Shown here in pieces: positions 1 to 64,000 of a stretch of 64,000 nucleotides of DNA. The notes below the pieces were generated by a model. It was not told the DNA's origin. It saw only the letters and a program-made list of their open reading frames with translations, and ran no database searches. Position 1 is the first letter of the stretch, and the number at the start of each line of letters is the position of its first letter. A program made the position numbers and the translations under genes. The stretch lies in the NCBI GenBank assembly GCA_026709985.1, contig JAPORY010000036.1:1-64000 (forward strand), read 5' to 3'. The DNA comes from Aestuariivita sp. (lineage in GTDB: Bacteria > Pseudomonadota > Alphaproteobacteria > Rhodobacterales > Rhodobacteraceae).

Positions 1-213
1 CTTTACGGAAAGCAGGAAGGGATATGCGCTGGGTGCCGGGTGCTGTTCCCGTTCCGCAACATGACGGTGGATCACATCATTCCGCAGTCGAAAGGTGGAA
101 GCGACCATATCGACAACCTCCAGCTCCTTTGCGCCGCGTGCAACTCCACGAAGGGCACGCGTTCTCAGGAACAATTCATCGCGAAACTTAGCAGAGAGGG
201 AATACGGACATGA
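1..213 (+). CDS. HNH endonuclease C-terminus (5' end outside window)
   Basis: The frame is open from the window edge to a TGA at 211-213. The 70 visible residues make an HNH/McrA-type nuclease: a CxxC pair at residues 9-12 (CAGC), the catalytic block [10 protein letters not shown] at 24-33, an NLQLL strand and a second CxxC (CAAC) at 44-47 followed by NSTKG. Family knowledge: this HNH tail is often fused behind an N6-adenine DNA methylase, so the missing N-terminal part may be a methyltransferase. That is inference, because those residues lie outside the window. The stop overlaps the ATG of the next small ORF by 4 bases (ATGA). No inverted repeat separates this gene from the IS1595-type transposase relic, so it may be cargo of that element. 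Confidence 0.8.
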
Positions 214-410
214 CCCGAGGCGTACCGATGATAGACCCGGACGTTGACCTGAAGGGAGCCACTCCGGAAACCCTGGCCCGCGCCCTCCTGCGCAACAGGA
301 ACCTGCCGCGCCGAGTTGGAAAACCCGTTGCAAGCAACGAGGTCACGGAGCAGGAGGTTGCGGCCAACAAGCCGGGCGACGGTGTCCCACATCTGGTTGA
401 GCGTGTCTGA
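210..410 (+). CDS. small hypothetical ORF coupled to the HNH gene
   Basis: A 66-residue ORF whose ATG overlaps the HNH stop codon, an arrangement typical of translational coupling. I do not recognise a domain. The first half is mildly acidic, then Arg/Leu-rich ([12 protein letters not shown] at about residues 17-28). The second half runs antisense to the 3' end of the IS1595-type transposase, so its sequence is constrained by that gene and may carry no meaning of its own. The start overlap favours a real gene; the antisense half argues against. Confidence 0.35.
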
Positions 411-1222
411 GTCGCTCACGTTATGCTTGCCCGCGAACTCGTTGATATACCGTTGCAGCTGTTTGGGACTCATCTTGTGGAAGGTTCCCTTGTGCGCCCG
501 TTTCAGCATCTACCAGAAAGACTCGATCCCGCTGGTATGCGCCATCCCGTTCACATACTCGCTGACCGAGTGCTTGACCGTCTCATGCGGGTTCGGGATG
601 CCCTCATACGCGGGCGCGTCTCGGTATAGACAACCGCATCATCACCCGCCTTGTCAGCCACGAAGTCTTACAGCGTGATCCTATCAGTCGAGGAAACGAC
701 CTTTGCACTGACCTGATTGGTCTCGCGGTCTTTGACTCCGACAACCGCGGTCATATCCACAGGCCCACGTCCTTCGGCATCCTTGCGTCGTGCATTCGAC
801 TTGTTCTTGCGTTTGCCACCAACATAGGCTTCGTCAAACTCGACAGGGCCATCAAACGGGCCGTCCTGGTCATCACACGCCCACGCCTCGCGGATGCGGT
901 GCATCATGAACCAAGCCGCCTTCTGGCTAATCCCCAACTCCCGATGCAGTTTCATACTGGACACGGATTTGAGGCTCGTCAGGCAGAGATAAATCGCAAT
1001 CGCCCATTTCCGCATCGGGATATTGGACCGCGCCATCAGCGTTCCTGTCCGCACACTGAAATACGAACGGCAATCTGTGCACCAGTAAGGCATCGGTTTG
1101 GCATTCGGAACTTCTTTGGTGTTTGTGCTGCCGCAATGTCCGCAACAGCGTTGACCCTCTGGCCAGATGCAATCTTCAAACCACTCAACCGCCGATTCAT
1201 TCGTCGGAAACATATCCATCAT
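306..1222 (-). pseudogene. IS1595-family (ISXO2-like) transposase, broken
   Basis: DDE-type transposase relic read right to left. The N-terminal part (from 1222) has the zinc-ribbon pairs CGHC and CTDC of the IS1595 family, then the catalytic core start with DEAYVGGKRKNK. The frame is broken at least three times: an in-frame TAA at 668-670, a one-base frameshift near 621-630, and an in-frame TAG at 510-512. Joining the frames restores the usual middle and C-terminus, including HTSGIESFW, then MLKRAHKGTFHKMSPKQLQR. Upstream of 1222 a further in-frame TGA separates a possible earlier ATG (1276). The element cannot make an active transposase. The C-terminal end near 306 is approximate because no clear stop follows. 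Confidence 0.85.
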
Positions 1223-1380
1223 TTCAACAAGTGTGATGCCCTTGCGGTGCGCTTTTCAGAGCGCGGGGTGCGCCATATCGAATCTCCAATTCTTGTTGAT
1301 TCTGATATAAGAACTGGAGGGCGTTTTGTCAAGTATTAGTTATAATCCCCAATAATAGGGTCTTCCAAGCCATGACTGTT

Positions 1381-4300
1381 TTACTGCAAGCTTTCAAGAC
1401 GCGCTAACGCATCACTTAATCGACTCTCCTGCTCCTCGCGTTTTACGAGATTTAACCGCGTTTCGGTGACGACATTTTCTGGGGCAGAGGTGATAAAGTT
1501 CGGGTTATTCAGACGATCACGGGCTTGCTGAAGTTCGTGGCCAAGCTTTTGGAGCGACTTTTGCAGCCGCTGTTTCTCGGCATCAATGTTAATCAGATCA
1601 GCAACATGTAGGCCAAATTCCGCGCCCTCGGCTGCAAGCGTCAAAATACCTTTCGGGAATGAAGTAACCGAAACTAATTCCTCAACCCGCGCTAGGCGCA
1701 TGATCAAAGGTTCATTTTGATCCCAAATGCTTTGGGCACGGGAATCCATCTCTACGGCTAAAATCGGAATGCGGGCGGCGGCAGGAACGGAAACTTGTGC
1801 GCGAGCGGATCGTATGTTCTCAATGAGATTAATGACCCAGTTCATCTCGTGATCAGCCGCTGCTTCCAAAAGGTCATTCGACTTATAGGACGGCCAATTT
1901 GACAGCATCAACAAATTCCGGCGGTTACCAGACAGCCTCCAAAGCTCCTCGGTGACGAACGGCGCGAGCGGATGGAGCAGCGTTAGACATTGGTCAAGCA
2001 CCCACTTCATTGTTGTTCGAGTTTCAGGTCCCGCCTCGTTATCAACATCTTGTAGCAGCGGTTTCGAAAACTCCACATACCAATCGCAAACCGTGCCCCA
2101 AATAAAAGCGTGTAGAATACGCGCCAAATCATCAAATCGGAAATCTTCGAGCGCACTATTAACACGCTCAAGGGTCTTGGCTGTTTCGCCGACAATCCAA
2201 CGATTTAGCGTGTGGTTTGGCGCGGGTAGGGCGGGCGCTTCGGCGTCAAACACCCCGTACATCTCAGCAAAGCGAGCGAAGTTCCAGAGCTTTGTGATAA
2301 AGTTTCGATAACCAGCAAATCGCCCCCGGTCCAACTTCAGCATTCCACCTAGAGAGGCCATCGCTGCTGAGGTTAGCCGCAGGGCGTCGGCCCCAAACTC
2401 ATCAATGACACTCAAGGGGTCAACCACGTTGCCAAGAGATTTGGACATCTTGCGTCCGTTAGCATCGCGTACCAATCCATGAAGATAAACTTGTCGAAAG
2501 GGAACCTCTCCCACAACGGCAAGCTGCATCATAATCATACGAGCGACCCAAAAGAACAATATATCCTGTCCCGTGATCAGAACAGAGGTTGGAAAATATC
2601 GCTGCAGTTCTGGAGTTTGCGCCGGCCAACCTAAGGTTCCAATTGGCCATAACCCAGACGAAAACCAAGTATCGAGAACATCAGGATCGCGGAAAATCGG
2701 CACCGTGTCTCGCTTTCCCTGTGCGAACTCAAGCATCGCCGCTCTGAAGGCGTCCTCATCCGGTACGACAACGACATTGACGCCAAACCTCGCTTGGAAT
2801 TCAGCAACGGCTTCTTGCTCGGACGCATGACAGCAGTGATCGTAAAGGTCATCGCTTGTCGACGGACAGTGCGCGGGATCAATTGAAAAGCGCTGCGGTA
2901 GTGGCGCGTCAGATCCGGCCACCACTTGCGGCCCGTACCAAATCGGAATTTGATGACCCCACCACAGCTGACGAGAAATACACCAGGGCTCAATGTTCTC
3001 AAGCCAATGAAAGTAAGTTTTTTCGCCGCTTTCTGGAACCACTGAAACGGCGCCAGATCGAACAGCGTCGAGCGCAAGGTCAACAATTTTTGCAGTATCG
3101 ACAAACCACTGATCCGTTAGCATCGGTTCAATTACAACCTTGGATCGATCGCCAAACGGCTGCGTAATCGTCTTAGCTTCAATTAGTGGGACAAAACTTT
3201 CAGAGTTATCAGATGCCGCCTTTTGATCCATGGATCCCAACCGTGGGTCAGTTGCGGTTGTCATGACCGCTAAGTTATCGGCAATGATCTGCTGAACAAT
3301 TTGAGTGCGGGCTTCAAAGCGATCTGATCCCCTCAAATCGTCTGGAACTAAATTGAGGCCATCGATTTCTACGTCGTTGAGTTTTCTCTCTTCACGCGCA
3401 ACCTGTTGTGTGATGTTCGCAGCCTCGGCATAAGGTACCCCGTCTGATCGCATTGCGCCGAAGTTATCCATGAGGCGATAACACGGTATTTTGTTTCGCC
3501 GCGCAACTTGATAGTCATTAAAGTCATGGGCACCCGTAATCTTCACGGCACCTGAGCCAAAATTGGGATCGGGATATTCGTCAGTGATGATGGGTATCAA
3601 TCGTCGATACGCTCGCGGGCCAACAGGAATCTCACAGAACTTGCCGACAATGGGGGCGTACCGTTCATCGGTTGGGTGGACCGCAACCGCACCGTCCCCG
3701 AGCATAGTTTCCGGCCGCGTTGTTGCAATCGCAATGTAGTCTCGTTCCTCTTCAAAACAAATCTGACCGTGTTCATCCCTTTCAACATATGAGTAAGTCG
3801 CACCGCCTTCGAGGCGATACTTAAAGTGCCACATATTTCCAGCGATCTCAATATTCTCCACTTCGAGATCCGAGATCGCAGTTGCAAATTTAGGATCCCA
3901 ATTGACCAATCGCTTGCCGCGATAAATTAGGCCTTTCCGATACATCTCGACGAAGACTTTGATTACCGCGTCGTGAAAGTTTCCTTCTTCCCCGGCGGGA
4001 GCGGTCTCCGCACCCGACATGGTAAAGGCTTCGCGCGACCAATCACAGGATGCACCTAGCCGCTTTAACTGTCCGACAATTTGTTCACGAGATTCGATCT
4101 TTTGCTGCCAAACGCGGCGCTCGAAAGCCTTTCGTCCCATCTGGATGCGTGACGGTTCACCATTTTTTTCCATTTCGCGCTCGGTCACCATCTGCGTTGC
4201 GATACCCGCATGGTCGGTCCCAGGTTGCCAGAGGGTATCGAAACCTCGCATACGGTGCCAACGAACAAGAATATCCTGCAGCGTATTATTGAAGGCATGG

Positions 4301-4476
4301 CCCATATGCAGTGAGCCCGTAACGTTCGGCGGTGGAATCATTATTGCGTAGGTTGAAGCGTCGGCAGCTGCATTTACACCCGCTTTAAATGCGCCCGTTT
4401 GTTGCCATTCAGCGTAGATTCTTGCCTCAACCTCGCTTGGATCAAATGTCTTTTTAAGTGTCATCGCATTATCCAA
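1381..4476 (-). CDS. valS: valine--tRNA ligase
   Basis: Class I aminoacyl-tRNA synthetase that charges tRNA-Val in the cytoplasm. The 1031-residue product has the HIGH-type box inside PPPNVTGSLHMGH (residues 48-60) and KMSKS near residue 675. Between them lies the CP1 editing domain that removes mischarged Thr. An anticodon-binding helical domain follows, and roughly the last 70 residues form the tRNA-binding coiled coil typical of ValS. It is somewhat longer than the E. coli enzyme (951). An in-frame ATG at 4464 (MTLKKTFDPSE) is an equally good start. The gene stands alone: the IS relic lies downstream and a long non-coding stretch upstream. No internal disruption is seen. Confidence 0.97.
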   Translation of the reverse strand: MDNAMTLKKTFDPSEVEARIYAEWQQTGAFKAGVNAAADASTYAIMIPPPNVTGSLHMGHAFNNTLQDILVRWHRMRGFDTLWQPGTDHAGIATQMVTEREMEKNGEPSRIQMGRKAFERRVWQQKIESREQIVGQLKRLGASCDWSREAFTMSGAETAPAGEEGNFHDAVIKVFVEMYRKGLIYRGKRLVNWDPKFATAISDLEVENIEIAGNMWHFKYRLEGGATYSYVERDEHGQICFEEERDYIAIATTRPETMLGDGAVAVHPTDERYAPIVGKFCEIPVGPRAYRRLIPIITDEYPDPNFGSGAVKITGAHDFNDYQVARRNKIPCYRLMDNFGAMRSDGVPYAEAANITQQVAREERKLNDVEIDGLNLVPDDLRGSDRFEARTQIVQQIIADNLAVMTTATDPRLGSMDQKAASDNSESFVPLIEAKTITQPFGDRSKVVIEPMLTDQWFVDTAKIVDLALDAVRSGAVSVVPESGEKTYFHWLENIEPWCISRQLWWGHQIPIWYGPQVVAGSDAPLPQRFSIDPAHCPSTSDDLYDHCCHASEQEAVAEFQARFGVNVVVVPDEDAFRAAMLEFAQGKRDTVPIFRDPDVLDTWFSSGLWPIGTLGWPAQTPELQRYFPTSVLITGQDILFFWVARMIMMQLAVVGEVPFRQVYLHGLVRDANGRKMSKSLGNVVDPLSVIDEFGADALRLTSAAMASLGGMLKLDRGRFAGYRNFITKLWNFARFAEMYGVFDAEAPALPAPNHTLNRWIVGETAKTLERVNSALEDFRFDDLARILHAFIWGTVCDWYVEFSKPLLQDVDNEAGPETRTTMKWVLDQCLTLLHPLAPFVTEELWRLSGNRRNLLMLSNWPSYKSNDLLEAAADHEMNWVINLIENIRSARAQVSVPAAARIPILAVEMDSRAQSIWDQNEPLIMRLARVEELVSVTSFPKGILTLAAEGAEFGLHVADLINIDAEKQRLQKSLQKLGHELQQARDRLNNPNFITSAPENVVTETRLNLVKREEQESRLSDALARLESLQ

Positions 4477-5085
4477 AATTCACATACGATACTCATAGCG
4501 GGATAATTTCGAGGTTTGAAGTGATGCAGCGATGATGCAGCGGAATTATTATTGGATTCTGTGGCTTTTGGGAATGGCCGAAAAATGGAACGTGACCGCG
4601 CTTGATCAGCAATAGACCCAGTCATACCCTGATACTTGGAAACGACTTGCCCTTTATTGCAAGTTGCTTCACGAATGCTGCCGATAATCTAGCATTAAAC
4701 TGAAACAAAACTGATACAAAAGTGAGTGAAATTCTGACAGAATTCGGTGGATGTTATGTTGTTTGAAAACCCGTGCGTAGGGTTTTGCAACTTCGTGCGT
4801 TCGGGTAAATTCTCTTCTTGGGCCGGTGGTTGTAACGCGGTAGAGGGGTTACGAGAACTTGATTGCCGGCGAAGGCTCTCGTTATTTCGAAGCGAGTAAT
4901 TTGCTTGCTAAGAATTGAAGGGCTCGAATCGTAGCGGATGGCATGTTTAGGACTTCACGATAGACGACCATGATCAGACAAAAGTGGCGCGACATCAATC
5001 GGATCAGCAGTGCATAACAACAGAGTTGAGGGGTGCTGCCATCCAATCTATAGGTTTCGGCAGTCCCGTTGAAGTGAGAAAAGTC
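4477..5085. other. intergenic region between valS and the CoxL-like gene
   Basis: About 600 bases between two divergent genes, so it must hold both promoters. I see no convincing ORF, tRNA or strong hairpin. An extended reading frame for the downstream gene begins at 4984 but lacks family-like sequence before 5086. Confidence 0.5.
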
Positions 5086-7380
5086 ATGGAAAAATTTGGC
5101 AAAGGCCAATCAATAACTCGGATAGAGGACCAGCGGTTCTTAACGGGAAGCGGCAGATATGTTGATGACATTGTGCCTGATAAAAGTTTGTTTGTGAGTT
5201 TTCTTCGCAGCCCCGTCGCGCATGGAAAAATAACCAGTATTGATCTGACGCAAGCACGGCAGATGAACGGTATACATCTGGTTGCAACAGCCAAAGATCT
5301 GGAGGCCGCTGGCGTCAAGCTCAAGATTGACGCCGCGCTAATCAAGAATCGCGACGGCAGTAGCGCCGCAAGTCCAGAGCGGAATATATTGGCAAAAGAC
5401 TATGTGCGATTTGTCGGAGAGCCGATTGCAATGGTTGTATCAGACACAATCGAACTCGGGCGCGACGCCCTTGAGGCAATTGCGCTCGAAATTGATGAAT
5501 TGCCCGCAAATCTGGCTTTCAGTCCGAATAATATCACAATTTACCCCGATATTCGCCAGAACCGAGCGTTTGATTGGGGGCTTGGAGATGAGTTTGCGAC
5601 CGAACAGGCTTTCGCGAACGCTCATCAGGTGGTTTCTCTGCAAGTAGCGAACAATCGAGTTATCGTCAATTCGATGGAGCCACGCACCTGCTATGCAGAA
5701 ATGGACGGCAAGAAGCTCCATTTTTGTTTTTCGAGCCAAGGTGTTTGGGGTTTTAAAAATCGCCTCATTCACGCCTTCGGCCTTGATGCCGATCATGTGC
5801 GAGTGACCACGCCAGATGTCGGCGGGGGGTTCGGGATGAAGGTTATGGTGTATCCGGAATATTATTCCGTCGCGTATGCCGCTCTGGTTTTGCGGCGTCC
5901 CGTGCGCTGGGCCTCGGAACGTTCAGAAGCTATGCTCACGGATAATGGTGGGCGATGCCTAACTTCCTTTGCCGAAATGGCATTTGACGATTCCCATAAA
6001 ATCACGGCCTATCGGGTTAGAACTCAGTGCAATCTGGGCGCCTATAACTCTCAATATGGTCAACCAATTCAGACAGAACTCTTCAGTCGAGTTTTAACAG
6101 GGCCTTACGATATTCAGACCTTCTGGATGCAGGTGGAAGGGTACTACACTAACACCGTGCAAATTGATGCCTACCGCGGGGCTGGTCGACCCGAAGCAAT
6201 CTATGTTCTGGAACGGGTAATGGATCGAGCAGCCCGCGAACTCGAAGTCGATCCGTGGGAATTACGAAAACGCAACTTCATCGCTCGGGACCGATTTCCC
6301 TATAAGTCAGCGACAGGAGAAACATATGATATTGGTGACTTTGATCGCGTCTTGACCCGAGCCGCGACTGAGTTTGATCTCGCGGGCTATGTCGAGCGAA
6401 AGGCAGCGAGTAGCGCCAACGGCCGTTTACGCGGCTACGGTCTGTGCTACTATATTGAATGTATTCTTGGCGAGCCGACAGAGAACGCAAGACTGGTGTT
6501 TGAGGAAGATGGCACACTGTCAGTTTTTGTTGGCACCCAGTCTAATGGGCAGGGTCACGAAACCGTTTATACCCAGTTTATTTCTGATCAGACTGGGATC
6601 TCGCCTTCAGCTATCCGCATTATTCAAGGGGATAGTGATCGAATTACATACGGGGGTGGCACTGGAGGCTCTCGATCCGTTACCTTACAGAGCAACGCCT
6701 TTTTACTTACGATTGAGCAAATCGTGGCAAGCTTTCGAGAATTTTTTGCTCAGAAAATGGATGTTCACGTTGATGAAGTTACATTTGATGACGAGACCTT
6801 TCGGACGAAGACTTCCAACGTTAGTGCGAGCGTTATGCAGGTCGCCGAATGGATCCGCAGTGAGGGCCGTGACGATTTATTGAGCTATGAGGCTCGGTAC
6901 CAAATTGACGGACGAAGTTTTCCCAATGGGGCCCATATTGCCGAGGTTGAAATCGATCCCGAAACAGGATCAACCTCGGTAGATCGCTACATCGTAGTGG
7001 ATGATTTTGGCAATATCATGAATCCATTACTTGTGCAGGGGCAAGTGCACGGGGGCGTGGCGCAAGCCATTGGACAGGCGCTAACAGAGAACACCGTGTA
7101 CGACTCCGATGGACAGTTGCTGTCTGCGACGTTCATGGATTACGCGATGCCCCGCGCCGATCATATGCCGCCCATCAAATTCTTTTCGGAACCCGTACCT
7201 TCAACGGCCAATGCTATGGGGGTAAAGGGCTGCGGTGAAGCGGGAACAGTTGGTGCTCTTGCGGCGGTTGCGAATGCTGTACAAGACGCCTTGTGGGACA
7301 AAGGTATCCGGCAAGCAGATATGCCGTTCACACCGAGCAAAGTTTGGGAGATGTTGGAGTCGGCGAGAAGTGCACCCTAA
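5086..7380 (+). CDS. xanthine dehydrogenase/CoxL-family molybdopterin-binding subunit
   Basis: Large subunit of a molybdenum hydroxylase. The family uses a Mo-cytosine-dinucleotide centre to oxidise CO, purines or aromatic and aldehyde substrates. About 764 residues from the ATG at 5086; the ORF is open from 4984, but family-like sequence starts at MEKFGKGQSITRIEDQRFLTG. It has AYRGAGR near residue 362, the form II (BMSC-like) signature, not the AYxCSFR of true aerobic CO dehydrogenase. The catalytic Glu lies in GCGEAG near residue 716. No small [2Fe-2S] subunit or FAD subunit gene is adjacent, which such enzymes normally need. It must either borrow these from elsewhere in the genome or be an orphan. 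Substrate unknown. Confidence 0.88.
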   Translation: MEKFGKGQSITRIEDQRFLTGSGRYVDDIVPDKSLFVSFLRSPVAHGKITSIDLTQARQMNGIHLVATAKDLEAAGVKLKIDAALIKNRDGSSAASPERNILAKDYVRFVGEPIAMVVSDTIELGRDALEAIALEIDELPANLAFSPNNITIYPDIRQNRAFDWGLGDEFATEQAFANAHQVVSLQVANNRVIVNSMEPRTCYAEMDGKKLHFCFSSQGVWGFKNRLIHAFGLDADHVRVTTPDVGGGFGMKVMVYPEYYSVAYAALVLRRPVRWASERSEAMLTDNGGRCLTSFAEMAFDDSHKITAYRVRTQCNLGAYNSQYGQPIQTELFSRVLTGPYDIQTFWMQVEGYYTNTVQIDAYRGAGRPEAIYVLERVMDRAARELEVDPWELRKRNFIARDRFPYKSATGETYDIGDFDRVLTRAATEFDLAGYVERKAASSANGRLRGYGLCYYIECILGEPTENARLVFEEDGTLSVFVGTQSNGQGHETVYTQFISDQTGISPSAIRIIQGDSDRITYGGGTGGSRSVTLQSNAFLLTIEQIVASFREFFAQKMDVHVDEVTFDDETFRTKTSNVSASVMQVAEWIRSEGRDDLLSYEARYQIDGRSFPNGAHIAEVEIDPETGSTSVDRYIVVDDFGNIMNPLLVQGQVHGGVAQAIGQALTENTVYDSDGQLLSATFMDYAMPRADHMPPIKFFSEPVPSTANAMGVKGCGEAGTVGALAAVANAVQDALWDKGIRQADMPFTPSKVWEMLESARSAP

Positions 7381-7388
7381 CGCAGCAA

Positions 7389-7415
7389 GGCGGAATCGGT
7401 TGGTATTATTCCGCC
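7389..7415. terminator. possible bidirectional hairpin between convergent genes
   Basis: Perfect 8-base arms GGCGGAAT (7389-7396) and ATTCCGCC (7408-7415) with an 11-base loop. They lie 9 bases after the CoxL-like stop and overlap the stop codon of the convergent RND gene. No T-run follows on either strand, so an intrinsic terminator is only a guess. Confidence 0.4.
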
Positions 7416-10400
7416 GGGCTGATTGCTGGCGGTAAGGCGCGTGGTTGAGTGCTCGGTCGTGGCAATATCTTGTTTTCAAGACCGCCGTCCCAGATGATTT
7501 CTGGCACTGATGCTTGGCGCATGGCTTTACGCAAGGCCCAGTCTCGTGCGACGGCGCTGCTACGCGGCATTGAAAGCCAACTAAAGAAGCGGGCAAGAGC
7601 TTCTGCGTAAGTTGCGACCCAAACGCGAAGAGCCAACATAGAGGGCGTAAACACAAGGGTTAGAATCGTTGCCGTTCCTAAACCAAAAACCACCGCCGTT
7701 GCTAGCTGCTTCCACCAAATCGCTGTTGGCGAATCGACGGAATAGCCGCCGTCGATAAAGTCAAGAGAAACACCGAACATCATTGGCGTGAGTCCAGCCA
7801 TGGTGGTGATTGAGGTCATCAAAACCGGTCGAATGCGCACTTCTGCTGTTCGAACAATAGCCTCAATCTTTGGCATGAAGCGCGTGTATTCCTGATAGGT
7901 GTCAATCAAGACGATATTGTTATTGACGACTATTCCAGCCAACGCAACGATGCCAATACCCGTCATGATGACCGAGAAAGGTTGTTGCATAATCAACATG
8001 CCGAGCATTACGCCGGTCGTTGACAACACGATCGCGAGCAACACCAGTGTCGCATTATAGAAGCTGTTGAACTGCGCGAGTAGAATGATAAACATAAGTC
8101 CGAGAGCCCCGGCAAAGGCACTAAACAAAAAGGCCTCACTTTCGGCTTGTCTCTCACGATCACCTCCCCATGCAGTGTCAATACCGTGTGCAAACGGTTG
8201 TGTATCTAACCATTGGTTTAAGGTATTGATTCGCTCAGTCGCATTGACTGGCACGAGTCGAAATGATCCGTCCGCAAGGCCATCAAGGATCGCCTGCTCC
8301 GAAATCCCACTGCTTGACGAGATTAATCGGGCGGGGCTGGTTTCGGTTGGCATCGACTGGTACCCGACGACAGCTTCAGAGCGATTGTCGACTATCTTTT
8401 GGATATCATCAGCGACATTTGCCTTCACCTCAACGTAGCGCCTTTGCTTGAAGCGCTCGATTTTCCCGAGTTTTTTTGTTGGCGTCCGGGTAATGAAGTT
8501 TGACAGCGGCACTTGACCCTCGTTGGTGCGAATCTTTAGGGTATCAAGGGTTGATAGAACGCGATATTCCTCCGCAAGGCGGACTCGGATTTCGATTTCT
8601 TCGTCAGATGAATCGATCCGCATGGTATCAAGAAAGATACCTTTAGTAACCATTTGAACAATGGAGCCTACGGTGGCTACATCGACGCCGAATTGACCAG
8701 CTTTCTCGACATCGACATCAATTCGCCAATCTATCCCCGGCAGAGGAAAGGTATCTTCAATATCAATTAGACCGACGGTATTCTCGAATTTAGTGCGAGC
8801 GATGTGACCAGCAGTCAGCAATTCATCGAAATTATCGCCACGCAACCGAAGATGGAGGGGTTTACCTGAGGGTGGCCCACCAACGACCCCGGCGATTTCG
8901 ATTTTGATTCCGGGAATTCTCGCGAGGTCTCGTTCGAGGCCATTAAGAATTTGAGAACCGTAGTAATTTTCGAGAACGCTCTCGGTTTCGATCAAACCCC
9001 CGAGGAGGGGATATCCTTTTTGACGAGGGCGATCATCCCAAGGCGTGAGTTCGATGCGGAGTTGACCGACGGTATCTTCTGGGGCCTCAACGGTTGGGCT
9101 GTCTTGTTGCAACGCGTTACTTCCCGCAGTTGCGAAGACACTATCAATTCCAGGCGTGTTGAGAACAGTTTGCTCCACTCTGCGGATAATTGCATCTTTT
9201 TCCGTCAAGGAGAGATTGCCGCGGGCTCGAACAAAGATCAGTGCTTCTTCGGGTTCGGTCTCAACAAAAAATTCAACGCCTAAGTTATTTCTGCCGTAGT
9301 AGATGAAGACGCCAACAATGATACTGATGATCGCGACAATTGAGACAATCGGCATTACCGGATTGCCTGCGATCAGTTGCGTGAATTTGCCAAAGAGCGT
9401 GCGACTGCGGCCAATCGTCAGTTCTTTTGGTACGACTGATGACCGCAATGATCCTAGGGTTATCCCTGTTAAGACGGCTCCGAGTAGGAACAAAATGATG
9501 CCGGGCAGATGCCGCAAGGGGCTAGTTGAGTCGGCAAGAGCGCTGCCAAACAAATAGTCGGGAGAGAGAAGCTGCATCGCGCCGAGAAAAACGATATAGA
9601 TCATTATGAGCACAAGCCCAAAACGAGCACTTCGATAGGGCACGATATTCTGCAGGGCGATTGAGAGGCCATCAATGCGGCGATTGAGGCGTCCGGCAAT
9701 TCCGCCAATGACGGGAATATAAATTAGTGCCACAACCAAAGAGGCTGATAGCACGAAGATCATAGTTACGGGCAGTGTGCCCATGAATTCTCCAGTGACA
9801 CCCGGCCAAAATAGCATCGGCAAGAAGGCACATAGCGTTGTTGCCGTAGAACTGACAATTGGCCAGAACATGCGTTTTGCTGCTTCGACATAGGCGTGCA
9901 TCGGCCCTGAGCCTTCGTGGATTCGGCGATCTGCATATTCAACAACGACAACGGCGCCATCGACCAACATCCCAACTGCGAGAATCAATCCGAACAGGAC
10001 CATGTTTGAAATCGAAATGCTCATGACTGCCAAGAAAGCGAAACAAAGCAAAAATGATGTAGGGATCGCAAATCCGACCAGCAAGGAAGCGCGTGGACCG
10101 AGTGCCGCCAAAACGACGATCATGACGAGCGCAATGGCGGTCAACACGGAGCCCTCAAGTTGGTCGATCATTGAGACTATGACCAAACTGCGGTTGGAGG
10201 TGCCGATGGTTATAGCCTGCTGCAAGGGCTCGGGCCACGCTGCGTAAACAGCGGCAGCTTTTTCTCGGGTCAGTCGGGACGTCTCAATGACGCTGTAACC
10301 AGGGCGTTTGAATACATACAGTCCAATCGCGTCAGTACCATTGAAGCGGGCGGTTCCCGTGCGGTCTGTAAAGGTCAATCGGACGTCAGCGAGGTCGCCG

Positions 10401-11158
10401 AGGGTAATTACGCTGTCGCCACTGACCTTAATAGGTAAATCGTATACATCTCGGAAATCATTGTAGCCGGACGGAACCCTAAGCGCGAAGGCACCTTGCC
10501 CCGTTTCGATCTCGCCGGCCGCTATCGTCTGATTATTGCCAGCGACTGTTTGCAGTAGTTGGCCAACTGGGATGTCATAGGCTTCCAGAAGTACCGGATT
10601 GACAATGACTTCAAGAATCTCCTCGCGTTGTCCGACGATAATCACTTCGCGTACTGGCTCCAGACTCTCAAGCTCCTCCTTCATTTCATCGACGGCACGA
10701 CGGAGTGTGCGTTCTGGTGCCCCGCCCGAGTTAATAATCATTATCGGGACGTCGTATTCATCAATCTCGTTGATTGAGTATTGCTCGGCACCGTCCGGAA
10801 AGTTTTCCTCGGCATTCTTCATACCGTCTCGGATATCCGCGATGGTTTGTGCTTTATCCCAACCAAATTCGAATTCGAGCGCAAGGCCCGCATACCCCTC
10901 GGAGGCGGTGCCCCACATACTTGTTAGCCCGTCGAGATCCGCCAGTTCAGTTTCCATTGATTTCACGAGCAACCGCTCACTATCTTCGGCTGAGATTCCT
11001 GGAAATGGGACCGAGACAAAAAGTACAGGAATGTCGATTTCGGGCTCCCCTTCTTTCGGTAGCAAGCTGTAGGCGGCACCGCCGGCAATCAAGGAGATAA
11101 TGATGAAGGCCAGCACCATCCTTGCACGTTTGGCGACCCAATCAATGATGTTTGTCAA
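7406..11158 (-). CDS. RND-family efflux transporter permease
   Basis: Inner-membrane proton-driven pump subunit of the AcrB/MexB superfamily, working with the adaptor encoded just upstream. At 1250 residues it is about 200 longer than usual. It starts with the conserved first helix (LAFIIISLIAGGAAYSLLP) and the PGISAEDSERLLVKSME porter segment. Helix 4, which carries the proton-relay acidic residue, is visible as GLILAVGMLVDGAVVVVEY. The second half repeats the fold, with GIVALAGIVVNNNIVLIDTY. Extra length sits between the halves, including two additional hydrophobic segments. A Pro-rich tail ends the protein. Its ATG overlaps the adaptor stop by 4 bases, so the two are translated together. 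No outer-membrane channel gene is near. Substrate unknown. Confidence 0.92.
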   Translation of the reverse strand: MTNIIDWVAKRARMVLAFIIISLIAGGAAYSLLPKEGEPEIDIPVLFVSVPFPGISAEDSERLLVKSMETELADLDGLTSMWGTASEGYAGLALEFEFGWDKAQTIADIRDGMKNAEENFPDGAEQYSINEIDEYDVPIMIINSGGAPERTLRRAVDEMKEELESLEPVREVIIVGQREEILEVIVNPVLLEAYDIPVGQLLQTVAGNNQTIAAGEIETGQGAFALRVPSGYNDFRDVYDLPIKVSGDSVITLGDLADVRLTFTDRTGTARFNGTDAIGLYVFKRPGYSVIETSRLTREKAAAVYAAWPEPLQQAITIGTSNRSLVIVSMIDQLEGSVLTAIALVMIVVLAALGPRASLLVGFAIPTSFLLCFAFLAVMSISISNMVLFGLILAVGMLVDGAVVVVEYADRRIHEGSGPMHAYVEAAKRMFWPIVSSTATTLCAFLPMLFWPGVTGEFMGTLPVTMIFVLSASLVVALIYIPVIGGIAGRLNRRIDGLSIALQNIVPYRSARFGLVLIMIYIVFLGAMQLLSPDYLFGSALADSTSPLRHLPGIILFLLGAVLTGITLGSLRSSVVPKELTIGRSRTLFGKFTQLIAGNPVMPIVSIVAIISIIVGVFIYYGRNNLGVEFFVETEPEEALIFVRARGNLSLTEKDAIIRRVEQTVLNTPGIDSVFATAGSNALQQDSPTVEAPEDTVGQLRIELTPWDDRPRQKGYPLLGGLIETESVLENYYGSQILNGLERDLARIPGIKIEIAGVVGGPPSGKPLHLRLRGDNFDELLTAGHIARTKFENTVGLIDIEDTFPLPGIDWRIDVDVEKAGQFGVDVATVGSIVQMVTKGIFLDTMRIDSSDEEIEIRVRLAEEYRVLSTLDTLKIRTNEGQVPLSNFITRTPTKKLGKIERFKQRRYVEVKANVADDIQKIVDNRSEAVVGYQSMPTETSPARLISSSSGISEQAILDGLADGSFRLVPVNATERINTLNQWLDTQPFAHGIDTAWGGDRERQAESEAFLFSAFAGALGLMFIILLAQFNSFYNATLVLLAIVLSTTGVMLGMLIMQQPFSVIMTGIGIVALAGIVVNNNIVLIDTYQEYTRFMPKIEAIVRTAEVRIRPVLMTSITTMAGLTPMMFGVSLDFIDGGYSVDSPTAIWWKQLATAVVFGLGTATILTLVFTPSMLALRVWVATYAEALARFFSWLSMPRSSAVARDWALRKAMRQASVPEIIWDGGLENKILPRPSTQPRALPPAISPAE

Positions 11159-12408
11159 GGTTGTATCTCCCGATAGGTGGCCGAAACGGCGACATCTTCG
11201 CCAACAAATTCCTGACCGACGATAATGAGGTCAACTGACTCTGCGAGTCCGCTGACAAATACGCCATCGACGCTATCGCGAACGACGGTAACGGGGCGGA
11301 ATCTGGCGGTGCTTTCCTTGGTAATTACGCGGACGCCAAGAATGCCATCGTCTCCGAGAGTCAATGCCGATTGCGGAATAAAATGGACGGCTATATCACC
11401 AGCCGAGACAAAAATTTCTGCGGTTTGTCCGTCTCTGACAGTGAGGTTTGGGTTGGGAACCGTTGCTTCAACGCGGAACGTACGCGCACTTGGGTCGGCT
11501 GCTTTTGCTAAGAAGGTCACAATACCCTCAATCACCCCTCCGGTTGCTAAACGCCCGCGCGCTGGCGCACCGACGGTCATTTTGTCGACGTCAGTTTCAA
11601 GCACAAAGCCAACAAGTTTGATCGGATTGAGTTGGATGATCGTGGCACAGAGTTCCCCTGCCCGGAGAAGGGAGCCGATTTCAGCCGTATCAGATTCGAG
11701 TTGACCTGAGAATGGCGCACGGATTTCGAGTTTCTCAATCTCTCGTGTCGCCGACGCTACGGTTGTTTGGGATTTTTGAACTCCCGCTTTAGCTCCTGCG
11801 AGAGCGGATTGCGCAGATTTTAGGCCCGCTTTAGCGGCGTCATCAGCCGCTTGGGTAGCCGCTAAGCGTGTTTCGGACGCAAAGCCATCTTTTGCTAACT
11901 TTTTGGTCGCCGTCAGCAGCAACGATGCTTCGGCGAGGCGGGCCTCGGCTTCTGTAAGTCGCGCTTCGGCTTCGGGAAGTCGTGACTGAGCCTCTCTCAA
12001 TTCTGCTTCGGCTTCACGCAGTGCGATCTGGCGGGTACCGGGGTCAATGCGACATAAGATTGTATCATCAGCCACAGAAGACCCTTTTCGCAAGGGTTCC
12101 GAAACGACGATTCCTGCTGTTTCAGAGCGGATTTCAACTTGTCGATTGGCTGCGGTAACGCCACTGATTTGGACAAATTGCTCAATGGTTTGTTGCTCTG
12201 AGCGCAGCGCGACCACTGTGATCGGCGATGCCGCTGCTTGTTCAGCCGCTTGCGCCAAAGTGGCAGGTGTCGATTGTTCTTCGGAATCGACAGCGTCTCC
12301 GAATAGGAGTTCTCGTTCGAACACGATAAGGTATAGTATAACGACCGCGACGACCGACGTCAGTATCGGAAATACACGGATCATGGATTTCGGCGCTTTC
12401 TTTACCAA
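11155..12408 (-). CDS. RND efflux periplasmic adaptor (HlyD/AcrA family)
   Basis: Membrane fusion protein that bridges the RND pump to an outer-membrane channel. 417 residues: an N-terminal membrane anchor at about residues 9-28 (VFPILTSVVAVVILYLIVF) and no lipobox. Next comes a lipoyl half-motif (EIRSETAGIVVSEPLRKGSSV), then a long helical hairpin of heptad-like Ala/Glu repeats (EAEARLTEAEARLAEASL). The second lipoyl half follows (LEIRAPFSGQLES), then beta-barrel and membrane-proximal domains. It is the first gene of a two-gene operon, and its TGA overlaps the pump ATG. No regulator gene lies next to it; transcription must start in the gap shared with the divergent SDR gene. Confidence 0.93.
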   Translation of the reverse strand: MVKKAPKSMIRVFPILTSVVAVVILYLIVFERELLFGDAVDSEEQSTPATLAQAAEQAAASPITVVALRSEQQTIEQFVQISGVTAANRQVEIRSETAGIVVSEPLRKGSSVADDTILCRIDPGTRQIALREAEAELREAQSRLPEAEARLTEAEARLAEASLLLTATKKLAKDGFASETRLAATQAADDAAKAGLKSAQSALAGAKAGVQKSQTTVASATREIEKLEIRAPFSGQLESDTAEIGSLLRAGELCATIIQLNPIKLVGFVLETDVDKMTVGAPARGRLATGGVIEGIVTFLAKAADPSARTFRVEATVPNPNLTVRDGQTAEIFVSAGDIAVHFIPQSALTLGDDGILGVRVITKESTARFRPVTVVRDSVDGVFVSGLAESVDLIIVGQEFVGEDVAVSATYREIQP

Positions 12409-12747
12409 TCTTTCTACAGCACTGGGTTGACTCTAACGTCCTGGAAACTTCTTGGCCACCTTACAGTTCTGTTATAGGTCACTTTATGGCATGACAAATT
12501 ATTTTTGGCGAAGCGGGAAGTCTTTGTGCTGAGCCGACTGCCATTGGAGAAGAGAACTCTTTGTCCACAAATTCGTTGTGAAAGGCCCAAAGAAGTTTGG
12601 GTTAATTTCACAAGACAGCAGAGTTTTTTAAGGTGCGACGCGTTAATACTTAAAATAATATCAATTCTGCTTATATGAAGATGCAAGACGCGCGATTCTT
12701 GCTTAGACTGAGAGACAGCCTTACATATGCTTTTTGAAAGGGAAATA
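12409..12747. other. divergent promoter region with a short dyad
   Basis: This gap separates the efflux operon from the SDR gene and should hold both promoters. A perfect 6-base dyad, CCCAAA (12586-12591) and TTTGGG (12596-12601), could be an operator, but this is only a pattern. No ORF is convincing. Confidence 0.35.
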
Positions 12748-13563
12748 ATGAATCAAACTATTTTCATCACGGGTGCTTCATCAGGAATCGGAGAAGCCAC
12801 CGCCCGGCACTTCCAGTCTAAGGGTTGGAATATTGTCGCAACAATGCGGAACCCGCAAAATGGCAAAGCATTATCAGAACTTGATAATGTCTTGATCGCG
12901 CAACTTGATGTCACGGACGAAAAATCCATTGCCGCTGCGGCTGAATCAGCCGTCGATCGATTTGGTCAAATTGATGTGTTGCTAAATAATGCTGGCTACG
13001 GCGCTTATGGTCCGCTTGAGAGTTTCGACATTGCGCGAATACGTCGTCAATTCGACACGAATGTGATTGGTTTGTTGGTTGTTACGAAAGCTATATTGCC
13101 GCATATGAGAGCAAATAAATCGGGAACGATTGTAAACATCAGTTCAATCGGCGGCCAAATGACTTTCCCTCTCGGCACTCTATATCACGGCACAAAATTT
13201 GCGGTAGAAGGACTATCGGAATCGTTGCACTACGAACTCGAAACTGTCGGAATAAAAGTTAAGATCATCGAACCCGGAATGATCGCGACCGACTTTAGTG
13301 GTCGCAGTTTTGATTTTGCGAATGATCCAGCAATTGAAGACTACGAAGGAATTGTCAACAAGTTTTTGGGCGGGTTTGGTAATGATGCTATGCAGCCATC
13401 ATCCCCCGAACTTGTCGCGGAGATAATTTGGAGCGCGGTTACAGATGGCACCGATACACTTAGATACCGTGCTGGTGCTGATGCTGAAACTTTACTAACA
13501 AATCGTAAATCCTACGATGATGCTACCTTTATCGGTGGCATGAAACAACAAATGGGCTTGTAA
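12748..13563 (+). CDS. SDR family NAD(P)-dependent oxidoreductase
   Basis: Classical short-chain dehydrogenase of about 271 residues. From the ATG at 12748 it has the cofactor loop TGASSGIG close to the N-terminus, the structural motif NNAG near residue 83, a catalytic Ser in the NISSIGG segment and the YxxxK pair in YHGTKF. A longer frame starts at 12727, but AGGGA six bases before 12748 and the immediate IFITGASSG strand favour the later start. The GWNIVATMR segment after the Rossmann turn resembles SDRs annotated as retinol/ketoacyl-type reductases. Substrate cannot be inferred. It stands alone between divergent genes. Confidence 0.9.
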   Translation: MNQTIFITGASSGIGEATARHFQSKGWNIVATMRNPQNGKALSELDNVLIAQLDVTDEKSIAAAAESAVDRFGQIDVLLNNAGYGAYGPLESFDIARIRRQFDTNVIGLLVVTKAILPHMRANKSGTIVNISSIGGQMTFPLGTLYHGTKFAVEGLSESLHYELETVGIKVKIIEPGMIATDFSGRSFDFANDPAIEDYEGIVNKFLGGFGNDAMQPSSPELVAEIIWSAVTDGTDTLRYRAGADAETLLTNRKSYDDATFIGGMKQQMGL

Positions 13564-14147
13564 CTATTGTTTCGATTGCTTTGACCGTGCAGTCGACGAG
13601 TTGGACGATAGCGACTTGAGATGCGATAACCGCTCGCATCGGCATGGTTCGTGTCAACGGCGATATCGCTTTTGATAGACGATGATCGCTGGCCTGTTCA
13701 TGCCCGTCTTTTGGTGGATCACGGTATCAAGTCATGCCGCGCGTTATAGGATAGAACGGTCAGTTAATCTGTGCCGTGCTTGCCGTCGATTTGAAGCGAT
13801 GAAACTCATCGCATTGTGTTCGGGTTAAATATGAGCGCAGACAACGGATTTTCGGAGGAACGAGATCCCGATGGGCAACGCTCAATTTGAGAGCTTGGGT
13901 CGCGATGGAAACGATTGTTCACAAAAACCATTATGACCGAGGCCCTCAGACCAAGTTCCTTGAGAGATCTTTTGGTTTGGTGACGTTCAATCAATTGACA
14001 ACCCGACAGTATTCGCTTACTTTTTGAAAGCTTAAGCGATGGTGTGAGGTCCAATCCCTTTGTACCATCGTATCCAAAATTCAATCCTTTTCCGAAACGC
14101 TGTTGGGAAAATATTTTACAACGGCTCAGTATTTTTGAAGCACAAGC
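13564..14147. other. gene-free stretch upstream of the GMC oxidoreductase
   Basis: About 580 bases. A 181-codon frame on the minus strand (13806-14351) overlaps the start of the next gene and has low-complexity, family-less sequence, so I treat it as a shadow. No RNA gene or clear repeat is visible. Confidence 0.4.
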
Positions 14148-15806
14148 ATGCAATCTGACTATGTTATTGTCGGTGCTGGCAGTGCTGGCTGTGCGGTGGC
14201 ATACCGACTCGCCGAGGCTGGACACTCGGTAACCATTATTGAATATGGTGGCTCTGACCGCTCGCCCTTGATCAATATGCCGGGTGCCCTTAGCCTCCCG
14301 ATGAATATGCGGCGCTACGATTGGGGGTATCGTAGCGAACCCGAGCCGCATCTGGGTGGTCGTCGTTTGGTCGTGCCGCGTGGGAAAGTCATTGGTGGCT
14401 CTTCTTCAATAAACGGTATGGTCTATGTGCGGGGTCATGCCAAAGATTTCGATTACTGGGCCGCTAGCGGCGCTGACGGTTGGTCATTTTCTGATGTGCA
14501 TCCTTACTTCATGCGGCTGGAGAATTGGCACGATGGCGGCCATGGCGGCGATGAGAGTTGGCGTGGTCAAAGTGGTCCCGTCCATGTTAGCAGGGGGGTT
14601 CGAAAAAACCCTCTAATTCGGGCATTTACAGAAGCGGGACAGCAAGCGGGGTACCCTATCACCCAAGATTACAACGGTAGGCAACAAGAAGGCTTCGGTC
14701 CGTTTGAAATGACGGTGTGGAAGGGGCAGCGATGGTCTGCTGCCAAAGCCTATTTGCGACCCGCGCTCGCGACCAAGTTAGTCAATCTGGTTCGGGGACG
14801 AGCGTCGTGCGTGCGCCTTGACGGAAAACGAGCGGTCGGTGTTGAGATTGAAAGACACCAAAACAGCCAGTTTATCGCTGCCAATCGCGAGGTGATACTG
14901 GCGGCTTCGGCAATCAATTCTCCCCAACTGCTGATGCTATCGGGTATCGGACCGTCACGACATTTGGCTGAGCACGGTATCCCTGTGGTCGCTGATCGCG
15001 CTGGAGTCGGACAAAATCTGCAAGATCATCTTGAGGTCTATATTCAGCAAGCTGCTACCAAACCAGTTAGCTTATACAAATACTGGAACTTATTCGGGAA
15101 AGCTTATGTTGGTGCGCTTTGGCTGTTAGCGCGGCGAGGGCCAGGAGCATCGAACCAATTTGAAAGCTGTGGTTTTATCCGTAGTCGCCCCGGAATTGAT
15201 TATCCTGACATTCAGTTCCATTTTTTGCCGATTGCCGTTCGATATGACGGTCAAGTACCGCCGGATGGGCACGGCTTCCAAGCCCACGTTGGCCCGATGC
15301 GATCAGAGTCGCGGGGAGAAGTCCTTCTGGCTAGTGCCAACCCTTCACAAGCACCGCGGATTATATTCAATTACATGTCCTGTGAAAGCGACTGGATAGA
15401 TTTTCGCCGGTGCATTCGGCTAACGCGCGAAATTCTTGCTCAACGGGCATTTGACCCTTATCGGGGCCATGAGATCCAGCCGGGTGATGAAGCGCGGTCG
15501 GATGAAGAGCTTGATGCATTTGTACGCGATCACGTAGAGTCCGCCTACCATCCATGTGGGACTTGTCGAATGGGGCAAATTGATGACCCTATGGCAGTCG
15601 TTGATTCGAAGACACGCGTTATTGGCGTTGATCGGCTTCGGGTGGTTGACAGTTCAATTTTCCCACGAATTACGAATGGCAATATTAATGCCCCGACAAT
15701 GATGGTCGGCGAGCGAGCCGCAGATTTAATTCTCAATCGTGATCCCTTGCCGCCGTCAAATGCGTTTCCGTGGCAACATCCGCACTGGCAGGAGCGACAG
15801 CGATAG
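14148..15806 (+). CDS. betA: GMC oxidoreductase, choline dehydrogenase type
   Basis: Flavoenzyme of the glucose-methanol-choline family, 552 residues. The FAD-binding loop [13 protein letters not shown] starts near residue 8. The GMC signature [18 protein letters not shown] lies near residues 83-100. The C-terminal catalytic block HPCGTCRMG is followed by [19 protein letters not shown], as in choline dehydrogenases (BetA), which oxidise choline to betaine aldehyde at the membrane. Many GMC enzymes with this architecture act on other alcohols, so the substrate is inferred. A choline/betaine ABC transporter 15 kb downstream supports choline use, but betB and betI are not in the window. Confidence 0.82.
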
Positions 15807-16003
15807 AGAACCGATTGGCGTCTAACTGCGACACTTGACCGTTCCTGTTGCCAAACCTACGATATCGGACACGACACCGAACTTTGAGAATATTGATCTG
15901 GTGAGTAACCAAGGCCTTATCACGCAAGGCCTATAGCATTCCGACCCGTGCGTTTTGATCTTGTCGGGGAAGAATCTTCATCGCCACAGCGAACAGGGCA
16001 CAA

Positions 16004-17128
16004 TCAACTTGCCGTTCGAGAGCCTGACTGATGTGGGTTCAGTTTATTGCCCCGATTATTGCTAGGATAGGGTACCAAGCAGCGGCGTTCCTCATCCCAA
16101 AGTTTCAGACGAAGTGAACGAAGTGCTTCAACTAAACCGATCCTACGAATAGTGAACTCTTCTGGCAAGTTGTGGCGAGCTTGGCGCAGACGATAGCTTG
16201 GGATGTTGGTGTTGAAGTGGTGCAGATCGTGGCAGGTAATATTCGCAACGCAGACATCAAACCAGTGCCCGAAATCAAGGGTTGACGCTCCCTGCAAAGC
16301 GGCAAGAGTTCCTACATAATCGTCACCTCGGTCCCAGTAGGTATCTTCAAAGTTATGTTGTAGATAAACCAAAAAAACGCCGATCATCCCGCCGAGAAAA
16401 GCAAAACCAAAATAGATTGCCAGTCCGCTCAAGCCTGATAAAGCGTAAAGTAGGGATATCCACACAATAATCAGAGCGTTATGAATGAGAACTTGGTGAA
16501 CGCCAAAGCGGCGCGTATTTTTAGGCCAACGATAACGGATAAAGTAAGTAAACAGCCCTCCCAATGGGATTAAAATGAGGGGGTTGCGATAGAGGCGATA
16601 TCGCAATCGGATCATAAACGGTGCGTCCTGCCATTCACGCAGGGTCATCGTATAAATCTCGCCCGTATCACGATCATCAAGGTTACCCGTACCCGCATGA
16701 TGTAGGTTGTGGTTCTGTCGCATGACCTCAAATGGCGCGAGCGTAAAGGGGGACAAGCAAACGCCTGCCCACTGGTTTTGTTTGCGGGTTTCAAACAAAG
16801 ATCCATGCCCGGTGTCGTGTTGCAAGACATATAAACGCACCGACGCAAAGGCGTGGGCAACCCCGGCGAGCAACATCACTAGATCGTACTCACGGAATGC
16901 AATCGCTACATAGAGTGAGGAGAAATAGACGGCAAAAGTTCCGAAGTAACTCGCTGAAGCAATGCGATTGTCTCTATTGCAATACTGGCGGGTATATTCG
17001 CGCAGGCGAGCGGCGGTTGCCTGAGTTTGTACGACCTTTGCTGATGACCGCGCACCGTGCCTTCCTTCGGGGGCTTGAAAAATGTTTTGCTTCACGACAA
17101 ACCAGCAGCTATTTTTCGGTTTTGGCAC
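16004..17128 (-). CDS. fatty acid desaturase (membrane di-iron)
   Basis: Integral-membrane acyl-lipid desaturase, 374 residues. Three His boxes bind the di-iron centre: HDTGH at 104-108, HNLHH at 140-144 and HDLHH at 300-304. Hydrophobic segments lie at about 60-100 and 185-255. The motif QHNFEDTYW near 257-265 is typical of the omega-6/delta-12-like bacterial group. The enzyme would insert a double bond into membrane acyl chains using O2 and an electron donor not encoded here. The first 45 residues are polar and variable, so a later start is possible. It stands alone on the minus strand. Confidence 0.88.
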   Translation of the reverse strand: MPKPKNSCWFVVKQNIFQAPEGRHGARSSAKVVQTQATAARLREYTRQYCNRDNRIASASYFGTFAVYFSSLYVAIAFREYDLVMLLAGVAHAFASVRLYVLQHDTGHGSLFETRKQNQWAGVCLSPFTLAPFEVMRQNHNLHHAGTGNLDDRDTGEIYTMTLREWQDAPFMIRLRYRLYRNPLILIPLGGLFTYFIRYRWPKNTRRFGVHQVLIHNALIIVWISLLYALSGLSGLAIYFGFAFLGGMIGVFLVYLQHNFEDTYWDRGDDYVGTLAALQGASTLDFGHWFDVCVANITCHDLHHFNTNIPSYRLRQARHNLPEEFTIRRIGLVEALRSLRLKLWDEERRCLVPYPSNNRGNKLNPHQSGSRTAS

Positions 17129-17489
17129 TCTGATAGGGCTGGCAATGCGTCACTTTCAGAATGATCATAATTGCAACCACCAAGGAATCAGTCAATAATA
17201 CCGCTTGTCAAATTTCTCTGCAAAAACTCTACTCGCAAAACTGTGAGCGCATAACTAGCTTGCGGACAGTGCGGTATCTGAGAATCGCAAACACGGTACT
17301 TTGCCCTCTAGAGCGTGTCCAGCAGGTCCCTTTATGGAACTCTTGTGAATATGGCGAGTGTCTCTGTTTCGTGGCTCCGGCTGTTTCATCGAATGAATCT
17401 CTCACCAAGGTTCTATCGGCGTGATTGGAATTTTTCCAATGCGACTGTATGTTTGCGACAGCAATACTCTATTGATGAGATTTTCGCGC
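17129..17489. other. gene-free stretch upstream of the desaturase
   Basis: About 360 bases, presumably holding the desaturase promoter. No ORF with recognisable sequence, tRNA or strong hairpin seen. Confidence 0.4.
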
Positions 17490-17930
17490 TCAGTTGTTAT
17501 CTTGCTCGCGCTTCGCAAATTTTCTCATGACATGCGCGAAATACCATGCCGGCGTAGATAATATTGCTGCGGCAAGAATCATTGCAATTGGTCCGAGCAA
17601 TCCCATTACCATCGTTACAAAGACGGTAAGCAGCCCTATTACCAAGGCAGTCAGTGAGGCGATTTGCGGGCGCTTTACGGCAAACATGAGGTACACTGGT
17701 AGGGCGAGAAATAAGCCGGCGGGCGCAACCGGCAATAGCATGACGAACAAGTCATTCCAATTCGTTTCGTACTCAACCGACGGTAGAATCACCCGCGAAC
17801 CATGGGTATATACCCCAACGGCAACGAGACTTAGAGGCAGCCACAATAGGGCGCCAACCAGGAGTAATAGCCTCTCTAAAATTTCCTTAATCTCCCGAAA
17901 CAGAAACAGTACGTAGCAAAAGCCAAACAT
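17490..17930 (-). CDS. small integral membrane protein of unknown function
   Basis: A hydrophobic protein of about 146 residues from the ATG at 17930; the frame can extend to 17984, but that extension is Cys/Asn-rich and unlike a membrane protein start. Three to four membrane segments can be seen: around LLLVGALLWLPLSLVAVGV, LFVMLLPVAPAGLFLALPVYLMF, ALVIGLLTVFVTMVMGLLG and the adjoining alanine-rich stretch. The tail is charged (MRKFAKREQDNN). I do not recognise a family. It lies just downstream of der on the same strand, 105 bases away. Confidence 0.6.
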   Translation of the reverse strand: MFGFCYVLFLFREIKEILERLLLLVGALLWLPLSLVAVGVYTHGSRVILPSVEYETNWNDLFVMLLPVAPAGLFLALPVYLMFAVKRPQIASLTALVIGLLTVFVTMVMGLLGPIAMILAAAILSTPAWYFAHVMRKFAKREQDNN

Positions 17931-18034
17931 GCCTTCGTGACAGTTGTTATTGGACCACCTATTCAAAAAAATCCGACAACGCAATAATTCGCGAACTTCG
18001 TTCTTACCATCAATCTCTTGCTTGATTTTTCCGC

Positions 18035-19480
18035 TTAACCTCGCTGACGATTGCTTTTTCTTCCCTTGAAGGGATTTTTGTCACCTTGATCTCGCAAGGC
18101 TATTCGTATTGGGGTTCCGTACAATGAGAAATCATCGCGTAGCCCATTCTTTAGATAGCGACGATAACTCGCAGGAAGCTGTCGAGGATGCGAACACATG
18201 ATAATGAAAGTTGGTGGTCGAGACTTGATCTGAGTAATGTACCTTAGTTTTATGCGATTCCCATTCGGTGCTGGTGGCGGATGGTGGGCAACCATTTCTG
18301 ACAACCAGCTATTGAGTATATTCGTTGCAACGCGTTGGTTCCACACTTGGTGACATTGAACAACCGCTTTCTGCAGATTTTCGAGACCTTCACCAGTTTT
18401 GGCTGAGACCGGCACCACTGCGGCTCCCTGCCACTGCGGCAATAGACGCTCAAACTTTTCTTTGATTTGAGAGAGTTGTTGCTGTCGATCACGCTGCAAA
18501 TCCCACTTGTTGACAGCGATCACTGCAGCTCGCCCTTCGCGCTCGGCGAGGTCGGCAAGGCGCAGGTCTTGCTGTTCAAGGGGATTGTTAGCGTCCAAGA
18601 GTAAGATTACGACTTCGGCAAACATAACCGCCCGCAAACCATCGCTCACTGAAATTTGCTCAAGTTTCTCTTGCACTTTGGGTTTGCGACGCATTCCCGC
18701 CGTATCAAAAATCTTGATTGCTATAGTGGTCCCGTCGGTTCCAGCCCAGTTTACGCGAAGTGCAATTGCGTCGCGAGTAATTCCGGATTCGGGACCAGTT
18801 AATAGCCGGTCTTGACCAAATATGCGATTAATGAGGGTTGATTTGCCGGCATTGGGTCGACCAACGACTGCAACCTGAATAGCTTTCTCTTCGGTATGAG
18901 AAGTGTTAGATGCGTCGATGTTAGCATTGAAGTTGGAAGCAAACTCATAGGTTGACTCACCTCGTGAAGTGCCAACGGCGTCAAGTTCTTCAGCAAGGCC
19001 TCGGAGTGATTCGTGCAATTCGGAGAAACCAATACCGTGCTCTGCTGACAACCGAATAGGTTCACCTAGACCAAGACTGAAGGCATCAATGATGCCCACA
19101 TCTGCTGCCGATGTTTCGGACTTGTTCGCAGCGACGACAACATGTTTGGCGCGTTTTCGCAGGAATTCAGCAAGCCGCTCGTCGGCGGCGGTTACGCTGC
19201 TGCGTGCATCAAGCAAGAACAGGGTGACGTCAGTATTGTCGATAGCCAATCTTGTCAGATCGCTCATTCGGGCTTGCAGACTACTTTTGTCGCCATCCTC
19301 AAGGCCGGCAGTATCGAAAACAACAAATTGCAGCCCGTGCAAGGTTGCAAACCCCTCTCGCAAGTCTCGCGTAACCCCCGGCCGATCATCGATCAAAGCT
19401 AACTTCTTGCCAACTAAGCGATTAAACAGTGTCGATTTGCCGACGTTGGGGCGACCGACGATTGCAACAGAAAAGCTCAT
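18035..19480 (-). CDS. der: ribosome biogenesis GTPase Der (EngA)
   Basis: Double-GTPase needed for 50S subunit assembly, 481 residues. It has two tandem Era-like G domains: the first P-loop GRPNVGKST at about residues 8-16 with DTAGLEDG as G3 and NKSE as G4, the second P-loop GRPNAGKST near 208-216 with DTAGMRRK and NKWD. A C-terminal KH-like domain follows, with KLRYITQIKSRPPTFIIMCS. Length is normal for alphaproteobacterial Der. It follows bamB closely on the same strand, a common order (TPR protein-bamB-der) in this group, and the three are probably co-transcribed. Confidence 0.97.
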   Translation of the reverse strand: MSFSVAIVGRPNVGKSTLFNRLVGKKLALIDDRPGVTRDLREGFATLHGLQFVVFDTAGLEDGDKSSLQARMSDLTRLAIDNTDVTLFLLDARSSVTAADERLAEFLRKRAKHVVVAANKSETSAADVGIIDAFSLGLGEPIRLSAEHGIGFSELHESLRGLAEELDAVGTSRGESTYEFASNFNANIDASNTSHTEEKAIQVAVVGRPNAGKSTLINRIFGQDRLLTGPESGITRDAIALRVNWAGTDGTTIAIKIFDTAGMRRKPKVQEKLEQISVSDGLRAVMFAEVVILLLDANNPLEQQDLRLADLAEREGRAAVIAVNKWDLQRDRQQQLSQIKEKFERLLPQWQGAAVVPVSAKTGEGLENLQKAVVQCHQVWNQRVATNILNSWLSEMVAHHPPPAPNGNRIKLRYITQIKSRPPTFIIMCSHPRQLPASYRRYLKNGLRDDFSLYGTPIRIALRDQGDKNPFKGRKSNRQRG

Positions 19481-19535
19481 AGCCTGTTGCCCAAAACGAT
19501 CCCCTTACTGCAGTTGCACGACGATCATGAAACAA

Positions 19536-20864
19536 TCAACGAAAGGCATGAAGAATGCCGCGTGTTGAAACGACAAATAGCGTCTTATTCGCGATGACAG
19601 GTGCGGTTGTCGCGCCATGGGGGATAGCGAGTCTTGATAGCAGCGTCCCGTTTTCTGGGGAAAAGAAACGAATAAAGCCGTCATTAGAAGCGACCACTAT
19701 TTTGTTCCCAGCCAAAACCGGGCCGTGATTTGCGTAAATCTGATCTCGACGGTTTGGGCGATCACGCACATATCGCGGTAGGTCTGTTCGCCAGATCAAC
19801 TGGCCGTTGCGAACATCAATTCGTAAAAGATGATTTTGATCGGATATCGCGAATATACTGTCTGCGGTCGGCCATATCGGATCAAGAGCCCCTTCGCGAA
19901 CGGTCCATTCGAGGTCACCGCTGATGGCATCAAATGCGACGATCTGACCGGAGTGGTTTCCAACAACAATTTTATCGCCAAAAAGAACTGGGGATCCGGT
20001 AATGTCGACGATACTGGAGGCGGATTTTCCGATTCGTGAGCCGGCTACTGACGCGGCCCAACGGCGCAATCCGCCCTTCGGAAGTGCGGCAATGAGGTCG
20101 CCCGATCCAAAGGCGAAGACAATCAACCCACCCGTGTGAACTGGCATCGGTGCGCCCAAGACATTGGCGACGGAGGGTGCGGCCGATACCTGCCAAGCAA
20201 CACGCCCGTTTTCGGCGTCGATTGCCCATCCCGTGTTATCGCCAGCCACAACATATACAAGACCGTCAGCAATGAGCGGACTGCCTGATGCCGTAGCGTT
20301 GAGTTGTTGTCGCCAGCGCAGTTCCCCAGTAGCGGCTTCTGCCGCAATGACTTCGCCGTAACCCAATGAAATAAATAGTACCCCGTTGAGATAAGCCAGA
20401 CCACCGCCGGTCGCTTCGCCGCTACGGTCTCGCGGTGGTCGAAAATCTTGGCTCCACAAGATTGCCCCATCTTGCGTAACTGCGGTTACGCGTGCATCGG
20501 CGTCGAGGGAAAATATTCTACCGTCAACAACAATTGGGTCAGCTGTGATTCGTTGCTTACGGCTATCGCCAGAGCCAATATTCACACGCCACAGGAGTTC
20601 GAGGGAGTCGCCAAGCGCTGGGTGCAGTGCTGGGAGTTCTGGCGTTCTGAAGTACTGAGTCCAATCTCGGTTACTAATCGGCGTTGGGAGCGCAATTGGT
20701 CTTGATCCTTCGAGCGGAACTTGCGGCTCAACTGCCGCATCTTGAGCGCGAATATTCTCTCGCTTGCCGACGAGAATTTCTTCTCGCTCGGCGCAACCAA
20801 CCAAGGTGATGACAGCGGCAAGCACACTTAAGAGGCGCAAAATTGTCCTTGGCCTAATTTCCAT
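19536..20864 (-). CDS. bamB: outer membrane assembly factor BamB (PQQ-like beta-propeller lipoprotein)
   Basis: Lipoprotein scaffold of the BAM complex that inserts beta-barrel proteins in the outer membrane. 442 residues. The signal peptide ends in the lipobox LVGC with Cys at residue 24; Ala at +2 fits outer-membrane sorting. The rest is a series of PQQ-like propeller blades visible as repeated Trp-containing strands, such as ELLWRVNIGSG, GELRWRQQL, GRVAWQVSA and GQLIWRTDLP, each near a DG or G-x-V turn. It lies between the YfgM-like gene and der, which supports the assignment over a PQQ dehydrogenase. Confidence 0.92.
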   Translation of the reverse strand: MEIRPRTILRLLSVLAAVITLVGCAEREEILVGKRENIRAQDAAVEPQVPLEGSRPIALPTPISNRDWTQYFRTPELPALHPALGDSLELLWRVNIGSGDSRKQRITADPIVVDGRIFSLDADARVTAVTQDGAILWSQDFRPPRDRSGEATGGGLAYLNGVLFISLGYGEVIAAEAATGELRWRQQLNATASGSPLIADGLVYVVAGDNTGWAIDAENGRVAWQVSAAPSVANVLGAPMPVHTGGLIVFAFGSGDLIAALPKGGLRRWAASVAGSRIGKSASSIVDITGSPVLFGDKIVVGNHSGQIVAFDAISGDLEWTVREGALDPIWPTADSIFAISDQNHLLRIDVRNGQLIWRTDLPRYVRDRPNRRDQIYANHGPVLAGNKIVVASNDGFIRFFSPENGTLLSRLAIPHGATTAPVIANKTLFVVSTRGILHAFR

Positions 20865-20937
20865 TACTTACCCGCCCTGACTTGCCCGTTCTGCAAGAGT
20901 TCTGACCGCATTCGCCTAATTCCTGCAATTCCGATGA

Positions 20938-21597
20938 TCAAGGTTCCACATCAAGTTTGCCGCCCAGAGCCAAGATCGCTTGCCCAGCGCGTTGCTGCAG
21001 GTTTGGGCCAGCATCGGGAGCTGCCCGCAAATCTTGTAACCGCTCAATGGCGCTGTCGATTTCATCCAGTTCAATATCAATCAGTATCAGTTGCTCTGCA
21101 GCTAAGGTCCTTAAGCCGGTACTACTGGCAGCCAAACGTTCAAAGGAAAGCCGTCTCTCCTCAACAGACATGGATTCGGATTGTAACATTAGGGATTTGA
21201 AGGCAGCAATTTGTCGATAGATTTCCGGTAGGTCACCATTTGATGATATTCGGTCAAGTATTTCAATTGCTTCATTCTGGCGTCCGATCTGCGCCTGGTC
21301 ACCAGCGATCAAGAGGTCTCTGACCACCCCTTTGCTCGCGCCAAACGTATCAATAGCTGCAAGGGCTTCAATTCGAGCCACGGTGTCGGTGTTCGTGATC
21401 GCAGCCGATAGCGCATCGCCAAATTCTTGCGCCGCCGCACTCGTTCTTGCGTCATTCCATTCGGACCAAGCGGTTCCGCCCACAACGGCGACCACCAGTA
21501 AAAGTCCGATCCAACCGTATTTTCGAAAATAGGCAAAGAGCCGGTCGCGCCGGACTTCTTCTGTAACCTCATTAATAAAGCTGTCAGTATTGCTCAT
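20938..21597 (-). CDS. YfgM-like TPR membrane protein (tetratricopeptide repeat protein)
   Basis: 219-residue bitopic membrane protein. A polar N-terminal segment with EVTEEVRRDRLFAYFRKYGW is followed by a single membrane helix at about residues 29-45 (WIGLLLVVAVVGGTAW), then a helical, Ala-rich domain with TPR-like spacing. This is the layout of YfgM, which accompanies SecYEG and periplasmic chaperones; the gene normally sits immediately upstream of bamB, as here. The function of the alphaproteobacterial version is inferred from that order. A 73-base gap to bamB suggests one transcript with bamB and der. Confidence 0.8.
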   Translation of the reverse strand: MSNTDSFINEVTEEVRRDRLFAYFRKYGWIGLLLVVAVVGGTAWSEWNDARTSAAAQEFGDALSAAITNTDTVARIEALAAIDTFGASKGVVRDLLIAGDQAQIGRQNEAIEILDRISSNGDLPEIYRQIAAFKSLMLQSESMSVEERRLSFERLAASSTGLRTLAAEQLILIDIELDEIDSAIERLQDLRAAPDAGPNLQQRAGQAILALGGKLDVEP

Positions 21598-22636
21598 GCC
21601 GTAGGGCCTTGAATTGCATCATTTATCAAAGGCAGATTTTGCCGCCATCAGGATTTGAGTGTATCGCTTGAAACGCGACAATCCAAGTCTTCATCGGCAA
21701 TTTTTCAATTATTCTGCGGCTAGCTGTGATCACGCGAAATATATGTCGCATAGTCGCGATTCACCTCCAAGTGACCAGCTTACTTTCAGCGTCTGCGCCG
21801 AACCCCGCCATTCTCGCCTTGATTTTCTAGGTTGTACGGAATGAAATCTGTTTTGGCAGGTTGCTAATCACGCTGTTATTCCTATTCCCGCAGTCGCAGC
21901 ATTAGCATTAGTAGCAACTAAGTCTTGCTCGGAACAATAATTGAATCCCAAAACACAGATATTTGAGTTTGTGAATCCGTTTCGGCTTCGGTCGACTCTG
22001 GCAGGTCCGTTTCGGGGTAGCCAAAGTCAAAATGGTGATCGCCAAGCAAACGTGACAACCGTGGTTGACGGTTGTCGCGATTGAGTGGAGGTCGCGTTAA
22101 TGCGGTACGCGTTTTGGTAGCAGCGACATGGTCGCTTAAGGCTTGTGCCATCAACCGTCAAGCACACAAAAAAACGGCGCTTTGCGTAAGAGATGTTAAA
22201 GGAGCGGCTCCGGCTCCAGCGTACCCTTGTATTGGTAGCGCGTGGCGAGAGAATTACGGGAGATCTGATCGGTTACAACTCGTTGGTGACGATTGGAAAT
22301 TCCGGCGCTGCGCTGTTTGAGTTAATTCGCAGGTGACGTCCAAACTTAGATTGCAATCACGATGCTGTTGTGAAATAGCCGCTATTCTGAGGACGATACT
22401 CATCATGCCAACCGTAGTCGGTTAGACCCTCGTGGTTTTCGCGTTATGTCACAGTGTCGCATTAATATGCGCTGCTTTTTGGCCTGATCGCGAAGCACAA
22501 GATACGGAAATCAAGCGCAGGACTTGTCGGCAACGGCTGCAAACATTAAGTGCTTGAAAACACGGACGGCGCGGAAATTGACAGCCGAAAAAGAGACAAG
22601 AGCCGCCGCCGTTAGATGGAGGGTAGGAGTACACCG
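21598..22636. other. 1-kb gene-free stretch before the sterol locus
   Basis: More than a kilobase between divergent genes. A 78-codon minus-strand frame (21918-22154, Pro/Asp-rich) is the best ORF, but I recognise nothing in it. The region is much longer than a promoter needs and may contain an eroded gene. No repeat, RNA gene or IS end is clear. Confidence 0.4.
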
Positions 22637-23803
22637 ATGAATGACAACGCGCCGGAGCCTCGGGCAGAAGTTCACTCTGCCAGCGTAACGGCGGCAGGGA
22701 ACAAAACAGCGTCACAAGACAATAAGTCAGTTCCAGACCCACATGCGCCGCCCGTTTTTCTCACGGGTGCTGCCGGTCACGTTGGCGCGAACCTTGTGCG
22801 TCGGCTTCTTGACGATGGGGTCAAGGTTCGAGTCCTATTGCGTGAAGGAGAAAACAACGAGAGTGTTGAAGGCTTAAAAGTCGAAAAAGTATACGGTGAT
22901 CTTCGAAATTTGGACCAAATCCGCAAAGCTATTGCAGGATGCTAGGGAGTGTATCACGTTGCAGCGAAAATCTCAACAATTGAGGGAAATCGCGAGCATC
23001 GCCGCGAAATTTTCGACTCCAATGTGATCGGTACGCGCCACCTGCTTATCGCTGCCCGAGAAGCAGATGCTGGACGAGTTGTGGTGACTGGATCATTCAG
23101 CGCCGTCGGGTATGATCCATCTGACCCGTCTCGCCCAAGCGACGAAACCATGTGTTTTTTTCCAATGGAACCAAGCATGCCGTATGAGCGCAGTAAGTCG
23201 CTCGTCGAGCAAGAATGCTGGCGAGCCGCTGCAGCCTACGGTCAGGAAGTGATGGTCGCGACATGTTGTGCTGTTGTTGGCCCCGCCGATTATTTTCCTT
23301 CTCGCCTTGGGCGAACCATGTGCGATTATGCCAACGGTAAGCTGCGAGCGTATGTCGATGGTGGCTTCGAGTTCGTTGCTGCTCGTGATATCGTCGAAGG
23401 CCATATTCTGTGCATGGAGCGCGGACGCATCGGTGAGAAGTATATTTTTAGCAGTGAGTACAAAACGATTTCAGAAATACTTGATTTGTACGAGGAGGTA
23501 ACAGGTTTGCCCCGACCGAAGCGACGGATTCCGAGCGATGCAATGCTTGCGTTTTCGACAGTAGCTAGTGCTTATCTGAGCCATTTTCATCCCGATTTCC
23601 CGCAACGCTTTACGCCAGGAGCGATTCGGTTACTCAAGAAGTGTCTTCACGCCAATACCAATAAAGCAAAGACGGAATTGGGCTTTAAACCGACGACCAT
23701 CCGCGACGCCATGAATGAAGCCTACGCTTTTCATTACGGCCGAAACTCAATCACTAACTCGCAAGCGAAACCGCCGCGGTTGAAACAGCAGCAGGTGGCG
23801 TAG
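22637..23803 (+). pseudogene. NAD(P)-dependent sugar epimerase/3-beta-HSD-type dehydrogenase with one in-frame TAG
   Basis: Extended SDR of about 388 residues, read in one frame from the ATG at 22637 (AGGAG eight bases upstream) to a TAG at 23801. A TAG at 22943-22945 interrupts it in the strand that normally reads AIAGC-x-GVYHVAA. No frameshift is present and both halves are well conserved. Features: TGAAGHVG cofactor loop, GDLRN, HVAA, catalytic YERSK, then the HpnA/3-beta-HSD-like C-terminus. The family includes HpnA and the dehydrogenases of sterol C-4 demethylation (NSDHL/ERG26/SdmB-like). The neighbouring sterol genes favour a sterol role by inference. A second initiation at 22949 would lack the cofactor site. 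Either a nonsense-inactivated gene or one with amber readthrough. Confidence 0.75.
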
Positions 23804-24557
23804 CAACAGATTGATGGCTTCGCTGGCTAAGGCCATTCCTAACCATTGAACATTAAATTACTCTGGGGATGTGTTTGTTCAGACCTCTGACCTTGAGTTG
23901 TGGATTACAAGACAGGAATGTTGTTTGTTGCTTCTTGCTCGGCAGTGTGCGGAGTGGTGCCCGGGTAAGTTTGCTTGGGACTCAGTTGCGCCCAGAAGCG
24001 CGGAAAACGCAACATCTGACGGCTTTTAGGCATTTAGGTTGATGCGATTGGGCGGTCGGTTGCTTACCAGGATCGCTTGAAATTATCAAAAGGGGTGCTC
24101 AATAGCACATAATCGGCTGCGTCTTCTGTCTAGGTCTTCATATGGCTCACAATCCCGCTGTTATTGTTTCGCAAATGATCAATCGATACTTCTTTCAGTC
24201 AACGAAGGGACCCTGTTCAGATCGGTGAGGCAAAAAACAGTTTGATTTTCCAGATACTGTGATATCCTTCAAATAACGGGTTGAGTGATACTGGTGAAAA
24301 ATATGAGCATGCCTCGCATCGGAGCACATTTATTCGAAATATTAGTTCTAGATCGTCGCAAGATAGCTATACCAATCAACCGCAGTCGAGGATGCGTTAA
24401 AGCCGCAGTTGAACCAAGAAATCTTGTTTTATCATTTGACCGACAACCGCATATATCTCCAGTCCGACGAGCGCGAAGGCGATAAACCAAGCGTTACGCA
24501 GTCAGTTTAGCACTAAAATTGGCCGCTCGTTGCGATCGTCGCAGCGACGTCTGAAGC
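23804..24557. other. gene-free stretch inside the sterol locus
   Basis: About 750 bases separate two genes that look functionally linked. I looked for cytochrome P450 (CYP51) or other sterol-gene remnants and could not identify any motif in the three plus-strand frames. Short frames at 24269-24490 on both strands are Arg-rich shadows. Confidence 0.4.
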
Positions 24558-25664
24558 ATGGGTTATGTTGTGCCTGAAGCCTTATTGCCCTCCATGGCCG
24601 TCACCCCAACAATGCTCCTTGAAGCCACCGCGATCGTCGTTGGCTCTATTGCACCGCTATTTCTGGGCTCAATTTTCTTGCCTGGTAAAGAGCTCACAGG
24701 TCCCGATTTGGAGGGTGAGCAGCGCGTTTACAAAATGAATGGTCTCGCGCTTTTCGTGCTTACCTTACTGATTGTTGGTATCGGACAGGGGTTTGGCTGG
24801 TTCTCTCTATCAGTCTTGCATTCGCACTTTCTGGCGCTGTTTATCGTTATCAACGTCTTAGCCTTCGCTTACTCTGGTTATTTGGTATTCCGTGGCAACC
24901 GACAGGCCCGTCAAGATTTAAGTCTCATTCGCGGTTATTTCTACGGCGTTGACGCTGGCCCCGTTTTGTTTGGGGTCGATACCAAGTTTTTCAGCTACCG
25001 TCCTTCTCTAATTGGACTAGCACTTTTTAATGTCTCCTTTGCGGTCGTTCAGTTTGAAACTACTGGGGAATTAACCCTTTGAATGATGCTGTTCCAAGCT
25101 TTTACGTTCCTGTATCTATTGAATTATTTTCACTTTGAGCACGGAATGATATATACCTGGGACATTATTAGTGAGCATTTTGGTTGGATGTTGGTTTGGG
25201 GAGATTATGTTCTTGTTCCGTTCTTCTACTGTCTTCCCGCTTGGTGGCTTTTGTATGTGCCCCAAACCTTATCGCCTGTCGCCGCCGCCGCCGTTTCTGC
25301 GTTTTTTGTCTTTGGTTTCTGGCTTTTTCGCGGAGCCAACGAACAAAAGCACCGTTTCAAGTAGAACCCAAAGGCGCTTATTTGGGGGCGGCCAGCGCAG
25401 ACCCTAGATGGTCGTCTGTTGATATCGGGATTTTGGGGGATCGGCCGCCATCTAAACTATACGGGTGAGATTTGCATCTACTGCGCTTTTGCCTTAACGA
25501 CGGGGGTTGCCTCTATTGGCCCCTATCTGTTGCCGCTATGGTTGGCCTCGCTGCTCTTTCACCGGTCACTTCGGGATGAACGGCGTTATCGGGAAAAATA
25601 CGGCGAACTTTGGAAGCGCTATTGTCAAAAGGCGCGTTTCGCAATGGTTCCTTTTATTCACTGA
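24558..25664 (+). pseudogene. sterol C14-reductase (ERG4/ERG24 family) with two in-frame stops
   Basis: Three consecutive ORFs in the same frame make one membrane protein of about 368 codons. They are separated by a TGA at 25080-25082 (codon 175) and a TAG at 25362-25364 (codon 269). Joined, they show the ERG4/ERG24 layout: multiple hydrophobic segments, an LPGKELTGPDLEG loop, YTWDIISEHFGWMLVWGDY in the middle, the signature SGFWGIGRHLNYTGE and the C-terminal block HRSLRDERRYREKYGELW followed by YCQKARF. This family reduces the delta-14 (or delta-24/7) double bond of sterols with NADPH. Sequence between the stops is intact and no frameshift is seen, so the stops are recent nonsense changes, sequence errors, or read through. 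The gene ends about 140 bases before the epoxidase-cyclase fusion. Confidence 0.82.
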
Positions 25665-25805
25665 CTGCATGTATTATTCTGTCACCGAGAGATTTCTTAG
25701 CGGCTCAGTGAGGCATGGACATCGTGGATATCTGAACGATTGCCTTTTTTGGGCTCGGTCTATCTTTTCATTGAGAGTTTGCCATGTTCAGCTGGGAGGT
25801 ATTTC

Positions 25806-28800
25806 ATGTTGACCGAACCGAACGCTAGTTTTGACGTTGCGGTTGTTGGCGCTGGGCCGGTTGGTAGCCTTTGTGCTTTGGCTCACGCAAAGCAAGGAGC
25901 GCACGTCGGTCTGATTGAGGCAAATCCCAAGGCTTCTGGACGCCTTGCGGGCGAGTGGTTACACCCACCGGCTGTGAAACTTCTGCGTAAAATGGGGATT
26001 GATCCTGACCGTTTGCCAAACAGTAAAATTGGCTTAGGCTTTGTTGTCTATCCCGAAGATGGCTCCGAACCTATTTTGCTCCCTTATCCAGATGGCTCAC
26101 GGGGGATCGTTTGTGATCATTCGCAACTCGTAGCGTCAATCGGGGAGGCTGTAGACGCTGTCAAAGACATTGAGTTAATCGCACCGGCGCGCGTGAAGGA
26201 TGTTTCAGATAATTGTTTGACTTACGCGATGAAGGGAGAAGAGCGATCACTCTCCGCTTCGCGAATTGTTGGCGCTGATGGCCGCGCCTCAGTAGTGCGG
26301 CAATCTTTGGGTCTATCGACCCGTCCGATGCTTTGCTCGCGGATGCTATCTGTTTCAATCCCAGAGGCCGAACTACCCTTTGACGGTTTCGGTCATGTCT
26401 TTTTGGGTGGCCCCGGTCCCTTGTTTGTATACAGTTTAGAAGACGGCTGTGTACGCATCATTGTTGATGTCCCCGTTGATCGATGGCCGCCAAAAGATAG
26501 GCTGGGATTTCTATCTGAATCGTATGCGGGTTTACTCCCAGATCCGATTGGAACAGCATTTGTCGACTCGCTCCGAGCGGGCAACTTTCATGCCGCTGTT
26601 AACCAACTCCGACCCCGCGTGATCTACGGTAGTTCGCAACGGGTTCTGATCGGAGATGCGGCTGGTCATTACCATCCGATGACGGCAGTGGGCATGACGC
26701 TTGGGTTTGGGGATGCTGTTGAATTGGCGGAAAGCCAAAACTTTAAGGATTATGTGTCGGAACGTCTGCGCGCCGTACGCGTCCCAGAATTTCTAGCTAT
26801 GGGGCTATATGAGGTCTTTGCCGACCATCGCGCTGAAGCCGTGGTTTTGCGTGAGGCAGTCTATCAGGGATGGCGTACCGCTCCCGGATACCGCGAGCTC
26901 ACCACGCGAATACTCGCCTGTGAGGATCGTTCGACGACGGGAATAGCGATAGCTGGCGCCGGTATTGTGGTGCGGGCGATGCGACGGGTTATCCCGACTT
27001 TCTTTCGTGGCTCAGCGGCAAGACAGCGATCGTTCGACGTCTTTCGGGCGCTAATCGTCCGTCTCTGGTGGTTGCAGCGAGGCTTTCTACAACTTCGTCG
27101 GGCGTGTCGTGAGGGGCGGGAGGAAGACCAGCGTGCTCGCCAAAATTTAAGCCGCGCCTTGCTACATTCAATTCCAAATGGCGGTGAGGGACCGCTAACT
27201 GTCCCGCATAAAGATGTTCAATCCCCGGATGCCGAACACGCCCTTCGAAGTGCGACCAAGAAGCTATTGGCATTGCAACGCCCAGACGGTGCCTGGGAAG
27301 GAGAGATGGTGTGGTGCCCGATGCTCACGGCTCAGTATGTTTTGCTGCATCATGTTATTGGACAACCGATGGAGGAGGGCCGTCGGCGACGGGCGTTGAG
27401 ATCATTTGAGCGAACGCAGTTAGAGGGCGGAGTCTGGGGAATGCATGACCACGCACCGCCGAGTTTGTTTGTTACAACCCTTGTTTATATTGCGTCGCGG
27501 AGCCTCGGCATTGCTTCTGACGACCCGATGATTTCCCGTGCTAGAGATTTTATCCGTTCCGAAGACATTTTACGGATTCCGAGTTGGGGAAAATTCTGGT
27601 TGGCTGTTCTCAACTTATATGAGTGGCAGGGCGTCAATGCGATTTTGCCGGAGTTATGGGCCCTACCACGCTGGCTTCCGCTTCATCCTTCCAACTGGTA
27701 TTGTCATACTCGACTGATCTACATGGCAATGTCTTCAATCTACGCAAAACAATTTCAAATCCCAAATAGCCCGCTAGTTGTTTCGCTTCGAGAAGAGTTG
27801 TTCCCGCGCGGGTTCAATCAGGCGGATTTTGTTGGATCTCGTACCCGACTTCGTGAAGGCGACCTTTTTGCAGCCCCATCAATTTGGCTCAAATTCGGCT
27901 ATCGTGTGGCACGATTATTTGAGCGAATTCATCGAGTATCTCTCCGTCAGCGCTGCGAAGAAGCAATTTTGGAACAGATCAAGTGGGAACTACGAACCAC
28001 CAATCATACAAGTATTTCACCAGTCAGTGGCATTCTCAATATTTTGGCACGTTGGTTGCATGACCCCAATGACGAGGACAGTGCCGCCGCCCTCGCCAAG
28101 CTGAACGACTGGATATGGGAGGACGAGGAAGATGGTGCGCGAGTCTGCGGTGCTCGCAGTGCTTCTTGGGATACCGGGTTTGCTCTGCAAGCTCTTGCGA
28201 CCCTTCCGAAGACGATAGAAGTGCGCAAGGCCCTGTCGCGGGGCACTGAATTTCTTATGCAAGAGCGCATTGATCATAGTTTTGAGGGTTTTCGAGAGGC
28301 TTATCGTTCTGACCCAATGGGTGGGTGGTGTTTTGCTGGCGGGTGGCATGGTTGGCCAGTAAGTGATTGTACAGCAGAAGCCGTAGCTGGGTTAATCGCA
28401 GCCAATGGGCGTGATGCTCATCGCCCGGCCTTAGTTGATGCCTTGGGCTTCATACTGCGCAGCCAAAACAGGGACGGCGGTTTTGGCAGTTATGAATCCC
28501 GACGATCAATGTTCGGGCTTGAGTGGTTAAACCCCGCTGAAATGTTTGGCGATTCGATGACGGAACATTCTTTTGTTGAGTGTACAGCGTCATGTCTCGC
28601 GGCGTTGACTGCTTGCCGTGATCAGTTTCCTGAAATTGCAAATGCAGCAGCAGATCGTTCTATTTTGCGGGCAGAAGATTGGCTCCGTCAGACGCAGGAG
28701 AGCGACGGTGCTTGGCGTGGGGTGTGGGGAGTACAGTTCATTTACGGCACCATGTTTGGCATTCGCGGGCTTGTTATGGCGGGTGCTTGTCCCGGAGACT

Positions 28801-29189
28801 CTGCTTTGCGCTCCGCCTGCCGTTGGTTACTTGATCGTCAGCGTCATGATGGCGGCTGGGGTGAACACCATAGCGGCTGCCTTACTGGAAAATATGTTGA
28901 ACATGAGCAGAGCCAAGTGATTCAAACGGCTTGGGCGCTAATGGGGCTGCTGGAAGCTGGGGAGCCCGACTGGGCAGCAATCACACGGGGTGCTAAATTC
29001 CTTCTTGACACTCAGGATTCTGCGGGGGCATGGCCAAAGCAAGATATGGTGGGGGTATTTTTCCGCACGGCACTTCTGGACTATGTTTTGTACCGGCAGT
29101 ATTTCCCGCTTCACGCTTTAGGCCTTTATCAACAGCGCCGACAAAGCCGTATGGAGCTGATTTTGGCTCCAACAGCAGAGGCAGCATAG
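25806..29189 (+). CDS. squalene epoxidase-like / oxidosqualene cyclase fusion protein
   Basis: One uninterrupted 1127-residue frame joins two enzymes. Residues 1 to about 450 form a squalene-epoxidase/UbiH-type FAD monooxygenase: GAGPVG (15-20), GEWLHPPAV as the SQE-like GExLxP block (49-57), GADGR (156-160) and GDAAGHYHPMTAVGMTLGF (283-301). Residues from about 475 to 1110 form a triterpene cyclase with QW repeats (QRPDGAW, QNRDGGF, QESDGAW, QRHDGGW). Its catalytic motif is VSDCTAE (852-858), diagnostic of oxidosqualene cyclases; squalene-hopene cyclases have DxDDTA. HPSNWYCHTRLIYM (627-640) and LNPAEMFGDSMTEHSFVECT (908-927) also match OSCs. Start chosen at 25806 because GGGAGGT lies five bases upstream; the frame is open from 25740. 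The protein should convert squalene to 2,3-oxidosqualene and cyclise it to a lanosterol- or cycloartenol-type product. Confidence 0.92.
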   Translation: MLTEPNASFDVAVVGAGPVGSLCALAHAKQGAHVGLIEANPKASGRLAGEWLHPPAVKLLRKMGIDPDRLPNSKIGLGFVVYPEDGSEPILLPYPDGSRGIVCDHSQLVASIGEAVDAVKDIELIAPARVKDVSDNCLTYAMKGEERSLSASRIVGADGRASVVRQSLGLSTRPMLCSRMLSVSIPEAELPFDGFGHVFLGGPGPLFVYSLEDGCVRIIVDVPVDRWPPKDRLGFLSESYAGLLPDPIGTAFVDSLRAGNFHAAVNQLRPRVIYGSSQRVLIGDAAGHYHPMTAVGMTLGFGDAVELAESQNFKDYVSERLRAVRVPEFLAMGLYEVFADHRAEAVVLREAVYQGWRTAPGYRELTTRILACEDRSTTGIAIAGAGIVVRAMRRVIPTFFRGSAARQRSFDVFRALIVRLWWLQRGFLQLRRACREGREEDQRARQNLSRALLHSIPNGGEGPLTVPHKDVQSPDAEHALRSATKKLLALQRPDGAWEGEMVWCPMLTAQYVLLHHVIGQPMEEGRRRRALRSFERTQLEGGVWGMHDHAPPSLFVTTLVYIASRSLGIASDDPMISRARDFIRSEDILRIPSWGKFWLAVLNLYEWQGVNAILPELWALPRWLPLHPSNWYCHTRLIYMAMSSIYAKQFQIPNSPLVVSLREELFPRGFNQADFVGSRTRLREGDLFAAPSIWLKFGYRVARLFERIHRVSLRQRCEEAILEQIKWELRTTNHTSISPVSGILNILARWLHDPNDEDSAAALAKLNDWIWEDEEDGARVCGARSASWDTGFALQALATLPKTIEVRKALSRGTEFLMQERIDHSFEGFREAYRSDPMGGWCFAGGWHGWPVSDCTAEAVAGLIAANGRDAHRPALVDALGFILRSQNRDGGFGSYESRRSMFGLEWLNPAEMFGDSMTEHSFVECTASCLAALTACRDQFPEIANAAADRSILRAEDWLRQTQESDGAWRGVWGVQFIYGTMFGIRGLVMAGACPGDSALRSACRWLLDRQRHDGGWGEHHSGCLTGKYVEHEQSQVIQTAWALMGLLEAGEPDWAAITRGAKFLLDTQDSAGAWPKQDMVGVFFRTALLDYVLYRQYFPLHALGLYQQRRQSRMELILAPTAEAA

Positions 29190-29607
29190 GCTTGGCTTTT
29201 CTTCGGGAACTTTGCTTTTTTGACAGCAGCGATTTGAGAATTTTCTGACAACTCGTTCTTAATCAGTTTTGGGCGGCATCCATGGGTAGCAAACCTTTGC
29301 TCAGCGAACTGGCAATCCTGCGTTTGAGCGATTCCTACTCTCGCCTGGACGGGCACGAAGAAGTAGCTGCCACTTTGGTAAATTGCGGAGGGGTTGGGAC
29401 ATTTAGTTCTATTAGATTTGGTATCACAAACCCGGTGCAAAGTTATCAGAACTGAGATCACAACGAACTCAAATGTAATCGCCGGTTTCCACAACGCACC
29501 CCAACCGTTTGCAGCCCGCCACGCGCGGGGACATCGGTATTATCCGAGCACTTGGGGGCGAAAGTCAATGTTTCGATTGATTTTGAGTTAAGAAAGGGTT
29601 GCGGCTT

Positions 29608-29804
29608 AAAGGTTTGTCGCATAAAGTTGTCCGTGCGCTAACGGGGCGGAAGCTTCAGTGATTTAGGGCAAATCTCGGTGTACTATAGTAGTTTTGCGCC
29701 ATTTATCAGGAGTACTTGCCGGCTAAAGCTAACCAAAAAATTGCATAAATTGCGTTTTTTCAGAGATCTTGAGAATAGATTCGGTGTTTTTTGGCGGACA
29801 CAAT
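29608..29804 (+). repeat. diverged direct repeat, copy A (upstream of choXWV)
   Basis: Colinear with 32947-33122 in the same orientation. Shared blocks in order: TCGCATAA, TGATTTxGxGCAAATCT, TATCAGGA at an identical 30-base spacing from the previous block, and a terminal block reading TTTTTCAGxG then ATTCGGxG, T-run and GACAC. The two copies bracket the choline transporter operon. Overall identity is clearly below that of recent duplicates. Nature unknown: relic of a mobile element or of a duplicated gene end. Confidence 0.6.
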
Positions 29805-29817
29805 TAGTCAAAGGATG

Positions 29818-29825
29818 AGGAGGTG
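29818..29825 (+). promoter_or_regulatory. strong Shine-Dalgarno deciding the choX start
   Basis: AGGAGGTG, a near-perfect match to the 16S rRNA 3' end, lies six bases before the ATG at 29832. It favours that start over the in-frame GTG at 29823, which lies inside the Shine-Dalgarno itself. Confidence 0.7.
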
Positions 29826-29831
29826 AATTTC

Positions 29832-30773
29832 ATGAAGCTAGCGAATTTTCTGTTGGCTGCTGCCCTATTCTCGGCAAGTGCTGCCCACGCTGATAATCAT
29901 GCAGCGTGTAAGAGTGTGACTTTTTCGGATGTCGGATGGACGGATATCACGGCCACCACCGCAACAGCATCCTTGGTGCTTGAGGCGTTGGGCTACGAAA
30001 CTGAGACTCGAATCTTATCGGTTCCCGTGACCTATACGGCTTTAGCCGAAGGTAGCATTGATGTATTTTTAGGCAACTGGATGCCAACTATGGAAGCCGA
30101 CATCGCATCGTATCGCGAAGCGGGAACGATCGATACTGTTCGGGCAAACTTAGAAGGTGCCAAGTACACACTGGCGACAAATGCCGCAGGCGCCGCTCTC
30201 GGGATTACGGATTTCGCAGATATCGCGCAGCACGCCGAAAAACTAGAGCAGGCAATATACGGAATTGAGCCTGGTAATGACGGCAATCGATTGATCATTG
30301 ATATGATTGAAGCGAACGCGTTCGAGTTAGGTGGTGCTGGCTTCGAAGTAAAGGAAAGTTCGGAGCAAGGGATGCTAGCGCAAGTCGACCGATTAACTGG
30401 CGACGATGAAGCGATCATATTCTTGGCTTGGGAACCTCATCCGATGAACGCCAATTTCAATTTGACATACTTAACTGGCGGCGATGATTATTTCGGCCCC
30501 AATTTTGGCGGCGCAACCGTCTACACGAACACGCGGTCGGGACTTGTCGATGACTGCAAGAATTTGGGTCAGTTTCTCAATAACCTTGAGTTTACTCTCG
30601 CCATGGAAAATGAAATCATGGCGGCCATACTGAATGATGGTGAAGATCCTGATGATGCAGCCCAAGCATGGTTGGTCGAGAATAGCGGTGTGCTCGAAAA
30701 GTGGTTGGAAGGTGTTTCGACGTTCGGTGGTGGCGATGCAATAATGGCTGTGAACACAGCACTCGGAAAGTAA
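29832..30773 (+). CDS. choX: choline/glycine betaine ABC transporter substrate-binding protein
   Basis: Periplasmic binding protein of the OpuAC family, 313 residues. The signal peptide MKLANFLLAAALFSASAAHA is followed by DNHAACKSV, with cleavage after AHA. The mature part has the family pattern VTFSDVGWTDITATTATA, LGNWMPTMEADIA (Trp-containing ligand loop) and FLAWEPHPMNANF, another aromatic-rich segment that in ChoX/ProX cages the quaternary ammonium group. The sequence resembles ChoX (choline) more than ProX, but betaine cannot be excluded. First gene of a three-gene operon with permease and ATPase. Confidence 0.88.
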   Translation: MKLANFLLAAALFSASAAHADNHAACKSVTFSDVGWTDITATTATASLVLEALGYETETRILSVPVTYTALAEGSIDVFLGNWMPTMEADIASYREAGTIDTVRANLEGAKYTLATNAAGAALGITDFADIAQHAEKLEQAIYGIEPGNDGNRLIIDMIEANAFELGGAGFEVKESSEQGMLAQVDRLTGDDEAIIFLAWEPHPMNANFNLTYLTGGDDYFGPNFGGATVYTNTRSGLVDDCKNLGQFLNNLEFTLAMENEIMAAILNDGEDPDDAAQAWLVENSGVLEKWLEGVSTFGGGDAIMAVNTALGK

Positions 30774-30891
30774 AGCAAATCAACCATTTATTTCGACATC
30801 AATTTCTTGCTTATAGGCGCCGCTGTCCGCCGAAGATAAACATTCTGAATTCCAGTCTTGTCGCGACATTTGCCGAGCCAATATCGGTTTT

Positions 30892-31737
30892 GTGGTGGTA
30901 GACTGGTTAACGCAGTATAAAATCCCGGTAGGGGATTGGGCTGAGGCCGCATTTGACTGGGTTCGGGAAAATGCGGACCCACTGCTTGACGCTTGCTCCA
31001 AGGTCATGGAGTCGCTGATTGACGCAATCTTGTGGCTCCTTCAGACTCCGCACCCGCTGGTCATCATCTCTGTGTTTGTAGCGCTCGCGTGGCTTCTGCA
31101 ACGCAACTGGAAGATATGCCTGTTTGTCGCTCTCGGCTTTTTGTTTATCTTGAACCAAGATTACTGGGAGGAGACGACTGAAAGTCTAACGCTGATATTA
31201 TCGGCTTGCGTCGTGTGTATGGGCATTGGCATGCCGATCGGCATTGCCGCAGCCCATCGACCCAAACTCTATGCTGGGCTGCGACCGGTTCTCGATTTAA
31301 TGCAGACACTGCCCACATTCGTATATCTGATCCCAGCAATCGTGTTCTTCGGAATCGGTATGGTTCCAGGTCTGATCGCAACGGTAATTTTTGTTTTACC
31401 AGCGCCAATTCGGCTCACCTATCTTGGAGTATCATCGACGCCGAAAGAACTCATTGAAGCTGCCCATGCATTTGGTGCAACTGACTGGCAGACGCTCTAC
31501 AAAGTTGAACTTCCCTACGCCTTTCCACAAATCATGACCGGCCTGAATCAGACGATTATGCTTTCATTATCAATGGTTGTGATTGCTGCCTTGGTCGGGG
31601 CTGATGGCCTCGGTGTTCCCGTGGTACGGGCACTGAACCAAGTTAACACTTCTTTGGGATTTGAGTCAGGTTTTGTCATTGTCGTCGTCGCGATCATGCT
31701 CGACCGTGTTTTGAATATCGGCGGTAACAAGTCGTGA
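30892..31737 (+). CDS. choW: choline ABC transporter permease
   Basis: Inner-membrane permease of the ProW/ChoW (BPD_transp_1) family, 281 residues. An N-terminal amphipathic segment with DWLTQYKIPVGDWAEAAFDW is followed by about six to seven membrane helices, including PLVIISVFVALAWLLQ and LTLILSACVVCMGIGMPIG. The EAA loop that contacts the ATPase is seen as ELIEAAHAFGATDWQTLYKV, followed by the usual LP. It begins 118 bases after choX and its TGA overlaps the GTG start of the ATPase gene. Confidence 0.92.
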   Translation: MVVDWLTQYKIPVGDWAEAAFDWVRENADPLLDACSKVMESLIDAILWLLQTPHPLVIISVFVALAWLLQRNWKICLFVALGFLFILNQDYWEETTESLTLILSACVVCMGIGMPIGIAAAHRPKLYAGLRPVLDLMQTLPTFVYLIPAIVFFGIGMVPGLIATVIFVLPAPIRLTYLGVSSTPKELIEAAHAFGATDWQTLYKVELPYAFPQIMTGLNQTIMLSLSMVVIAALVGADGLGVPVVRALNQVNTSLGFESGFVIVVVAIMLDRVLNIGGNKS

Positions 31738-32762
31738 CTGCAGTCGCAATTGATAATGTCTCAATTGTATTTGGTCCCGCGCCAGAAAAGGCGCTCCCGT
31801 TGATGGATGCTGGTCAGAGTCGGGCAGAGATTCAATCAGCAACAGCACAAGTCTTAGGGGTACACAATTGCTCCCTTGAAGTCGCCAAAGGCGAAATCCT
31901 CGTTTTGATGGGGCTTTCGGGCTCAGGAAAGTCAACTTTGCTGCGGGCAATAAATGGTCTCAACAAGGTCGTGCGCGGGAAAGTGACCATTTTTGTGGAT
32001 GACTGGTCTTGCGATGTAACAATGGCTCAGCCCGCACAGTTACGGAAAGTTCGACGAGAATGTGTGGCAATGGTCTTTCAACAATTCGGCCTACTTCCTT
32101 GGCGGAGTGTGCGAGAAAATGTTGGGTTGGGGTTGGAACTTGCTGGTCAGTCTCAGCAAGAACGAGATCAAAAAGTCGACGAGCAGTTAGCTCTGGTCGG
32201 CCTTGATGAATGGGGCGGTCGCAAAGTGAATGAACTCTCGGGCGGCATGCAACAGCGTGTCGGTCTGGCCAGAGCTTTCGTCACACAAGCTCCCGTATTG
32301 CTGATGGATGAACCTTTTTCGGCACTCGATCCTCTAATCCGAAACCGCTTGCAGGACGAACTGCTAGAAATTCAAGAGCGGCTCAAACGCACCATTATTT
32401 TCGTCAGCCACGATCTTGACGAAGCGTTTAAGATCGGAAACCGCATCGCGATAATGGAAGGAGGACGGATTGTTCAGTGCGGTTCACCAAGAGAAATTTT
32501 TTCGGCACCGGTAAATGAATATGTTGCAGACTTCGTTGCAAACATGAATCCGCTTGAAGTTCTAACTGCTGGTGATGTTTTGGAACCAGGTACCGCGTCA
32601 GGTCCGAGCGTTGATTTTGACGCTAACCTAGCTGACCTCATCGCGTTGCTAAATTCTGATCACGAAGACTGTGCAGTGGTGCGAGGTAAAGAACCCCTCG
32701 GCAGAGTAACTCGCGCCAGCCTATTGCGTCGGCTCGTAAATCCGCAGGCACTTGGACGTTGA
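31734..32762 (+). CDS. choV: choline ABC transporter ATP-binding protein
   Basis: ATPase of the ProV/ChoV type, 342 residues. Walker A GLSGSGKST at 60-68, Q-loop in FQQFGLLPW, ABC signature LSGGMQQR, Walker B VLLMDEPF and the switch His in FVSHDLDEA. A C-terminal extension of about 75 residues replaces the tandem CBS domains of osmoregulated ProV; only one short CBS-like piece is suggested. The start is a GTG at 31734 inside the choW stop region (GTGA overlap), so the two are coupled. It energises uptake of choline or betaine for osmoprotection or catabolism. Confidence 0.92.
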   Translation: MTAVAIDNVSIVFGPAPEKALPLMDAGQSRAEIQSATAQVLGVHNCSLEVAKGEILVLMGLSGSGKSTLLRAINGLNKVVRGKVTIFVDDWSCDVTMAQPAQLRKVRRECVAMVFQQFGLLPWRSVRENVGLGLELAGQSQQERDQKVDEQLALVGLDEWGGRKVNELSGGMQQRVGLARAFVTQAPVLLMDEPFSALDPLIRNRLQDELLEIQERLKRTIIFVSHDLDEAFKIGNRIAIMEGGRIVQCGSPREIFSAPVNEYVADFVANMNPLEVLTAGDVLEPGTASGPSVDFDANLADLIALLNSDHEDCAVVRGKEPLGRVTRASLLRRLVNPQALGR

Positions 32763-33344
32763 CATGGCGATGGTTGTGTTATCGTTGCGTGAGCGCGAGA
32801 AATCTCGGTTCAACTGATGACTACGGTTACGAAGTCCATTGTGCGGGGTACACTTCTCCGTGACAATGGCGGGTGACCCGCGAACGGCTGTCAGGCCGAA
32901 ACCTGAAACGGTTAGATATGCGTGGTGCCAAGACGGGGTTGCCGATCGAAGGCCTTTCGCATAAGTTTATCCTCCGGTTTCGGCGAAGATTCGCTGATTT
33001 GGTGCAAATCTTGCTAGATTTCGATGGTTCGCTACCATATATCAGGAATGGTCACCAACGAAGACTCCCCGAAAGGTTTTTCAGCGTTTTGAGGAGAAAT
33101 TCGGGGTTTTTCGTCAGACACTAACTGCAAAATCTGAGCAAAATCGGTCGTTTCGCCTTGTCCGCACATCGGCGAAAGGTGGATTCCCCGCAATATACTC
33201 CTTCCTGATGAGGAAAGCGGATCATCCCGCTTCACTCCACGGGAGCCGACTTGCATTTATTTCCATGATCCAAAAGACGGACTGTTGCGGAAGCGTGGTC
33301 TCCCACGGCTCCCACTTAAATTCAGAGTCGACGTTGCGACGAAG
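32763..33344. other. gene-free stretch after choV, containing repeat copy B
   Basis: About 580 bases between convergent choV and serS. Its middle holds the second copy of the repeat that precedes choX. An 83-codon plus-strand frame (32873-33124) runs through the repeat but has no family resemblance. No intrinsic terminator with a T-run is clear. Confidence 0.5.
32947..33122 (+). repeat. diverged direct repeat, copy B (downstream of choXWV)
   Basis: Partner of the copy at 29608-29804. Conserved blocks are TCGCATAA (32958-32965), TGATTTGGTGCAAATCT (32994-33010), TATCAGGA (33040-33047) and the terminal block ending CAGACAC at 33116-33122. In the first block differences fall mainly at third positions of a frame reading GLSHK, hinting at an ancestral coding segment. 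Confidence 0.6.
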
Positions 33345-34640
33345 CTAGATTAAGGTACCGTCGGCGCATAATCGGAGTTTACCATCAAGGTACTTTTTGA
33401 GGGCAGAAGGAAGCTGTACGGAGCCATCCGCCCGCTGTCCGTTTTCAAGGACCGCAATTAAGCATCGTCCAACAGCAAGTCCCGACCCATTTAATGTATG
33501 AACAAATTGCGGTCGGCCGCCGTCTCTTGCTCGATAGCGAGCGTTCATGCGGCGCGCTTGAAAATCCCCAGTTGTGGAGATGCTTGAAATCTCTCGATAG
33601 TCGTTTTGACCCGGTAGCCAAGCCTCAATGTCAAATGTACGGCGGGCACCAAATCCCATGTCCCCACTGCACAAGATCACAGTCCGAAAGGGAATGTCTA
33701 ATCGCTGCATCATGCTCTCGGCAATCGCCAGCAAGCGCTCCTGCTCGGCGTCACTGTCCGAAGGAAGCGTAATTGCAACCATTTCTACTTTTTCAAACTG
33801 ATGCTGTCGCAGCATTCCCGTTGTATCTTTTCCCGCAGCGCCCGCCTCAGAACGAAAGCAAAGTGTATGCGCCGTATAACGAAGCGGTAAATCTTGCTCC
33901 TCCAGAATTTGGCCAGCAACCATGTATGTCAACGGCACTTCCGACGTTGGAACTAGCCACCAGCCATTCGTTGTTTGGTAGCTATCGCCACCAAATTTTG
34001 GGAGTTTATCAGTTCCATACATTGCCTCATCTCGTACAAGAACCGGCGGATTAATCTCGGTAAAGCCGTGTTCGTTGATATGCAGATCAAGCATAAATTG
34101 AGCGAGGGCGCGATGAATTCGAGCTATCGAACCTGAAAGAAGGACAAATCGAGACCCCGAGATTCTCGCGGCTTTCTCAAAGTCCATTGCAGCGGCAGCG
34201 CCAAGTATCTCAAAATGCTCACGTGGTTTGAAGTCAGAACGCCAACGCGTCTCACCCCACTTTCGCACTTCAACATTGTCAGCTTCGGAAATCCCGGTCG
34301 GAACATCATCTGCCGGTAGGTTGGCAATTCTCGCTAGCCTATCACTGAGTGCGCGATCTAGGTCCTTTGCTCGCTTTTGCAACTCAATCGCAACAGTTTT
34401 TGTTTCAGTAACCTGTTGCAAGAGGTTCTCGTAAGTCGCCTGATCACCGCGCCCTTTCGCTTGACCAATCTCCCGAGCAAGCTGGTTCTGCCTAGCTTGC
34501 ACATTCTCGCTTTCAGTAATTTTTTCCCGGCGCTCCTGATCAATTGCCAAGAGTTCCGCCGCGATTGGATCATCACCACGACGGACAAGTGCTGCATCAA
34601 ACGCCTCGGGGTTTTCGCGAATTGCACGGATATCATGCAT
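33345..34640 (-). CDS. serS: serine--tRNA ligase
   Basis: Class II synthetase that charges tRNA-Ser (and tRNA-Sec where present), 431 residues, normal length. An N-terminal long coiled-coil arm (about residues 28-105) holds the tRNA variable arm. The catalytic domain contains the motif 2 region [20 protein letters not shown] followed by HQFEKVEM, the serine-binding TSEV in [10 protein letters not shown], and motif 3 near [17 protein letters not shown]. It is divergent from yajC-secDF, whereas both lie in the same conserved chromosomal block. Confidence 0.97.
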
Positions 34641-34939
34641 GCGTTTTGATCCTTAACATTTGTGAAAAAATGCCGAAAATTAATTTCGCCTCAATCACAC
34701 AGTGGTGACGCAAGGACAATGTCGAATCTGTCATTGAATATTGCGTCACCGTCATTAATGCTAAAATCGGGCAACGTTGACAACAGTTGTGCCAAAGGAG
34801 TTTGATTGCTCGTTTGCCAAATTGCCGCAATCCGTGCAGAAGCCAACATAAGAACGCATCAGGCAACGCCTTGCGTAGAGAGCCACAAAACCATATGCTC
34901 TAAAATCGCGAATCCGAAACTGGAAAGAAGGAAACTGCA

Positions 34940-35230
34940 ATGGACGGTGGCAGCGCAATTGCCCAATTTTTACCATTAATCCTTATCTTCGTGATCATGT
35001 ACTTTTTATTGATCCGACCGCAGCAAAAAAAGGCCAAAGAGCATCGAGCGATGATTGCGGCCTTGCGGCGAGGGGATCAGGTCGTGACTCAGGGAGGTCT
35101 CATTGTCAAGGTTAGTAAGGTCAAAGACGACAACGAAGTTGAAGTTGAGTTGGCTGAGGGGATTAAAGTTCGCGTGATACGCAACACGATCGCTCAGGTC
35201 ATGAACAAGACCGAGCCCGCAAAGAATTGA
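34940..35230 (+). CDS. yajC: preprotein translocase subunit YajC
   Basis: 96-residue single-span membrane protein of the SecDF-YajC complex. The membrane helix lies at about residues 8-25 (FLPLILIFVIMYFLLI) and is followed by the family signature RPQQKKAKEH and a small basic beta domain with GDQVVTQGGLIVKV. AAGGAA lies six bases or so before the ATG. It is the first gene of yajC-secD-secF, with 33 bases to secD. Confidence 0.96.
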   Translation: MDGGSAIAQFLPLILIFVIMYFLLIRPQQKKAKEHRAMIAALRRGDQVVTQGGLIVKVSKVKDDNEVEVELAEGIKVRVIRNTIAQVMNKTEPAKN

Positions 35231-35263
35231 CGTCGTTTGTAAATCGGTTTTCTGACGAATAAA

Positions 35264-36925
35264 ATGCTGCAAATTTCTTTATGGAAGCGTTGCCTCATCT
35301 GGTTAACTTGCTTGACCGGACTTGTATTCGCTTCCCCAAACGCATTCTACTCTCGGGTAGAGACGGCGAACGATGCCCGTAGCGCAATCGAATTATACGG
35401 TGAAACGGACGAACTCTCTGCAACCGCAAATACTTGGCCAAACTGGTTGCCCACGAGGCTCGTCAATTTAGGTCTCGACTTGCGGGGAGGTGCGCACATC
35501 CTTGCGGAGGTACAGGTTGAAGACGTCTATGAGACACGGATGCAAGGTTTGTGGCCAAGTCTTCGCGATAGGCTCCGCCCTGAACGCGGAACCATTGGCA
35601 CCATCCGACTACAACCATCACCGCCCGACGAACTACGGGTGTTGATCGGCAATCAGGAAGGAATGCCGAGAGCCCTTGAAGTTGCACAAAGTCTCGCCCG
35701 CCCCATCCAAACGCTGAGCGGGATTGGCGCCGAGGATCTTGAGGCCCGTGCCGACGATGACATTCTAATTGTCACAATGACGGAAGAGGAGCGACAAGCG
35801 TCCGACGATCGAACAGTACGGCAAGCACTAGAAATTATTCGTCGCAGAATTGATGAACTCGGTACCCGCGAACCAACGATCCAACGGCAAGGATCGCAAA
35901 GGATTCTGATACAAGTACCGGGGATCGGTAGTGCCTCAGAATTGAAAGAAATCATTGGTACGACCGCGCAACTGACCTTTCATCCCGTTGTCGGCCAAGG
36001 GGCTGCTGACGCGTCACCCCCCGGGGTTGGTAATCGGTTGTTTCCGTCAATTGAAGACCCTACTGTCGTGTATACCCTTGAGGCGGCGGCCGTTGTGACG
36101 GGCGAGGAACTCGTTGATGCTCAGCCATCGTTCGATCAAAATGGTCGACCAGCGGTTAATTTCCGCTTTAATCCCTCGGGCGCACGAAAATTTGGCGATT
36201 ATACTGCCGAAAATGTCGGCAATCCGTTTGCAATCGTTCTGGACGATGAGGTCATCTCAGCCCCCGTGATACAATCACATATTCCCGGTGGGGCAGGAAT
36301 CATTACTGGTAATTTCACTATTGAGGAATCCACGAACCTCGCGGTTCTCCTCCGTGCAGGAGCGCTACCGGCTGGGTTGGAATTTCTTGAGGAACGCACG
36401 ATTGGACCAGAGCTTGGACAAGATTCGATTGATGCCGGTCAAATAGCTACCAGCGCTGCTTTTGTTGCTGTGCTGATTTTCATGGGGTTGAGTTACGGCC
36501 TATTTGGACTATTTGCCAACATTGCCTTAGTTCTGAATCTCGCATTAATTTTTGGCATGCTCAGTATTGTAGGAGCGACGCTAACACTTCCGGGTATCGC
36601 AGGAATTGTGCTTACGGTCGGTATGGCGGTCGACGCTAATGTCTTGGTATTTGAGCGAATCAGAGAGGAATTAAAGTCCGCAAAGGGACCTGCCCGAGCC
36701 ATTGAACTCGGGTACGAGAAAGCACTTTCGGCCATACTTGATGCCAATATAACCACCTTCATCACCGCTGTTATCTTATACGCGATGGGTTCAGGGCCAG
36801 TCCGTGGGTTTGCGATCACGCTAGGCCTCGGAATATTAACCTCGGTCTTCACCGCGATTTTTGTTACGCGGGTAATGATTATTGTGTGGTTTGAGCGTCG
36901 CCGTCCGAAACAAATAGAGGTCTGA
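35264..36925 (+). CDS. secD: protein translocase subunit SecD
   Basis: RND-like accessory subunit of the Sec translocon that uses the proton gradient to help pull proteins into the periplasm. 553 residues: N-terminal helix (CLIWLTCLTGLVFASPNAF), large periplasmic P1 domain starting with LGLDLRGGAHILAEV near residue 68, then five membrane helices. The conserved SecD/F signatures GLFANIALVLNLALIFGML and GMAVDANVLVFERIREE are visible, with the Asp of the latter being the proton-relay residue. The N-terminus closely follows the Rhodobacterales form (PNAFYSRVET). Confidence 0.97.
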   Translation: MLQISLWKRCLIWLTCLTGLVFASPNAFYSRVETANDARSAIELYGETDELSATANTWPNWLPTRLVNLGLDLRGGAHILAEVQVEDVYETRMQGLWPSLRDRLRPERGTIGTIRLQPSPPDELRVLIGNQEGMPRALEVAQSLARPIQTLSGIGAEDLEARADDDILIVTMTEEERQASDDRTVRQALEIIRRRIDELGTREPTIQRQGSQRILIQVPGIGSASELKEIIGTTAQLTFHPVVGQGAADASPPGVGNRLFPSIEDPTVVYTLEAAAVVTGEELVDAQPSFDQNGRPAVNFRFNPSGARKFGDYTAENVGNPFAIVLDDEVISAPVIQSHIPGGAGIITGNFTIEESTNLAVLLRAGALPAGLEFLEERTIGPELGQDSIDAGQIATSAAFVAVLIFMGLSYGLFGLFANIALVLNLALIFGMLSIVGATLTLPGIAGIVLTVGMAVDANVLVFERIREELKSAKGPARAIELGYEKALSAILDANITTFITAVILYAMGSGPVRGFAITLGLGILTSVFTAIFVTRVMIIVWFERRRPKQIEV

Positions 36926-36928
36926 AAA

Positions 36929-37897
36929 ATGCGCCTTCGATTGGTTCAGCAGGGAACGAACTTCGATTTTTTCGGTCGATGGAAATTGTGGTTCGGGATT
37001 TCGGGAGCCCTTATGGTGTTGGCTCTTGTTTCCTTTTTTTTCCAAGGGTTGAACTTTGGTATTGATTTTCGCGGCGGTACGACGATTCGAACTGAGAGCG
37101 AGCAGGTAATTGATATTGGTGAGTATCGTGCGGCGATCTCCACCTTAGGCTTAGGGGATGTGACGATTACTGAGGTATTTGACCCGACCTTTGCTGCGAA
37201 CCAAAATGTCGCCTTGATTCGTATTCAAGCTCAAGAAGGCCAGGAAAGTGTTACTGCAGCCGTTGTGGAAGCGACTCGGGCAGCGCTAGCTTCCCGTATT
37301 CCTGATATCCGATTTGTTTCGGTAGAGAGTGTCGGACCGAAAGTCTCTGGTGAACTCATCCGCAAGGCAGTCCTTGCGGTGCTCTTGGCCATTGGTGCGG
37401 TGTTGATTTATATTTGGTTACGCTTCGAATGGCAATTTGCGCTTGGAGCCGTTGCCGCTCTTATACATGACGTGATTTTGACGATTGGTATTTTCTCTGA
37501 GTTACAGATAAAATTCGATTTAGCGATCATTGCGGCTTTGCTTACGATCGTAGGCTACTCGCTCAACGACACCGTTGTTGTTTTTGATCGGGTGCGCGAA
37601 AATCTTCGAAAATACAAAAAAAAGCCGCTCGCCGAAGTGCTGAATATCTCAATAAACGAAACCCTCAGTCGCACTTTGATGACCTCGGTAACGACCTTAT
37701 TGGCACTTATTGCGCTCTTCGTGCTTGGTGGAGATGTCATTAGAGGTTTTGTCTTTGCGATGATTTGGGGTGTGGTAGTGGGAACTTATTCCTCTGTTTT
37801 TGTTGCAGCCTCAATATTGCTCTATCTTGGCGTGAAGCGCGATTGGTCGAAGCCGACAGATACAACGGGTAATCAATTTGCCAATGTTGACGCCTAA
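36929..37897 (+). CDS. secF: protein translocase subunit SecF
   Basis: Partner of SecD, 322 residues. An N-terminal helix is followed by NFGIDFRGGTTIRTES (residues 41-56), a P4 periplasmic domain, and five C-terminal helices with the signature GYSLNDTVVVFDRVREN. It starts 3 bases after the secD stop. In related genomes the next genes are an Mth938-like gene and ccmA; here an IS relic and a restriction enzyme gene have come between. Confidence 0.97.
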   Translation: MRLRLVQQGTNFDFFGRWKLWFGISGALMVLALVSFFFQGLNFGIDFRGGTTIRTESEQVIDIGEYRAAISTLGLGDVTITEVFDPTFAANQNVALIRIQAQEGQESVTAAVVEATRAALASRIPDIRFVSVESVGPKVSGELIRKAVLAVLLAIGAVLIYIWLRFEWQFALGAVAALIHDVILTIGIFSELQIKFDLAIIAALLTIVGYSLNDTVVVFDRVRENLRKYKKKPLAEVLNISINETLSRTLMTSVTTLLALIALFVLGGDVIRGFVFAMIWGVVVGTYSSVFVAASILLYLGVKRDWSKPTDTTGNQFANVDA

Positions 37898-37905
37898 TCC
37901 TAGAT

Positions 37906-38722
37906 TAGGGCCTGTTGACATCTACTCTCGAACGTTTCTGTATTTCTGTTAAATTTACTCTCAGAGTTGTGCGGAAAAGAGGCGACGTACACGATTAAGA
38001 GAGCAGAATCATGAAAAGAGATCGAACCGTTTTGACGGATGACATTTGGGAGCGGATTGAACCGCTTTTGTCGGGAAAGGCAACGGACCCCGGACGGACG
38101 GCGGATAATCGGTTGTTTCTTGAAGCCGTGTTGTGGCGCTTCCGCACGAGATCGCCATGGCGGGATCTTCCCGCGTATTTTGGTAACGGGAAACGTGTCT
38201 TCCGACGATTTTGATCTGTCGGTCGTATCGGTCGACGGCACGATCATGCAAGCCCATGCCAAGGCTTCGGGATCCGAAAAAGGGGCTCCTGCGAAGGTAT
38301 CGGACGCTCGAAAGGCGGTCTGACGAGCAAGATCGTCGCGCTGACCGATGCCATCGGGAAGTTGATCCGTTTTGTCGTCCTCCCCGGCCAGAGGCACGAT
38401 CTGGTGGCGATGCCCGACCTTCTTCAGGACATTGCCGTGGTAACATTGATCGGCGACAAGGCCTTTGACTCGGACGCCTTAATGGATACACTCGCCAAAC
38501 GCGGAGCGGCGGCGGTGATGCCGCCGAAGAAAAACCGAACGCTTCCGCGCAGCTTTGACCGAGACACCTATCGGGAACGGCACCGAATTGAGAATTTCTT
38601 CTGTAAAATCAAGGAGTTCCGGGCGATTGCGACCCGGTACGACAAGACCGCGTCCAGCTTCGCGGCGGGAATTCATCTGGTTGCGGGGGGTATCGCTGCA
38701 CGATAGATGTCAACGGGCCCTA
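37906..38722 (+). mobile_element. IS5-family (IS427-like) element, internally deleted
   Basis: Bounded by imperfect 17-19-base terminal inverted repeats: left at 37906-37924 (GGGCCTGTTGACATCTA) and right at 38704-38722 (same sequence with one change, inverted). The outermost TA pair could be either repeat or a 2-base target duplication. The 817-base length and broken transposase show it is inactive. It is inserted 8 bases after the secF stop, in a small palindrome (CCTAATC...GATTAGG, 37893-37909) that may have been the secF terminator. Confidence 0.85.
38011..38706 (+). pseudogene. IS5-family transposase, frameshifted and deleted
   Basis: The first 66 codons ([33 protein letters not shown]) match the N-terminal domain of IS427-type transposases. 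After RVFRR a segment of roughly 60-90 bases is missing and the frame changes to [19 protein letters not shown] (DDE first Asp in VDGT). A second frameshift near 38290-38300 leads to GRSKGGLTSKI, the second Asp in IGDKAFDSD and the C-terminal YRERHRIENFF with the catalytic Glu. The frame ends at the right inverted repeat. Not functional. Confidence 0.9.
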
Positions 38723-39387
38723 GTTGCTGAGGCAGGAGAAGACTGCTCTAGTTGCTGTTAAAACCTCGGCAAAACCACCCGTCTGCAGTTTTTTAACGCA
38801 GCATCCAATAGGTTGGTATATATCCTAGTCTTGGTCACCCGTAATCGAAATGCAGCGTCGTCAGATGTTTGGCGTTGAATCCGATATAGTAGGATCGTCA
38901 CGTCTGCACTAGAGGTTCCTTTGCTCGTGAGCCAGAAGTGGTGTGATTGGATTGAGCGCGGGTCAAACCTTGTATGTGTGAGATACTAAATAGGGATCCT
39001 GTTACGACTTTCGACCATGTTTTGATGTCGACAGCATCTTCTCTTTCGTCTTGCAAGCGATCGGTTACGATGATCGGGGCTTAGCGTTAATGATACCTTC
39101 TGAAGAAGTGGTTTAAGCCACCGGTTTGAGGCAAAAATAGCCGGTCGATATGTCCGAATGCCGACAAGAGGAGCGTGCGGAAGACGAAGTTGTTCGCAAT
39201 TCTTTTCGTGGCGAATGGAATTATGCGTTGCTTCCGTAGTGCCTCAAATGTAGCGTTTGTTATTAAATCAGCCCTTAGCTGCAGAAACGATCACATTTTC
39301 AACATAAGGTATCTTATGATACCCGTCTTTCTAACTGCGATCAGCTTCCTCGGTCAGACTCTTCATTCAATGCAATCGCATTTTGGT
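38723..39387. other. gene-free stretch between IS5 relic and restriction enzyme gene
   Basis: About 660 bases downstream of the type IIG gene on the other strand. A 95-codon plus-strand frame (39175-39462) overlaps the 3' end of the restriction gene and looks like a shadow. No att-like repeat or RNA gene found. Confidence 0.4.
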
Positions 39388-42300
39388 TTATGTGTTCCAG
39401 ACGGAATGAGCACTGCCCGTTCTTATGGTTCGCATTTGTTCCATCAGCGGGTCGGCTTCTAGTTCTAGTCCATAGGCTTCAAGGAGCAAAATATCTAGTT
39501 TTTCGATAATTGGAGGGCCTAGAGATCCCTCTTTGTGGAAATTTATGTTGCCCCACTCAGTATTGTTTTTCCCCCTAAAAGTAACTTCGCAGGATGAGAG
39601 TGTGTCCCTGTGTAGAAGGCTTTTCGCAACCTTTTCAATTTCAGCTCTCAGAGTTTCTTTGCTCCACCCGTCGGGTGCGTTGATTGTTTTGATTTCTTCT
39701 GTCGTGACATGGAATGCATCGCCAATCATCAGCCAATAAGCATGAAATAAATGGGAGTTAAATAATCCAATCCATGGCCATGAAGTTTCATCGTCATTCA
39801 ATTGGTATGGTTTTCTGCCAAGATTGTTCCGAACTGTCCATGGAACCGCTAGACAGTCTTGTGGAAGGCACGAAATGAAGTACATAGCAGTCGGAGGAAA
39901 CGTCACTATTCTTGTTCGTGTCAACATAGCCGGCGCACCTCTAAGCATGGCTGTGAGTAGCGTTCTGAGTTCAACGGTCGGTGCTTGACTCCACTGCTGT
40001 TGGATATCTGGTTGCTTGACGCCGCGGACAGCATGCCGCAGAATCTCGTGCCTGTCACTGGCGTTCAGTCGAATCAATCCAGCACTTCTTAGAACCATAC
40101 CTCTAGGACTTGTTGGGTTCGAGGTGCTTAAGTTTTTCGCCTTTAATACCGTCAAAACAGTCGCTCTTTGACGATTTTCTTTGCCCTGTTGATTGGACTT
40201 TAGCCAATCTAGAGAAGGGAACAAAGGCTTCAAGCGGTTATCATAAGTTCTCAGAGCAACCTCGCAGGCAATTTCCTTTATCTTACTTCGTACATCACGG
40301 AACGCTTTTTGGCGCCCAAAAACAATTGAATGCGGCACGACAAATGTCACGACGCCAGCACTGCCTATTAATTCAAGAGCGGCCTCAATGAACATCAAAT
40401 AAGTATTCGTTCGACCACCCGCGTAGCCTAAGCGTTCGCCGCGTTCGCCGTCTAGCTTATCGGGTTTTTGATACGGGGGATTCCCAATGACGATGTCATA
40501 TCCCTTGGCGGGCGCAGGAAACAGTTTCCGAATATCATATTGTGCTGGTTTGGAATGGTTCGACAAAAAATTGATATTGAGCCACTGTATGTCTTCGTCT
40601 GTATCCCAAGCATCTGCTTTCGCCTGTTGCAGAATTTCAAGGCGCGCCTCTTTCTCCAATTCCCTTGCCCAATCCTTTTGATCAGGGTCGTGGGCAACCG
40701 TCCACATTTCCTTTGCCGCCCGCAAATTGTCTAAGTTTAATTCGCCAAAATTCCGCCTGCCTAGTTCAACGCATAGAGTATTGGCCGTCAAACAGCGAGT
40801 TTCTAGGTTCGGCAAAGGTTTGATTCGGTCGTTACCTGAACCGCGCGAGCGTGAGTCGATTAAGGTTATGAAAAGCCTTAGGCGAGTAATGAGGATCGCC
40901 AATGGGTGGATATCTACTGCATTGATTTGCTTTTCGATAATCTCCTCAAAGATTTCGGCTTGATCTAACGTCTCATTGCTAGTTTCGGCAAGACGGCACC
41001 GTGCGCGACAAAGACTTTGCAGGGTAGCGACCGCGAACACTCCGCTTCCACAACATGGGTCTAGTATCGTTGTCTTTGATAGGGCACTTAGCAACTTACC
41101 GACAGTTTCGGAATCCCACTCATGCCAGACCTTTTCGGATGGAGAAGGATGAAGTACTCGGCGAAGCTGAAAGTAACCCACGCTGGGGAATTGCGCACTG
41201 AGCCAAGTTGCTAGAGCGTCTACAACCATTTCCTCAGCGATGTCTTGGGGCGTGTAATATGTTCCGTGGGGCATCTTTAGGTTCTTGCCTTCAATCCTCG
41301 GCCCCTCAATATGTAGCATCAGTTGCTCGAACATATCGCCAAGCATTTTCGGATCTAAGGCTGTCTCAGAAGCATAACCCGTGCAATCGTGAAGTGTCCA
41401 GTCGTACCGCCCCAGAATTGCAAACAGCCCGTCGCTATTCAAATAATGGCAATTCTTCAGTCGTTGCGGTTCTTGCTCTTGCGATAACGCCGCGAACAAT
41501 GAACCATTTAGGAAAGGCGTGCGTGCAACGAGATCGTTTTTCCATTCGTCGTCTGTCTTGCGACGTTTTTTCTTGGGATTAGCCAAAACCTCTGTAAACA
41601 ACCACAGAATATGGTTGTGAACCTCGTGTTCACAAGAGGGTTTGCGCGTTTGTTCCCAGAGGGCATTGTCCAAAACAATTCCCCGTTGACATAGCAGCCA
41701 TACAAACATCACTTGTATCAAATGACGAAGAGTGTTCTCGCTGCTGTCCGTGCCTTCAAACCATCTCGCAATCTCCTCGTGGAACTGTTTTTGTAGGGGA
41801 GCGGTTGATAAAGCGATTGTCGCTGGTTGCCAGGACTCTTTTGACCAAGTGTTGGATATTTTGATGAATTGATCTTCCGCTCTTGGTCCCGGTAAATTCG
41901 GTTCAATTAAGGCTGTAGTATGAAGTATTTGCTTCGACAGAACAAAAGCTCGACACTGGCGCGGTGCTTCCTTATTTTCTATGCCGACAAAAGCCACACC
42001 AATAACGTCCGAACAGCTTAAATCTTCTATTTCCGAAAGACGGTGCGATATGTCAGCGGGTGCTATGAATCTATCGGGAAAATTGAATTCTAAAGCCGCT
42101 ATGTGACTTTGAACAGGGAACAAACTATCCGTGATATATTCTCTTCCTTCCAACCTTAACCATGCGTCGGTTTGACTTGATCGTATGTCAACGTTGTTGT
42201 ACCCCGCAACTTTGCGAATGAAATCCTTAGCGGAGGCACATTCACTCGCAATTTCTAGCCAATCACCCTTGTTCGATTCCTCTTTTTGCGTTGAGGTAAC

Positions 42301-42801
42301 AGGTGAATCTTGGACACTTGAGATGACATCGTACAGCGTACTTCGAAGATCGGAGAGGGTTCTGACACAACGGATAGCATCTCGGGTGATGAACTCTTCG
42401 ACAATACCATTATTTTGCGGAACGACAATCCATTCATCGCCATTGGTGACTATCCCCCAAGTCGTGTTTTTTATACCCCTCATGCGTTTCAAATACCTTT
42501 GGAGTTGTCCTAGAGGTGCCGTTTCCCATCCTTTTCCTGCCCTCTTTAGCAAATCTACGCCGAATCTCTTGACTTCCAAGATAAGGGAAACTTCCCCATT
42601 TCTTCGGCACGTGAAGTCTGGCCTTAAATTTCCATAGGTTGGTATACTCCTCTCCACGGATATGACCGTGTTGCTATCAATGTCTTCTATCCGATATCCC
42701 AGTACTTTTTCCAAAACTGGACGGATCAATACCTGTTCGATATCAGCCTCACTCGCACCCCGGGCTTTTTTTTCAATTGTATATGAGCGACCTCGTACCA
42801 A
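39388..42801 (-). CDS. type IIG restriction-modification enzyme (Eco57I-like)
   Basis: Single-chain nuclease-methyltransferase of 1137 residues. The N-terminal domain has a PD-(D/E)xK-like core: RPDFTCRRNGEVSLILEVK, with the Asp at about residue 62 and the ExK near 77-79. A helical connector is followed by a gamma-class N6-adenine methyltransferase. Motif X/target region reads HGTYYTPQDIAEEMV, motif I is DPCCGSGVFAVATLQ and motif IV is NPPY in IVIGNPPYQKP. The C-terminal part with TAMYFISCLP and NLGRKPYQLND corresponds to the target-recognition domain. Such enzymes protect against phage by cutting a few bases from an asymmetric site that they also methylate. It occupies a site between secF and the Mth938-like gene that is normally empty, so it was acquired. 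Confidence 0.9.
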   Translation of the reverse strand: MVRGRSYTIEKKARGASEADIEQVLIRPVLEKVLGYRIEDIDSNTVISVERSIPTYGNLRPDFTCRRNGEVSLILEVKRFGVDLLKRAGKGWETAPLGQLQRYLKRMRGIKNTTWGIVTNGDEWIVVPQNNGIVEEFITRDAIRCVRTLSDLRSTLYDVISSVQDSPVTSTQKEESNKGDWLEIASECASAKDFIRKVAGYNNVDIRSSQTDAWLRLEGREYITDSLFPVQSHIAALEFNFPDRFIAPADISHRLSEIEDLSCSDVIGVAFVGIENKEAPRQCRAFVLSKQILHTTALIEPNLPGPRAEDQFIKISNTWSKESWQPATIALSTAPLQKQFHEEIARWFEGTDSSENTLRHLIQVMFVWLLCQRGIVLDNALWEQTRKPSCEHEVHNHILWLFTEVLANPKKKRRKTDDEWKNDLVARTPFLNGSLFAALSQEQEPQRLKNCHYLNSDGLFAILGRYDWTLHDCTGYASETALDPKMLGDMFEQLMLHIEGPRIEGKNLKMPHGTYYTPQDIAEEMVVDALATWLSAQFPSVGYFQLRRVLHPSPSEKVWHEWDSETVGKLLSALSKTTILDPCCGSGVFAVATLQSLCRARCRLAETSNETLDQAEIFEEIIEKQINAVDIHPLAILITRLRLFITLIDSRSRGSGNDRIKPLPNLETRCLTANTLCVELGRRNFGELNLDNLRAAKEMWTVAHDPDQKDWARELEKEARLEILQQAKADAWDTDEDIQWLNINFLSNHSKPAQYDIRKLFPAPAKGYDIVIGNPPYQKPDKLDGERGERLGYAGGRTNTYLMFIEAALELIGSAGVVTFVVPHSIVFGRQKAFRDVRSKIKEIACEVALRTYDNRLKPLFPSLDWLKSNQQGKENRQRATVLTVLKAKNLSTSNPTSPRGMVLRSAGLIRLNASDRHEILRHAVRGVKQPDIQQQWSQAPTVELRTLLTAMLRGAPAMLTRTRIVTFPPTAMYFISCLPQDCLAVPWTVRNNLGRKPYQLNDDETSWPWIGLFNSHLFHAYWLMIGDAFHVTTEEIKTINAPDGWSKETLRAEIEKVAKSLLHRDTLSSCEVTFRGKNNTEWGNINFHKEGSLGPPIIEKLDILLLEAYGLELEADPLMEQMRTIRTGSAHSVWNT

Positions 42802-43181
42802 TCGTCATGGTTGGTTGAAGAGGGATGGTTTAGCTTCGTCATCATTTAATTCGTATGATTATAGGCATTTGGTGGAAGTGGTAGGCGGATTCTGGGTGAA
42901 GCCAGAGGGAATGGGGCTGCTGAATTGCGGTGGCGAGGATTAGCTTGCTAATTGACAGCCCGGTTTTATGCGATGACGCATTGATAATGCGTCATGCGCT
43001 CGCAGAGCTTATGACTTCCAATCGCTAACACGAGCTTTCATTAAAGAAAAATTGCAACATAGTCACTACTCTTTGCCATCTTGATATTCAATGATGGTCG
43101 AAATACGTTTCAACGATGGTCGAGAGTTCTATCTACACTACGAGCCGACGCCTCGTCATCTCGGCGGCACCTTTTTGGCAA
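42802..43181. other. region upstream of the restriction enzyme gene
   Basis: About 380 bases that should contain the promoter of the type IIG gene. It includes a perfect 10-base inverted repeat at 42973-42995. No convincing ORF. Confidence 0.4.
42973..42995. promoter_or_regulatory. perfect 10-base inverted repeat near the restriction gene
   Basis: Arms ATGACGCATT (42973-42982) and AATGCGTCAT (42986-42995) with a 3-base spacer, about 170 bases upstream of the type IIG start. No T-run follows, so a protein-binding operator is more likely than a terminator, but no cognate regulator gene is adjacent. Confidence 0.35.
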
Positions 43182-43415
43182 CTAATACTTTGCGGAAATC
43201 ATTGATATTTCCTCGACGAGTGCGGATTTAACCACCTTCCCTATTCCGACAAGTTTTGTGTCTTCCCCAACTCCCTCAAAGAATACTTGGAGTGGTTGAT
43301 TTTTGAAACCATCGCAGTCAAGGATAAAGGCTCCATTGCTCGTACGATAGAAGCAACATGACGGTATTGTGCGACAGTCCTGCATTGCGACGTCAATCAC
43401 AATCCGAACAAACAC
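43182..43415 (-). CDS. small hypothetical protein beside the restriction enzyme
   Basis: 77-residue ORF, unrecognised. It begins with a hydrophobic strand (MFVRIVIDVAM) and contains several Cys residues early (DCRTIPSCCF), then alternating beta-like segments. It lies between the acquired restriction gene and the Mth938-like gene, so it may be part of the insertion. Length alone does not prove it is coding. Confidence 0.3.
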   Translation of the reverse strand: MFVRIVIDVAMQDCRTIPSCCFYRTSNGAFILDCDGFKNQPLQVFFEGVGEDTKLVGIGKVVKSALVEEISMISAKY

Positions 43416-43469
43416 CTGCTTGACGGGGTGAGTGCCGGTAACTCATAAGGCGGATATCGGGAGGGCAAG

Positions 43470-43823
43470 TTGAAGTTGAGTTCAGTAATCTTCGAGGGCG
43501 TTAGACCCGTTGATAGCTATGGCCCGGGCTTTTTTCGCATCGGCGACCAAGTTATAGAAGGTGGGTTAGTTACAAGCGTCAAGGCTACGCATAAATGGCA
43601 AGGTTATGATGATCCACAGCCGTTACTTGAATTGGCCGATACCGTTGATGTTATCTTACTTGGCACTGGTTCAATAGTCACAGCCGTTCCAGAGGAATTT
43701 CGAAGAGTCATTGAAGAGGCCAGTCTAAGGTTTGACGTTATGACCTCGCCCTCAGCGGCGAGAACGTACAATGTATTGGTTGCAGAGGGTCGCCGTGTTG
43801 CTCTTGCCGCAATCGCCATCTGA
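43470..43823 (+). CDS. Mth938-like domain protein (DUF498)
   Basis: 117-residue protein of the Mth938/NDUFAF3-like family, which in mitochondria helps assemble complex I; the bacterial role is unknown. Recognised by YGPGFFRIGDQVIEGG, the LLELADTVDVILLGTG centre and the Rhodobacterales-style C-terminus SAARTYNVLVAEGRRVALA. The start is a TTG at 43470 preceded by GGGAGGGC; no ATG fits. It belongs to the conserved secDF-Mth938-ccm order and sits 39 bases before ccmA. Confidence 0.85.
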   Translation: MKLSSVIFEGVRPVDSYGPGFFRIGDQVIEGGLVTSVKATHKWQGYDDPQPLLELADTVDVILLGTGSIVTAVPEEFRRVIEEASLRFDVMTSPSAARTYNVLVAEGRRVALAAIAI

Positions 43824-43862
43824 TCTCGCTGACTGCACTCATCTGGGTGCTGTTGATTTATT

Positions 43863-44480
43863 ATGCCCTTAAGCGTTCGTGATTTGACCGTCTCACGGGG
43901 GGGCGCAATCATTTTGCAGGGAGTGAACTTTACCTTGGCGTCTGGCGATGCACTGATCGTGAGAGGTCGCAATGGTATCGGCAAGACTTCGCTCTTACGG
44001 ACAATTTGTGGGTTGCAACCAGCTTGGGCTGGCGAGATTTCCGGTTGTGAAGATCGAATCGCATTTGCTGGCCACGCCGATGGAGTCAAATTAACACTGA
44101 CAGTTCATGAAAACTTAACCTTTTGGTCCCAAATTTTTGGTTGCCGACGTACTCAATTTGCGCTTGAGGCTTTTGGCCTAGAAAATCTTCGCAATCGACT
44201 TGCGGGAACCCTGTCAGCCGGACAAAGAAAACGAGTGGCTCTTGCCCGTCTACTTTTGACCGAACGATCAATATGGGTGCTCGATGAACCCACCGGCAAT
44301 CTTGATCAAGACACGGTCAAGACACTGCTATCAATAATCAAAACCCACAAGCGAGGCGGTGGTTCGCTTTTGGTCGCGACCCATGATCAATTGGAATGGG
44401 AGGCCGAGACGCTCCAGCTTGATGCCTTTAGACCCAAAAAAACCGAGATATTTCCAATCTTTGCCAGTGGTGCGAAATGA
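43863..44480 (+). CDS. ccmA: heme exporter ATP-binding protein CcmA
   Basis: ATPase of the CcmABCD complex that releases holo-CcmE for cytochrome c maturation. 205 residues: Walker A GRNGIGKT at about residues 36-43, signature LSAGQRKRVALARL, Walker B WVLDEPTGNLD and switch His in LVATHDQ. Normal length. Its TGA overlaps the ccmB ATG by 4 bases. Confidence 0.96.
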   Translation: MPLSVRDLTVSRGGAIILQGVNFTLASGDALIVRGRNGIGKTSLLRTICGLQPAWAGEISGCEDRIAFAGHADGVKLTLTVHENLTFWSQIFGCRRTQFALEAFGLENLRNRLAGTLSAGQRKRVALARLLLTERSIWVLDEPTGNLDQDTVKTLLSIIKTHKRGGGSLLVATHDQLEWEAETLQLDAFRPKKTEIFPIFASGAK

Positions 44481-45133
44481 TTGCTTTATTGGTGCGAGAT
44501 CTGCGGCTCGCATTGCGAACTGGCAGTGGGTTGGGATTGGGCGTCGCTTTCTTTTTGATTTTCGTAATATTCGTACCGTTCAGCATCGGGTCTCAGTCAG
44601 ACTTACTAAGGGCCGTGGCACCGGGCCTGTTGTGGTTAGCCGCACTTCTATCGTGCTTATTGTCTTTAGAGCGGATACTATCAATTGATTGGGAAGATGG
44701 TTCGCTCGAGTTACTGGCCACGGCTCCATTACCGTTGGAGGCGGTCGCACTAATCAAGGCCTTCACGCATTGGTTAACCACTGGGCTACCATTGATTGCC
44801 TGTACTCCGATAGTCGGCGTGTTGTTAAACCTTGAGCCGCAAGGATTTTTGTGGCTGATTGCCTCTCTGGGTTTGGGGACTCCAGCCTTGTCAGTTATCG
44901 GCGTTTTTGGTGCGGCACTGGTCTTGGGAGTGAAGCGGGGAGGGCTGCTGCTTTCGCTGTTGGTGTTGCCCCTTTATATCCCAACCCTCATATACGGTGC
45001 TGAGGTTGCGCGTCGGGGTTCACAAGATCTAAATGTCATGACGCCGCTTCTGCTACTTTCGGGGATTAGTATCGGGGTGATTTCGCTGCTACCTTTTGCG
45101 AGTGCTGCTGTACTGCGCGCAAATTTGCGCTAG
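44477..45133 (+). CDS. ccmB: heme exporter membrane protein CcmB
   Basis: 218-residue integral membrane subunit of the CcmABCD complex with six hydrophobic segments. Typical elements are RDLRLALRTGSGLG near the N-terminus, LLSLERILSIDWEDGSLELL in the first loop and LPLYIPTLIYGAEVA near the end. Translationally coupled to ccmA. Confidence 0.95.
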   Translation: MIALLVRDLRLALRTGSGLGLGVAFFLIFVIFVPFSIGSQSDLLRAVAPGLLWLAALLSCLLSLERILSIDWEDGSLELLATAPLPLEAVALIKAFTHWLTTGLPLIACTPIVGVLLNLEPQGFLWLIASLGLGTPALSVIGVFGAALVLGVKRGGLLLSLLVLPLYIPTLIYGAEVARRGSQDLNVMTPLLLLSGISIGVISLLPFASAAVLRANLR

Positions 45134-45565
45134 CGATTGCGGTCGCAAGTCTATCCATGCCTTTCCCGACACGAGAAGAGAATTTCTGCGAGGTAGCAAA
45201 GCCGGAACGCCGGTCGATTCGGCCATTAGGATACTGCATTTGTAGATTAATGATTTACGGAGTAAACGAAGGGATTGAGGTCCTCAAACCGTTTGAACTG
45301 ACCCTTTCAGTCGAATAGAGGTACCAAATTAAGTGCTAGAACTCGGTGCAATTCGATATCTTCAGGTTGCAAGGCGTATATCAGTCGATTTATCTAGAAT
45401 GAGATTTTGCTAATCACGATTGGGAAAGCACAGTTACGAGAAAAGTCACGCTTTTTGTGAGCAACTTTCGGGAAGGATGTTTAGAGCTTCGTCCCGCAAG
45501 CTATGCCGCTGGATTCGCTTGGCGGTAGTCCATTAGCATCGAGAAAATTGGGAAGGTCCGCTGTA
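45134..45565. other. unusually long gap between ccmB and ccmC
   Basis: About 430 bases where related operons have a few tens. The frame of ccmC can be extended back to 45503, but without family-like sequence. No ORF, repeat or hairpin identified. It may be an eroded insertion. Confidence 0.4.
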
Positions 45566-46312
45566 ATGAAGTTCTCGTCGCTTTGGGAATTTTCTAATCC
45601 GACTAAGTTTATTTCCCTATCCGAGCGGGTGCTGCCTTCGCTGTGGATACTCGCTGGTGGTAGTTTATTCGTTGGTCTGATATGGGGATTTTTTCTTACG
45701 CCAGACGATTACCGACAGGGATCGACCGTCAAAATCATATATCTACATGTTCCCGCAGCTTTGATGGCCATTAATTGCTGGCTTATGATGTTGGTGGCAT
45801 CATTGATATGGATTATTCGTCGTCATCACGTCAGCGCACTTGCAGCCAGAGCGGCAGCTCCGGTTGGGATAGCAATGACGATAATCGCGCTAGTAACAGG
45901 AGCGTTATGGGGGCAACCCATGTGGGGCGCATGGTGGGCATGGGAACCGCGTCTCACGTCGTTTTTGATCTTATTTCTCTTTTATCTTGGATATGTCGCG
46001 CTATGGGAGGCAATCGAAAATACCGACGTTGCTGCTGACTTGACCGCTTTTCTCTGCCTGGTTGGTTCAGTCTTCGCATTGTTGAGCCGTTATGCGGCGC
46101 TCTTTTGGAGTCAAGGTCTGCACCAAGGCGCGACGCTTAGTCTGGATAAGGAGGAGAATATCGCGGATGTGTTTTATTTTCCGCTTTTGGTCTGCATCGC
46201 CGGGTTCGTATTCCTATGTATCGCGCTCATTCTCTATCGCACTGGTACGGAAATTAGACTCCGTCAAACGAGCGCATTATTGGCAAGACAGGGTGGTGAG
46301 CATGTTTCCTGA
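45566..46312 (+). CDS. ccmC: heme transporter CcmC
   Basis: 248-residue membrane protein that passes heme to CcmE. The start at 45566 (MKFSSLWEFSNPTKF) matches the family N-terminus. Six helices are visible; the first conserved His is in IIYLHVPAALMA, the second in GLHQGATLS. The Trp-rich heme-handling loop reads WGAWWAWEPRLTSFLILF. In most CcmC proteins the residue after the last Trp is Asp (WWxWD); here it is Glu. The 3' end is part of an old duplication with the region before ccmD. Confidence 0.95.
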   Translation: MKFSSLWEFSNPTKFISLSERVLPSLWILAGGSLFVGLIWGFFLTPDDYRQGSTVKIIYLHVPAALMAINCWLMMLVASLIWIIRRHHVSALAARAAAPVGIAMTIIALVTGALWGQPMWGAWWAWEPRLTSFLILFLFYLGYVALWEAIENTDVAADLTAFLCLVGSVFALLSRYAALFWSQGLHQGATLSLDKEENIADVFYFPLLVCIAGFVFLCIALILYRTGTEIRLRQTSALLARQGGEHVS

Positions 46313-46322
46313 AACCCGAAAG
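46279..46322 (+). repeat. ccmC-tail/ccmD-start duplication, copy 1
   Basis: Encodes the ccmC C-terminus LLARQGGEHVS, then TGA overlapping ATGTTTCCTGA and ending CGAAAG. The same arrangement recurs at 46591-46634. A short reading frame starting at the inner ATG (MFPETRKRV, stop at about 46357) resembles a decapitated ccmD start. Confidence 0.7.
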
Positions 46323-46615
46323 CGTGTGTCATTGTCGCGAATTTGGCTGTTGCAATAGCTTCACAATTCATGGGGACGAAGAGTTATTCATACGATGTTG
46401 AATTTACTTGGAACTGTCCTGAGCGCTGGAAATAAAGTTGTTCAAGCGCTCGGTCACGAACTTACGCCTCTCTTCGAGAAAATCATGATCGTGCTCAACA
46501 GGCCGAAGTTTCGGGGCGTACGGGATACGCTGGTTTCGAATTCCCGTTTGCCGCATGAGTAAGAAACTAAGGGCTCATCTAAGAAACGAATTATTGGCAA
46601 GATATAGCGGTAGTA
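46313..46615. other. spacer created by the ccmC-ccmD duplication
   Basis: About 300 bases between ccmC and ccmD. It contains a 55-codon frame (46395-46562, MLNLLGTVLSAGNKVV start) overlapped by a 23-codon frame (46555-46626) whose end repeats the ccmC tail. The spacer is best explained as duplicated and degraded operon sequence; whether the small frames are translated is unknown. Confidence 0.5.
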
Positions 46616-46634
46616 ATGTTTCCTGATCTCGGAA
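46591..46634 (+). repeat. ccmC-tail/ccmD-start duplication, copy 2
   Basis: Reads LLARYSGSNVS then TGA, overlapping ATGTTTCCTGA and ending CGGAAAG, parallel to copy 1. The ATG here is the start of the complete ccmD. Confidence 0.7.
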
Positions 46635-46774
46635 AGTATGCTGATGTTGTACTGTCAGCCTATGCAGTAACAGCAACGATCATGGCAGTGATTGTGCTCG
46701 TCACACTTGTGCGTGGAAAAAGAGTACGATCAAACCTTAGAGAACTCGAAATCAAACAAGAAGAAAATGGCTAA
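46616..46774 (+). CDS. ccmD: heme exporter protein CcmD
   Basis: 52-residue single-span protein that stabilises the CcmABC-CcmE interaction. It starts MFPDLGKYADVVLSAYAV, the usual CcmD N-terminus, followed by one membrane helix (about residues 12-32) and a basic tail RGKRVRSNLRELE. Its last 8 bases overlap the ccmG start (ATGGCTAA). Order and overlap with ccmG support the assignment despite the small size. Confidence 0.9.
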   Translation: MFPDLGKYADVVLSAYAVTATIMAVIVLVTLVRGKRVRSNLRELEIKQEENG

Positions 46775-47315
46775 ATTCAGACCGCTCGTCATCTTACCGC
46801 CGCTCGTCTTCGTAGCGCTCACCGGGCTATTTTTTTGGGGCATGCAAAGAGACGATCCCGAAGCACTGCCATCGGCGCGAATAGGTCAAGCCGCGCCACC
46901 AGTGCAGCTTGATGAACTAGTAGGTCAGTCAACTTTTGACGATGCTGCCCTGCGGGATGGGGAACCGAAACTTGTAAATTTTTGGGCAAGTTGGTGTGCC
47001 CCGTGTCGAGTTGAACACCCGCAACTGAAGGACCTCGCGAAAGAGGGTCTTGATATCTATGGCGTGAATTACAAAGACGACGCAGCAAAGGCGCTCGGTT
47101 TTCTCAATGAATTGGGAAATCCGTTCGTCGCTGTGGGAGCTGATACGAAGGGAAGAATGGGCCTAGACTGGGGGCTCTACGGCGTTCCAGAGACCTTCGT
47201 GCTGGCTGGCGATGGGACGGTCATCCTTCGCTTTGCTGGTCCGTTAACCGAAAGTGTAATGGCAGAAAAAATCTATCCAGCACTTGAGAGTGCTCGAAAT
47301 TCTGTACAGCAGTAA
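46767..47315 (+). CDS. ccmG: thiol:disulfide interchange protein CcmG/DsbE
   Basis: Membrane-anchored periplasmic thioredoxin-like protein that reduces apocytochrome c. 182 residues from the ATG at 46767: an N-terminal anchor LVILPPLVFVALTGLFFWGM, then a thioredoxin fold with WCAPC active site in VNFWASWCAPCRVEHPQL, GVNYKDD and the cis-Pro region YGVPETFVL. It is the last gene of the ccm run. Confidence 0.96.
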   Translation: MAKFRPLVILPPLVFVALTGLFFWGMQRDDPEALPSARIGQAAPPVQLDELVGQSTFDDAALRDGEPKLVNFWASWCAPCRVEHPQLKDLAKEGLDIYGVNYKDDAAKALGFLNELGNPFVAVGADTKGRMGLDWGLYGVPETFVLAGDGTVILRFAGPLTESVMAEKIYPALESARNSVQQ

Positions 47316-47470
47316 GCAAGCGAAACCACCCCCGCACTGACTCATTTCACACAAAACAGGGTTGTTAATTTGACGCTGTCAAATGTGTGTCTCTCTGGAT
47401 TCTGTTCGAAAGATGGGCCAGCATCTGGAAATTATTGAATTGATGGTTTGTAATTTGTAACGGCGGTAGA

Positions 47471-47509
47471 TTTTTCGCCAAAAAAAGATTTTGTGATCTT
47501 GGCGAAAAA
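47471..47509. other. 11-base perfect inverted repeat between ccmG and the XRE gene
   Basis: Arms TTTTTCGCCAA (47471-47481) and TTGGCGAAAAA (47499-47509) with a 17-base loop, between convergent genes. The T-run precedes and the A-run follows the GC core on both strands, opposite to an intrinsic terminator, so termination is doubtful. A G7 run follows immediately. Confidence 0.4.
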
Positions 47510-47542
47510 CGGGGGGGCGCACGGGCACTAATTTTTGTTCGC

Positions 47543-48136
47543 TCATGAATCTTCAGTCGATTCTGAGCGTGCAGCATAGCGCACAGCATCTTCTATATGA
47601 CAGGTGCCTTTTGGTTTCGCTAAGCCCGACAATTCCCTCAGTTTTTCTTGATCGACTCGAAACACGGTCGCCAATTGATAAATGGTTATCGGTTTGGGTT
47701 CGTAGTTCGCATCATGCTCAATATTCATGAGCTTTACGATTTCAATATCCGCAGTTTTGGCCATGGCTTCCAATGACAGTTTAAGCCTGCGTCTATTGTG
47801 GTTAACGAAACGGCCGAATGCGATACGTGACTCATTGAGCACTGCAACAACGTGGCCTTCGTCGCTCGGGTGCAACGGATCAATTCCAAGCGCTCCAGCG
47901 CCGATTTCGGCGCCGGCTTCTTGCTTTCTTTTTTCAGCGCACCATTCGTGCGAAATAGAAAATTTCATATCATCAGCATAATCAAGCAAGACCGCTATAT
48001 CTGACTCCTCAAACATCGGTAACGCCGTGACTTCGGGGGTAACACGCCCCAGCAACGTAAGGAGCGCGAGGTGCCAAGCGATTGCCGAATTAATGGTGGA
48101 CGGCGGTTGTGCGTCCGTATGCTCAGGTTGTGCCAT
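47543..48136 (-). CDS. XRE/Cro-type helix-turn-helix protein
   Basis: 197 residues. The N-terminal half is unrecognised, containing a hydrophobic helix (IAWHLALLTLLGRV) and an acidic stretch. The C-terminal half (about 105-168) has a Cro/C1-type HTH pattern: NRRRLKLSLEAMAKTADI, then helix-rich ITIYQLATVFRVDQEKLREL. This suggests a DNA-binding regulator, comparable to controllers or antitoxins, but the target is unknown. Its start codon overlaps the divergent methyltransferase relic, so the two could once have formed one module. Confidence 0.6.
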   Translation of the reverse strand: MAQPEHTDAQPPSTINSAIAWHLALLTLLGRVTPEVTALPMFEESDIAVLLDYADDMKFSISHEWCAEKRKQEAGAEIGAGALGIDPLHPSDEGHVVAVLNESRIAFGRFVNHNRRRLKLSLEAMAKTADIEIVKLMNIEHDANYEPKPITIYQLATVFRVDQEKLRELSGLAKPKGTCHIEDAVRYAARSESTEDS

Positions 48137-48347
48137 TCAACGCGCTCGGGTGCGTCTGGCAGATACCGCCGGAATCGAAAAACCCGCACCCCGCGCCGTT
48201 CCCGGTTGAGCTCGCATAACGCTGCGTAGAGTCCACCACCGGCCGCACAGTACTTGACCCGTTCCTGGGATCGGGTTGGAACTGTCCGAAGCCTACCGCA
48301 ACCTTGCCCACGAGCGGATCGCGGGCAACGAGCGCTTGGTGGACTGA
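48136..48347 (+). pseudogene. DNA methyltransferase C-terminal relic
   Basis: In one frame: VWQIPPESKNPHPAPFPVEL, an in-frame TAA at about 48213, RCVESTTGRTVLDPFLGSG (SAM-binding motif I) and, after a deletion that shifts the frame, ELSEAYRNLAHERIAGNERL ending at TGA 48345-48347. This is the end of a beta-class N4/N6 DNA methyltransferase of the phage or solitary type. N-terminal motifs, including the catalytic one, are absent upstream, where another gene starts. Non-functional. Confidence 0.75.
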
Positions 48348-49183
48348 CTGGCCTTTGATATCGTCAGTTGGCGCAGCCCCACGCGGGTCGCAGTGAGGTG
48401 TAGTTATAACTAGAGCTGCTGACGGTTCCGGTATTGCCCCGCCCGCACAGGCAGTTGCGCACGTCTTGGGGCGTGCGTGGGCTGATTGAGAAGCATCCCG
48501 TCGTGGTGCCTGTCCCATAAACGGTATTTGTCGGCGTGTAGGTTCCGCCCGTCATGAAGCAGCGGCGGAACAGCGGGTCCTGAGCGCTGCTCCCGAAGCC
48601 TCCTGCCGTCGTGTACATCACCAGCGTATGCGGGGCGGCGTCGTTGCGGTAAGGTTCTGTAGCACAGGGCTTACACCGCCGGAGAAGTTCTGACTGGACG
48701 AAGTTATAGCCCCGCTGAAATTCGTCGTGTAATCGGTGTTTCCGTCCCTGCCGTTCACCACAGCGAGACTAAGGGGAAAGGAAGTCGGCCCTCCGTTTCA
48801 TAACTGACTCCTTTATTTGGCTCGTGTAGTCAAAAGGCACTGATGTCACCCGCGTGAACGTTTGGGGATCAAGCCCCTGTAAGTGATCGCCAGTTCGCGG
48901 GACATAGGTTCTTCCCCGTCGCAGGTTCAATTTCCGGCTTCACCCATTTCCTAGTAAGGTCAATGACGGGCCTGATCGTCTCCCCCGTGACGTACTCCAT
49001 CATCCGCGAGACGTTCTCGACTTCGTCCTCAGCGAGTTCCGGAAACACCTTGTCCGCGACACGCCCGATTCCCGTCTGATCTCTCCCCAATCGTGGATAA
49101 TATAACTTACACCGTAAGATGAATCAAGAAGAAAAATCACGTACGGAAATCAAATCAAACCAAAAGCACTACTGCCAATTCTT
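48348..49183. other. degraded accessory DNA between methyltransferase relic and acnA
   Basis: About 830 bases, GC-richer than the flanks. Two minus-strand frames, 48364-48621 (Gly/Thr/Ser-rich with several Cys) and 48869-49090 (acidic, ends NLCPANWRSLTGA), look like gene ends whose starts are lost, but I recognise neither. Together with the methyltransferase relic they suggest a phage or mobile-element scar. Confidence 0.45.
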
Positions 49184-51871
49184 CTAGGCCGCTTTCGCAA
49201 GGTTACGCAAGACGTAGTGCAGGACGCCGCCGTTCTGAATATACTCAATCTCGACTTCGGTATCAATTCGGCATTTCAGAGTGATCGTTTTTTGGGAACC
49301 GTCAAGAAATACGATCTCACTCGGAACCTCGGCCAAAGGACGGATGTCCTCTAAACCGCGTATTGAGACCGTCTCTTGCCCCGTCAGGCCAAGCGACTTG
49401 CGCGTAATTCCGTTCGTAAATTCAAAGGGAATAACCCCCATTCCAACCAGGTTGGAGCGGTGAATGCGCTCAAAACTCTCGGCGATTACCGCCTTCACGC
49501 CCAGTAAGGCTGTGCCTTTCGCCGCCCAGTCTCGAGAAGAACCGGCGCCATACTGTTCACCCCCGAATACGACGAGCGGGATTCCTTGATCCTGATAAGC
49601 CATCGCCGCTGCAAAAATTGAGGTCTGTTGCCCGTCGGGCCCAATGGAGAAACCGCCCTCGACATCGGTGAGCATCTCATTCTTGATGCGAATATTGGCA
49701 AATGTCCCGCGCATCATAACCTCATGGTTTCCACGGCGTGATCCGTAAGAATTAAATTCTCTTACCGGTACTTGTCGTTCAATTAGATATTGTCCTGCTG
49801 GAGTTGTATCCTTAAAGGCACCAGCCGGTGAGATGTGATCGGTGGTAATCATATCGCCAAGCAAAGCTAAAATGCGTGCGCCTTCAATATTCTCAATCTC
49901 TTTGGTTTCCATTGTAATGTCTTGGAAATACGGCGGATTTTGAACATAAGTTGATTGAGGCGGCCAGTCGTAGGTTTGACTATCTGTCGTTTCGACGCTC
50001 TGCCACTTCCCGTCCCCAGCGAATACCGACGCGTATTTTTCGAGGAAAGCCTCTCGCGTTACCGTTTTCTCTACCAGTTCACTGACTTCTTGTTGTGACG
50101 GCCAGATATCCTTCAGGTAGACATCGCGACCCTCTGGCGTTTGTCCCAGCGGTTCGCTCGTTAAGTCAATATTCATCGTGCCCGCAAGCGCATAAGCAAC
50201 CACCAGCGGCGGGGAGGCAAGATAATTCGCTCGCACGTCGGGAGAAATACGACCTTCGAAATTTCGATTCCCAGAGAGGACGGAGGTCGCGACCAAATCA
50301 CCCGCGGCGATGGCCGACGAAATTTCAGCCTGCAGTGGTCCAGAATTTCCAATGCAGGTTGTGCAACCGTATCCGACAAGATGAAAATCAAGTCTATCAA
50401 GATCTTCTTGCAGTCCCGCGGCCTCCAAATAAGCGCTGACCACTTGACTGCCAGGCGCGAGAGAGGTCTTCACCCAAGGTTTGCGTTTGAGGCCGAGCGC
50501 GACTGCGTTGCGAGCGACTAAGCCAGCAGCAATCATTACATAGGGATTAGAGGTGTTCGTGCATGAGGTAATTGAGGCAATGACGACGTCGCCAGATGAA
50601 AGTGTGTAATCCTCGCCAGCAACGGCCACCTCTTTATTGAGTGGGCGCTTAAAGGTTTGTTCCATTTCTTTTGAGAAAGCGGCCTTTGAGTCGGTTAAGG
50701 CTACATAGTCTTGTGGACGTTTCGGACCCGATATCGCGGGCACAATAGTTCCCATGTCAAGCTCTAAGCAATCGGTATAAATGGGAGCATAATCCGGTTC
50801 GCGCCAAAGCCCGTTAGCTTTGGCATAAGCTTCAACAAGTCTCACCCGGTGAGAGTTACGACCGGTTGCACTTAGGTAGCGAATCGTTTCACCATCAATT
50901 GGAAAAAATCCGCAGGTAGCGCCGTACTCGGGTGCCATATTCGCAATAGTTGCCCGATCTGCGAGCGGCAAGGCATCAAGTCCCGGTCCGTAGAATTCGA
51001 CAAATTTCCCGACCACTCCCTTTTTCCGGAGCATTTCAACGACCTTTAGGACAAGATCAGTCCCGGTTGTGCCTTCAACCATTTGTCCAGTAAGCTTGAA
51101 TCCAATGACTTCAGGAATCAGCATTGAAATCGGTTGACCAAGCATCGCTGCCTCGGCCTCAATACCTCCGACCCCCCAGCCAAGCACGGCGGCTCCGTTT
51201 ACCATTGTGGTATGGGAGTCAGTGCCCACTAGCGTATCTGGATAGGCGATCTGATTACCCTCCGGATCAGTGTCAGTCCAAACGGTTTGCGCAAGATACT
51301 CCAAGTTGACCTGATGACAGATTCCGGTACCCGGCGGCACGACGCGGAAATTATTGAAGGCAGATTGTCCCCATTTTAAGAAGGTGTAACGTTCCAAATT
51401 TCGAGCATATTCACGTTCGACATTCATTTGAAAAGCGCGAGGATTGCCAAATTCATCAATCATCACAGAATGGTCAATGACCAGATCGACGGGGTTAAGC
51501 GGATTGATTTTTTCGGGATCTCCGCCTAATGCAACAATGCCATCGCGCATTGCCGCGAGATCAACGACCGCTGGCACACCCGTGAAGTCTTGCATCAAGA
51601 CCCGTGCGGGACGATAAGCGATCTCACGCGGATTCTTACCACCTTTGGCTGCCCATTCTGCGAATGCTTGTATGTCATCAACGGTGACTGTTTTCCCGTC
51701 TTCGTAACGCAGCAGATTCTCCAGAACAACCTTGAGCACCGACGGTAAGTTTGAAAAATCACCTAGCCCCGTAGCATTAGCTGCTGGCATTGAGAAATAT
51801 GAATACTCGGTGTCGTCCACCGTCAGTGCGCGACGAGTGTTTAGACTATTTTGTCCAACAGTGATTGTCAT
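49184..51871 (-). CDS. acnA: aconitate hydratase A
   Basis: TCA-cycle enzyme with a [4Fe-4S] cluster that isomerises citrate and isocitrate. 895 residues from the ATG at 51871 (MTITVGQNSLNTRR); the frame extends to 51997 without family sequence. Cluster Cys residues are in SCTNTSNP and GCTTCIGNSGPL; the swivel domain has SRDWAAKGT and the active-site SFERIHRSNLVGMG. Length and N-terminus match alphaproteobacterial AcnA. It is divergent from the DUF1223 gene. Confidence 0.97.
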   Translation of the reverse strand: MTITVGQNSLNTRRALTVDDTEYSYFSMPAANATGLGDFSNLPSVLKVVLENLLRYEDGKTVTVDDIQAFAEWAAKGGKNPREIAYRPARVLMQDFTGVPAVVDLAAMRDGIVALGGDPEKINPLNPVDLVIDHSVMIDEFGNPRAFQMNVEREYARNLERYTFLKWGQSAFNNFRVVPPGTGICHQVNLEYLAQTVWTDTDPEGNQIAYPDTLVGTDSHTTMVNGAAVLGWGVGGIEAEAAMLGQPISMLIPEVIGFKLTGQMVEGTTGTDLVLKVVEMLRKKGVVGKFVEFYGPGLDALPLADRATIANMAPEYGATCGFFPIDGETIRYLSATGRNSHRVRLVEAYAKANGLWREPDYAPIYTDCLELDMGTIVPAISGPKRPQDYVALTDSKAAFSKEMEQTFKRPLNKEVAVAGEDYTLSSGDVVIASITSCTNTSNPYVMIAAGLVARNAVALGLKRKPWVKTSLAPGSQVVSAYLEAAGLQEDLDRLDFHLVGYGCTTCIGNSGPLQAEISSAIAAGDLVATSVLSGNRNFEGRISPDVRANYLASPPLVVAYALAGTMNIDLTSEPLGQTPEGRDVYLKDIWPSQQEVSELVEKTVTREAFLEKYASVFAGDGKWQSVETTDSQTYDWPPQSTYVQNPPYFQDITMETKEIENIEGARILALLGDMITTDHISPAGAFKDTTPAGQYLIERQVPVREFNSYGSRRGNHEVMMRGTFANIRIKNEMLTDVEGGFSIGPDGQQTSIFAAAMAYQDQGIPLVVFGGEQYGAGSSRDWAAKGTALLGVKAVIAESFERIHRSNLVGMGVIPFEFTNGITRKSLGLTGQETVSIRGLEDIRPLAEVPSEIVFLDGSQKTITLKCRIDTEVEIEYIQNGGVLHYVLRNLAKAA

Positions 51872-52143
51872 TATCGTACTCCCGAAACAGTGAATTGACA
51901 CGAGGTGCATTGTTTTGCACATAGGTCTGAGAGAATCAACCCCAATTCCATTCGTCATCCAGAGTTCGCGTGAGCAGACAACAGAGGTTAAAACCAAAAT
52001 CCACGGCTGCTGAACCGCAAAACCAAAATGGAGCTGTCTAAGCGGCGTGATGCTGGTGACAGGGGTGCTTTGGAAAATAGCGAGGCAAGAAATACAGTAA
52101 AATGGAACGTATAATACAATTCGTATTAGGCGTAGTGCGATTG

Positions 52144-52866
52144 ATGAAAAGGCTCGGTAATCTAGATACCATCGTGCGCCTTTTTGCAGCGTCGGCGTTA
52201 TATCTCCTCGTCACCGTGACAGCCACGGCGCAAAACAGCTTAGTTGTGGTCGAACTTTATACGTCGCAGGGTTGCTCGTCCTGTCCTCCCGCCGACCGAC
52301 TCATTCGCCAGATTGCGAAAAGGGACGAGGTCGTGGCGCTCTCCCTCCATGTTGACTATTGGGACTATATTGGTTGGAAAGATGAATTTGCACTGGCGTC
52401 AAATGCCATAAGGCAACGGGCCTACGCCAAAGCATACGGGCGACGAACGATTTTCACGCCGGAAATGATTATCAACGGCAGACAGAGTGTCGTCGGCTCG
52501 CACACAACGAAGGTTGTGCGGAATGTTGAGAAACAAGCTTCTCAGCCGCCAATCGCGGCAGTAAAAATTAATCGCAAGAATGATCTCTTATCAATTGATG
52601 CAACACTGCTACAAGGAATTGACCAAGACATCATTGTACAGCTTGTGCGCTTTGCCCCTGATCGAATGATTTCGATTCGAGCTGGAGAGAATGCGGGTCG
52701 CAATTTGACCTACACGAACGTTGTGACGTCGTGGGAGAATATCGCGAAGTGGGGCGGTCAGGAGGATCTAAGCCTGCAAGTTCCCATTCAAGGGCCTGAG
52801 GGGGTCGTTGTGTTGTTACAGCAGGATAATTTCGGCCCAATTCTTGCCGCCGCAAAGTTGAATTAG
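52144..52866 (+). CDS. DUF1223 thioredoxin-like exported protein
   Basis: About 240 residues. The start at 52144 gives a good signal peptide (RLFAASALYLLVTVTATAQ, cleavage near TAQ-NS); an ATG at 52102 adds 14 residues and is possible. The conserved DUF1223 pattern VVELYTSQGCSSCPPADRLI carries a CSSC pair in a thioredoxin-like fold, followed by HVDYWDYIGWKDEFA and TPEMIINGR. Function is not established for the family. In related genomes it often lies next to acnA, as here. Confidence 0.85.
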   Translation: MKRLGNLDTIVRLFAASALYLLVTVTATAQNSLVVVELYTSQGCSSCPPADRLIRQIAKRDEVVALSLHVDYWDYIGWKDEFALASNAIRQRAYAKAYGRRTIFTPEMIINGRQSVVGSHTTKVVRNVEKQASQPPIAAVKINRKNDLLSIDATLLQGIDQDIIVQLVRFAPDRMISIRAGENAGRNLTYTNVVTSWENIAKWGGQEDLSLQVPIQGPEGVVVLLQQDNFGPILAAAKLN

Positions 52867-52892
52867 GCTTCTGCTTGCACTGAACGTGTCGG

Positions 52893-53777
52893 CTATTTCC
52901 ACCGCCGATGAACCCAGAACCATTGCTCCATATTATTGCGCACCATACTTTCGAGGTCATCATTCAGGGCTTGCATCATCGTGCGTGGGTCCGTGTGGGG
53001 GATTGGATCATTGAGCACAATGTCAAAATTAAGGCCATTTGCTGCCCGAATACCATAACTAGGAATAATCGCAGCGTCATATTTTAGTGCCATCGTCGCG
53101 ATTGCTAACGACGTTGTGCAGGGCTGCCCGAAAAAAGTAAGCTGTTCCCCGTCTGCCACATGCACGTCGTGCAAAATTCCGATGATCCCGCCCTGTCGTA
53201 AGTGCTTGACCAATAGCCGCATACCAGACGGGCCCTGCTCGAACATGAGTTGGTTATCGAACGAAATTGACCGAACGTAATGGGCGTTGAAGTAGGGATT
53301 CTTCATCCGTCGATAGAGTGAGCCCATGCGCAATCCGCGCTCGGACAGATTTGCGCGTATCGCAAAATAGTTGCCGAAGTGAGCAGTCGCCAAGAATACG
53401 GGTTTGCCCTCTTCACGGGATTGCTCAAGAGCGCTAACGCCATCGCCTCTTGGAGGGTTAGCATTTGCGTGGCGTACGAAGTCACGCCCCGCGTAGGTTT
53501 CAATCAGTGTTCGACCAACATTGTTTGGCACCGCATGGCACATATTGCGAATTTCTTCGTCTGACATATCGGGGCAAGTGAGTTTGAGATTATTACGAAT
53601 GCGCTTCGTCGCTCCAGTTACGGGTCCGACCACGCGGGTCATCAGACTCCCCATTAAGGGGACACGAATGCGATGTGGTAAGGCGAGGGCCGTTTGAATG
53701 ACGCCCTGAATGACCAGATTGATCGCGAAGTAACCAACACGTTGCAGGGGCGATAGACTTGAGGGTTCGGCAGGCAT
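52893..53777 (-). CDS. LpxL/HtrB-family acyltransferase
   Basis: 294 residues, lipid A lauroyl-acyltransferase-like, expected at the inner membrane. An N-terminal amphipathic/hydrophobic segment precedes the acyltransferase block HFGNY (H133-Y137). In the family the catalytic pair is HxxxxD/E; here the acidic position is Phe138. The remaining pattern is preserved: LYRRMKNPYFNAHYV, FEQGPSGMRLLVKHL, GILHDVHVADG, AIATMALKYDAAIIPSYG and the C-terminal MEQWFWVHRRWK. It may be catalytically altered or use another residue. It converges on the DUF1223 gene with 26 bases between. Confidence 0.85.
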   Translation of the reverse strand: MPAEPSSLSPLQRVGYFAINLVIQGVIQTALALPHRIRVPLMGSLMTRVVGPVTGATKRIRNNLKLTCPDMSDEEIRNMCHAVPNNVGRTLIETYAGRDFVRHANANPPRGDGVSALEQSREEGKPVFLATAHFGNYFAIRANLSERGLRMGSLYRRMKNPYFNAHYVRSISFDNQLMFEQGPSGMRLLVKHLRQGGIIGILHDVHVADGEQLTFFGQPCTTSLAIATMALKYDAAIIPSYGIRAANGLNFDIVLNDPIPHTDPRTMMQALNDDLESMVRNNMEQWFWVHRRWK

Positions 53778-54002
53778 GATCGGTGAACCCCTCTAGCAGG
53801 ACTCAGATACGACTCGCAAAACTGCTATTGATAAATTTGCCAAATCTGATCCAAGTCAACAAACCCAGTCAGTGGTCAAGAAAGGCGCAGGATAGCAGCT
53901 AGCCAAAATGACCCTTGATTGCAAGGAACTTCACGATCGTCTGACGATGTGTTGGCCTCAAGACAATTATTGAGAATGGTGAGTCTTTGTAGTCTAGTAC
54001 TA

Positions 54003-55328
54003 TTATTCGTCTTGGCTAGCGTCCTGTGAGGGAAAGACTCGTTCGAAAATTGTGTCGACCTGTCGGAGATGATAGTCCATCGAAAATGAATCTTCCAATG
54101 TTTCTGGACTAAGGAACTCTATGATGTTGGCGTCCTTCAGAAGTTCAGACTTGAAGTCTCGCCCGTGATTCCAGACATTCGTAGCATGGTGCTGTACGAG
54201 TTCGTAGGCCCGTTCGCGACTCATTCCGGCCTGCGTTAACGCTAACAGCACCCGTTGGCTCATAACGAGGCCGCCGAGGCGATCAAGGTTTGCCTGCATT
54301 CTGTCTGGGTAGAGTACCAGATTGGAAATGACGCGTGTCAACCTCGTCAACGCAAAGTCGAGCGTTATTGTCGCGTCTGGTCCGATATTTCGCTCAACAC
54401 TCGAGTGTGAAATGTCGCGTTCGTGCCAAAGCGCAATATTTTCCATTGCGGGCGCTACCGTCATGCGTATGAGGCGAGCAAGTCCGGTGAGATTTTCGGA
54501 CAGAATGGGATTTCGTTTGTGTGGCATCGCACTTGATCCCTTTTGGCCCGACGAAAAAAATTCTTCGGCCTCAAACACTTCTGTGCGCTGCATATGGCGA
54601 ATCTCAATCGCGATGTTTTCTATTGATCCAGCGATGATGCCGAATGTCGAAAAAAGTTGCGCGTGTCGGTCACGCGGAATGATTTGGGTGCTGATTGGTT
54701 CAGGAGAGAGGCCAAATTGTTTGCAAACATACTCTTCCACTCTAGGGTCGATATTTGCGAATGTTCCCACCGCACCCGATATCGCACCGGTCGCGATATT
54801 GGCGCGGGCGGCATGCAACCGACAGAGATTTCGGTCCATCTCGGCAAAAAATCGAGCAAAAGTGAGCCCCATGGTGATGGGTTCGGCATGGATCCCGTGG
54901 CTGCGGCCAACCCGCGGCGTATACTTATGTTCGACCGCTCGTTGTTTGAGAGCCGTCTTTAGTGCCCTCAAGTCCTCGATCAGAATATCACAAGCACGAA
55001 GCAGCTGAATGTTGAAGCCAGTGTCGACGACATCAGAACTGGTCATGCCTTGATGGATGAATCTTGAATCCTCGGCCCCGATCAGTTCCGCCAAATATGT
55101 CAAGAAAGCGATCACATCATGTTTGGTTTCCCTTTCGATCGCGGTAATTCGGTGATGATCGAACTCGTGATTTTTGAGTTTGTGAAGTGCCTTTGCATTC
55201 TCAATTGGAATAACGCCAAGTTCGGCCATTGCATCGCAGGCGTGAGTTTCAATCTCGTACCAAATTCGATATTTGGCTTCTGGGGTCCAAATCCGAGTCA
55301 TTTCAGGACGAGAATAGCGCTGAAGCAT
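54003..55328 (-). CDS. purB: adenylosuccinate lyase
   Basis: Purine biosynthesis enzyme acting twice: SAICAR to AICAR and adenylosuccinate to AMP. 441 residues with the fumarase/ASL signature SSGQKGSSAMPHKRNP near residue 260. TSSDVVDTGFNIQL and VGRSHGIHAEPITMG supply the other active-site His regions. Normal length for the alphaproteobacterial type. It stands alone; upstream is a 236-base gap to the aminopeptidase gene on the same strand. Confidence 0.96.
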   Translation of the reverse strand: MLQRYSRPEMTRIWTPEAKYRIWYEIETHACDAMAELGVIPIENAKALHKLKNHEFDHHRITAIERETKHDVIAFLTYLAELIGAEDSRFIHQGMTSSDVVDTGFNIQLLRACDILIEDLRALKTALKQRAVEHKYTPRVGRSHGIHAEPITMGLTFARFFAEMDRNLCRLHAARANIATGAISGAVGTFANIDPRVEEYVCKQFGLSPEPISTQIIPRDRHAQLFSTFGIIAGSIENIAIEIRHMQRTEVFEAEEFFSSGQKGSSAMPHKRNPILSENLTGLARLIRMTVAPAMENIALWHERDISHSSVERNIGPDATITLDFALTRLTRVISNLVLYPDRMQANLDRLGGLVMSQRVLLALTQAGMSRERAYELVQHHATNVWNHGRDFKSELLKDANIIEFLSPETLEDSFSMDYHLRQVDTIFERVFPSQDASQDE

Positions 55329-55564
55329 GGAATTTTCCGATCTTTAGGCGAGTGACAAGATAGCGGGTCGGCAGTGACGGGTTTATTGCCATCAAGCGAT
55401 GCAATAATCTAGTTGTGCGAAGTTTGGCCGCGCATGTGGCGAATACCGGTATTTCTCATGTCATTCGAGAGGCTGGCTTGATCAGATCCTCTCTTTTTGC
55501 AAATAGCTGGCGCCGACTTTGCTGGTGGATTACTTTTTAACCTGCCACTAATTGATCTCCTTGA

Positions 55565-57412
55565 TCAAAATGGCTGTGTTACAGTGCGCAGCCATTCTTT
55601 CGCAGGTGGGCTAAGTTTATCAAATACTGTGTTTTTTATCTCATCATAGTACTTGTTGATCCAGTTCCGCTCATTTGCGGTCAACATTTCTGTTAAGATC
55701 AAACGCCTTTCGAACGGAACAAGCGTAAGGGTTCGCCACGTGAACATTTCGCGGTGCAAATCGCCGTCGGGTGGGGGTTCAGCTGTTTCAACAACAAGCA
55801 AATTTTCGATCCGAACCCCAAATTCGCCGTCTCGATAGTACCCTGGTTCATTTGAGAGGATCATCCCTGGCTTTAGGGCCTCTTGGTTTCGGCGAGAAAG
55901 TCCCTGTGGCCCCTCATGGACGCCGAGAAAACTGCCGACACCGTGGCCAAGACCGTGGTCAAAATCCATATGACCATCCCAAAGCCAAGTCCTTCCAACG
56001 GCCTCAATATCACGGCCTGTTAGCCCGGCGGGCCAGCGCAACTGCGACATTGCAATCATACCCTTTAGCACCCGAGTATACGCCATTTTTTTTTCTGGAG
56101 TAACGCGACCAATGGCGATGGTCCGCGTGACGTCAGTCGTTCCGTCCAGATATTGGCCGCCGCTATCCAGTACCAGCACATGACCCTCTTGTAACCGCGT
56201 GTTGCTCAATGAACTTACTCGGTAGTGAATGATCGCTCCATTAGCCCCCGTACCAGCGATCGTATCAAAGGCGATATCTTGCAGCATTGGGTCTTTGCGA
56301 CGCTGTGCTTCAAGCTGTTGAACAACATCAATTTCGGTTACTGTGCCGGCCTTTTTACGATCTATCCAGGTCAAAAATTCAATCATTGCGACCGCATCCC
56401 GGCGGTGAGACTGAATGGCACCTTTGATTTCCGTATCGTTTTTGCATGCTTTAGGAAGAAGGCATGGGTCTTGTATCAAGACTGGCGATTGACAGGCATC
56501 ATGGATCGCGAATGGCACCGTGTCTTGATCAAGCAAAGTTGCCCCGTCAATGGTCTTGACCGCCGTAAGAAAGTTATCCGATGACGATAGTTTGACATCA
56601 TCGCCGAGGTGAGTAGAGAGATGCTCAAATTTGTTAGGGTCGGAAAATACATCGACCTTACCGCTTGCTTGCAAGATCGCGAAACAATGTGCAACGGGTG
56701 TGCGTGGCACATCGCTACCGCGAATATTGAGAAGCCACGCAACGGACTCAGGAGCGGTTAAGATTGCTGCTGCAAAACCGTTGTCTATAAGATCTTGCGC
56801 AAGCCGAGCTCTTTTGTCTTCATGAGTTTCGCCAGCATAAAGAACGTTGTGCGGTTGTGCGAGCGTAATTTTTGGTTTGGGCTGATCTTCCCAGATCTGG
56901 TCGATCAAGTTTTGCTTGACCGCAACGAGGTCGATTGGAATGCTGGTAACCCGATCACTAATCTGACGTATTTTGGAATATGGCATAAGCCAGGGATCGA
57001 ACCCGACGCGACCACCAACTTTTAGATGTTCCGTTAGCCATGTTGCTAGCGACGTCTCTGGCCAGTTGACGATAGAGAATAGTTTCTCATTGACTTGTTG
57101 TTTGGCTTGCGCCCGGTATCGTCCGTCGACAAACAAGGCTGCCGAGTTAACTAAGACAATGGCGAAACCAGCAGAGCCGCTGAAACCGGAGATCCAGGCT
57201 AGTCTTTCATCTCCTGGCGCTACGATTTCGCCCTGATAGACGTCCGAACGCGGTATGATAAATCCGTCGAGTTGCTTCTGACGCAGGAGGGTGCGCAACT
57301 GTTGGAGCCGAGGCTCGCAATCCTGCGATGACGAGAATTCATCAAAATTTTGATATACGTAGCCACCCGAATTTATTGGTTTGAGGGCTGGGTCTGTTGA
57401 TTGTTCAGTCAT
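55565..57412 (-). CDS. Xaa-Pro aminopeptidase (M24B, aminopeptidase P)
   Basis: 615-residue cytosolic metallopeptidase of the three-domain eukaryotic-like APP1 type. Two creatinase-N-like domains are followed by a pita-bread catalytic domain with metal ligands in DSGGQYLDGTTDVTRT, GHGVGSFLGVHEGP (His), NEPGYYRDGEFGVRIEN (Glu) and a terminal Glu near LVPFERRLI. It removes N-terminal residues before proline. The N-terminal extension (about 25 residues) is variable, so a later start is possible. It lies 62 bases downstream of cobT on the same strand. Confidence 0.94.
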   Translation of the reverse strand: MTEQSTDPALKPINSGGYVYQNFDEFSSSQDCEPRLQQLRTLLRQKQLDGFIIPRSDVYQGEIVAPGDERLAWISGFSGSAGFAIVLVNSAALFVDGRYRAQAKQQVNEKLFSIVNWPETSLATWLTEHLKVGGRVGFDPWLMPYSKIRQISDRVTSIPIDLVAVKQNLIDQIWEDQPKPKITLAQPHNVLYAGETHEDKRARLAQDLIDNGFAAAILTAPESVAWLLNIRGSDVPRTPVAHCFAILQASGKVDVFSDPNKFEHLSTHLGDDVKLSSSDNFLTAVKTIDGATLLDQDTVPFAIHDACQSPVLIQDPCLLPKACKNDTEIKGAIQSHRRDAVAMIEFLTWIDRKKAGTVTEIDVVQQLEAQRRKDPMLQDIAFDTIAGTGANGAIIHYRVSSLSNTRLQEGHVLVLDSGGQYLDGTTDVTRTIAIGRVTPEKKMAYTRVLKGMIAMSQLRWPAGLTGRDIEAVGRTWLWDGHMDFDHGLGHGVGSFLGVHEGPQGLSRRNQEALKPGMILSNEPGYYRDGEFGVRIENLLVVETAEPPPDGDLHREMFTWRTLTLVPFERRLILTEMLTANERNWINKYYDEIKNTVFDKLSPPAKEWLRTVTQPF

Positions 57413-57474
57413 AGCGGTGAAGTCGAAAACTACGATAACATCTTGGTGGGGATCACGGACAGTACATTCGTGAT

Positions 57475-59352
57475 TTATGTTAGCCGTTTAGACCTGCGGA
57501 GGTGCGGTCGCAATCGGCGGCCCTTATCGAACAAAGCCGCTAGTTGCTCGGTCATCGTGCCCGCCAATTGTTCGACGTCGGTTATTGTTACAGCTCGCTC
57601 GTAATATCGGGTGACATCGTGTCCAATGCCAATTGCGAGCAATTCCACCTGCCCCCGTCGCTCAACCATTGAGATGACATTCCGCAAGTGACTTTCCAAG
57701 AAAGCGGGCGAGTTTACGGATAAAGTTGAGTCGTCAACTGGGGCGCCGTCAGAAATGACCATCAAGATTTTCCTTTGCTCGCGACGGGCGGTCAGGCGTC
57801 GATGCGCCCATTCGAGAGCTTCGCCGTCAATATTCTCTTTCAGTAATCCCTCTTTCATCATAAGGCCTAAGTTTTGTCGAGATCGACGCCATGGGGTATC
57901 TGCTGGTTTATAAATAATGTGGCGAAGATCGTTGAGCCGACCTGGCATCTTCGGGCTTCCATCTTTGACCCAAGCCTCCCGTGTGCGACCGCCTTTCCAC
58001 GCTCGCGTGGTGAAGCCAAGAATCTCGACCTTAACGTCGCAACGCTCTAGCGTTCGAGCGAGAACATCAGCGCAGATCGCCGCAATTGAAATAGGTCGCC
58101 CTCGCATCGAACCTGAGTTGTCCAATAACAGAGTCACGACGGTATCGCGAAATTCTGTATCCTTTTCCACCTTAAAACTTAAGGGCGTTGCGGGGTTGAC
58201 TACGACGCGGGCCAATCGCCCAGCATCAAGCAGTCCTTCTTCAAGATCAAATTCCCAGCTTCTATTCTGCTGCGCTTGCAGACGGCGCTGCAGCCGATTG
58301 GCAAGCCGAGATACGGCCCCTTTCAGAGGGTCCAATTGTTGGTCGAGATAAGCCCGAAGTCGCTCAAGTTCAGACGGTTCAGAGAGTTCCTCCGCTGTCA
58401 ATTCTTCGTCATGAGTCGTTTGATACACTTTGTAAGTCGGATCGGCTTCTGAAATAGGAGCCTGCGGGAGATACTCCTGCTCGATTTCATCTTGCGAGTT
58501 CTCCTCCTCTTCTCCAAATTGTTGCGTCATTTCGTCTGACGCAACTTGCGACTCGGAATCTTCTGATTCTTCTTGCGGCGCTTCTATATGGGGTTCACTA
58601 TCGGTTTCACCTGAGTCATCCTCGCCAGTCGATTCGGGTTCTTGTTCACTGATATCCTCTTCTGGATCATCTCCTTGTGTTTCCTCAGCCCCGTCGGGGT
58701 CGGTTCCAAGTTGATCGCCATATCCCAGATCAGCAATCACCCGTCGTGCGAAACGTGCGAATGCGGTTTGATCGGTCAGCGTATTTTCAAGGTCTTCTAG
58801 GGCACAACCGGCGCGATCTTCGATAAACCCGCGCCACATTTCCATGACAGTTTGAGCGTTACTCGGTAAGGCGCGATGTGTTGCTAGGTGTCGTACAAGA
58901 TATCCGGCTGCGACCGATAAGGGTACGTCCGAGGGGTTTCTGACTTGATCATAGCCTTGCCGCGTGGCCTCGTGCGCGATTCGGACGTCGATATTGTTCG
59001 CAAGCCCAGGCATATCCTTTGCCCCGATGGCTTCGCATCGCGCAATCTCCATAGCGTCATAGATTTCGCGTGCCATCTCACCCGTCGGGAGGAATTTGGC
59101 GTGAGTCTGTTGATCGTGATATTTGCGCTGCATTGAAAGGCCGTCAGCGGTGCCGCGCGCCAGCATAATTTCTTGCCGCTTCATTCGTCGCGAGACTTGC
59201 GGCAAACGCATGGAGTTGTCGGTCAGGCCAGAGGGCTCGACGGTATAGTTGACGGATATTTCTGGATCATCCGACATAACCCTGACGGCCTCTGTGAGTG
59301 CTTTTTTGAAAGGATCAGCGGGACCATCCGACGATTTTTTCATCATTGTCAT
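57475..59352 (-). CDS. cobT: aerobic cobaltochelatase subunit CobT
   Basis: Subunit of CobNST, which inserts cobalt into hydrogenobyrinate a,c-diamide in the aerobic cobalamin pathway. 625 residues. An N-terminal CobT domain ([20 protein letters not shown] near 180-200) is followed by a very acidic Glu/Ser-rich linker (about 210-300) and a C-terminal VWA domain with the MIDAS loop [12 protein letters not shown]. Normal length. cobS, usually directly upstream, is absent: the upstream side is immediately occupied by the mobile region that starts near 59460. Confidence 0.95.
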
Positions 59353-59466
59353 TCAACTTCAGTGATGCGGCGAGAAAATCGGTTGCAAGATGACCGACCG
59401 CCAACCCTAACAGCTTTAGAGTGACGGCGGTTGCTCGCAGGTCGAATAGTGTGAGTTACTCTGTAA

Positions 59467-59823
59467 TTATACATCAAGCCTCAGACATATACGAATCTTT
59501 TGAGGATCGCTTTCATTGTCCCAGTTTGGGTCCATTCGAAACCCAGAGAAAGAGTCTTGATTGGTGGGCTGTAGTGTCAGCCTGCGGTCGTCAGCGGAAA
59601 TGGAATGGCGACGAGCAAAGAGCCCCTGGTTCATGTTGTACTGACGATAGATAACCCTCTTGAAAAGGAAGTTCAAAATTTCCAATGCTGTAGATTTGCC
59701 TGCCCCGTTTTCTCCAATGATGATGTTGAGTCCTGAGTCAAAAGCAATCTTTTGTGTGTCTTTGATTTCGTGATGAAACGGGAAACTTAGGATGTTCGAA
59801 ATCTGGAGGTATTCAATATTCAT
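59467..59823 (-). pseudogene. truncated AAA ATPase (RecF/OLD-like N-terminus)
   Basis: 118 residues. It begins MNIEYLQISNILSFPFHHEI, has Walker A GENGAGKST near 37-45 and a strand/loop region, then stops at RICLRLDV. Proteins of this kind (OLD/RecF/SMC-like) are several hundred residues long and need a C-terminal Walker B and signature, so only the N-terminal part remains. Likely the left-hand remnant of a defence or mobile-element gene. Confidence 0.7.
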
Positions 59824-60085
59824 TGAGAGTTATTCAAACTACATTTTGTATCTGTAAAGGTCAAAGGCGCTATTTGTGTCAATCTTGCTTTTGCCGAGGA
59901 TCGCACGATAAGCCTTTTTTCGATGACTACCTAAGTGGATCTGTCTATGAGAGGTTTTCTGAATCATAATCGTCTAGACGTTGGTTTTTGAGATTGTACT
60001 TCCAATCGGCACCTCCGATTCTGTTATCAGTAATCTCAATTGAGTATAGCTATTGTTAAGCTTTCCGAGGCACGACAATGGTACG

Positions 60086-61264
60086 ATGCACAATCCCTTC
60101 ATTGAACGGGTAACAACTCCTAGTCAGACCGTTGGGAGACGGACTGGTCGAGTGTTTGGCATCTACCGATCGGGTCGGTTGTTTCATCACTTCATCTTGG
60201 GTCAGACCGGAACAGGGAAGTCGACTCTGATCCGCAATATGATCCTGCAGGATATTCAACACTGTGAAGGTTTTTGCCTCATTGATCCTCATGACGATCT
60301 TGCTCAATCCCTTCGTGACTATCTGACCGATCACGCCATCTATTGGGACATTGCGGATCCTCTCTGTGATATGGTTACAACCCACTCACCTATGTGGCCG
60401 AAGCGTATCGTCCCTTGGTCACCTCTGGCATCATTGATGCTCTCAAGTCGCAATGGTTGGATGCATGGGGCGTACGAATGGAACACTGTCTTCGCTTTGT
60501 GATCTTAGCGTTACTTTCCCGGCCTCACTCATCGCTTGCTGATACTATCCGACTCTTTACCAAGCGTTCCTTTCGAACACAGGTCTTGAAGCATATAACC
60601 GATGAAGAGGTTTTGAAATTCTGGCGTGAGGAATATCCCAATATCAATTACAAGAATGCCTTTGATGGGGTTGCACCGATTGCCAATAAACTGGGAATGT
60701 TCTTGTCCCATCCTGTGGTGCGTAAGGTTGTGTGTGAGCCAGCCGTACCCATCCGTTTTCTACAGGTTATGGATGACGGTATACCACTGGTTATTGATCT
60801 ATCCAAGGGAAGACTGGGAAGCAATATCTCGTCGGTTCTAGGCGGCTTCATACTGTCCATGATCACCAGTGGCGCCCTGACACGTGATGCGTTGTCTGAG
60901 CAGCAGCGTCGACCTTATTTCGTCTATGTGGATGAATGTGCGAGCTTTACTACCGCAACCATGGCTGAGATGCTCAGTGAGCTTAGAAAGTACCGTATGG
61001 GTCTTGTGTTGGCCGGACAATATCTATCAGCTATCAAACCCCCAATCCGTGACGCCATCTTTGGTAATGTGGGCAATCCTATCTATCTATCTTTCGCATT
61101 GGCGCAACGGATGCTCCCGCTCTTGCCAAACAACTCGAGAACATTGAGCCAGAGAGCTTCATCAATCTGCCTAACTATCGGATGTTCACCAAGATTATAT
61201 GATCCAAGTCAAACAAACAAAAGCTTTCAGTGCTCAATTGAGACCCGATGCGGTTATCCCCTAA
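60086..61264 (+). pseudogene. VirD4/TraG-like conjugation ATPase, frameshifted
   Basis: DNA-transfer (coupling-protein/HerA-like) ATPase relic of about 390 codons. Segment 1 (from 60086, MHNPFIERVTTP) has Walker A LGQTGTGKST and the Walker-B-like strand FCLIDPHDD. A frameshift at about 60360-60375 moves to the frame of YGYNPLTYVAEAYRP through PYFVYVDECASFTTATMAEM (Walker B with catalytic Glu) and LVLAGQYLSAIKPPIRDAIF (sensor Gln). Further shifts near 61085-61095 and 61200 lead to RIGATDAPALAKQLENIEPE and a final IQVKQTKAFSAQLRPDAVIP ending at TAA 61262-61264. At least three indels, so inactive. Confidence 0.8.
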
Positions 61265-61333
61265 TCTTTAACTTGAAATTTCACATACTTTGTCTTACAC
61301 TGTCTGTTTATGAGACAAAAACGAGAACAATCT

Positions 61334-61597
61334 ATGCCTACCACCAGCTTCACCACCCGCCTTGATACAGACCTCAAGCAAAGCCTTGAGCGTATTGCCA
61401 AGTTTGATGATCGTTCAGCCTCATGGGTCGCCAATCGTGCCATCCGCTCTTTTGTTGAGGAACGTGAAGCCACCCGTCAACTGATTGAGACTGGTTTAGA
61501 ACTGGTATCACAAGAAGCTCCAGGAATATCGCCTTCAGCGGTTCACCGGTGGCTCAAGGGAGATGGACAAGCCGAGTTTCCAAAGCCTGGTGAATAA
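61334..61597 (+). CDS. ribbon-helix-helix antitoxin (ParD/CopG-like)
   Basis: 87 residues from the ATG at 61334 (the frame opens at 61310). It starts TTSFTTRLDTDLKQSLERIA, the RHH beta strand and first helix, then FDDRSASWVANRAIRSFVEE as the second helix, and a C-terminal toxin-binding tail ending GQAEFPKPGE. It would bind its own promoter and neutralise the toxin encoded 11 bases downstream. The gene is intact inside otherwise decayed DNA. Confidence 0.88.
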   Translation: MPTTSFTTRLDTDLKQSLERIAKFDDRSASWVANRAIRSFVEEREATRQLIETGLELVSQEAPGISPSAVHRWLKGDGQAEFPKPGE

Positions 61598-61608
61598 TAT
61601 CATCGGAT

Positions 61609-61941
61609 ATGATGGAGATTACCTATCTTGAAACATCAGAACCAGGCTTGCGATGGATGCGTAACTATTACCATCAAAACCCGCAACTTGATTACGATAA
61701 GGCAGTAGCATCTTTAATTAAGGCTGAGGCAGTCTTGAGGGATCATCCCTTCAGTGGAAGGGTGTTTGAAGATTATGAACAGGTTCGCCAATATCCGATT
61801 GGTAACACCGCCTTTGCACTACTGTATACCGTAAAGCGCGATACCATCTGGATCATTGACGTACGTGACACACGAGGAAGGCGGAGTGCTGATGCCCTAC
61901 GGGTCTTTAATGACATGATACGCAACACCTACGGACTATAG
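61609..61941 (+). CDS. RelE/ParE-family toxin
   Basis: 110 residues; the next ATG at 61612 is an equal choice. The pattern matches plasmid-type RelE/ParE toxins: EITYLETSEPGLRWMRNYY, AEAVLRDHPFSGRVFEDYEQ, RQYPIGNTAFALLYTVKRDT and WIIDVRDTRGRRS. Such toxins poison gyrase or cleave translated mRNA; which applies is not clear from sequence. It forms a type II toxin-antitoxin module with the preceding gene and its 3' end overlaps the integrase relic by 13 bases. Confidence 0.87.
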   Translation: MMEITYLETSEPGLRWMRNYYHQNPQLDYDKAVASLIKAEAVLRDHPFSGRVFEDYEQVRQYPIGNTAFALLYTVKRDTIWIIDVRDTRGRRSADALRVFNDMIRNTYGL

Positions 61942-63082
61942 CTCACCAGTAGCATACCCCAACAGAGAGTATGAAGCTCACGTCGTTTCTCCATCCGACC
62001 GGAGCGTTGATAGGCGGCGATAACGCCTTTATCCACCTTGTGACCCAAAGCGGCTTCCTTGACTTCAAACGGCATGTCTGTCTGTTCTTCCACGCAGGTA
62101 CGGGAGGTCGCACGGAAACCATGAGGACCATAGGGCAGTCCCTTTCGGATCATCAGCTGTGACATGGCGGCATCGGACAAGGGGTTGCTTGTTAGTGAAG
62201 TGAATATGTGGTTCTTGGTGCCAGTCTCTTGTGCTATCGTAATAATAGATTGAGCCTCACTGCATAGCGGGACACGACGTTGCTGACTTGCTTTGGTTGT
62301 TGAAGCTGGGATATGCCAAACATCACCTTCGATTTCTTTGAAGCTTGCAAGTCGAAATTCACGGGTGCGGGTGATGGTAAGAATGAGGAAGCGCAGAGCC
62401 AGGCAGGACATATGATTGTGTTCGGACAGCCAGCGATAAAAATCTGGAAGTTCTGCGTAGGGCATGGAAGGGATATGTGTGACTTCATCACGCTGCCTGC
62501 TTGCCCGTCAGAACACGCGCTTTCATGGTGGCTTGCATATCAACATTCAGACCCACGGCCACCCGCGTGCTTAAGGGTAAGGTTGGGACGCTTTAAGGCT
62601 TTACGTGCGGTATCGGCTTTCGTATGCCAGATGGGTTCCAAGGTCTGCTTGATAATATGTTGGTCAATATCTTCAACAGCGTGTTTGCCGATCCTGGGTA
62701 GCACATGCAGTTCAAGGGGAGAGAGCCAACGTTCGGCCTGGCCATCGTCTTTAAGTTCAGCCTGCCGTGCTTCAAAACAACCAGCCACTGCCTCTATAAG
62801 TGTCAGGCGTTTGTTGTACTGCTTGCGTTTCAGTCGTTCTTCAATCGGATCACGGTCATCGCGAATGATACGGCGTACCCTGGCAGCTTGTTCGCGTGCC
62901 TCGGCGATAGTGACATCCGGCCATGGCCCAAGACCCACTTCACGTCTGCGACCCAGCATGACGGTTCTGAGAATCCATTTGCCAACTGATTTATTCCGCT
63001 TTACCCAAAGACCTTGGCCATCGGAGTATTTGCCTGCGGTTAAATTTTTCGCGTGCATCTGAGTGAGAGCATTGTATTTCAC
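61929..63082 (-). pseudogene. tyrosine recombinase/integrase (P4-type), frameshifted
   Basis: The N-terminal part (63082 to 62540) has the arm-binding DUF4102-like domain: LTAGKYSDGQGLWVKRNKS and RREVGLGPWPDVTIAEAREQ, then the core-binding domain. Two frameshifts in 62500-62570 separate it from the catalytic part (62465 to 61929). That part keeps RTREFRLASFKEIEG (first Arg), HGFRATSRTCVEE (HxxR) and LGHKVDKGVIAAYQRS (nucleophile Tyr). All catalytic residues survive, but the break removes a functional product. It marks the end of an integrated element whose other genes are also decayed. Confidence 0.88.
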
Positions 63083-63345
63083 GGTTCAGCCCACCTTTTC
63101 GCATTTTAGGAATCAAACTGACATTTCCAAGATATTTCCAAAAATGGCCCGTCGGTTAGCCCACCTTTGAACATGCGAAAGTATGTTCACCTATGAATCT
63201 GGGTGTCAGGCCAATTTTTCGCTAACATATTGATTTATTCGGAAATATTCAGCAATGTGACACTATGAAAATAGGCTATTCTTCAGCCCCTCGGGCCACG
63301 GCCTCTCGAATCACGAGGAATGCGAGACGGCGCTTCGGAAGCCCT

Positions 63346-64000
63346 TTATGGATCTGCCTCCCCGATGGTCAGCTGGAATCGCGTCAGGTCGCGGTTCTGG
63401 CTTCTCAAGCGGCGCTCTTCGCGCTCCTTTTCCCTGACGCGAACCTGATATTCGGCCGCTTCGGGAAGGGGAAAGATCTGCACGATGTCGATGTGAACCT
63501 CCTTTCCCAGCCTGTAAGGCTTGAGCTTGATGCATCTGACATCAATGTCGTACTCGGATAGCCACATGACCGCTGTCGTGAGTTCTTTCGAGAAGTCGGC
63601 AGACCCAAGGACTATCGCTACTTCCGCCGCGAACTCGTCCTCCCTAGGCTCATCCCAGTCCAAGAACTGCAGCAGGCGCCGCTCGGCATCTTCCTCGATT
63701 CCGTACTTGTCCATGAATGCCTGATGTGCACGCAATGCCGAGGCAAAGGTCATGTGGGACACCATGGAGGCGTAGCGGACGGCTTGCAGCTCCATGTATC
63801 CACCGTCCTCCGTGCGCTTCAGTTCTACCACGATGAGTCGCGCGCTCCGGTCGAGGCAAAGAAGGTCCACTCCTCTGCGGTTGTCCACCCAGTCTCCGTA
63901 TTCTTCTGCCAGAACCATGGCGTCTGGTACAAGGAGATCGATTGACCGGCTGAACATCCTCTGCAAGTGCCGGCGTTCGAGAATGCCTTGGGCACCGAAG
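63346..64000 (-). CDS. NucS/DUF91-like endonuclease (N-terminus outside window)
   Basis: The frame is open at the window edge; 218 residues are visible, beginning FGAQGILERRHLQRMF. The DUF91/NucS-type nuclease core can be seen: RRGVDLLCLDRSARLIVVELKRTEDGG with the D and ExK of a PD-(D/E)xK site, then MELQAVRYASMVS. The C-terminal tail is Arg/Glu-rich (VREKEREERRLRSQNRD). Relatives cut branched or mismatched DNA or serve in defence; the role here is open. It may belong to the neighbouring mobile region or to the chromosome beyond it. Confidence 0.75.
   Translation of the reverse strand, partial: FGAQGILERRHLQRMFSRSIDLLVPDAMVLAEEYGDWVDNRRGVDLLCLDRSARLIVVELKRTEDGGYMELQAVRYASMVSHMTFASALRAHQAFMDKYGIEEDAERRLLQFLDWDEPREDEFAAEVAIVLGSADFSKELTTAVMWLSEYDIDVRCIKLKPYRLGKEVHIDIVQIFPLPEAAEYQVRVREKEREERRLRSQNRDLTRFQLTIGEADP

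Follow-up and report, generated by a model that had tools for sequence, protein, structure and literature searches.

A reduced sterol cluster of the sponge-symbiont type with an intact squalene epoxidase-oxidosqualene cyclase fusion in Aestuariivita

Introduction

The msb locus (msbA-F) of a gammaproteobacterial symbiont of the sponge Melophlus holds the same kinds of gene as the intact relatives of the locus described here, and the product of its msbE likewise unites squalene epoxidase and sterol cyclase in one protein and has the valine typical of lanosterol formation (PMC7074536). Among Ircinia symbionts, an ERG24-CYP51-LSS operon is reported in 115 of 537 genomes (PMC9531527). In the Ircinia steroid gene clusters (CSGs; PMC9531527) and the SMT-bearing clusters (PMC10070321), the ERG24-CYP51-LSS operon is spread across sponge symbionts from about ten phyla and shows low omega values (0.13-0.26). 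A much shorter pathway serves Gemmata obscuriglobus, which has the epoxidase and the cyclase only and depends on their products, lanosterol and parkeol (PMC6606645); the two-step pathway is therefore a workable end state. Which organism makes which sterols in a sponge matters for how fossil steranes are interpreted and for understanding why some bacteria have sterols in the first place.

The window analysed here is a stretch of 64,000 nucleotides (bases 1-64000 of contig 28) from the genome of an uncultured Aestuariivita, 3.5 Mb in size, 98%-complete and in 121 contigs. The plus strand of the locus carries, in 5' to 3' order, an SDR gene, an ERG4/ERG24 reductase gene and a fusion of squalene epoxidase with oxidosqualene cyclase (SE-OSC). 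A first-pass annotation of the same DNA had described stop codons in the first two genes and had offered two explanations for them: either selection now keeps only the cyclase product, or the interrupted genes are expressed by localised readthrough.

Results

The locus was compared with the best 80 of 193 fusion-encoding loci in the genome collection. Most of these 80 have a set of five genes in the identical order: sdmB, sdmA (Rieske), C14 reductase, CYP51 and the SE-OSC fusion. In a congener (G001; JAPORU010000011, labelled Aestuariivita sp., Rhodobacterales) all five cluster genes are intact at the corresponding site (L023/L037), and a der-bamB-yfgM flank is common to the two genomes. Beside this flank, the gene order of the window is that of the intact clusters minus two genes. 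The window locus is a remnant of the known bacterial sterol cluster (msbA-E / sdmB-sdmA-C14 reductase-CYP51-SE/OSC). The functional tailoring set (SdmB, SdmA, C14 reductase, CYP51) is missing from it, two of the genes being absent and two carrying internal stops, and for this reason it is classed here with degraded loci and is not counted among the functional clusters. Sponges are named in several record titles of the related loci, and the relatives appear to live mostly in sponges.

A further genome of the genus has no sterol cluster after yfgM (L148, G002:C55, 5091-8192): genes for an acyl-CoA dehydrogenase and an enoyl-CoA hydratase lie there instead, together with one that, judged by its sequence alone, resembles a hydroxyisobutyrate dehydrogenase gene. 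Downstream in the window, positions 38160-38725 share 80-89% DNA identity with both ends of the G001 contig that holds the sterol cluster, and probably belong to a repeat or mobile element that caused the break in the assembly at the ends of that contig.

The two missing genes are both oxygenases. In place of the Rieske oxygenase gene sdmA/msbB of relatives, the plus strand of the window has 754 nt (23804..24557) in which no Rieske remnant was found by similarity. In place of CYP51 (msbD, about 1.4 kb) there is a junction of only 141 nt (25665..25805, plus strand), with no CYP51/P450 similarity left. One of about 300 queries gave a possible Rieske remnant in this junction (E 7e-4), but its place does not fit the gene order, and the match was treated as chance. 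A search of the whole 98%-complete genome gave no orthologue of sdmA or CYP51 and no second ERG24, the matches being distant paralogues only. The Rieske gene of G001 has SdmA as its best NCBIfam match, and the SDR gene of G001 has SdmB, each with a score under the curated cut-off. The substrate of SdmB is the product of SdmA, and the substrate of the C14 reductase is the product of CYP51, so the stop-bearing genes are the partners of the lost oxygenases.

The first of these partners, an sdmB/msbA-like gene for an NAD(P)-dependent SDR (22637..23803, plus strand, 389 codons), has an Epimerase/3Beta_HSD Pfam match and is probably a pseudogene: codon 103 is an in-frame TAG (22943..22945), where relatives have Q (27) or R (18). 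The second, an msbC-like gene for an ERG4/ERG24-type sterol C-14 reductase (24558..25664, plus strand, 369 codons), is a probable pseudogene with two internal stops, a TGA at codon 175 (25080..25082), where relatives have A, Q, G or S, and a TAG at codon 269 (25362..25364), where they have mostly R (40) or Q (14). A genome-wide search returned this ERG4/ERG24 gene as the sole one. Identity to the intact counterparts in G001 is 73% for the SDR and 68% for the reductase. Both halves of the SDR, and likewise the three pieces of the reductase, match one Pfam family consecutively in a single frame, and they are therefore interrupted genes and not separate ones. No frameshift was found in either gene (756 codons), and each of the three stops falls at a position that is variable in the alignment of homologues; invariant sites are not hit. 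Translation and Pfam matches bear out the first-pass description of three in-frame nonsense codons, without indels, in two tailoring genes beside a stop-free fusion, which is open throughout 25806-29189. Stops at positions 14-19 of the SDR in several relatives were rejected as marks of pseudogenes; the N-terminus is variable there, and they are taken to precede the true start. Single stop codons also occur in the reductase genes L114 and L132 of other symbiont genomes.

Internal stops were surveyed by homology in about a fifth of the genome (743 kb sampled, against 719 kb sampled from G001; 84 aligned genes, 30,531 codons). A coding-potential scan for interrupted genes was set aside, because the codon usage bias is too weak and the known stops were missed. 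Besides the SDR and the reductase, the sole full-length gene with an internal stop in the survey encodes an AAA protein that is shortened at its C-terminus. This AAA ATPase-like gene (L163, about 6183-7493, on contig 28 of G000) is ∼15 residues shorter than its homologue in the congener, the stop replacing a Q. The other matches with stops came from the ends of alignments, from an integrase-like locus or from matches in the wrong frame. The chance of three stops all falling in 756 of the 30,531 codons is ∼1.5e-5; set against the fusion alone, the clustering is marginal (P = 0.054 for all three stops in the two genes).

The fusion gene (25806..29189, plus strand) is intact and msbE-like, and PF08491, PF13249 and PF13243 all match within its single open reading frame of 1127 codons. 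It scores above the cut-off of TIGR01787, and reaches 728.8 bits with TIGR03463, under the cut-off of 851. The squalene epoxidase part matches PF08491 (E 4.8e-18) and 6c6n, a solved squalene monooxygenase (E 2.8e-19). The cyclase domain aligns along its length with human lanosterol synthase (1w6k; E = 8e-135), and keeps the catalytic Asp-Cys of DCTAE and the cysteine of ECT. The valine of its WPVSDCTAEA motif aligns with human V453, and valine at this position goes with lanosterol in tested bacteria (PMC4919349). The enzyme is predicted to yield an unmodified C30 4,4,14-trimethyl sterol, with lanosterol as the most likely one. Histidine, the residue of cycloartenol synthases, aligns with human 449, which leaves room for a mixture or for an isomer such as parkeol. 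The genome has a squalene synthase-like gene (L125). Direct reading of the sequence shows a Shine-Dalgarno-like GGGAGG (25794..25799, plus strand), separated by 6 nt from the start codon (ATG) of the fusion. A promoter search upstream of the fusion gave no sigma-70-like site on the plus strand, the matches being no more than in shuffles.

Conserved residues were compared in the three genes. None of 162 fusion sites invariant in 80 other sequences is changed, the lowest rank of 81, while the SDR has changed at 3 of 105 invariant sites, the second highest of 57, and the reductase at 1 of 84. At strictly invariant sites the excess in the SDR and reductase over the fusion is small (4/189 against 0/162, P = 0.13); at 97%-conserved sites the figures are 9/243 and 2/300 (P = 0.015). 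Terminal branches in this lineage and in the congener, respectively, measure 0.41 and 0.35 for the SDR, 0.31 and 0.25 for the reductase, and 0.26 and 0.28 for the fusion: a mild acceleration of protein evolution limited to the SDR and the reductase. Synonymous sites are saturated between the window genome and the congener, so that dN/dS on this lineage is uninformative. When stops and damaging changes are fitted jointly, the data agree with ∼0.04 (0.02-0.08) neutral substitutions per codon after the loss, which points to recent decay.

Comparable reductions are found in other lineages. C-terminal stubs of CYP51 lie directly upstream of intact fusions at L077, L086 and L099/L102, and more weakly at L049, so that no fewer than three further lineages keep only the end of CYP51 next to a complete fusion. 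Symbiont-type ERG24 is absent from the genomes of L077, L086, L099/L102 and L049. In pairs drawn from lineages whose locus is missing tailoring genes, partly or entirely, omega of the fusion is 0.15 and 0.18 (L084/L086), 0.12 and 0.15 (L083/L094), 0.15 and 0.17 (L049/L054), 0.10 (L102), and 0.33 for L099, whose branch is very short. With omega mostly 0.10-0.18, purifying selection on the fusion continues in these tailoring-reduced lineages. Elsewhere the fusion itself decays, with a stop at query residue 651 in L062 and at 1012 in L103, so that its retention is not universal. The fusion served as query in collecting the loci, and cases where it went first are hidden by this choice. Among 395 genomes of the family, drawn regardless of the cluster, fusion and reductase occur in the same 5 and no reductase was found without a fusion; in a class-wide sample, five other reductase-bearing genomes all have the fusion too.

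Some loci hold further variants. L049, L050 and L054 were rejected as plain cyclase-only loci, since the fusion of each is accompanied by another kind of P450-bearing gene, about 670 residues long. L050 (13541-15553 and 16033-18360) encodes a GPP34 (Golgi phosphoprotein 3-like)+P450 protein of 670 residues and an MMPL transporter with sterol-sensing-domain similarity, and genes like these also lie next to the fusions of L049 and L054. These genes adjoin SE-OSC fusions that are without the usual tailoring genes, and are possibly a second sterol module. The genome that holds the intact standalone fusion of L049 also has a truncated second fusion copy with a CYP51 remnant upstream (L155; G061, 50-1770, minus strand).

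Discussion

The favoured reading, given a probability of about 0.77, is that the window holds a sterol cluster in the middle of reduction to the first two chemical steps: sdmA and CYP51 have been lost, sdmB and the C14 reductase are decaying, and the product of the fusion is retained by selection. With SdmA and CYP51 lost, SdmB and the C14 reductase would have had no substrate; constraint on their genes would have lapsed, allowing the nonsense substitutions to accumulate recently. The fusion would still be translated from its own ribosome-binding site. Its protein would epoxidise and cyclise squalene, giving a C30 4,4,14-trimethyl sterol that is most probably lanosterol, and it is presumably this product that selection retains. 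That the SDR and the reductase decayed while the fusion did not is explained most simply by the loss of the two partner oxygenases. On the preferred reading, the three stops mark a recent conversion to pseudogenes that followed the loss of substrate, an order of events that we infer. The loss of the partner oxygenases, and the recurrent loss of CYP51 with the fusion kept in other lineages, are new here. Of the two alternatives in the first-pass annotation, selection for the cyclase product alone gains support from the conserved fusion in the window, from the repeated loss of CYP51 beside intact fusions and from the low omega of those fusions; localised readthrough gains none.

An intact fusion could be a matter of time here, since the fusion decays in other lineages. 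In its full form this counterpoint holds that the entire cluster is unneeded and that the fusion has merely not yet been struck, which would sit well with the stops in the fusions of L062 and L103, the truncated copy of L155 and the congener G002, without any cluster; the probability of 0.054 for three stops missing the fusion is also not negligible. Decay of the whole pathway is nonetheless unlikely, given a fusion with no change at its invariant sites, a terminal branch slightly shorter than that of the intact congener, and omega mostly 0.1-0.2 in lineages with a CYP51 stub only. Within this genome, the evidence that selection keeps the fusion lies in its conservation, its retained catalytic residues and its good ribosome-binding site.

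It is very improbable that localised readthrough, or reassigned stops, keeps SdmB and the reductase working. Two genes free of indels, with most conserved residues kept, no stop at an invariant site, and both TAG codons where many relatives have Q, would suit such decoding. Against it, TAG ends 65 and TGA 123 of the 266 long open reading frames in the sampled genome, most of them in all, and comparable stops are absent from about 80 other aligned genes. The stops are not followed by a known readthrough context (TAG-GGA, TGA-ATG, TAG-AAC), the two proteins evolve slightly faster and have changed at invariant sites, and the enzymes that made their substrates, SdmA and CYP51, are gone. Sequencing or assembly errors, conceivable in a 121-contig draft, are a scarcely credible source of the stops and gaps: stop-type errors would be genome-wide whereas the sampled genes are hit only here, and two genes missing within one contig together with three stops in their partners are not error-like.

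A wider proposal is tentative. Sponge-associated bacteria of several phyla may independently have cut a complete sterol pathway to the SE-OSC fusion, the useful product being the untrimmed C30 sterol and not a demethylated one, either as a membrane lipid of their own or as a precursor for the sponge or for demethylase-bearing neighbours. One genus with a complete, a decayed and no cluster forms a natural series, which together with the parallel loss of CYP51 in other phyla allows a direct test of whether these bacteria need demethylation or can do with a lanosterol-like C30 sterol. Nor does the presence of a cyclase gene, or of a gene annotated as ERG24, in a draft assembly prove that the sterol pathway is complete.

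The locus is a reduced form of the known sponge-symbiont sterol cluster, and the reduction is real and recent. Compared with the msb locus, the window is without equivalents of msbB and msbD, its equivalents of msbA and msbC bear stops, and no msbF-like methyltransferase was seen beside its fusion. Of the SdmA/SdmB pair for C-4 demethylation, which the Rieske and SDR proteins of G001 resemble best, the window keeps a broken SdmB-like gene only. The CSGs and the SMT-bearing clusters are described as operons under purifying selection, and the portions of those reports drawn on here do not mention reduction to an SE-OSC fusion (PMC9531527, PMC10070321). A functional analogue of the state proposed for the window is the minimal pathway of Gemmata obscuriglobus, with squalene epoxidation and cyclisation only (PMC6606645, PMC4919349), although sqmo and osc are separate genes there, in an unrelated lineage in which sterols have been shown to be essential.
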